DNA from: a virus
Reading direction: 5' to 3' (one strand)
DNA length: 26,781 nucleotides
IMG/VR virus record: IMGVR_UViG_3300042521_002296
Span: 1 to 26,781 of that record
Positions 1-26,781 of this stretch are shown here, piece after piece; position 1 is the stretch's first letter, and every line of letters starts with the position of its first letter. The notes below the pieces were generated by a model. The model saw only the letters and a list, made by a program, of their open reading frames with translations. It was not told where the DNA came from and did not search any database. The position numbers and the translations under genes were made by a program.

Positions 1-713
1 TAGAAATAGTCACCAGCGGCCAGGTTAGTTGAGGCTGGCGAGATATTAGCGCCTGCGGCATCAATAGCCTGAAGGGTAACCTGGTCCAGCTTACGATTTC
101 TGCCGACGACGCGGTAGAGGTTAAGTGCGCTGGCATTGTTACGGGCCGCGCCGCTTGCCTGGTTAGCTGACAGAACATCATTGAATTCAAAGAAGCCAAC
201 ATGGCCCGGCTCAGTTGCCGCCGCGTTAAGGTTAATGGTAACGAGACCAGCAACCAGGGATACCTCAGTGAGGACCCGGCCAACAACGCCCGTACCGTCA
301 CCATAAAGGTCAGCGGCAAGGCGACGCTTGGAGGCTACCGTCTTGGACTCGATTTCCTTGGCGAGTGGCTCAGCGTACTTGGATGGCGACTTACGTGCGC
401 GGTCCCAGACACTGTACTCAATCTCGATGGTGGATGCGAGTTCCTTATAGAGAGCACTACACTCTTGCGTAGTAATCTGCTGCGAGGATGGGAACTGGCC
501 GGTAACACCAGGAGAGACGTACTGGATGGCAGACGGCCCAAGGGATGTCTGAATCAAGAAGTTAAGCTGGCGACCATCTGGGTCCGACACGCGAGCCCGT
601 TTAATCATCTCCCAGTCACGGAAGTCGGTGGAAATTTGGTTACGAACGCCCTCAGAATATGCAATCTGAAGAAATTTGCCTAATTCAAAGGCTGTTACAT
701 TTGGAATACTCAT
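1..713 (-). CDS. Major capsid protein, N-terminal 237 residues (runs off the left edge)
   Basis: The reading frame opens with ATG at 713-711 (MSIPNVTAFELGKFLQIAYS) and stays open to base 1 for 237 codons, so the C-terminal part lies outside the window. The sequence fits a tailed-phage major capsid protein: an N-terminal helix is followed by a stretch that fixes residues against test-like motifs such as FLIQTSLGPSAIQYVSPG, then a charged segment (DRARKSPSKYAEPLAKEIES) and an alpha/beta region. AGTAGG upstream of the ATG can serve as Shine-Dalgarno. The gene lies 22 bases after the scaffold gene, and the order portal, scaffold, capsid is the usual head-module order. The call rests on position and general character; no single diagnostic motif is visible. 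It is probably the most highly expressed product of the window. Confidence 0.8.
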   Translation of the reverse strand, partial: MSIPNVTAFELGKFLQIAYSEGVRNQISTDFRDWEMIKRARVSDPDGRQLNFLIQTSLGPSAIQYVSPGVTGQFPSSQQITTQECSALYKELASTIEIEYSVWDRARKSPSKYAEPLAKEIESKTVASKRRLAADLYGDGTGVVGRVLTEVSLVAGLVTINLNAAATEPGHVGFFEFNDVLSANQASGAARNNASALNLYRVVGRNRKLDQVTLQAIDAAGANISPASTNLAAGDYF

Positions 714-735
714 GATAAATACCTACTAATAAAGA

Positions 736-1854
736 TTAAAGTTTAATTTTTCCGGTCATAAAATCGGTGAGGGCGGAGACCAGATTACCGCTTCTCATAT
801 CAGATTTGAACTTCTCTGCATTGGGTGAGGTTTTGGGGCTGTATCCCCTCATTACCTTAGCTGCCGCTGCCTCTTGGGCCGCGACCTTCTTATTGGCAAT
901 TACCTTTTGAACCTTCTGCTCTGACTGCTTATTGATAATTTTCCTGAAGGCATTAGATACCTCCCGAAATTCTTTCTCAATTACAGCTGAGGTCAATTCA
1001 AAACTTTCTGGATATTGTTCAAGGCGCTTGATTGCCTGGTCCCATACGGCTTGGTCAAGTTGTGCCTCTACCACCGCATCACCCAGTTTCCCGGCGAAAC
1101 GATGCTTGTCAAAGGCAGGATGTACCACTGACTCAAGGGCCTTCATACTGGAAATTTCTTCCCTCTCTTGAGCCTTCTTAAGGTTATCCTCAACTTGGCG
1201 TGACAGCTTCTCGCGCTCCTTGCGCTCGGTGCTCAGCCTTTCTTCCAGGTCCATTCGCTCTAGTTCAGATGGGGTAGCACTCTCGCGTGTCTTCACTCGC
1301 TGAAATTCAGCCTGGAGGTGCTTATCGTAGCCTCCTGGGCCTGCAAGTAAATCAATAAGGCCACGTACCCCACCGGAGGAGAATGCACTCTCAACGGCTT
1401 CCCAGCTCTGGGCCAGGTCGGTGTACTTTGGTTTTAACTCAGAGAGTTCAGAGGTGGCCTTGTCACGCTCTACTTGATACTTCCGCATTCCTGCGGCCAT
1501 CTGGACATACTTCTTGAGCTTCTCGCGGTCTTTCCAATCGACGGTTACCTTCTTGCGTCCGCTATCATCTGTGATAATAATCTCTTCGATATCCTTAGAG
1601 GTTGCGGCCTCTACGGAGTCAGAAACATTATCCAGGGCGGATGGCAGGCTTACACCAGTCTCATCATTACCATCTGTTGCTCCCTCTAGTGCATCCTCTG
1701 CACTGGAGTCGCTGGCCGAAGTGGGCGCAGCACTTTTTGACCCACTGGACACTGTTCCATAGACAGCCTCTTCCACACTTCTGCCACCCTTAAGGGCATC
1801 AATTGCGGCTGATACTGGATTAGAAACAATGGGGTCTTTCAATACGGTCGTCAT
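736..1854 (-). CDS. Head scaffolding protein
   Basis: This 372-residue protein sits between portal and major capsid genes, the place of scaffolding proteins, which line the inside of the procapsid and leave before or during packaging. The N-terminal 90 residues are rich in Ser, Ala, Asp and Glu and look disordered. A charged, helix-rich region with heptad-like spacing covers about residues 100-235 (for example LEERLSTERKEREKLSRQVE). The C-terminus is basic (KFKSDMRSGN...MTGKIKL), as in scaffolds that dock to coat protein. An in-frame TTG lies 17 codons upstream, but ATG at 1854 is preferred because GAGG lies about 8 bases before it. No catalytic protease motif is visible in it. Identification is by context and composition, so the exact family is not known. 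Confidence 0.72.
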   Translation of the reverse strand: MTTVLKDPIVSNPVSAAIDALKGGRSVEEAVYGTVSSGSKSAAPTSASDSSAEDALEGATDGNDETGVSLPSALDNVSDSVEAATSKDIEEIIITDDSGRKKVTVDWKDREKLKKYVQMAAGMRKYQVERDKATSELSELKPKYTDLAQSWEAVESAFSSGGVRGLIDLLAGPGGYDKHLQAEFQRVKTRESATPSELERMDLEERLSTERKEREKLSRQVEDNLKKAQEREEISSMKALESVVHPAFDKHRFAGKLGDAVVEAQLDQAVWDQAIKRLEQYPESFELTSAVIEKEFREVSNAFRKIINKQSEQKVQKVIANKKVAAQEAAAAKVMRGYSPKTSPNAEKFKSDMRSGNLVSALTDFMTGKIKL

Positions 1855-1935
1855 ACTTGTCCTCGTTTGCCGTCCAAGAAAGGATAGGCGGTGGGATACC
1901 GTCAAACCACAGCGGTCAGATAGGTATTGTCATAT

Positions 1936-1964
1936 AATGTATCTTAACATCATGGGAAAGTCAA
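1936..1964 (-). promoter_or_regulatory. Candidate sigma-70 promoter before the scaffold gene
   Basis: On the minus strand TTGACT (1964-1959) is followed after exactly 17 bases by TACATT (1941-1936). That gives five of six matches at -35 and four of six at -10. The -35 overlaps the portal stop codon. It would start a transcript near 1929 that carries scaffold and capsid with a leader of about 75 bases, giving extra transcript for the two proteins needed in most copies. It is a sequence match only. Confidence 0.42.
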
Positions 1965-3970
1965 GCCTGTTGCTTGGGGCCCATCTGCATTACGTCCAGG
2001 GGGGCTCCCGCTCCGGGGACGGCTGGGAGTGGACCGGCTGGGCCTCCTCCTGGCATTCCTCCTGGTACACCGGCTACGGCTGCGGCACCCGCGGCGGCCA
2101 GCTGCTCTCTTTCCTTGATATGCCTGTCTATAAGGGCATGCTGCTCAGGGAGTAGGTACTTATATTCAGTAGTCATTACATACTCATAGCAGTATTCCAG
2201 CATGTTCTTGTGGTCCTGGAGGTCCCGTGGTGGGATATAGATATCCTTGGCCAGCATCTCCTCAAAGAACTCCCTTTGACGGTCAGCGGCCAGCTGTGTC
2301 TTGTCGTATAAACCCTCAAGTTCATTGAGCTTTACCATTTGTAGGATAGTCCTTGTACTAATGCCAGCCTTCTCGAAGAGGGGCATCATATTAAGGACCT
2401 CGGTACGCCGGGTAGTTGGGTCAAGAGACAAGGATGCTCCGTACTCTACGGTAAGGTCGAATCCCCCATCAATATCCGCGCCCTTGATATCAATGGCCTC
2501 AAATGCCTTCTCTTTTCCGAGAACATGTATCACCCTACTCTCCTCCCAATACTTACGAATTAGGTTAAGGTAGAATCTGTATACACTCTCGGTCATCATT
2601 ACGTACTTATTAAAGAGGCGGTGCCTAATTAGGTTGGCCTGATTAGTGGCGTACTGCATTAGGAACCCGGACTGCTCCCTGGACTGCTGCCCGAACATGG
2701 CCTCGTTAACGCCAGCCATATCATCAATCCCCTGTTTAGCCTGTTGAATAAGCTGAGGAAATGCGGCTGGCAGTGGCATTGGTTCCATGAAATGTGGGGG
2801 CTGATTGCCGGTAATCTTAATAATATCCCAGGGACTATTGGTGATAGCGCCGTCGGCAATCTCTGCGCCCTCGGGAAGTATCATTCTGGCGACCCCGTGA
2901 GAGTGGAGGTTATCCAGCATCACGTTAAACATCTTGTTATAGGTCTCTTGCAGGGAGGTCTCGTAGGATACTACGGCCTTTCCCCAGACAGCGCCTGGCA
3001 TGTCGATATCAGTAAAGATGTGGTAGGGGAGGACGGCCTTGGATGGCATCGGCTTATCGGACATCTCTCCCATACCCTCAACGCCCCGATTCTTAGGGGA
3101 ACTAAAGCGCATTGGGTTAGGGGCGACATCAGTGAGCAGCTCGGCATTCCTGGTCATGAAGCAGAAGCGGCCAATCATACCATTATATGGCAGGCCCTTC
3201 TCCCAGTATTGATAAATCTCTACCACATCGTAGCGTTTATCGTTAAAGTTTCTATTAGTGCCGTACTCAGTCCTACGAGTTTCCTCCGTAATCCTGTACT
3301 TATCCAGCGTGTCCTTATGCTCAGGGAACCTGTAAAGGGCCTCATCATAGGGCATAAAGATGCGCTCGAACATGTACTTTATTTCTTCTATACGGGTAGC
3401 GTCCGGGTCAATATAGATATCCCAGGGAGATGGTACCGTAAAATCAATATCACCCTCCATGGTCAGTTCTCCGGAGGCCTCATCAAAGTCTACGATGTCT
3501 CCCTTGTCCGGGTCCCATACCGTCCTTACTATACCCGTACCATAGATAAGGGTATTAAGGGATGCCTGGTCAAATAGTTCCTGCATCTGATACTTACGGA
3601 TAGCGAATCGTATCAGCCGGTCAGCGGCGTCCGCCTTTCTGCGGTCAGATGGGTCATTGCTCGTAGGACGGGTGACTACCGTTGGTGGATTGGCGGATAG
3701 TTGGGAGTGAATTAGTCTAGTATTCTTAAAGGCGTAATTGACACCGACATTAGGATTACTGCTATCCACATCAGAGATACCTACCTGCATCTCGGACTCA
3801 AAGGATACGGATACGCCCGGACCTGATGGCTTTCCCCTGGTATTGAACAGGGTGGTCTCATTCTCCTGCCACTGACTCTCAAAGGTCTTACGGGAATCTA
3901 TACAAAAGGACAATCTTTTATAAAGTTCTTGACTGGCCTGTTCAGGCGTCCAGATAATTATCCTAGCCAT
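1961..3970 (-). CDS. Portal protein
   Basis: A 669-residue protein with the features of a phage portal: an early segment with NVGVNYAFKNTRLIHSQL, a run of conserved aromatic and acidic motifs (WDPDKG, PSPWDIYIDPDATRIEEIKYM, PYDEALYRFP) and a long helical region around residues 330-480 (SYETSLQETYNKMFNVMLDN, NQANLIRHRLFNKY). Twelve copies would form the DNA channel at one capsid vertex and dock the terminase during packaging. The last 45 residues are low-complexity Gly, Pro and Ala, which probably form a flexible tail. The start ATG at 3970 overlaps the upstream stop codon by one base (TAATG). It follows the terminase region and precedes scaffold, as in a standard head module. Base composition matches the neighbours. 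Confidence 0.9.
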   Translation of the reverse strand: MARIIIWTPEQASQELYKRLSFCIDSRKTFESQWQENETTLFNTRGKPSGPGVSVSFESEMQVGISDVDSSNPNVGVNYAFKNTRLIHSQLSANPPTVVTRPTSNDPSDRRKADAADRLIRFAIRKYQMQELFDQASLNTLIYGTGIVRTVWDPDKGDIVDFDEASGELTMEGDIDFTVPSPWDIYIDPDATRIEEIKYMFERIFMPYDEALYRFPEHKDTLDKYRITEETRRTEYGTNRNFNDKRYDVVEIYQYWEKGLPYNGMIGRFCFMTRNAELLTDVAPNPMRFSSPKNRGVEGMGEMSDKPMPSKAVLPYHIFTDIDMPGAVWGKAVVSYETSLQETYNKMFNVMLDNLHSHGVARMILPEGAEIADGAITNSPWDIIKITGNQPPHFMEPMPLPAAFPQLIQQAKQGIDDMAGVNEAMFGQQSREQSGFLMQYATNQANLIRHRLFNKYVMMTESVYRFYLNLIRKYWEESRVIHVLGKEKAFEAIDIKGADIDGGFDLTVEYGASLSLDPTTRRTEVLNMMPLFEKAGISTRTILQMVKLNELEGLYDKTQLAADRQREFFEEMLAKDIYIPPRDLQDHKNMLEYCYEYVMTTEYKYLLPEQHALIDRHIKEREQLAAAGAAAVAGVPGGMPGGGPAGPLPAVPGAGAPLDVMQMGPKQQA

Positions 3971-4254
3971 TAGTAGTCCTGCTCTTGTTCTTGTTCTTTG
4001 AAATTAATACCGTAATCACCGAATACTGCCGATAGTTTTTCCATCATTGCCGAGTGTTTCTCGGTATATGGATGCTGACAGGAGATATGGTGATAAACCT
4101 TTTGCAGAAACTCTACTGCCTGTTCTTTATTAACATCAGCCGCCATACACTCCAGTGCATATTCGATTTTATCATCTAATGACGGGGCTTTGCAATGAGT
4201 TTCTTCTACTGTTGGCGGGGCCTTTTGGCTGAGAATAGATATTTTTATTTTCAT
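3970..4254 (-). CDS. Small acidic-tailed protein of unknown function
   Basis: A 94-residue protein that I do not recognise. It begins with a short beta-like stretch (MKIKISILSQ), then a mostly helical part with Cys36, and ends in an acidic repeat of Glu and Gln (EQEQEQDY). AAGGAGG seven bases before the ATG is a near-ideal ribosome binding site and supports the start. The ATG overlaps the stop of the preceding 50-residue membrane peptide (ATGA), and its own stop overlaps the portal start, so it is translationally coupled on both sides. Location between terminase and portal suggests an accessory head or packaging role, but that is inference from position only. Confidence 0.7.
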   Translation of the reverse strand: MKIKISILSQKAPPTVEETHCKAPSLDDKIEYALECMAADVNKEQAVEFLQKVYHHISCQHPYTEKHSAMMEKLSAVFGDYGINFKEQEQEQDY

Positions 4255-4403
4255 AGAGTCCTCCTTCCTCGTGTAGCAATAACTAAAAGCTGGGCTAGTT
4301 TCTTTTTCTCTATCTGTATTTTTTTCTTCTCGGCCCTGACCGCCAGTAGGAGGAGGGCAGTTACGGGAAGTGCCAGGTGTATGGCTACTAGAAATTCTAC
4401 CAT
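4251..4403 (-). CDS. 50-residue single-span membrane peptide
   Basis: A short frame, MVEFLVAIHLALPVTALLLL onward, with one hydrophobic segment over residues 2-22 and then a strongly basic tail (RAEKKKIQIEKKK...RGRRTL). Its ATG overlaps the last codons of the terminase gene and its stop overlaps the ATG of the next gene, so it fills the gap exactly. AAGGGGAAG is found about 8 bases upstream of the start. The charge pattern predicts the basic tail in the cytoplasm. A holin- or spanin-related role is conceivable for a small membrane protein in a late operon, but no holin family feature beyond a single span is visible, so the function is left open. Confidence 0.62.
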   Translation of the reverse strand: MVEFLVAIHLALPVTALLLLAVRAEKKKIQIEKKKLAQLLVIATRGRRTL

Positions 4404-5842
4404 CTGGTTCTTCCCCTTGTGATTTTCCAGTATTTTCTATTATTAGAGGATAACTGCATTGCTAGTTTATTGTCTTTTTTGCGCTGCTCATTAGCCGTTC
4501 TTAGCTCTGCCTGCCAGGAGAGACCCGCGGTAATTCCCTCGTACTTCGGCATACAATCCACGAAATACTGTGCGCTATCAAGGAGATGGAAGGAGCTGCT
4601 ATTAACAATCTTATTAGCGCCCGTCTCTGACCAGCGGCATGTCTCGAACTCGTCCACCAGGTCAGTACACCAGCTGGATATCCGGATACGGGGGCCAATT
4701 GCGGATTGCAGTCCCTTGATAAGCTCGGCCTTTCGGTCATTCTTACGGTAGGGTGTCATATAGGTGAGCCCCATTGAGGCGGCGGTAGCCGCGTACCAGG
4801 GGTTAGCTGAGTCGCAGATACGCCTGACTATATTAAGCCCGGCGGTTCTCTTCTGAACCTCCTTAACCAGGTCGGATGGTACGAAAATGCCCGTGATATA
4901 GTCTGCCCTGACGCAGTACCATATCCCGTCAGCGGGGTCTTCGGCCCAGATAGTGAATCCGAACTTACTCTTGGTGGCGGGGTCGCTTGATTCCACATGA
5001 CGCCAGCCAGGTGAGTAACCTGGGGGGTCAGTTACCATGCTCTCTCTATTAAAGAAGTAGACCATGTCGTCACCAGTCAGCCAGTCGCCTGAAAGGACTG
5101 TGTTTTTGTAGGCATCTGAGTAGGTGGCAAGGGAGGAAAGAATCTTGAGCTTATCCTCATCGGTATAGATGGGATTATCGAACATCCTGAACTGATACTT
5201 CTTGGCGTTATGGCCGTCCGAGAGGTCGATAAGTCTTTGAATATCTCTATTTATTTGCTTGGGGGTAAAGGTGGATAAGAAGTACCCCTTATGGGCCTGG
5301 ACCCTGCGATGGAGCTCCTCTAGTAGCTTGACACTGCCTGGCATCTCATCTAACCAGACGTAATGAGCCACGAAACCCTGGAGTTTTTCCTGGGCCTCTT
5401 TCTCATTATGGTGGGAGCCGTAGATTATTGTACTCCCAGTTGGCTTATATGTGAGTTTTTGGACAACACCGCCCTGGCGCTGAACATGGTAGGAGTCCGG
5501 CTCTAGGAAAGAGATAATCTTACGGTGTAAGACCTCCTCTACCTGCTTAGTTACCCTACCGACTACCAGAATTTGGAGTGGGGCATCTCCCCAGTCCTTA
5601 GGACGTTTCCATTTTGGGTGAGTTTCAGTGAGAACCCAGGCTACCTCACGGGCAGCTAACTGGGATTTGCCAGACTGATTACCGGCGGTTACATATCTGT
5701 GAGAAATAATTCCGATGTCATCGAGAACGGCCTGTTGGGCGTCATTGGGCCTACTCCCCTTGCGAGCAGCATCAAAACACTCCTGCATTTCTAGCCGTTG
5801 CAGTCGTTTAACTGCGGCGGCCAGCTGCCGTGGGTCCTGCAT
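4397..5842 (-). CDS. terL: Terminase large subunit (packaging ATPase and nuclease)
   Basis: A 481-residue motor protein that pumps DNA through the portal and cuts concatemers. The ATPase domain shows Walker A at about residues 51-60 (VTAGNQSGKS, Lys59) and Walker B with the catalytic acid at about 160-166 (HYVWLDE). The C-terminal nuclease domain begins with the acidic motif SSDPATKSKFGFTIW and carries further acidic positions in ICDSANPW and AQYFVDC, as in RNase H-fold terminase nucleases. ATG at 5842 is preferred over a GTG 15 codons upstream because AGGAAG lies about 8 bases before it and the upstream gene ends at 5844. The stop overlaps the next small gene. It is at normal length for the family and shows no broken motif. 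Confidence 0.93.
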   Translation of the reverse strand: MQDPRQLAAAVKRLQRLEMQECFDAARKGSRPNDAQQAVLDDIGIISHRYVTAGNQSGKSQLAAREVAWVLTETHPKWKRPKDWGDAPLQILVVGRVTKQVEEVLHRKIISFLEPDSYHVQRQGGVVQKLTYKPTGSTIIYGSHHNEKEAQEKLQGFVAHYVWLDEMPGSVKLLEELHRRVQAHKGYFLSTFTPKQINRDIQRLIDLSDGHNAKKYQFRMFDNPIYTDEDKLKILSSLATYSDAYKNTVLSGDWLTGDDMVYFFNRESMVTDPPGYSPGWRHVESSDPATKSKFGFTIWAEDPADGIWYCVRADYITGIFVPSDLVKEVQKRTAGLNIVRRICDSANPWYAATAASMGLTYMTPYRKNDRKAELIKGLQSAIGPRIRISSWCTDLVDEFETCRWSETGANKIVNSSSFHLLDSAQYFVDCMPKYEGITAGLSWQAELRTANEQRKKDNKLAMQLSSNNRKYWKITRGRTRW

Positions 5843-5843
5843 C

Positions 5844-6224
5844 TTAGTCTTCCTGAATGACCCAGGCCGCGTCGATAGTGACGGCACTACCCGCGCCTGT
5901 GGTCACCACTAATTCTCCGATAGAGAGCAGTGGGAGGTAGGTTTGGTCAGCCGCTATGCTTACATTCAATTTAATATAGACTATTCCGTTAGCGGTAATG
6001 GCCACGGTCTTGCTATCCACGGCCACCTGTGGGCCTATCCTGGTCCTGAGCTTGGCGGTGATACCCGCTCCTGCTGTCACCGCACTGGCGCTGATGGCGA
6101 GGACCATACTGGTACTGCCCCCGGCTGTGATGGTGAATGTGCTACTGATAGGGGTATTGGTGGCGGATGCTCCCACTACGGGGGCATTGGGGAGGGAGAT
6201 TAGGCGGGGAATCCATGCGTTCAT
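5844..6224 (-). CDS. Small beta-rich structural protein
   Basis: A 126-residue protein rich in Ala, Val, Ile, Thr and Gly with alternating beta-strand patterns (FTITAGGSTSMVLAISASAV, KTVAITANGIVYIKLNVSI) and almost no charged surface repeats. Such composition is typical of small virion proteins such as head decoration or tail-associated jelly-roll proteins, but I cannot name a family. It is the first gene after the minus-strand terminator and extended -10 promoter at 6259-6331, so it leads the head operon. Its stop lies one base before the terminase ATG, so terminase translation is probably coupled to it. The ribosome binding site is weak (AGGA about 11 bases upstream). Confidence 0.68.
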   Translation of the reverse strand: MNAWIPRLISLPNAPVVGASATNTPISSTFTITAGGSTSMVLAISASAVTAGAGITAKLRTRIGPQVAVDSKTVAITANGIVYIKLNVSIAADQTYLPLLSIGELVVTTGAGSAVTIDAAWVIQED

Positions 6225-6258
6225 TGGGATGAAATCCTAGAAGGTTAGTGGCAGGGGT

Positions 6259-6267
6259 ATTATAACA
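6259..6267 (-). promoter_or_regulatory. Extended -10 promoter for the head operon
   Basis: On the minus strand the sequence reads TGTTATAAT (6267-6259): a perfect TATAAT with an upstream TG in extended -10 spacing. No good -35 is found, which is normal for this class. It lies just after the terminator at 6298-6331 and about 28 bases before the first head gene, so the pair separates tail and head transcription. Confidence 0.6.
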
Positions 6268-6297
6268 GGGATATTACGGAAATGGAAGGGAGTTTGT

Positions 6298-6331
6298 AAA
6301 AAGAGGGGGGCAGCCTTTCGACCACCCCCCC
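6298..6331 (-). terminator. Intrinsic terminator after the propeller/Ig gene
   Basis: On the minus strand six G are paired with six C and the stem extends through wobble pairs to 11 pairs closed by a GAAA tetraloop, followed directly by a T-rich tract (TCTTTTTA). It starts 7 bases after the stop codon at 6338. The plus strand lacks a T tract, so it acts only on minus-strand transcripts. Confidence 0.85.
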
Positions 6332-6337
6332 AATAGA

Positions 6338-8392
6338 TTAGGTTACATCAATATCCATACCAGAAACTGTAGGGAAATCAGCGCGTTGTATAACAACTCC
6401 CTGTCCGCCTATCTTGATGATAATCATCTTTGACAGAAGGTAAGAGGCTGGTCCTGTAATCCTGGCTAGGAATCTGCCGGGCGCAGCCACTCCTACTGCG
6501 AACTTGAAGCTGACTACTACCTTCTTCTTTCCTGGAGAGGTATATACTGCCAACACCCGTTTCCATTGAACGAGTGGGACGGCGGATACTGATACCAGGG
6601 CAGGCGTGCTGAGGGCCATATCCAGAAGCTGATTGCGTGCCACAGATGTCTGAGACACTACCGCTGGTACAACCTTGAAGTAGGAGAACAGCTGTCCTGG
6701 ACCTACTAAGAAGTTTCCTGCCACGTCCTGTGCCGTCGTAACAGTTACCTGCACCAGTCCAGGGGCCGTAGGAGTAATCACTGCGGAGTAACTACTGCCT
6801 GAGCCACTGAAAGAGGATACCGAGCAATTGGTCAGAGACAGGGTACTCGCTGAGAATCCGGTTACAGACTCAGAGAAAGTAAAGGACATGTTAACTGAGG
6901 CGGCCCCAGAATTAGCGGAGTAGGCTACATCCGGAGAGGTAACCGACACCGTAGGAGATACCGTATCGTAGGTAAAGCTGTAGGTATTACTTACAAGATT
7001 ACCATTGCCTGCGGAATCGTCCGCCGAATCCGCTGGAAGGGTGACTGATACAGCGCCCTGTCCAGAGGGTACAACGGTAAAGGAATAGCTACTGCCTGAG
7101 CCACTGATACTTGCAACCGTACAATTACTAAGAGACAGGGCACCCACCACCAGGCCAGTCACATTCTCTGAGAAGGTAACTGACATGAGAACCTCTGAGC
7201 TATTCGTACTGCCAGCGTTAGCTACAGTAGAGGAGGTCAGTGTTGCGGTTGGAGAAATGCTGTCACTAGAAATCAGGGCCGTCTCTTCAGCTGTTGCCGT
7301 AGAAATTGCCCAACTGAATCCGGCGGCACTGCCCTTGTAAGAAGTAGAGCCACTGGAGGTCAGGAACAAATTACTGCCGACCACAAAGGCCCTACCCTGT
7401 GTACCAGTCGTACCGAATCCTGTACTTGTCAGGAATGCGGCATCTTTAGTAAAAGTGGTAAGGTTGGTGCTTTTCAGTACGCCCGTAGATGTTGCAGCCG
7501 TTGCTGTATTATACTGAGTACCCACGTATAGAGAACTGTTATATTCAGCTATATTAATTACACCGCCAGTTACTGATACTGACGAGGTGAATCCTGTATC
7601 CCTAGTTCCTTGGGCATTTAGTTTTACAATCTGACCGGAGGTACTTACTCCTTTATAGTTTGCAAAAAGTCCTGTTGCGTAAAGACTACCATTTGACCCC
7701 ACAACCACGCCCAAGACTGTATTATCAAATCCCGTTCCTCCTACCCAGTCAGCGGCAATTACTGCGTTAGATTTATTAATCTTAGTTATTCTGGGCTGAG
7801 ATACGTTATTATGAAATGAAAAGTTTCCTCCCAGATATAAATAATTAACATCCTGAGCCATTGCTCCTATAGAGATACCACCGGTAGAATTTCCGCCAAG
7901 GTTGGGTGATGGCACAAACGTAGCATCAATACTGCCTGCACCGGAATTTCCAGTGACATCAATCTTGACTACCCTTGGTCTATTGACAGTGCCTTGGACA
8001 CTTGTTGCTGTGGCCAGGTTGGTCGAGTCACTTACTCCGACGTAAACATAATTTCCGTCTGAGATAAGGGCTAAAACCGTACTACTTACAGTTACAAAGG
8101 ACTGTACTGTATTGTTATTTACCAAGAATTTCCTGAGAAAGTTACTACCACTTTGATTGGTTCCGCCCATGATAACAAATGTTTTATCCGGAGAAAGAAC
8201 GAGTGCCCTGACTGCGTTTCCAGCCACAGGTTTCCAGCTGGTATCAGCCGCCCCTGTGACTAGATTAAATTTAGCCAGACCGGTGTATCCTGAAACTCCG
8301 TTGACTGTTGTGAATGTTCCGCCAGCATATACCGTATCGCCGTCCTGGGCAAAGGCATAGACTGTTCCGTTAAATAATGGCATTGTCGCCAT
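6338..8392 (-). CDS. Virion or adhesion protein: beta-propeller plus two Ig-like domains
   Basis: A 684-residue protein in three parts. Residues 1-370 contain repeated blades of the delta-60/beta-propeller type (DTVYAGGTFTTVNGVSG, NYLYLGGNFSFHN, GSLYATGLFANYKGVST). Residues about 380-477 and 478-573 are two similar bacterial Ig-like domains; each has SPT near the start, FSE-V-TGF/L, LSL-NC-VSS/ASISGSGSSYS and an SADDSAGN or AQDVAGN loop. Residues 575-684 form a basic C-terminal domain of unknown fold. The architecture resembles surface-binding proteins, so a receptor or glycan-binding tail appendage is the likely role. ATG at 8392 has AAAGGA six bases upstream. It is flanked on both sides by terminators, and the upstream one lies only 15 bases before its start. 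No enzyme motif is visible. Confidence 0.72.
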   Translation of the reverse strand: MATMPLFNGTVYAFAQDGDTVYAGGTFTTVNGVSGYTGLAKFNLVTGAADTSWKPVAGNAVRALVLSPDKTFVIMGGTNQSGSNFLRKFLVNNNTVQSFVTVSSTVLALISDGNYVYVGVSDSTNLATATSVQGTVNRPRVVKIDVTGNSGAGSIDATFVPSPNLGGNSTGGISIGAMAQDVNYLYLGGNFSFHNNVSQPRITKINKSNAVIAADWVGGTGFDNTVLGVVVGSNGSLYATGLFANYKGVSTSGQIVKLNAQGTRDTGFTSSVSVTGGVINIAEYNSSLYVGTQYNTATAATSTGVLKSTNLTTFTKDAAFLTSTGFGTTGTQGRAFVVGSNLFLTSSGSTSYKGSAAGFSWAISTATAEETALISSDSISPTATLTSSTVANAGSTNSSEVLMSVTFSENVTGLVVGALSLSNCTVASISGSGSSYSFTVVPSGQGAVSVTLPADSADDSAGNGNLVSNTYSFTYDTVSPTVSVTSPDVAYSANSGAASVNMSFTFSESVTGFSASTLSLTNCSVSSFSGSGSSYSAVITPTAPGLVQVTVTTAQDVAGNFLVGPGQLFSYFKVVPAVVSQTSVARNQLLDMALSTPALVSVSAVPLVQWKRVLAVYTSPGKKKVVVSFKFAVGVAAPGRFLARITGPASYLLSKMIIIKIGGQGVVIQRADFPTVSGMDIDVT

Positions 8393-8406
8393 AAAATTCC
8401 TTTCGT

Positions 8407-8440
8407 AAAAAAGGGGGCCGACCTTTCGGCTGGCCCCCCC
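8407..8440 (-). terminator. Intrinsic terminator or attenuator between fibre and propeller genes
   Basis: On the minus strand a G-rich arm pairs with GGCCCCC around a GAAA loop (one mismatch), followed by six T. It begins 27 bases after the fibre stop codon. The T tract ends 14 bases before the ATG of the next gene, so there is no space for a promoter between them. Read-through must supply the next gene unless a promoter lies inside the fibre gene. It shares loop and arm design with the terminator at 6298-6331. Confidence 0.85.
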
Positions 8441-8466
8441 GAGGTTTCCTGGGTATTACCCTAGAA

Positions 8467-10782
8467 TTACTTCATGTACTTGACTTGAACCTGGTCGCCT
8501 TCAGTGATTTCACTCACGCCACCAGAGGCCAGCTGACCCATGAAGGTAATGCGAGTAACTTCTCCGTTGAAAACAGATACTTCGTAGTCGATGCCTTCAA
8601 CTGCATAGAGAGGGCCAACGAACATGTGAACGCTGTGCTCCATAGCCTGCATTGACAAATCAATGTATCCCTGCGATGCCTGCTCAGCCGAAATTTCCAT
8701 CGTCTCTTTGCGTGGGAGCACTGCTTCCAGAACGTCAAGACGGCCAGAGAGCATGCTCTCAGCGCCTTCAGCACGAGAAACTTCAGAGGACAAGAGACCC
8801 TCAATACGAGATTCTTCATCCATAGCGCGGGTTTGTTCGTCTAGTACGTCGCCAGCAAGAGCCTCTTCGGCTGCCATAGCACGGCTCTGCTCGATGGAGA
8901 TATCACCTGACAGTAGGGCTTCAGCTAACGTGGCACGAGAGGTTTCGGAGGTGACAAGGCCTTCGATGCGAGACTCTTCACCCTGAGCACGGTTTTGCTC
9001 TACAGATACAGCAGCCTCACGAGCCGACTGCTCAGCACTTACTGCCGCCTCACGGTCCGAGATTTCCTGCTCAAGCTGAGACTGAAGACCTGCTTCTACA
9101 TCAGTTGCGCGGGTAACTTCTTCTTCGAGCGATAACTGAATAGCGGCTTCAGAGTTAGTTGCGCGAGTAACCTCAGCAGCAAGTTCCACAGCCATGGAAT
9201 TGCTAATACCCTGAGCAAAGTCCATTGCTGCCTGGCTAGCAGAAGAAACAGCGGCTTCGCGGTCCGAGACTTCCTGAGTAAGGAGGCCTTCGATACGTGA
9301 TTCTTCACCCTGAGCGCGGCTCTCTTCAGCAGAGACAGCAGCCTGGCGGTCAGAGACTTCCTGGCTAAGAGCAGAGTTATTGCTCAGAACGTAGGAGGCG
9401 AATGCAGTATCGTTAGTTGTATCAACACTGTTGATAAGCTGGACAATCTCAGCGAAAGAATCTTTATCAGCATCAGATGCCAAAAGGATTGCATCAACGC
9501 GACCCTTTTCCGTATTGATAGCTGATTGGAGACCCGACTCAGCCGACTCGGCGCGGTTCTTCTCCGTAAGGACCTCAGCAGATGCGAATTCCTTGGCATC
9601 TTTTTCGGCCTTAGCAACAGAGCCTTCTACCGTGTCTTCGCCTTCAACAATATCCAGACGCGAAGAAAGAGCAGAGGTTTCCGCATCGCGGAGTTCTTCT
9701 TCTTCCAGAATTTGAGCATCGGTGTAATCTTTAGCTTCCTGCAAAGCAGAAGATACTGCCGACTGACGAGCTGATTGCTCCGAAGAGACAGCCGATTGGC
9801 GGTCAGAAATTTCCTGGTCCAACTTGTCTTCGATACGCTCCTCTTCGCCCATGGCGCGAGCCACTTCAGCCGAGTGAGCGGCCTCGTTATTAACGAAGCG
9901 TGTGTCGATAGCAGCCTCTTGGCCCTGAGCACGAGAGGTTTCAGCAGAGATAGCACTTGACAGAACGCCTTCGGCAGCTAGGGCACGGGCAACCTCAGTG
10001 GTAACGAGACCCTCAATACGGGCCTCTTCACCTTCGGCGCGAGACTCTTCAGCAGAGACGGCGGCTTCGCGAGCGGACTGCTCAGCACTAATAGCAGACT
10101 GGCGAGCAGACTGCTCAGAACTAATGGCCGACTGACGGTCACTAATCTCTTGGTCTACCTTGCCCTCAATGCGGGCCTCTTCCGACATAGCGCGACCTTC
10201 TTCGTCAGCCATATCAGAAGCAAGGGAACTCTCAACGCCCATAGCGCGTGAACGCTCGGTGGAAACTTCGGTGTCCGTGTAGTCTTTGGCTTCCTGGAGG
10301 TTATTGGCTACGGTTGTTGCCAGCGCAGCGCCGACACTTTCGTCTGCTTCAATCGCATCAGCGATTTCCTTGAGGGTATCCAGCATGCCTGGTGCGCCGT
10401 TGATAAGCGACGTAATGGCAGAATCTGTGTAATCCTTAGAATCCTTCAAACTCTTGGCGACTGAGCCTGGGACGCTGTCAGCGCCTTCGATGGTCGAGAG
10501 ACGGCTGGAGAGTGCACTCTCGGCAGCTTCGGCACGGGTCTCTTCAGCAGAGACTTCCCGGTCCACGAACTGCTTGTTGACCAGCTGGTCCGCGTCAACT
10601 GCATATCCACCGATGGTTGGTGCAGCCAGGAACTCAAACTTGTTGCCACCAGAAAACTTGAACAGGTCCTGCTCAAATTCTCCGTTGTCAATCAATGCCT
10701 TGATTGGTTGGTTGTTAAGCAGCAGAATCTTGCTGCCGTCTACTGCCCGGTCGGCAATAAACTTCTTTTTAATTTGACTCAT
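8467..10782 (-). CDS. Long coiled-coil tail fibre protein
   Basis: A 771-residue protein. Residues 1-75 form an N-terminal domain that probably attaches to the tail (KKFIADRAVDGSKILLLNN, VDADQLVNKQFVDREVSAEE). Residues about 75-690 are a very long alpha-helical repeat region with units such as EISDRQSAVSSEQSARQSA, EESRIEGLLTQEVSDRE and three copies of KDYTD; six variants of E-E-x-R-I-E occur. This is the pattern of a trimeric coiled-coil shaft. The last 80 residues (from MEISAEQASQGYIDLS) form a beta domain that ends in EGDQVQVKYMK. The protein is expected to be a trimer that reaches from the tail to the host surface. AAGGGGA lies about 11 bases before the ATG. The repeats make length variation by recombination likely. 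Confidence 0.85.
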   Translation of the reverse strand: MSQIKKKFIADRAVDGSKILLLNNQPIKALIDNGEFEQDLFKFSGGNKFEFLAAPTIGGYAVDADQLVNKQFVDREVSAEETRAEAAESALSSRLSTIEGADSVPGSVAKSLKDSKDYTDSAITSLINGAPGMLDTLKEIADAIEADESVGAALATTVANNLQEAKDYTDTEVSTERSRAMGVESSLASDMADEEGRAMSEEARIEGKVDQEISDRQSAISSEQSARQSAISAEQSAREAAVSAEESRAEGEEARIEGLVTTEVARALAAEGVLSSAISAETSRAQGQEAAIDTRFVNNEAAHSAEVARAMGEEERIEDKLDQEISDRQSAVSSEQSARQSAVSSALQEAKDYTDAQILEEEELRDAETSALSSRLDIVEGEDTVEGSVAKAEKDAKEFASAEVLTEKNRAESAESGLQSAINTEKGRVDAILLASDADKDSFAEIVQLINSVDTTNDTAFASYVLSNNSALSQEVSDRQAAVSAEESRAQGEESRIEGLLTQEVSDREAAVSSASQAAMDFAQGISNSMAVELAAEVTRATNSEAAIQLSLEEEVTRATDVEAGLQSQLEQEISDREAAVSAEQSAREAAVSVEQNRAQGEESRIEGLVTSETSRATLAEALLSGDISIEQSRAMAAEEALAGDVLDEQTRAMDEESRIEGLLSSEVSRAEGAESMLSGRLDVLEAVLPRKETMEISAEQASQGYIDLSMQAMEHSVHMFVGPLYAVEGIDYEVSVFNGEVTRITFMGQLASGGVSEITEGDQVQVKYMK
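8730..10560 (-). repeat. Degenerate coiled-coil repeats within the fibre gene
   Basis: The fibre shaft is encoded by related DNA blocks. At protein level E-E-[AES]-R-I-E-[GD] occurs six times, [ED]-[IV]-SDR[QE]-[SA]-A about nine times, and KDYTD three times. Two longer sections are near copies: TIEGADSVPGSVAKSLKDSK and IVEGEDTVEGSVAKAEKDAK. The limits given are approximate. Confidence 0.8.
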
Positions 10783-10797
10783 ACTATTATTTTCCCC

Positions 10798-11169
10798 TTA
10801 AAAGAAATACTCTACTACTAGGACATCCCCAATTTCCAGAAGTCCGTCTAGTCCTAGGTTGGCCCAGACAAGCTCACTGTCATTTTGGATAATAAAGTCT
10901 TTGTAGAAGATTTGGTTAGGACCCCCCTCTGGGGCCACTCTAATCTTTTCCCACGAAATGGGTGGCTTTGTCAACACTATTCTTTTGTCGTTTAGATGTT
11001 CTTGACGAATTGTAATAACGTCTACTTTTGTCATATCTCCGTATCCTACAAATTCGGCCAGTCTGTCTATCGCATCCTGGACATTAGAGGCATCTACCTG
11101 ACCAGATTCCCGGTCGTAGTTAAGATTTTCCCCGATAAATCCCGGTACTCCCGGTATGAATGTTGCCAC
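10798..11169 (-). CDS. Small tail-associated protein with a fibre-like beta domain
   Basis: A 123-residue protein. The N-terminal part (FIPGVPGFIGENLNYDRES, then DASNVQDAIDRLAEF) resembles linker segments found in virion appendage proteins, where a repeated VQDAID motif leads into a coiled or beta domain. The remaining 75 residues follow the same plan as the last 80 residues of the neighbouring fibre: a strand pair near DVITIRQEHLNDKRIVL, a central Asp-Phe strand and a closing LLEIGDVLVVEYFF, compare TEGDQVQVKYMK in the fibre. It is likely to sit at the fibre base or join fibres to the tail; this is inference. It follows the 210-residue protein without a gap (stop and start adjacent), so expression is coupled. 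Confidence 0.68.
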   Translation of the reverse strand: MATFIPGVPGFIGENLNYDRESGQVDASNVQDAIDRLAEFVGYGDMTKVDVITIRQEHLNDKRIVLTKPPISWEKIRVAPEGGPNQIFYKDFIIQNDSELVWANLGLDGLLEIGDVLVVEYFF

Positions 11170-11802
11170 TTATCCCCCTGCTTCAATAATTCTCACATCA
11201 ATTGACACGGTTCCGGACACTGCCCAGAGCACGGCCCCTGGTGCTATATCCAGGGCCAGGGCCTCTCCTCTAGCGATTGGGTAGCCAACTCCTGAGGAGG
11301 CCTGCGCCGCGCTGAATCCTAGGTACAGGGTGCTTCCATTGGGTCCATTATGCCGGATAATGACACCCTTGCGGTCCGTAAGTCCAGCCGGTAATAGAAT
11401 TATAGGTGTACTATTTACATTTACCTGACTTGCCTTAGCGGTGTTCGCGGATTGGATGTTAGCAGACATCTGTCCATTTGACAAGCCCTTAGCCCTAAGC
11501 TCAAAACTGCAAGCCCCAGTAAATACTGCCCTAGCCTGTATAACACCCATTGCGGTGGCGGCTTTTTTAAGGTCAAGTTGGGTTGATGGGGAGGTAATGT
11601 TAGAGTAGGTAATTACTTCTTTTTCCTTACCCTCTTCTGTAATTGTACTGAGAGTAACGGTAAGAGAGCCAGAAATACTAGAGACAAACAGAGAAGTTTG
11701 GAAAGTATCAGAATCAAGTGTAAAGACTCGGGAGAGTGAACCAGCTCCACTTGTGGACTCCTTCATTATGAGTATAACTTTTCCGGCCTCTAATGGTGTC
11801 AT
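11170..11802 (-). CDS. Structural protein of unknown type, beta-rich
   Basis: A 210-residue protein with few charges and many Ser, Thr, Val and Gly. The C-terminal 85 residues (NSTPIILLPAGLTDRKGVII, then STLYLGFSAAQASSGVGYPI and ALDIAPGAVLWAVSGTVSIDVRIIE) match the pattern of a small virion beta-domain common in phage structural genes: an I-L-P start, a Y-x-G-F strand, a S-S-G-x-P loop and a closing V-x-I-x-E strand. The start ATG overlaps the upstream stop (ATGA). No signal peptide or membrane span is visible. It is placed with tail and fibre genes, so a tail or head-tail connector role is likely, but the exact function is unknown. Confidence 0.65.
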   Translation of the reverse strand: MTPLEAGKVILIMKESTSGAGSLSRVFTLDSDTFQTSLFVSSISGSLTVTLSTITEEGKEKEVITYSNITSPSTQLDLKKAATAMGVIQARAVFTGACSFELRAKGLSNGQMSANIQSANTAKASQVNVNSTPIILLPAGLTDRKGVIIRHNGPNGSTLYLGFSAAQASSGVGYPIARGEALALDIAPGAVLWAVSGTVSIDVRIIEAGG

Positions 11803-12308
11803 TTGGACCCGGTGATAGCTATGCCACTCTTTTCCAAGAAGGCCTCAAGTTCAGCCTGACTCATTTTGCCAATGGCCTCATCCTTGTATTTTACAGGAGC
11901 ATCCTTGGGAGTTTTATTGGAGAGTTCGGCCAGCAGCTTTATCATGGCCACGCGGGCCCCCTGCACCTTTATATCGGTGGATAGGAGAATTTCCTCGGCG
12001 GCGTCCAGGGCCAGGCTGAATAGGTATTCCAGGCGTTGCCGGTACTCATTCTGGTCCAAGAACCATTCCCGGAATCCGGGCTTTCCCCACCAGTCCTTAA
12101 GCTGACTGCTGCCGGTAAGTTGCTGGGCCTCTGCCAGGGTGATAGCAGATATCTCAATTATTGGGTTATCTGCGAGGCGGACAACCAGCCTAGCCTTTAC
12201 CTGCCTTTGGCTGGGGGTAGGGATGAAGATAAGCTCATGGGCCGCCACTGATATGATATTAGTGGGAGTGGTTCCATTGCCCCCATCGTTATTGCTACTT
12301 TTTCGCAC
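11799..12308 (-). CDS. Possible terminase small subunit
   Basis: A 169-residue protein starting with GTG at 12308, supported by AAGGA six bases upstream; this Shine-Dalgarno overlaps the stop of the preceding gene. A basic and polar N-terminus is followed by an HTH-like segment (ISAITLAEAQQLTG), then WWGKPGFREWFLDQNEYRQR, a long helix (LEYLFSLALDAAEEILLS) and a second helical part (ARVAMIKLLAELSNKTP). A DNA-binding N-terminal part followed by an oligomerising helical bundle is the layout of small terminase subunits, and the WFLDQNEYRQ segment resembles ones I associate with such proteins. The candidate lies 6 kb upstream of the large subunit in transcription order, which is unusual. The call is tentative; a non-terminase DNA-binding protein is possible. 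Confidence 0.45.
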   Translation of the reverse strand: MRKSSNNDGGNGTTPTNIISVAAHELIFIPTPSQRQVKARLVVRLADNPIIEISAITLAEAQQLTGSSQLKDWWGKPGFREWFLDQNEYRQRLEYLFSLALDAAEEILLSTDIKVQGARVAMIKLLAELSNKTPKDAPVKYKDEAIGKMSQAELEAFLEKSGIAITGSK

Positions 12309-12316
12309 AAATGTCC

Positions 12317-12601
12317 TTATTCGGGGGAGGGACTCCCCGCTGGCACAAGGCCAGCAGGAAGCCGCAGGTCCACAACGGCAACTCCACGGGACATCGCTAC
12401 GGAGGAGAAATAGCGATTGGTGAGGAGCCAGTCAAGCTGGTCCCGTAGTCGGGAGGAGGAAACACGGAGATGCCTTGATAATGGACCCAGATTAAGAGTT
12501 ACAGAGAGTCCGCTGCGAATGACGAAATGATGCTCGCCGTAAAGCATTAGAATAAGTAGCTTATACGGGATTAATCTATTTCTTAAAGGCTTAGCGGGCA
12601 T
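12317..12601 (-). CDS. Winged-helix-like DNA-binding protein, first gene of the late operon
   Basis: A 94-residue protein from ATG at 12601 (GGAA about 7 bases upstream; an upstream in-frame TTG at 12640 lies before the predicted transcription start and is rejected). The order of elements suits a winged helix: LIPYKLLILMLYGEHHFV, then LNLGPLSRHLRVSSSRLRDQ as helix-turn-helix and DWLLTNRYFSSVAMSRGVAV as wing strands. It is the first gene behind the minus-strand sigma-70 promoter at 12630-12658, whose -10 is bracketed by a perfect inverted repeat. It may regulate its own promoter and the divergent one. The function is inferred from fold pattern and location; sequence identity to a known regulator is not claimed. 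Confidence 0.58.
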   Translation of the reverse strand: MPAKPLRNRLIPYKLLILMLYGEHHFVIRSGLSVTLNLGPLSRHLRVSSSRLRDQLDWLLTNRYFSSVAMSRGVAVVDLRLPAGLVPAGSPSPE

Positions 12602-12622
12602 GCTATATTCCAATGAGAGCAC

Positions 12623-12646
12623 TGGTAATATATTAGGCAATTACCA
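12623..12646. promoter_or_regulatory. Inverted repeat TGGTAAT-N10-ATTACCA around the late promoter -10
   Basis: Seven-base perfect arms at 12623-12629 and 12640-12646 enclose the -10 hexamer of the minus-strand promoter. This is a typical operator position, where a bound dimer would block RNA polymerase. The inner half-site GTAAT/ATTAC recurs in the palindrome at 14409-14421. Confidence 0.5.
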
Positions 12647-12658
12647 AGATGATGTCAA
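12630..12658 (-). promoter_or_regulatory. Strong sigma-70 promoter for the virion operon
   Basis: On the minus strand TTGACA (12658-12653, six of six) is followed after exactly 17 bases by TAATAT (12635-12630). Transcription would start near 12623, giving a leader of about 22 bases before ATG at 12601. It points into the tail and head genes. Confidence 0.72.
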
Positions 12659-12668
12659 TAGATTTCTC

Positions 12669-12696
12669 TTGACAGGGAATCTGGGTAGGGTAGAAT
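12669..12696 (+). promoter_or_regulatory. Divergent plus-strand sigma-70-like promoter
   Basis: TTGACA (12669-12674) and TAGAAT (12691-12696) are separated by 16 bases. The -35 lies 10 bases from the -35 of the minus-strand promoter, so the two are back to back. A second weaker pair, TTGACT-16-TATCTT (12696-12723), starts where the first ends. The transcript would begin near 12703 and run about 630 bases before the first convincing start codon. Confidence 0.55.
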
Positions 12697-13261
12697 TGAC
12701 TGTACACACACAACAGGTATCTTTTCTTTTTCTCTTTTTCTTTAAGATGATAGAGCTAAGGTCCTCTTGTATCCCTTCCAGCCATCCCTAGTATCCAGCC
12801 AGCCTACAGTCAAATAGTCCTTATTCCAAATACTTACATAGGCCCCACATGGGGAGTAGCAAAAGTACATCAATGAGTATGGCTAATGGTATCTTCATGT
12901 TGGGAGCATATTCCAATATCATCACCCATACCTGATAGTGACATATTCCATCCTTTCAGTAACTTACGTCAGAAAACCTGACAAATGGGCCCCCTCACAC
13001 GGCAGTTTTGCCACTTTCATATCTCGCTAATAATACTACCATTTCAGGTAATGTCCTCCACGGATATCCGCCAGTAATCCGCCAGAATATCACAGCTAAG
13101 CGACCGACTTTACAGGTATTTATCCCCCAGTGTGGAGAAGGAGATTCCATTAGCGGCGGCTTGCTAACCCACTTGGCAGGTCTAGCCAAGCGTCTAGGCG
13201 TGTGGACTCATATGACAGGGGGGACTTTACAAGGGTCCTAGGATTTATTTTTACCCCGGAC
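12697..13261 (+). other. Long gene-free leader or control region
   Basis: No reading frame here has a good start, ribosome binding site and protein-like composition. It holds a 26-base pyrimidine tract (about 12719-12744), a CCCCA/TGGGG inverted repeat (12843-12854), copies of the word [AT]TATTCCA in one orientation (about 12605, 12821, 12908 and 12943), the dyad at 12968-12982, a GGCA/TGCC hairpin at 13001-13012, and a weak sigma-70-like pair TTGCCA-17-TAATAC (13008-13036). Possible roles are a regulatory RNA leader, an origin of replication or a binding region for a phage regulator. None can be settled from the sequence. Confidence 0.5.
12968..12982. repeat. Inverted repeat GTCAG-N5-CTGAC
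   Basis: Perfect five-base arms separated by AAAAC. It lies in the gene-free region about 270 bases downstream of the plus-strand sigma-70-like promoter. Its dyad shape suits a regulator site, but a short perfect arm can arise by chance. Confidence 0.35.
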
Positions 13262-13288
13262 TAAAGTTTTTACCGGACTGACCGTAAA
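13262..13288 (+). promoter_or_regulatory. Sigma-28-type promoter A
   Basis: TAAAGTTT (eight of eight against the FliA -35) is followed after 11 bases by ACCGTAAA (five of eight against GCCGATAA). It is the weakest -10 of the series. Transcription would begin near 13295, before the first plus-strand gene at 13332. Confidence 0.55.
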
Positions 13289-13331
13289 GATAGGAGTGAG
13301 AAAACAACGGCACGTAACAAGAGGTGAAAAA

Positions 13332-13406
13332 ATGACACTGTTTATCGGCGTAACAGCAATGTTTACATTCGTAATACTGGCACTAATCATTCAGGAGGTT
13401 TTATGA
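13332..13406 (+). CDS. 24-residue membrane peptide
   Basis: The frame encodes MTLFIGVTAMFTFVILALII plus four residues. Nearly the whole peptide is one hydrophobic span. AGAGGTG lies about six bases before the ATG, and the stop overlaps the ATG of the following gene (ATGA), which argues that it is translated. It is the first reading frame behind sigma-28-type promoter A. Whether it works as a membrane peptide or only as a leader that couples translation to the next gene cannot be decided. Confidence 0.5.
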   Translation: MTLFIGVTAMFTFVILALIIQEVL

Positions 13407-13591
13407 AAACCATAGCAACGGGTTATTTGGACGGCAAAAAGGTTAATATCGTACGGATATCTCACGTAAAAATGAGGACGGTGGGCGCTACTGGGAATGA
13501 CTACTATGCCTCAATCGAGCTTGATGACGGGACCGTGGACCTTCTCGCGTATGTTGACCGGCTGCAATTCATTATAGGCCCTATCGACTAA
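13403..13591 (+). CDS. Small protein of unknown function
   Basis: A 62-residue protein with an ideal AGGAGG about five bases before its ATG. The sequence looks like a compact beta fold (TGYLDGKKVNIVRISHV, then YYASIELDDGTVDLLAYVD), similar in plan to SH3-like barrels. I do not recognise a family. It is coupled to the 24-residue peptide before it and followed by a membrane protein gene after 12 bases. Confidence 0.7.
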   Translation: MKTIATGYLDGKKVNIVRISHVKMRTVGATGNDYYASIELDDGTVDLLAYVDRLQFIIGPID

Positions 13592-13603
13592 CAGGAGTAT
13601 GAG

Positions 13604-13819
13604 ATGGAATCCGTGATGATACTTGTAATCGCCATGCCACTGGCCATGGTACTAGGACTGGTAACGGTTGGCGGGGTGTCGGCGGCCCTGCGGGAACGGG
13701 CAGAATTGAGATACATTGAGCGTATGGAGCGTGAGCTTAGTCCGTTTATACATATGGACGATGTCATGGTGGCAGAAAAAATTGAACATACACCCACTAT
13801 TAAAAGGAATGTAGCATGA
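13604..13819 (+). CDS. Small membrane protein, one N-terminal span
   Basis: A 71-residue protein with a hydrophobic segment over residues 4-27 (VMILVIAMPLAMVLGLVTVG) and a charged cytoplasmic-type tail (LRERAELRYIERMERELSP). ACAGGAG lies upstream of the ATG. Its stop overlaps the start of the next gene (ATGA). The single span and amphipathic tail are shared in outline with the small membrane proteins at 15437 and 17718. No family is recognised. Confidence 0.68.
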   Translation: MESVMILVIAMPLAMVLGLVTVGGVSAALRERAELRYIERMERELSPFIHMDDVMVAEKIEHTPTIKRNVA

Positions 13820-14385
13820 AAAATTCACGTGTATACCCCATAGGCATGGGACGGGCATTGCGGGACTCGTATCTGCGGACTAACCTATCACAACGCATTG
13901 AGGGCATTTATTGGTATCCTAAGGTCCACAACATGACACTGAAACTGGCCAAAAAATACAATCGGCCATTGTTTCAGGTGGCTGGAATCATCGCGGCCTT
14001 GAGTCCTAGGAATAAGTTCGGGCGTAATATGGTGGATGCGGAGTCCATTCTGCGTGACGGTCGGGCGGCGGTGGTAGCAACATTCGGTGCAAATAAGCGT
14101 AAGGCACTGTGTATCCTTGAGGCGTTGGATTACGATGAGGTCCTAGATATCCTAAACGGTAACAAGGTAAAGGCATTTTACAGTAATATCTATCACGCCG
14201 GTCACGATAAGGAGGTAACCATCGACGTGTGGATGATGAGACTGATGGGTATCGAGGGTGCGATGTCAGACCAGAAGTATCAGGATATCGCGTTCGCGGT
14301 CAGAACCATTGCACAGCAACTGCGCCTATCGCCTAAGGCATTACAGGCGGTGACATGGATTGAGGCACGCGGTGCAGCCTTCTAA
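13816..14385 (+). CDS. HhH-GPD DNA glycosylase-like phage protein (DUF7178-like)
   Basis: A 189-residue protein. I see the conserved ring of a family common in phages: ALSPRNKFGRNMVDAE near residues 61-76, a short lysine-bearing segment GNKVKAFYSNIYH near 114-126, and VTIDVWMMRLMG near 135-146, followed by LQAVTWIEARG at the end. The order helix, Gly/Lys loop, then V-x-x-D-x-W resembles the helix-hairpin-helix glycosylases, in which the Asp of the last motif is catalytic and a Lys in the loop can act as nucleophile. A role in base excision or modified-base handling of phage DNA is possible. It has only about 190 residues, near the lower end for glycosylases, and no Fe-S cysteines. The fold link is inferred and not certain. 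Confidence 0.55.
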   Translation: MKNSRVYPIGMGRALRDSYLRTNLSQRIEGIYWYPKVHNMTLKLAKKYNRPLFQVAGIIAALSPRNKFGRNMVDAESILRDGRAAVVATFGANKRKALCILEALDYDEVLDILNGNKVKAFYSNIYHAGHDKEVTIDVWMMRLMGIEGAMSDQKYQDIAFAVRTIAQQLRLSPKALQAVTWIEARGAAF

Positions 14386-14408
14386 CCTACGGGCGGCGGT
14401 TGAAATAG

Positions 14409-14421
14409 TGTAATGATTACA
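14409..14421. promoter_or_regulatory. Perfect palindrome TGTAATGATTACA upstream of promoter B
   Basis: Six-base arms around one central G, 19 bases before the -35 of sigma-28-type promoter B. The inner GTAAT/ATTAC matches the half-site of the inverted repeat at the late promoter. It may bind the same regulator, for example the winged-helix protein at 12317-12601. Confidence 0.4.
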
Positions 14422-14440
14422 GATGTTTATACGATTGTAC

Positions 14441-14468
14441 TAAAGTTTTAGGCCGTGGTGGCCGATAA
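14441..14468 (+). promoter_or_regulatory. Sigma-28-type promoter B
   Basis: TAAAGTTT and GCCGATAA both match the FliA consensus at every position, with 12 bases between them (11 is usual). Transcription would start near 14475, about 20 bases before ATG at 14494. This decides the start of the DUF932 gene against the upstream GTG at 14455, which would lie inside the promoter. Confidence 0.75.
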
Positions 14469-14493
14469 GCTGGATAACAATAACGGGGGCTTT

Positions 14494-15243
14494 ATGATTA
14501 ATTTTACGGGGCAGGTTGGCACTAAGAGTATCAATAATTTTTTGGCATTTAACGATGAGATGAACATGCGGGGTAAGATGTCAACGGGTCCGCGCTATCG
14601 GCGGATTGATACGGGCACGGTGCTGGAGTCTGTGGCACGGGTGGCTGAAAAGATGGGACACCGTATCGAATCGGTCACGGCGCGGGCATCTGGACGCACT
14701 AGCACTAAGCACGTGGTACGGGTCAGATTCTCTGAGCTGCGCGGAACGGGTGATGACAGGTATTTCCCGGAGCTCGTACTGTTCAACTCCTATGATGGCG
14801 AGCAATCACTCAAGTTGAGCACGGGACTTTTTAGGCTGATTTGTAGCAATGGCCTAACCATCGGTGAGGGTATCACGGAACACGATAGGGTACGCCACGT
14901 GCAGGGACCCATGACTGAGGACTTCATCAAGAGGATGGACTACCAGATTGCCGCGTGTATCAGTGCCCTTGAGAATATCAGCGGGACCGTGCAGCGCCTG
15001 CAGAATACGCCGCTTACCATGGTGGCTGAGCTCAAGGTGGTCAATGGGCTGGGACTCTCTAAGCGCATGCAGAAGGCCCTGTCAGGTGTACGGGCGGGCC
15101 GGTACGGGCGGGACACCGCACCAAATATGTGGGCATTCTACAACGCGGTCAATGAGGTCCTGCGGCGCGGCGGGCGTGGCGGACTGGCCAATGAGGTCCG
15201 TAATGATGGACTCCTACAGACGATTGAGCAACTGGCGGCCTAG
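14494..15243 (+). CDS. DUF932-family protein
   Basis: A 249-residue protein of the DUF932 family, which is frequent on phages and plasmids and has no settled biochemical role. Its signature is FSELRGTGDDRYFPELVLFN, then SYDGEQSLKLSTGLFRLICS and the word SNGLTIGEG. The N-terminal part carries conserved basic positions, and the C-terminal part is helical and basic (RMQKALSGVRAGRYG...). Homologues are often found near replication or anti-defence genes. The start at 14494 is used because the promoter B -10 covers the earlier GTG. The ribosome binding site is poor (GGGGG at about 7 bases). The gene stands as a unit between promoter B and the hairpin at 15263-15292. Confidence 0.82.
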   Translation: MINFTGQVGTKSINNFLAFNDEMNMRGKMSTGPRYRRIDTGTVLESVARVAEKMGHRIESVTARASGRTSTKHVVRVRFSELRGTGDDRYFPELVLFNSYDGEQSLKLSTGLFRLICSNGLTIGEGITEHDRVRHVQGPMTEDFIKRMDYQIAACISALENISGTVQRLQNTPLTMVAELKVVNGLGLSKRMQKALSGVRAGRYGRDTAPNMWAFYNAVNEVLRRGGRGGLANEVRNDGLLQTIEQLAA

Positions 15244-15262
15244 TATTATCCATGCGGCGGAG

Positions 15263-15292
15263 CCGGGTCGATGTCAGTAGTGAATCGACCGG
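15263..15292. other. Intergenic hairpin
   Basis: GGTCGAT and ATCGACC pair perfectly around an 11-base loop, extended by CCG/CGG with one bulged G. No T tract follows on either strand, so it is not a standard intrinsic terminator. It lies between the DUF932 stop and the next gene, where it may protect the 3' end of the transcript. Confidence 0.45.
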
Positions 15293-15318
15293 TCTCCACC
15301 ACCACTAGGAGGAACCCC

Positions 15319-15552
15319 GTGAGTGATGAATTCGATTGGCAGCTGGCAATTGAAACGCCTAAGCAATTAGGTGTATGGCCGACAAGGAAACCGCGTGAGT
15401 TTATTGAGGTAGTAACACAGGAACTGGAGGATGCGAATGGATGCGATTGGGATTCTATCAGGCGTGCCTGCCCTTACTGTCACGGCAGTAACGCTAGCCC
15501 TTGGGACCATTATGTTTATCATAGCGGTCGGCCTGCTACGGCAAAGGATTAA
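15319..15552 (+). CDS. Small CxxC-containing protein
   Basis: A 77-residue protein started by GTG at 15319. AGGAGG six bases upstream strongly supports this start over an in-frame ATG at 15271. The C-terminal half has RACPYCHGSNASPWDHYVYH, with a CxxC knuckle plus two His that could bind zinc. The remaining sequence is acidic and helical (KPREFIEVVTQELED). I do not recognise a family. The last 116 bases are shared in another frame with the membrane protein at 15437. Confidence 0.66.
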   Translation: MSDEFDWQLAIETPKQLGVWPTRKPREFIEVVTQELEDANGCDWDSIRRACPYCHGSNASPWDHYVYHSGRPATAKD

Positions 15553-15643
15553 TGGCGGCGCGGCGGCGGAGGCGGGGGGGTCAAAGGCCCCGCGGCTGCG
15601 GCTGGTCGACCAGAAAAAAAGTACTCAAGTTGTGGTCAAATAA
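15437..15643 (+). CDS. Small membrane protein, overlapping gene
   Basis: A 68-residue frame from ATG at 15437 with GGAGG six bases upstream. Residues 4-36 are hydrophobic (ILSGVPALTVTAVTLALGTI, MFIIAVGLL), followed by basic and Ala/Gly-rich sequence ending in KKSTQVVVK. Its first 116 bases overlap the CxxC gene in a different frame, and its 3' part carries sigma-28-type promoter C. The good ribosome binding site and clean membrane span argue for translation. The alternative is that it is only an accidental open frame of the CxxC gene. Confidence 0.52.
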   Translation: MDAIGILSGVPALTVTAVTLALGTIMFIIAVGLLRQRINGGAAAEAGGSKAPRLRLVDQKKSTQVVVK

Positions 15644-15652
15644 TGCCGATAA
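15625..15652 (+). promoter_or_regulatory. Sigma-28-type promoter C
   Basis: TCAAGTTG (six of eight) is followed after 12 bases by GCCGATAA (eight of eight). Its start would be near 15659, directly at the Shine-Dalgarno of the gene at 15669. The 19 bases that end in CCGATAAGG are identical in 18 positions to those of promoter D. Confidence 0.65.
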
Positions 15653-15668
15653 GGCGGCAGGAGGTATG

Positions 15669-15842
15669 ATGTCAAGGCTTTTTTCTAGTAGCGGTGAGGC
15701 GGCGCAGACGGCGCACGAGAGGTGGCAGGCGCGTATCAGGGCCCATAGGCTCAAGTTATCCCTGCTGAAGATTAATCAGTTGATACAAGAGATGCGTGAT
15801 TGTTACGGTTCAGAACACAACAAGAAGGAGGAGAATGTATGA
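15669..15842 (+). CDS. Small basic helical protein
   Basis: A 57-residue protein with AGGAGG directly upstream; two ATG codons stand side by side, and the second (15669) has the better spacing. It has a long amphipathic helix rich in Arg, Lys and Gln (HERWQARIRAHRLKLSLLKI, then NQLIQEMRDCYGSEHNKKEE). A longer open frame from 15552 would run through promoter C and is not preferred. Its stop overlaps the next ATG. It may bind nucleic acid because of its positive charge, but nothing more can be said. Confidence 0.62.
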   Translation: MSRLFSSSGEAAQTAHERWQARIRAHRLKLSLLKINQLIQEMRDCYGSEHNKKEENV

Positions 15843-16090
15843 GTACGGAACGTGCAATTATCAGGGTCTTGGGTGAGGCGGCGGTCACTGGCCAGTTCAT
15901 TGGGATAGACTTTATCAAGGGCGATGGCAGCCTTCGCTCGATGGTCTGTAAGGTGGGTCCGGATGCGCTGGACAGGCTGGGCCGGGATATCATCACGGTC
16001 TTCGATGTCCGTGCCAAGGGATACCGTAGCTTTAATATTAATAGCGTGGTCTATCTCACGCATAATGACACTAACACCTTCGGATTCTAG
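15839..16090 (+). CDS. SH3-like small phage protein
   Basis: An 83-residue protein from ATG at 15839, preceded by GGAGG seven bases upstream and overlapping the previous stop (ATGA). The pattern IDFIKGDGSLRSMVCKVG, then VFDVRAKGYRSFNINSVVYL is that of a small phage family with a predicted SH3-like barrel, in which F-x-K-x-D-G-x-x-R and GYRSxNxxxV are conserved. Its role is not established; members are found with early or middle genes of many podoviruses. Confidence 0.72.
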   Translation: MSTERAIIRVLGEAAVTGQFIGIDFIKGDGSLRSMVCKVGPDALDRLGRDIITVFDVRAKGYRSFNINSVVYLTHNDTNTFGF

Positions 16091-16101
16091 GAGGGGCGGC
16101 G

Positions 16102-16320
16102 ATGAGTAGCAACAAGTACCGGGTAGTACCGATGACGATTGAGGAGCAGGACGGTGACGGGCTGGCCGTCACGCAGGTAAAGCACGCCGCGGACGAGGAT
16201 GCCGTGGAATTCTGGGCGGTGCAGCAGCGTGAGGACGGGCGGTGGTACACCGTGGATGACTTCCATTCACTGTCCGATGCCGAGGAATTCTTGCAACAAC
16301 TGATTGATGGAGATGAGTGA
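16102..16320 (+). CDS. Small acidic protein of unknown function
   Basis: A 72-residue acidic protein (VTQVKHAADEDAVEFWAVQQ, REDGRWYTVDDFHSLSDAEE). AGGAGGGG lies about 6 bases before the ATG. A beta-alpha plan with a WYTVDDF strand suggests a compact fold. Its acidity would suit a DNA-mimic or a protein-binding role, but that is speculative. The stop overlaps the next start region. Confidence 0.66.
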   Translation: MSSNKYRVVPMTIEEQDGDGLAVTQVKHAADEDAVEFWAVQQREDGRWYTVDDFHSLSDAEEFLQQLIDGDE

Positions 16321-16544
16321 TGAATAAGTTCTTCGTGATTAGAAAAGATGGCAGCCTTGCTGCGGCACAGTCCAGCCTCGGCGGAGCGATGGATTACATG
16401 GGCGCGGGCCGGCTGCTCTATATGGGCACCCCCACTGAGGCAACGGCAATCATGCGGACGCTGGGTCATAAGGGAGCTGCGATACCTGAGGCGGGGGCAC
16501 TGTTGGCCATAGGACTGGATGCCAGTGAGGGGCGGGAGCTGTGA
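16320..16544 (+). CDS. Small protein of unknown function
   Basis: A 74-residue protein from ATG at 16320, right at the previous stop codon, with GGAG about 8 bases before it. The N-terminus FFVIRKDGSLAAAQSSLGGA and the later Ala/Gly-rich part suggest a small alpha/beta protein; it has no membrane span or metal motif. I do not recognise it. Confidence 0.62.
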   Translation: MNKFFVIRKDGSLAAAQSSLGGAMDYMGAGRLLYMGTPTEATAIMRTLGHKGAAIPEAGALLAIGLDASEGREL

Positions 16545-16567
16545 GAGTGGTAGGTTTGCTGTAACAC

Positions 16568-16573
16568 TATAAT
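16568..16573 (+). promoter_or_regulatory. Possible -10 hexamer before the gene at 16595
   Basis: A perfect TATAAT lies in a 50-base gap between genes. No -35 or extended -10 was found with it, so the evidence is weak. Confidence 0.25.
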
Positions 16574-16594
16574 CACAAGCGGGGTTGGTGAAAA

Positions 16595-16879
16595 GTGCAA
16601 ACAATAAGCAGGGATAATTTTTTTCAGGTGTTCCAGGATTACTTGGACTACCGATATGGTACTCACACCATGGGCAACATGATGATAACCAGTAGCCGTA
16701 TCCTTACTAGCTGCATGACACCCCGTAGTCAGGACGCCGAGCTGGAGAAGTGGATATATGATGAGGAGTGCGGCGGGCGTGTGATGACCAGTCAGGACGG
16801 GCTGACGGTCGGCATAACTGAGGCAGGCCGCGAGGCCTACACCAAGATTAGTGCGTTCTATAGGAGGGAATACCCATGA
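16595..16879 (+). CDS. Protein of unknown function
   Basis: A 94-residue protein starting with GTG at 16595, with GGTGAAAA upstream. It is mostly helical at the N-terminus (SRDNFFQVFQDYLDYRYGTH, TMGNMMITSSRIL) and then carries a charged strand-turn region (WIYDEECGGRVMTSQDGLTV) and ends with REYP. The last part has the shape of a winged-helix-like C-terminus (TEAGREAYTKISAFYRR), where an I-T-E-A-G-R-E-A-Y motif is typical for small wHTH proteins. Its stop overlaps the next ATG. Confidence 0.62.
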   Translation: MQTISRDNFFQVFQDYLDYRYGTHTMGNMMITSSRILTSCMTPRSQDAELEKWIYDEECGGRVMTSQDGLTVGITEAGREAYTKISAFYRREYP

Positions 16880-17283
16880 GTACGACGACATTCATTATCA
16901 GTGCCTTTCGCTGGGAGTACGCGCCGCCACTTAATCAGGCGAGGACCAGACGACTGGACTTCATGCTGCGGGGCGCGGGCATTGCTACTGTCCCTGTTAT
17001 GGACAGCTACGAGGGCGTGCTGGAGTCCAGCCTATTGGTTCCACCCAATGACAAGGCCGCTGGTGATGTGAGAGGGCTGCTCCTTCGGGCCGCCGAGAAC
17101 TGGGAGCGGGATAGTATCCTAGAGTTTAATAAGGATGGGGATGCGTGGCTGGTGTTCACTAGGGGCAGGCCGGATGAGTACCTCGGCAAGCTGGTGATAG
17201 GTGACACCCTTCCGAAGGGAACAATCGCATTCACCAGACTACCTGATGGTCGTTTTATCTACACGAAGAAGGAGACACCATGA
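16876..17283 (+). CDS. Conserved phage protein, possibly DUF3293-like
   Basis: A 135-residue protein from ATG at 16876, preceded by AGGAGG seven bases upstream. The plan is a first strand FIISAFRWEYAPPLNQARTR, then LDFMLRGAGIATVPVMDSYE, VLESSLLVP, a helix (VRGLLLRAAENWERDSILEF) and a last strand pair (DAWLVFTRGRPDEYLGKLVI). An N-x-x-R near the start, a variable loop and an E-S-S/F-L-V segment are seen in DUF3293-type proteins. Their function is not known. The match is from memory of motif order and needs a profile search. Confidence 0.62.
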   Translation: MSTTTFIISAFRWEYAPPLNQARTRRLDFMLRGAGIATVPVMDSYEGVLESSLLVPPNDKAAGDVRGLLLRAAENWERDSILEFNKDGDAWLVFTRGRPDEYLGKLVIGDTLPKGTIAFTRLPDGRFIYTKKETP

Positions 17284-17561
17284 GCGTTAAGCAATTTATC
17301 TTTAAGGACAGCTACGATAACCACCATGGTACCGGCGAGGGCAACTACTGCGTGGCCGTGTCCGGAGACGCACTGATTAGGGATACGGGCAATGGCGTGA
17401 CCGTGCGGGTAACCGGAATAAAGAAGCCCCTGTCCCTTGACTATAGTCAGCTGCGTGACCTGCTACGCTGCGCTAGGATGCTGGACTATGAGCAGAAACT
17501 ATCCGGGCAGCACCTGCTCGATGGCTCGGTGATGTATGTGCTCGCCGATGAGGGGAAATGA
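17280..17561 (+). CDS. Small protein of unknown function
   Basis: A 93-residue protein whose ATG overlaps the previous stop (ATGA). The sequence starts with MSVKQFIFKDSYDNHHGTGE, has a beta-rich middle (ALIRDTGNGVTVRVTGIKKP) and ends with a helix and a strand (LDYSQLRDLLRCARMLDYEQ, SVMYVLADEGK). No family is recognised. It is part of a run of coupled small genes from 16595 to 18446. Confidence 0.66.
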   Translation: MSVKQFIFKDSYDNHHGTGEGNYCVAVSGDALIRDTGNGVTVRVTGIKKPLSLDYSQLRDLLRCARMLDYEQKLSGQHLLDGSVMYVLADEGK

Positions 17562-17562
17562 G

Positions 17563-17721
17563 ATGGACTTTCGTAGCATTGATGAGCTGCTCCTATATGT
17601 CCGGGCCAATCGTCTGGCCTACTCCACGGTATCCTACCGAGATACGCGGCTGGTAATCGTGGCCCTTAAGGGAGGCAGTGATAGCTATCTGTTCAACGAG
17701 TACACGGGGGACCGGGAATGA
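17563..17721 (+). CDS. Small protein of unknown function
   Basis: A 52-residue protein from ATG at 17563, with GAGGGGAAA about 8 bases upstream. Beginning at an in-frame GTG or ATG further upstream would overlap the preceding gene and have no better ribosome binding site. The sequence MDFRSIDELLLYVRANRLAY, then RDTRLVIVALKGGSDSYLFN fits a small alpha/beta fold. Its stop overlaps the start of the next gene. Confidence 0.58.
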   Translation: MDFRSIDELLLYVRANRLAYSTVSYRDTRLVIVALKGGSDSYLFNEYTGDRE

Positions 17722-17885
17722 TTACGCTCATAGTCGTTGGCTCATTACTCTTAATCGGTACACTTATTGCAGACAACATTAGGGTACCAACCGACACCGC
17801 GGGCGATGGCTTTTCGCCCGACAAGATGAGGATGCTATCATACCGCGAGCTGAGGAAGGAGCGGCGTAAGGATGTACATAATTAA
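17718..17885 (+). CDS. Small membrane protein
   Basis: A 55-residue frame from ATG at 17718, overlapping the previous stop (ATGA). Residues 3-18 (TLIVVGSLLLIGTLIA) form one membrane span. The rest is hydrophilic and ends in a strongly basic tail (YRELRKERRKDVHN). Its last 14 bases overlap the next gene. The frame fills the only gap between its neighbours, which supports that it is real. Confidence 0.58.
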   Translation: MITLIVVGSLLLIGTLIADNIRVPTDTAGDGFSPDKMRMLSYRELRKERRKDVHN

Positions 17886-18147
17886 GGGAGAGAACGGGGA
17901 TACCACCCCGGTATTCATTAATAGAATTGATGGCGGAGACTCTGAGTTTACCGCCGATGGTGTCAGGCTACTGGCTATCTCAGAGGATGGAATCAGTATT
18001 AGGGTGGGGCGCAAGGCCGTGCTCCTAAGTGAGAGGGAGGCTCGCGCACTCTTCGCCCTGCTGCACACCATGAACGTGGACACTGACGGAAGACTAGGGG
18101 CACCGGCTATCTATCAACTCAAGAAGGACACGGGGGTACCATTCTAA
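17872..18147 (+). CDS. Small protein of unknown function
   Basis: A 91-residue protein. Its first part is a series of beta strands (MYIIKGENGDTTPVFINRID, GVRLLAISEDGISIRVGRKA), then a helix (SEREARALFALLHTMNV), then a short tail. AAGGAG lies about 14 bases before the ATG and GTAAGG directly before it, so initiation may depend on coupling to the previous gene. No family is recognised. Confidence 0.66.
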   Translation: MYIIKGENGDTTPVFINRIDGGDSEFTADGVRLLAISEDGISIRVGRKAVLLSEREARALFALLHTMNVDTDGRLGAPAIYQLKKDTGVPF

Positions 18148-18446
18148 TGCAGGGCAGGCATGACCTCATTGTAACGCTGGCGAATCTATCAATGGATGCG
18201 ATGACCGAGGAGGAGATTATCCGGCTATGCCCGGCTGACTATGGGAGCGAGGTAACGGAGGACCACCTCAACTATATCTGGGATGTTATCTATACCGAGT
18301 ATGATGACATGGGTGATGATGAGCTGCATCAATTAGTGCAGCGCATTGAGGATGAGCGGCGCAGGGATATCATGAGTAGATGGATGGAGGGAGAGAGCGA
18401 CGAGGAGCCGGTCACTATACCGAATCCAGGCCGCACGCTCCACTAG
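18147..18446 (+). CDS. Small acidic helical protein
   Basis: A 99-residue acidic protein with ATG at 18147 overlapping the previous stop by one base (TAATG). It is almost entirely helical (LIVTLANLSMDAMTEEEIIR, DVIYTEYDDMGDDELHQLVQ, RIEDERRRDIMSRWMEGES). No motif or membrane span is visible. It closes the run of coupled genes that began at 16595. Confidence 0.65.
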   Translation: MQGRHDLIVTLANLSMDAMTEEEIIRLCPADYGSEVTEDHLNYIWDVIYTEYDDMGDDELHQLVQRIEDERRRDIMSRWMEGESDEEPVTIPNPGRTLH

Positions 18447-18492
18447 CCGTGTGTGTGTACTAATTATAGACAGAGGCTGGGAGGTTGGTCAA

Positions 18493-18894
18493 GTGTTTTG
18501 TTTACCCCACAGAGTATCCCTTGTGCTGGCCGTCGAGGGAATACCCGTGCGCTGGGAGACCATCAAGGTACCCAATCCATCGGGCAGCTGCCCATTCTGC
18601 CGGGCCAACAAGGAGGGGGAGGCCTCCGTAAAAAAGGCACTGGACAGGTGGATACAGGCGGCCCGCATGGACCCGAAGATTTTAACAGATAGTCCTAAAG
18701 TTTCCTCAAATAATTCCGATAAGGAGAGTGGCGTGGATTTCAAGACACAACAACTGAACAAGGAAAAGCAGCGGGTAGAGAGCAACCGCAAGATAGTGCA
18801 GGGCCTCAAGGGTAATAGTATTCCTAACAACAACAAGAGATTGAGCAATGAGTCAGCATCCCCAAAGAAACCAAATCACCTTAGGATTGTTTAA
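18493..18894 (+). CDS. Protein with a CxxC knuckle and a basic low-complexity tail
   Basis: A 133-residue frame from GTG at 18493, chosen because GGGAGG lies eight bases upstream; an in-frame GTG at 18451 has no such site. The first half has strands LVLAVEGIPVRWETIKVPNP followed by SGSCPFCRANKEGEASVKKA, where CPFC could bind a metal. After residue 75 the sequence turns into Ser, Asn, Lys and Gln-rich low complexity. Sigma-28-type promoter D is embedded in this second half, so codon choice there is constrained by the promoter and the tail may be a spacer. The gene could also end functionally earlier in evolution. Function unknown. Confidence 0.55.
   Translation: MFCLPHRVSLVLAVEGIPVRWETIKVPNPSGSCPFCRANKEGEASVKKALDRWIQAARMDPKILTDSPKVSSNNSDKESGVDFKTQQLNKEKQRVESNRKIVQGLKGNSIPNNNKRLSNESASPKKPNHLRIV
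18696..18722 (+). promoter_or_regulatory. Sigma-28-type promoter D
   Basis: TAAAGTTT (eight of eight) is followed after 11 bases by TCCGATAA (seven of eight). Transcription would start near 18729. It lies inside the coding sequence of the preceding gene and upstream of the exported ClpP-like gene at 18899. Confidence 0.72.
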
Positions 18895-18898
18895 CATT

Positions 18899-19600
18899 AT
18901 GAAATACTTTAGTACACTACTTATCTCCCTGCTCATCGGTGCCGCCAGTGCGTCAGCCGGTATGGTCGTGGACATGACGGGGCCACGCACCCTTCGCGTT
19001 GAGGGCGTCATCTTGGGCAATGCCCTTGACCTAGCCCATAAGGTGGAGCGGATGTCCAGCGAGAGTCAGGAACCTATCGACCTGCTTATCAATAGTCCGG
19101 GCGGTAGCGTGGAGGCTGGCCTTCAGTTGGTCGAGGCTATGCACATTGCTCAGAACCGGGGCGTTACCATTCGCTGCGCCGTCAGTACGCTGGCCGCCAG
19201 TATGGCATTCGTTATTCTTAATGAGTGTGATGAGCGATATGCCCTGTCCAACTCCCTACTCCTGTTCCACCCGGCTCGGGCCATGCTGATGTTCGCCGTA
19301 ATCAAGGCTGACGATGCCCGTAAGATGTCAGAGGACCTTGAATTTGTTGACGCTCTCATTACTGATATGCTTGAGGAGGGAATGGGCGTGGTGACTGCCC
19401 AGCAGAAGTCCTGGTACCAGTACCACTTTACCAAGGAGACACTCTGGACCGCATCGCACCTCTCTCATGAGGTTCCTAACTCTAGTTGGATTGTGATTGT
19501 GTCTGACATCAAGGCCAAGGGCGGTCTCTTCGGTAATGATAATGTGAAAGAGAATGCTGAGGGTATCAAGAACTTTCTTAAGCAGAGGGGTAACCAGTGA
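18899..19600 (+). CDS. Exported ClpP-like serine protease
   Basis: A 233-residue ClpP/crotonase-fold protein. ATG at 18899 starts a clear signal peptide (MKYFSTLLISLLIGAASASA, likely cut after Ala20), so this start is preferred over ATG at 18848. The core shows DLLINSPGGSVEAGLQLVEA (the ClpP S-x-G-G strand), the nucleophile in VSTLAASMAFVI (Ser101) and the His in LLFHPAR (His124). The third catalytic position, Asp in ClpP, aligns with Glu in TKETLWTAS. A periplasmic ClpP-like enzyme is odd: ClpP normally works in the cytoplasm with an unfolding ATPase. It may act on envelope proteins at entry or lysis, or block superinfection. The stop overlaps the next GTG. Confidence 0.78.
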   Translation: MKYFSTLLISLLIGAASASAGMVVDMTGPRTLRVEGVILGNALDLAHKVERMSSESQEPIDLLINSPGGSVEAGLQLVEAMHIAQNRGVTIRCAVSTLAASMAFVILNECDERYALSNSLLLFHPARAMLMFAVIKADDARKMSEDLEFVDALITDMLEEGMGVVTAQQKSWYQYHFTKETLWTASHLSHEVPNSSWIVIVSDIKAKGGLFGNDNVKENAEGIKNFLKQRGNQ

Positions 19601-19899
19601 GCAAGGGCAGTCCACGTATCGTGGTTCGACTAACCCCCGAGGAGATGGTGTTCGTGCAGGCCGCGGCTGATACCACATCAGTGGATGTTAAGAAGCTGGC
19701 TAAGATGGGCGTACTGCGCGAGGCCATGGACATTAGAAATAAACTTGTAGAGCACTTGAAGCAGGAGCACTCCCGCCGTGGCGAATCCGGAAAGACAGAG
19801 TCTTCAGTACCTGTACAGGGTAGCGAATCACAGGGCGTTTCGGGCGATTCATTACACGAACAGTCGCAGGCAGGCGACGATACTGGGGCCGGGACCTAA
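19597..19899 (+). CDS. Ribbon-helix-helix-type DNA-binding protein
   Basis: A 100-residue protein from GTG at 19597, overlapping the ClpP-like stop, with AGAGGGG upstream. Residues 6-50 follow the ribbon-helix-helix plan: strand RIVVRLTP, helix EEMVFVQAAADTTSV, turn, helix DVKKLAKMGVLREAMDIRNK. Such proteins bind DNA as dimers through the strand. Residues 62-100 are low complexity (Ser, Gly, Gln, Glu) and share DNA with the gene at 19778 in another frame. It may act as a regulator of the phage gene programme; the target is unknown. Confidence 0.6.
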   Translation: MSKGSPRIVVRLTPEEMVFVQAAADTTSVDVKKLAKMGVLREAMDIRNKLVEHLKQEHSRRGESGKTESSVPVQGSESQGVSGDSLHEQSQAGDDTGAGT

Positions 19900-19999
19900 C
19901 CCGGAATACTATGTTGGGTATTACGATGGCTCCAATAGACTGGAGACATTCGACGCCGGTGGCGCGGACTGGGTTTTCTTGGCATCATTCATTGACTAA
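19778..19999 (+). CDS. Small protein overlapping the RHH gene
   Basis: A 73-residue frame from GTG at 19778, with AGGAG about 9 bases upstream. It overlaps the last 122 bases of the RHH gene in another frame. The N-terminus is basic (ANPERQSLQYLYRVANHRAF) and the C-terminal half, PNPEYYVGYYDGSNRLETFD, then AGGADWVFLASFID, is protein-like and lies outside the overlap. No family is recognised. That the overlapping partner is low complexity argues that this frame constrains the sequence. Confidence 0.52.
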   Translation: MANPERQSLQYLYRVANHRAFRAIHYTNSRRQATILGPGPNPEYYVGYYDGSNRLETFDAGGADWVFLASFID

Positions 20000-20007
20000 G
20001 GAGTAGT

Positions 20008-20505
20008 ATGAGCGCGAAACATTTTGATGAGGGAAAGCCTGACCTCTCTCTGATTCCATCCGTGGCGGAGGAGGCGATGGCTAGGGCCATGATGTATGGC
20101 ACCAATAAGTATGGAAGGTATAACTATTGTAATGGTCACGAGGCAGGCAAGTTAATTGCCAGTGCGAAGCGGCATCTGTCCGCATGGTATAATGGAGAGG
20201 AGAATGATAAGGAGTCAGGCGTCAGTCACCTCGGTCATGCCATGTGCAACATTGCTATGCTGCTGCGCCAGATTGAATTGGGTACCATGAAGGATGATAG
20301 ATATTCCCCCGAGAAGGTGGAGGCGGCCCCCATGGCTGAGGACTATAAGATGGTCTATATGGTTGATGAGAAGCGTGGGGCCACCGAGTACCACTACTAC
20401 GACCATGAGAGTAGGCTGTCCAAGGCTGCTCCAAAGAAAGACCTGACCGCTGCGGATATGTTTGCCGCGGTCGCCGCACAGGTTCAGAGGGTAAAGTATG
20501 AGTAA
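20008..20505 (+). CDS. dATP/dGTP pyrophosphohydrolase-like protein (DUF5664/PF18909 type)
   Basis: A 165-residue protein. The first 95 residues show the family's order of motifs: FDEGKPDLSLIP, then AMARAMMYGTNKYGRYNYCN, then AKRHLSAWYNGEENDKESGV and SHLGHAMCNIAMLL. Proteins of this type are all-alpha NTP pyrophosphohydrolases related to MazG, acting on purine deoxynucleotides. Residues 100-165 are a non-conserved, partly acidic extension. A role in altering the host dNTP pool during replication fits its place before the nuclease and the polymerase. AAGGAG lies seven bases before the ATG. The stop overlaps the next start. Confidence 0.72.
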   Translation: MSAKHFDEGKPDLSLIPSVAEEAMARAMMYGTNKYGRYNYCNGHEAGKLIASAKRHLSAWYNGEENDKESGVSHLGHAMCNIAMLLRQIELGTMKDDRYSPEKVEAAPMAEDYKMVYMVDEKRGATEYHYYDHESRLSKAAPKKDLTAADMFAAVAAQVQRVKYE

Positions 20506-21460
20506 GATACAGGAACTATTTGAGCTAGGCACCCGCAATATGGTGATGGCTCATGATGAACTAGAGAAGACCAAGGTCGGTATACTTCGGGCCGGAAATA
20601 CTGGCCTGATGCTGGCCGATGGCAGGGTCACGGGCAAGTGCGCCCGCCTTACCTATCTCAGGTACAAGGGTATCCGGGTAGAGGAGGCTGACTACTCTAG
20701 GGAGCTGATGTTCGCGGCGGGTAGGACTAATGAGGACAGCTGGCTGGAGGTACTCCGGGCCGCTGACCCTACCCTAGTTATCAAGAGGGAGGAGGAGATA
20801 CCTATCGCATGGACGACAGACAATGGCGTGCCGGTGACTGGCCGACCTGATATTGTACTGGGTCACAATGGTCTGCTCAGTGGTAAGTTCGTGCCTGAGA
20901 TTGGTATCGAGCTCAAGCAGGCCTGCTCTCTATGGACAGTGAGAGATGTCGGCATTCAGATGAAACCTAAGATGCTGCACCTTATGCAGGCGGCCCACTA
21001 TAGTTGGCAGCTGGGTATTCCCTTTGAGCTTTGGTATACTAATAGGACAGACTTTGCTGTGATGGGTTGGGCACAGCGTAATTTTCCCAAGCCTGGTGAG
21101 CCCGGTTCAGAGAGATGCGAGTACAATGATAAGGGGGAAATTAAAAAGGTCCTGCCCTTCGTCCAAGGCTATGAGTTAATGTGGACCCCAGCGGGCCAGA
21201 TGAACTACCGGGCCGTGGGGCACAGCAAGTGGACCACTACCCTGATTACACAGCAGGGCATAGTGGACTACTTCTCCACCGTGGCCGCGATGGATGAGAC
21301 CGATGTTCTGCCCCCTGCTCCCACTAATCTGGAGGCTGACGGTAGTCGTGGTCCATACTCTATCTGTAGCTACTGCCCATTGCAGTCGGTATGCGACTCT
21401 CATAAGGGGAAGTCGGTCGCCGCATGGACAGAAATAGTTGCTAAAGATTTCCAGAAATAG
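20498..21460 (+). CDS. Cas4-like Fe-S exonuclease (RecB family, PD-(D/E)xK)
   Basis: A 320-residue nuclease. The PD-(D/E)xK core is at VTGRPDIVL (Asp118) and IGIELKQA (Glu138, Lys140). Four cysteines match the Cas4/AddB iron-sulfur arrangement: Cys48 (GKCARLTYLR) and a C-terminal ICSYCPLQSVC (Cys290, 293, 299). It also has helical parts typical for RecB-family enzymes. This type makes single-stranded ends used in phage recombination, replication restart or degradation of host DNA. It lies between the pyrophosphohydrolase and the polymerase gene group. The start overlaps the previous stop, and AGAGGG is seen upstream. There are no CRISPR genes nearby, so a link to CRISPR is not indicated. Confidence 0.82.
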   Translation: MSKIQELFELGTRNMVMAHDELEKTKVGILRAGNTGLMLADGRVTGKCARLTYLRYKGIRVEEADYSRELMFAAGRTNEDSWLEVLRAADPTLVIKREEEIPIAWTTDNGVPVTGRPDIVLGHNGLLSGKFVPEIGIELKQACSLWTVRDVGIQMKPKMLHLMQAAHYSWQLGIPFELWYTNRTDFAVMGWAQRNFPKPGEPGSERCEYNDKGEIKKVLPFVQGYELMWTPAGQMNYRAVGHSKWTTTLITQQGIVDYFSTVAAMDETDVLPPAPTNLEADGSRGPYSICSYCPLQSVCDSHKGKSVAAWTEIVAKDFQK

Positions 21461-21468
21461 TCCGATAA
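21442..21468 (+). promoter_or_regulatory. Sigma-28-type promoter E
   Basis: TAAAGATT (seven of eight) is followed after 11 bases by TCCGATAA (seven of eight). The transcript would start near 21475 and lead into a hairpin at 21478-21500 and then the gene at 21533. The -35 lies inside the last codons of the nuclease gene. Confidence 0.7.
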
Positions 21469-21477
21469 GTATCTTGT

Positions 21478-21500
21478 AGGTCGGACATGTCGTTCGACTT
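21478..21500 (+). other. 5' leader hairpin behind promoter E
   Basis: Nine pairs (with two or more G-U) form between AGGUCGGAC and GUUCGACUU around AUGUC. It begins only a few bases after the predicted start of the promoter E transcript. A hairpin at the very 5' end commonly protects mRNA from decay. Confidence 0.5.
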
Positions 21501-21532
21501 ATGATAGTGTAACGCACTCTGAGGAGAGTAGA

Positions 21533-21805
21533 ATGAGTCTTGTTAATCGTGGTCGTCCAGCGGTCGGTAGTAATCGTCCTAACACGGCAGCCCCAGTGGC
21601 CGCCGCGCCGCAGCGACAGCAGACGGCGAAGGGTACGAAGCCTTCCTTCATCCTGAAGTTTAAGGACGCTGATGGTAGTATCAAAATCATCACGGGCCTC
21701 TTTACTTCGGTATCAAAGAATGGTCTTGAGTACCTCTCAGGTAAGGACCGTGAATCTGGTGTGACGTATTATGTCATGACCAACTCTAAGGCTCAGGAAG
21801 AATAA
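21533..21805 (+). CDS. Small protein of unknown function
   Basis: A 90-residue protein. Residues 1-36 are basic, Pro/Ala/Gln-rich and probably disordered (NRGRPAVGSNRPNTAAPVAA). Residues 37-90 form a beta-rich domain (PSFILKFKDADGSIKIITGL, then ESGVTYYVMTNSKAQEE). GAGGAGAG lies about 7 bases before the ATG. It heads the promoter E unit with the DNA polymerase, so a replication role is plausible (for example a DNA-binding accessory), but no OB-fold motif can be claimed. Confidence 0.7.
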   Translation: MSLVNRGRPAVGSNRPNTAAPVAAAPQRQQTAKGTKPSFILKFKDADGSIKIITGLFTSVSKNGLEYLSGKDRESGVTYYVMTNSKAQEE

Positions 21806-22032
21806 TGAGCCGGACGGCATACCAGTTCGGAGGATATGCCGACTACTTCCAGGAGATGGAACGACTGGAACAGTTTATGGGGCTATCGCCACGGAGGGCG
21901 ACCGCCTCTCTTTCTTGGGGAAATAGTCGTGCTAGTCTCAACTCAGCGCCAGATATCATTCGCCGTACTGAATCCGGTGTTCGCCCCCGCGAGGAGCGAG
22001 CGGCTTTCCATCCGAGAAGAACCAACAACTAA
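21805..22032 (+). CDS. Small protein overlapping the polymerase start
   Basis: A 75-residue frame whose ATG overlaps the stop of the previous gene (TAATG), with AGGAAG seven bases upstream. The N-terminal half looks protein-like (SRTAYQFGGYADYFQEMERL), the second half is Arg/Ser-rich and overlaps the polymerase frame. It is probably translated and couples expression to the polymerase. No family is recognised. Confidence 0.55.
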   Translation: MSRTAYQFGGYADYFQEMERLEQFMGLSPRRATASLSWGNSRASLNSAPDIIRRTESGVRPREERAAFHPRRTNN

Positions 22033-24133
22033 GGATGTCGATGCCTTCCTATCGCGCCACCCCCTTGGCGACGTAATGGCCATTGACCTGGAGACCCGCG
22101 GTGGAGACCCCGCCATCGCGGGCTCCCTCGTCGTGGGCCTTGCCTTATCGAATACTACTGGAACAATCTACCTACATGTATCAGGGTATGAGGATGTATA
22201 TCACCATGTCCTTGACCGGCTCTATCAGCTGGACATCCCACTCATCGCACACAATCAATTCTTTGACGGCAGCTGGATGTATCGCGACAGCGGCAACTGG
22301 CACAACTGGCGTCACTGTACCTATGCCCTGTATAAACTCCTAGCCACCGAGGGATACATCGGCCAGCGTTGGGGCCTGAAGAATGCTCAGGTTGACCTGC
22401 TCGGCTGGGAGGAAACGAATGAGAGAGACCTGTCTCAGTGGCTGGTTGATAATGGATATGGCAACCGTATCATCGACGGCAAGTCCGGGGAGGAGGTGCT
22501 CCGTCCTGACAAGGGTGAGATGTGGAGAGCCCCCGCCGCTATCTTGGGGAAGTATTGCGCACTGGATGCTGACAGTACCTACCTGCTCTATACCCGCGTG
22601 CTGCTGCCCGCCCTGAATAAATTCAAGGCCCTTCAATCCTATGCCGGGGAAATCTATCAGCAGTATCTTCGGGTCCTAATTGCCCAGAAGTTCTCTGGAA
22701 TTCTTATTGATAGGGAGCGGCTGTTGGCGCATGACCTACACCTTGAGCAGTCAGCGGCCCACCTCTCCGTGGACTTTCAGCTGCATAAGGATGTCGCGCC
22801 ACATATCAAGGCATGGAATCAGTTGGTCGTGGAGGAGCACCGGGCCAAGGAGCCAGAGAGGTACCTGCTGAAGAAGATGGGCAAGGAGCCCGCGCAGTAT
22901 AAGAAGGATGGCAGTGTCTCTAGTAACTGGATTAAGTGGAGGGCCAAGGCCGATGCCCCCCTCGTGGAGTCCAAGAACTGGTGGAAATGGTTCGAGCGGC
23001 TCTCTGAGCTGGAGGCCCAGCAGCACTTTAATATCAATAGCAATGACCAGAAGCGTTGGCTATTCTATGAGCGGCTGGGTAATCCTATCCTGCTTACCAC
23101 GGATAGCGGGCAACCGGCCACGGATGAGAAGGCCCTTAGGTCCTTCGGTGAGCCGGGCCGTATCCTGATAGAGCAGAATGAATTGGTTAAGGAGAAGTCC
23201 TATGTCGAGGCGGTTCTCTCACATAGTACCACGGGCGTGCTGCATCCCAGCTTCAGGGTACCGGGAACCTACACGGGAAGACTGGCCGGTGCGGGTGGCG
23301 TTAACATACAGCAGATGCCAAAGAGCCGTGAGTTCCTGTCCTGCTGGCAGGCCCGGCCCGGAATGAAATGGGTACAGCTAGACTTCACTGCACTTGAGCA
23401 GGTGGTGCTGGCCGAGCTTAGTAAGGACCCCGCGCTATGGAAACTCTATGGCCCAGCGGCGCGTCCTAATGATGTCTACCTCTTTACCGGGGCCAACCTG
23501 CCAGTGATAGGTGATGCCATTCGAGCGGCTGGGTATGACCCGGATAGACCAACCCCCGAGGGAATAGCCGCGGCCAAGAGGCAGGCCAAGAAGGAGCGAG
23601 GCATCGCCAAGGTAATCACACTAGCCAGTAGCTATGGCGCTGGCGCGGGAAAGATACAGCAGACCCTACAGCTGGAGGGAATCCCGATATCCCTTAATGA
23701 TTGTAAGACTATTCATCAGGGGTACTGGCGTCTCTACGCCGGTGTCAAGCTCTATGAGAGGGAACTCATTAGGCAGTATGAGAACAATGATGGCTGGGTT
23801 CTTAACGGGATTGGCAGGCCACTTGGCATTGACCATGATAAGGAGAAGGACATTGTTAACCGGGTGGTGCAGAGTACCGGGCATGATATCCTAGTTATCT
23901 GGCTGAGCATCTACTCCATGCTACTGGATACCGCCGGGATACAGTGGACCCCTATCATCGCTGACCTGCATGATGAGTCTATCATCGAGGTGCCCGAGGA
24001 GCAGGCCGCGGAGGCACTGAGGATAATGTCCGTGGATGCGATGCAGGCGCTTAATGATATGCTCAAGGGACGCATCCGTCTTAAGGGTGAGGGACAGATT
24101 GCCAACTGTTTCGCGGATATAAAGATAGAGTAA
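21929..24133 (+). CDS. Family A DNA polymerase with 3'-5' exonuclease, Leu at the O-helix 762 position
   Basis: A 734-residue phage replicase. In this numbering the exonuclease domain has Exo I MAIDLETRG (Asp53, Glu55), Exo II LIAHNQFFD (Asp112) and Exo III KYCALDAD (Tyr208, Asp212), all intact. The polymerase domain has motif A WVQLDFTALEQVVLAEL (Asp484, Glu489), motif B RGIAKVITLASSYG (Arg556, Lys560, Leu564, Tyr568) and motif C HDESIIEV (His680, Asp681, Glu682). Leu564 stands where E. coli Pol I has Phe762. There is no 5' nuclease domain. The start is uncertain: GTG at 21929 (GGGGA about 8 bases upstream) is preferred. An ATG at 21836 gives an implausible N-terminus inside the 75-residue gene, and GTG at 21977 is also possible. 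Confidence 0.92.
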   Translation: MLVSTQRQISFAVLNPVFAPARSERLSIREEPTTKDVDAFLSRHPLGDVMAIDLETRGGDPAIAGSLVVGLALSNTTGTIYLHVSGYEDVYHHVLDRLYQLDIPLIAHNQFFDGSWMYRDSGNWHNWRHCTYALYKLLATEGYIGQRWGLKNAQVDLLGWEETNERDLSQWLVDNGYGNRIIDGKSGEEVLRPDKGEMWRAPAAILGKYCALDADSTYLLYTRVLLPALNKFKALQSYAGEIYQQYLRVLIAQKFSGILIDRERLLAHDLHLEQSAAHLSVDFQLHKDVAPHIKAWNQLVVEEHRAKEPERYLLKKMGKEPAQYKKDGSVSSNWIKWRAKADAPLVESKNWWKWFERLSELEAQQHFNINSNDQKRWLFYERLGNPILLTTDSGQPATDEKALRSFGEPGRILIEQNELVKEKSYVEAVLSHSTTGVLHPSFRVPGTYTGRLAGAGGVNIQQMPKSREFLSCWQARPGMKWVQLDFTALEQVVLAELSKDPALWKLYGPAARPNDVYLFTGANLPVIGDAIRAAGYDPDRPTPEGIAAAKRQAKKERGIAKVITLASSYGAGAGKIQQTLQLEGIPISLNDCKTIHQGYWRLYAGVKLYERELIRQYENNDGWVLNGIGRPLGIDHDKEKDIVNRVVQSTGHDILVIWLSIYSMLLDTAGIQWTPIIADLHDESIIEVPEEQAAEALRIMSVDAMQALNDMLKGRIRLKGEGQIANCFADIKIE

Positions 24134-24141
24134 TTAACCCT

Positions 24142-24168
24142 TCAAGTTTTTAGAATAGTTGCCGATAA
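24142..24168 (+). promoter_or_regulatory. Sigma-28-type promoter F
   Basis: TCAAGTTT (seven of eight) is followed after 11 bases by GCCGATAA (eight of eight). It lies in the short gap behind the polymerase stop and would start a transcript near 24175, directly before the AAGGAG of the gene at 24188. Confidence 0.72.
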
Positions 24169-24187
24169 GTAGGTACAAGGAGATATC

Positions 24188-24307
24188 ATGCTTCGTGGGT
24201 TAGTATATGTATTGGCCGCATTCGGGATTGGCTGGTGTCTCGGGTTCCTATTCGGCTCCATGCTTAAGGCAATAGTGGTGGTTATATGCACAAATGGATT
24301 CTGTTAA
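24188..24307 (+). CDS. 39-residue membrane peptide
   Basis: The frame reads MLRGLVYVLAAFGIGWCLGF onward and is almost wholly hydrophobic, enough for one long or two short membrane spans. AAGGAG seven bases before the ATG is an ideal ribosome binding site. It is the first gene behind promoter F. A GxxxG-like pattern (GIGWCLGFLFG) could support oligomerisation. Function unknown. Confidence 0.6.
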   Translation: MLRGLVYVLAAFGIGWCLGFLFGSMLKAIVVVICTNGFC

Positions 24308-24435
24308 GGAATGGTATCAAGGTGGCCGAGTCTGATAGTATCTTGGAACTATGCCAGATTATAGATAAGTCCCCGAGGACCACGGCCAATGAGGCACTGT
24401 TTGAGATTAGGGAGTCAGATGCCAAGGGTAGCTAA
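24286..24435 (+). CDS. Small protein of unknown function
   Basis: A 49-residue frame from ATG at 24286, overlapping the membrane peptide by 22 bases in another frame. The sequence MHKWILLRNGIKVAESDSIL, then ELCQIIDKSPRTTANEALFE looks like a small alpha/beta fold. The ribosome binding site is weak (GGTGG). Its end overlaps the next gene by 17 bases. The frame covers a gap that otherwise has no gene. Confidence 0.48.
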   Translation: MHKWILLRNGIKVAESDSILELCQIIDKSPRTTANEALFEIRESDAKGS

Positions 24436-24706
24436 GGATAGGAAATCAGTTGTCGCACTATTCACGGCTAAGCATATCCTGGCCAACAGTGATATCCTGA
24501 ATGAGCTGGCCGTCCAGTACCGCCTGCACTTCCTGAACGAGACGGTGCGCCAATTTATCTGGGAGAGAATCATTGAGACCCTGGCCTCCGAGTACCTGAT
24601 GAGTAAGAAGGTACCACGGACCAGACGCATGATTAAGGTTATTAAGGATGAGATGTCAGCCCTATTGATAGGAACCTATGATGAGGAGTTTGATATAAAA
24701 TGGTAG
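24419..24706 (+). CDS. Small helical basic protein
   Basis: A 95-residue protein from ATG at 24419, with GGGAG about 5 bases upstream. It is helical throughout (TAKHILANSDILNELAVQYR, ETVRQFIWERIIETLASEYL) with a basic patch (SKKVPRTRRMIKVIKDEM). It may bind nucleic acid. No known domain is recognised. A longer form from 24389 would have no ribosome binding site. Confidence 0.62.
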   Translation: MPRVAKDRKSVVALFTAKHILANSDILNELAVQYRLHFLNETVRQFIWERIIETLASEYLMSKKVPRTRRMIKVIKDEMSALLIGTYDEEFDIKW

Positions 24707-24873
24707 CACTTTATAGAATCATACTGATGATGGGCGGGACCGCGGCCATTATGCTGCCCTTTATGATTAATAATACCGACCCAGTCCTTGGATTCTTCCT
24801 TGGTTTCATCGGCGGTGCCCTTGGGTTTCAGTGCTGGAAGATGGCTATAAGGCTGCGTCATGAGGAAAACTAA
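24700..24873 (+). CDS. Small membrane protein with two spans
   Basis: A 57-residue frame, MVALYRIILMMGGTAAIMLP onward, with hydrophobic segments at about residues 4-22 and 29-46 (PVLGFFLGFIGGALGFQCW) and a short charged tail (RLRHEEN). Its start overlaps the previous gene and its end overlaps the resolvase start. The two-span layout is like a small class II holin, but the position in a replication cluster makes this uncertain. Confidence 0.58.
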   Translation: MVALYRIILMMGGTAAIMLPFMINNTDPVLGFFLGFIGGALGFQCWKMAIRLRHEEN

Positions 24874-25408
24874 TCTCCAGAGGCAGGCGGAGAAACTGCT
24901 GACCCCACTGCTAGATGGGCACATTCTGGCTATCGACCCGAGCAGTGGCAGCCGTGACTCTATGCCCGGCTATGCGGTATTCCGTGCGGGCCTATTGGTT
25001 GATAGCGGCCTGATACAGGTGCAGCAGGGCAGGGAGCTTAACAGAAAACTATTCAGCATAGGCGAGACCCTTCGCAACCAGTTCGAGGTGCCTGATGTCT
25101 TGGTGGTCGAGCACATCCCACCCTTTATGCGTGGCAGCGGATTCAGCAAGAGCATCGTGATACTTCAGCGGGCCATCGGAATGATTATCGGGAGCATCGA
25201 CAGGCCCCTGCTTGAGGTGCCGCCTATCACATGGCACAAGTTGGCCCCTCTGAATTACCAGAAGACCGACGAGAAGGATGCTATAATGATTGGCTATGCG
25301 GCTATCTGGACAGCCTGCAAGATGCGTGGCGAGGAGCCGCCAGAGCTTCCGGCCAAGGTATTCGAGGCGGGCAGTGTTGGCCTGAAGGGAGGGGTCAGTG
25401 ACTCCTGA
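24860..25408 (+). CDS. RuvC-like Holliday junction resolvase
   Basis: A 182-residue protein with an RNase H-fold layout: HILAIDPSSGSRDSMPGYAV gives the first catalytic Asp (Asp26), DVLVVEHIPPFM the Glu (Glu84), and KTDEKDAIMIGYAAI the last acidic cluster (Asp137, Asp140). The order D, E, D/D and their spacing are those of RuvC-type phage resolvases, which cut branched DNA before packaging or in recombination. The length is normal. GCGTC/ATGAGG is seen at the start, with coupling to the preceding gene by overlap. Its stop overlaps the next GTG. Confidence 0.8.
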   Translation: MRKTNLQRQAEKLLTPLLDGHILAIDPSSGSRDSMPGYAVFRAGLLVDSGLIQVQQGRELNRKLFSIGETLRNQFEVPDVLVVEHIPPFMRGSGFSKSIVILQRAIGMIIGSIDRPLLEVPPITWHKLAPLNYQKTDEKDAIMIGYAAIWTACKMRGEEPPELPAKVFEAGSVGLKGGVSDS

Positions 25409-25613
25409 GCATAGGGCCGCTATTCAATACCTGATTAAGCGCCTTGATATGGATGGTGGAGAGTGGCCGGGCATTGAGGTATTCGTTAGCAAGGAGGGCC
25501 GTCATATCTGGGGCCTGCTTCCTGATGATGTATACGCCACCCTGATGATACTATCTCGGGCCGTAGCCGAGCCAGAGGATGAGGACGAGGATGAAGAGGA
25601 CGAAGAAATCTGA
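25398..25613 (+). CDS. Small protein with an acidic tail
   Basis: A 71-residue protein from GTG at 25398 with GGAGGGG about 4 bases upstream. The first 55 residues form a helix, strand, strand, helix pattern (HRAAIQYLIKRLDMDGGEWP, GRHIWGLLPDDVYATLMIL) and the last 14 are almost all Glu and Asp. The acidic tail is encoded by a GAGGA repeat that also serves as ribosome binding site for the next gene, so part of its sequence may be forced by that. Confidence 0.6.
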   Translation: MTPEHRAAIQYLIKRLDMDGGEWPGIEVFVSKEGRHIWGLLPDDVYATLMILSRAVAEPEDEDEDEEDEEI

Positions 25614-25941
25614 GTGGTATGTGTATCTTATCTGGGATGGCAGAAGAACCTATGTCGGCAGTACCACGGATGTTAAGCGCCGCCTTCGTCAGCACAATGG
25701 AGAGATTGTGGGTGGGGCCCGGTCAACCAGAAAGTCAGCGGGACGATGGGCAGTGGTAGCATACCTGGCGGGCTTCTTGGATAGGAGTACCGCCTGTCGC
25801 TGGGAGGCACTGGTCAAGAAGCGTGCCAGGGGGCGAGTGCCCAGAATGGATGCGATGGCCCTAGTGTCGGTTGGCATGTGTCCGCCCGGTAGAATGAACT
25901 ATGAAGTACCCACAGGAATTACCTTAGTCATAGAGGGATAG
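25591..25941 (+). CDS. GIY-YIG nuclease
   Basis: A 116-residue small GIY-YIG domain protein: the first strands WYVYLIWDGRRTYVGSTTDV carry the V-Y-L ... T-Y-V-G-S-T signature, followed by the Arg-rich helix KRRLRQHNGEI with the conserved Arg, and a later Glu in ACRWEALVKK that can serve as metal ligand. This fits the UvrC/Slx1-like class and not the homing endonucleases with long DNA-binding tails. ATG at 25591 is used because GAGGA is well spaced; ATG at 25579 in the same frame is possible. It follows the resolvase and may help cut branched or host DNA. Confidence 0.78.
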   Translation: MKRTKKSEWYVYLIWDGRRTYVGSTTDVKRRLRQHNGEIVGGARSTRKSAGRWAVVAYLAGFLDRSTACRWEALVKKRARGRVPRMDAMALVSVGMCPPGRMNYEVPTGITLVIEG

Positions 25942-25943
25942 TG

Positions 25944-26528
25944 ATGGCAGGCAGGAAACTCGACACCGATAACATGCTCCTCTTCTTGGACAGGGGCATT
26001 CATGTTCCCAGCCGCACCCTCTTCCTATCCGGAGAAATCACAAGGGAAACCGTTGACTCTACTATACGGGGCCTGGTCCTTCTGAACCACCTCAGTAGTG
26101 AGGACTCAATCCGTTTGGTCCTCAATAGTGATGGTGGTGAGGTTAACCAGGGCCTCGCCCTGATGGACTGCATTGCTAGTATTCCTGCTGTCGTTACCAT
26201 TGATGTGGTCGGGGAGGCCTGCTCAATGGCCGCCATTATTCTACAGGCCGGTGATATCAGACGACTATCAGCTAACTCCAGGGTAATGATACATGTTGGG
26301 AGCGAGGGCTATGATGAGAATCATGCCACAATTATTAGAAGGTGGGCTAAGTATCAGGCTAAAGAAGATAAGATTTGTACCGATAAGGTACTAGAGAGAA
26401 TCAGAGAGAGACATCCTGACTTCACAAGGAGTCGCCTTAATAGACTGATGGACTTTGATACCATCCTTACGGCCAATGAGGCCATTGAATTGGGGTTAGC
26501 TGATGAGATTATTTCTAGTATCGTGTAG
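25944..26528 (+). CDS. ClpP-like serine protease
   Basis: A 194-residue ClpP protein with the complete triad: Ser94 in GEACSMAAIIL, His117 in SRVMIHVGSE and Asp172 in MDFDTILTANEA. It has the ClpP strand LVLNSDGGEVNQGLALMDCI and the end motif AIELGLADEI. The length matches bacterial ClpP. ATG at 25944 is chosen over GTG at 25941 because of its spacing to GAGGGA. It lacks a signal peptide, unlike the protein at 18899. The coding sequence contains sigma-28-type promoter G. Phage ClpP-like enzymes can act as capsid maturation proteases, but this one lies among early/middle genes, away from the head cluster. Confidence 0.85.
   Translation: MAGRKLDTDNMLLFLDRGIHVPSRTLFLSGEITRETVDSTIRGLVLLNHLSSEDSIRLVLNSDGGEVNQGLALMDCIASIPAVVTIDVVGEACSMAAIILQAGDIRRLSANSRVMIHVGSEGYDENHATIIRRWAKYQAKEDKICTDKVLERIRERHPDFTRSRLNRLMDFDTILTANEAIELGLADEIISSIV
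26360..26386 (+). promoter_or_regulatory. Sigma-28-type promoter G (inside the ClpP gene)
   Basis: TAAAGAAG (five of eight, with TAAAG intact) is followed after 11 bases by ACCGATAA (seven of eight). It would start a transcript near 26393, about 110 bases before the lipoprotein gene. It is the weakest -35 of the set, so it could be a chance match within coding sequence. Confidence 0.45.
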
Positions 26529-26781
26529 CCTTGGTGTGCTTGGTGTCTTTGGCTGTGTAACCAGCGAGTCAGGTCTGCCTCCGTGCGACCCTAACAAGGT
26601 GTATATACAGACCGTGCCAGCTACCTGTGCCCCTGTAGTAACGAAATCAACTGAGAGCGTTACTCGGAGTTGTCCTGAGGTACGGGATATAGGTGGACCG
26701 TTTACTAATATAGACAAACAGAATAAGGAGGTAGCCCGTAAGCGGTGTGTTGAAATCTATCCGGCCAGTCCCTGTCTCAAG
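26503..26781 (+). CDS. Putative exported lipoprotein, N-terminal part (runs off the right edge)
   Basis: An open frame of 93 codons from ATG at 26503, overlapping the end of the ClpP gene. GGGG is seen about 7 bases before it. The first 18 residues, MRLFLVSCSLGVLGVFGC, look like a lipoprotein signal with the lipobox Val-Phe-Gly-Cys18. The mature part has further Cys residues and a KKVYIQT-like stretch, then NKEVARKRCVEIYPASPCLK. The C-terminal words resemble ones I recall in small phage proteins of unknown role, but I cannot name a family. A spanin-like outer-membrane lipoprotein is one option, an envelope exclusion protein another. Confidence 0.55.
   Translation, partial: MRLFLVSCSLGVLGVFGCVTSESGLPPCDPNKVYIQTVPATCAPVVTKSTESVTRSCPEVRDIGGPFTNIDKQNKEVARKRCVEIYPASPCLK

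Follow-up and report, generated by a model that had tools for sequence, protein, structure and literature searches.

ClpP is a cytoplasmic or organellar barrel fed by an ATPase. ClpP-related proteins also serve phages as head maturation proteases (NF045542; phrog_94, phrog_2976), and SppA (TIGR00706), an enzyme of related fold, uses a Ser-Lys pair in catalysis and works in the envelope outside the cytoplasm. We compared these systems with a gene, here called ClpP1 (Table 1), from the IMG/VR record of an uncultivated bacterial virus; the whole record of 26,781 bases, which may be a fragment, was analysed and is referred to as the window. With ClpP (PF00574, TIGR00493) the ClpP1 protein shares the fold, the SPGG motif, the nucleophilic Ser, the His and, in our model, the long handle helix, and it differs in its predicted export, a Cys pair, a Glu for Asp and an N-terminus too short for the axial loop. 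Head maturation proteases share with it a phage origin, frequent Glu at the acid position and the best profile scores, but these scores fall under the cut-off, and ClpP1 is probably exported, is encoded outside the head block and is accompanied in the same phage by a second ClpP. SppA resembles it in its related fold and, if ClpP1 is indeed exported, in acting in the envelope outside the cytoplasm; the profile score is far under the cut-off, and ClpP1 has Ser-His rather than Ser-Lys.

A precedent in kind comes from a phage-derived secreted metzincin that is reported to sensitise Listeria to phage lysis (PMC8235301). The metzincin of this metzincin/TIMP pair is, as ClpP1 would be, a secreted protease of phage origin, but it is a metalloprotease of a Gram-positive host with another partner, and it has no homology to ClpP1. 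The literature searched yielded no exported, secreted or periplasmic ClpP and nothing on an exported phage ClpP, and we found no description there, PMC8235301 and PMC9723584 included, of ClpP export, the Cys pair or coupling to an SLT (lytic transglycosylase) gene. The fold and family are already known; the features apparently undescribed, as far as these searches show, are export, the Cys pair and the coupling to SLT.

Table 1. Positions of ClpP1, its key residues and nearby features in the window
Feature	Position	Strand	Basis or remark
Sigma-28 (FliA)-like motif	18696..18722	+	One mismatch to TAAAGTTT-N11-GCCGATAA; syntenic at L039 4782-4808
Possible short basic ORF	18733..18894	+	GTG start after AAGGAG; between promoter motif and ClpP1
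ClpP1 CDS (predicted exported ClpP-like protease)	18899..19600	+	233 aa; ORF, Pfam, AlphaFold2 model, Foldseek
Predicted Sec signal peptide, residues 1-20	18899..18958	+	Likely cut after A20 (A-S-A, then G); hydropathy, start-codon comparison
Cys93 codon, proposed disulphide partner	19175..19177	+	Invariant, 17/17 class A lineages
Ser101 codon, nucleophile	19199..19201	+	Invariant, 17/17 class A lineages
Cys110 codon, proposed disulphide partner	19226..19228	+	Invariant, 17/17 class A lineages
His124 codon, general base	19268..19270	+	Invariant, 17/17 class A lineages
His176 codon, class A signature one helix turn before acid	19424..19426	+	His in 15/17 lineages
Glu180 codon, position of ClpP catalytic Asp	19436..19438	+	Glu in 15/17 class A lineages
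Small ORF, 100 aa	19597..19899	+	Overlaps ClpP1 end; without Pfam match
ClpP2, second leaderless ClpP-like protein	25941..26528	+	Pfam E 2.7e-31

Fold, catalytic residues and leader of ClpP1

ClpP1 matched the Pfam family CLP_protease (PF00574) with E 3.5e-12 and 47 bits, above the cut-off of 20.2, and scored 32.2 bits against TIGR00493, the ATP-dependent ClpP subunit, under its equivalog cut-off of 308.6. An AlphaFold2 model made from an input alignment of nine relatives (pLDDT 84.8, pTM 0.79) aligned with ClpP chains at Z ~22 over 161-168 residues (residues 25-205) with rmsd 1.6-2.5, and the best Foldseek match had an E of 2e-12. The sequence-only reading had named structure prediction as a check, and the model agrees with that reading: ClpP1 has a ClpP fold. 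Against the nearest relative, L039 (55% amino acid identity), nucleotide differences at the three codon positions numbered 84/57/139, a pattern by which the gene is judged to be under purifying selection.

As the sequence-only reading had supposed, Ser101 and His124 occupy the places of the ClpP Ser and His; they are retained in all 17 class A lineages described below. The Ser-His-Asp triad of the family is not complete in ClpP1, where Glu180 replaces the Asp. In the alignment Glu180 takes the place of the catalytic Asp; by DSSP on the model it stands at the end of one helix and five residues ahead of the next, which comes after a short strand, and D171 of E. coli ClpP has the same placement. 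The Glu had also been read correctly from the sequence, yet it is ordinary among phage ClpP-type proteases: it is found at the acid position in 38 of 52 leaderless phage, 24 of 30 leader-bearing and 3 of 74 bacterial ClpP-type sequences, and was therefore rejected as a novelty. His176, four residues before Glu180, is more distinctive, with His at this position in 0/74 bacterial and 0/52 non-exported phage sequences of the set. ClpP1 is likely to be catalytically active.

An exported but inactive ClpP fold, serving as a scaffold or inhibitor, is very improbable on the same comparison. The acid position holds Q or N in two of the 17 class A lineages, which fits such a loss of activity, but the Ser and His are invariant in all 17, and G68 and G69 are invariant among the 12 class A sequences tested.

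In the ClpP1 N-terminus, MKYFSTLLISLLIGAASASA followed by GMVV, a basic n-region precedes a hydrophobic stretch free of charges, and the cleavage motif A-S-A stands ahead of G; the signal peptide was assigned from hydropathy and this motif. Leaders across the relatives were called by a hydropathy rule and by eye (L044, L069 and ten late additions by eye alone), and a hydrophobic leader was present in 17/17 class A lineages. The textbook signal peptide noted earlier thus has counterparts throughout the class. Translation could instead start at ATG 18848, leaving the signal internal and unused. This start lies 17 codons upstream of the aligned Met, whereas in a comparison of 11 relatives upstream start codons lay no more than 8 codons away; the 18848 start has no counterpart among them, which favours the start at 18899, and we rejected it.

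Among 74 bacterial ClpP-like ORFs the median number of residues ahead of the core strand is 32; with the cut placed at the predicted site, mature ClpP1 would have ~9. This leaves no space for the axial loop, whose role in ClpP is general knowledge, and the short mature N-terminus argues, at the level of sequence, against a tetradecamer that docks a Clp ATPase. A further claim, on the tyrosines that dock the Clp ATPase, was dropped, as the bacterial sequences also lacked Tyr at the columns compared.

Relatives and the cysteine pair

A single-sequence search with the ClpP1 protein over viral contigs found no relative, and none of 50,697 phage records matched over 80% of the protein; the window's terminase and polymerase had only remote matches among these records. 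Terminase relatives at 23 loci led to four ClpP1 relatives in 18 records searched, and an alignment of the window with three of these four led to 31 loci, partly from the same records. One search pattern of the 31-locus scan contained the Cys110 region, which biased its relatives to Cys110; later patterns were free of that region, and further relatives came from these later alignment scans. Sequences longer than 420 aa, L067 and near-duplicates were removed ahead of the counts. The last scan contributed L274 and L275 from four loci examined (also L269 and L293); in the scan before it near-identical siblings and repeat records were skipped, L265 was dropped as a duplicate and L264 was left out. 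No usable ORF was obtained from L167, L169, L190, L198, L208 or L214.

We use class A, a name of our own, for the putatively exported phage ClpP-like proteins that have a leader, S101, H124 and C93/C110, all of which the window protein has. The class comprises 17 lineages after removal of near-duplicates, with pairwise identities of 23-62%. A five-sequence alignment run against genomes gave 226 relatives (best E 6e-10); among the best 80 of these 226, those examined had no leader and were ordinary ClpP or head-type proteases. The ClpP-like proteins of Salmonella phage Munch, Vibrio phage phiKT1024 and Pseudomonas phage Paride, whose records were examined in full, were leaderless.

A second leader-bearing group, class B (e.g. 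L051-L057, L065, L252, L253, L255, L259, L266), has its Cys pair near the C-terminus instead. At two class B loci (L051 4135-5717, L055 4146-5780) a small membrane protein and a putatively exported, weakly metzincin-like protein (HExxH) precede the ClpP-like gene, and nearby after that gene is a membrane-anchored protein whose C-terminus is beta-strand-like and ends in F. A third group (L153-L157) has the class A Cys pair, and its gene comes after one for a leaderless ClpP, in the vicinity of a terminase-like gene; at L153 4062-5537 and L157 1967-4509 the leader-bearing and leaderless genes lie close together upstream of the terminase-like gene.

Of the leader-bearing ClpP-like sequences, 23 of 40 had the C93/C110 pair, which lies around the active site, as against 0 of 132 leaderless ones (Fisher p 4e-18). 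The cysteines of the mature protein were even in number, and not zero, in 38 of the 40 with a leader; both tests are inflated by common descent. Among 126 leaderless sequences, 28 were cysteine-free and 41 had a single cysteine. The even pattern appeared in more than one leader-bearing group, with different pairs. The restriction of C93/C110 to leader-bearing sequences and the even counts point to a C93-C110 disulphide formed in an oxidising compartment.

Genomic setting

The minus-strand arm of the window carries the portal (1961-3970) and terminase (4397-5887) genes. The plus-strand arm, from ~13.4 kb, contains ClpP1, a dATP/dGTP diphosphohydrolase (20008), a weakly Cas4-like gene (20498), a family A DNA polymerase (21836) and the second ClpP-like gene (25941). 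At 18.9 kb on the plus strand, ClpP1 lies with replication genes (dNTPase, Cas4-like, SSB-like, PolA), away from the structural arm with its terminase and portal at 2.0-5.9 kb on the minus strand, and is not part of a terminase-portal-capsid block. Two PF00574 genes occurred in 9 of the 21 records searched. Beside ClpP1 in the window we recognised neither a holin nor a spanin gene. At the other end of the arm, an ORF at 26503-26781 that runs off the window overlaps the ClpP2 end and has a lipoprotein-like start (LGVFGC); it may encode an outer-membrane spanin or some other lipoprotein of the phage. The short basic ORF ahead of ClpP1 is nested in frame inside a longer ORF (18451-18894), and its L039 counterpart is an internal ATG with a Shine-Dalgarno sequence after the promoter motif, at 4834. 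Small basic ORFs resembling, by eye, the one at the ClpP1 end follow ClpP1 in L039, G010, G013 and G008.

Wall-hydrolase genes are frequent neighbours of ClpP1 in class A. Of 16 class A records, 13 had an SLT (PF01464) match above cut-off, compared to 0 of 18 others. A home-made SLT profile, rather than Pfam, assigned SLT at four more class A loci (L236-L238, L244) and also had one match in class B, at L052, where it lies 4.3 kb away from ClpP. The SLT gene adjoins ClpP1 or lies within 0.6 kb of it in 12 of 17 lineages, and because it is limited to these, the linkage was not used to define class A. In seven lineages (L044, G010, G013, L151, L236, L237, L238) the two genes overlap by 1-13 nt, the exact overlap in L237 and L238 varying with the start codon chosen, which suggests that translation of SLT and ClpP1 is coupled there. 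The gene order in G008 and G012 is Amidase_2, ClpP1, SLT, and in the L040 group SLT lies 2.1 kb downstream. The SLT proteins examined have leader-like starts of their own. SLT was absent from the window (26.8 kb), its L039 relative (60 kb) and the L150 record (46 kb), and none was seen at the truncated L245 locus; the pairing is therefore not obligatory.

The motif upstream of ClpP1 follows TAAAGTTT-N11-GCCGATAA, the E. coli FliA consensus. At up to three mismatches the window has five such sites (13262, 14442, 18696, 21442, 24142), all on the plus strand, where 0.15 were expected, and 0 of 100 shuffles reached five. The ClpP1 site ends 176 bases ahead of the gene. In L039, ClpP1 and the SSB-like gene are each preceded by a site at the corresponding place, while 40 kb of other L039 phage regions scanned had none. 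G008 has a perfect match within its plus-strand arm, and a perfect match is noted at L037 3104. Near ClpP1 in several other class A loci the motif was not found, and by these comparisons the site before ClpP1 is conserved in the window/L039 branch only. The flagellar promoter theme that the sequence-only reading linked to the substrate accordingly stands as a motif, which may indicate the sigma factor that reads ClpP1 and has no bearing on what the enzyme cuts.

Possible roles in the envelope

Taken together, the leader, a Cys pair peculiar to leader-bearing proteins and the linkage to exported wall enzymes make it very probable that ClpP1 is exported out of the cytoplasm. Of the periplasmic location proposed earlier, the export is retained; the word periplasm presumes a Gram-negative host. 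We propose that ClpP1 carries a cleavable Sec signal when synthesised in the host cytoplasm, crosses the inner membrane and folds as a ClpP protomer, the exported protein being stabilised by a C93-C110 disulphide. ATP is not expected to be supplied beyond the cytoplasm, and this, with the N-terminus too short for the axial loop, leads us to propose an ATP-independent enzyme. ClpP1 would then work in the cell envelope as an ATPase-free peptidase that uses Ser101, His124 and Glu180.

In most relatives the gene is linked to one for an exported lytic transglycosylase. The likeliest task of such a pair would be a joint weakening of the infected cell's envelope, with the transglycosylase acting on glycan strands and the protease on envelope proteins or peptides. 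The window lineage retains the protease without the SLT neighbour. That ClpP1 acts in the cell envelope can fairly be inferred, and to this extent the earlier suggestion of envelope or surface substrates holds; its flagellar and receptor examples have no support. The two genes ahead of the ClpP-like gene at the class B loci L051 and L055, for the metzincin-like and the small membrane protein, give a hint in favour of an envelope role. For a role in breaking the envelope we regard the chances as about even. A fuller picture, taken as one joint reading, is possible but doubtful: a phage envelope-breaching module in which a Sec-exported, disulphide-bonded ClpP is translated together with an exported lytic transglycosylase and assists or takes the place of lysis by holin, endolysin and spanin, as an ATPase-free ClpP machine outside the cytoplasm, under a sigma-28-type promoter in the window lineage. 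If an exported, cysteine-paired ClpP-like family linked to wall hydrolases is real, phages have adapted the ClpP barrel to envelope work, and proteolysis can be tested as a part of phage lysis or exclusion.

The position in the replication arm and the sigma-28-like motif suggest that expression may not be late, and an earlier role is possible, e.g. in exclusion. The exported protease might alter or remove receptors or injection channels soon after infection, remodelling the envelope early or excluding superinfection, and the motif's absence from the other L039 regions fits this. We consider it unlikely, as the tight SLT and amidase linkage would be left unexplained and we know of no exclusion protein with a ClpP fold. 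Rather less probable is clearance of the SppA kind, in which an exported ClpP barrel degrades signal peptides and unfolded periplasmic peptides and so eases stress during infection. The related fold and a weak SppA profile match (E 2e-5) speak for this, and a ClpP-type barrel without an unfoldase cuts chiefly peptides; however, the match, at 24.4 bits, lies far under the cut-off of 155.45, ClpP1 has a conserved Ser-His pair, and such a role does not predict linkage to wall hydrolases. Least credible, below even the inactive fold discussed above, is a cytoplasmic head maturation protease with an incidental hydrophobic start or translation from 18848: the best NCBIfam and PHROG profile matches are of that kind, but NF045542 scored 48.9 bits against a cut-off of 120, the same phage has the leaderless ClpP2, ClpP1 is not beside portal or capsid genes, and the leader and Cys pair are conserved while the 18848 start is not.

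Other genes were noted near class A ClpP genes. A Ferritin/Dps-like gene lies two genes upstream of ClpP1 in L039 (4147-4581; Pfam E 2.4e-5, just above cut-off). At L037 6260-6982 and L048 4172-5263, hexapeptide-like repeats (GNAWVFGDAKVSG...) suggest left-handed beta-helix proteins.
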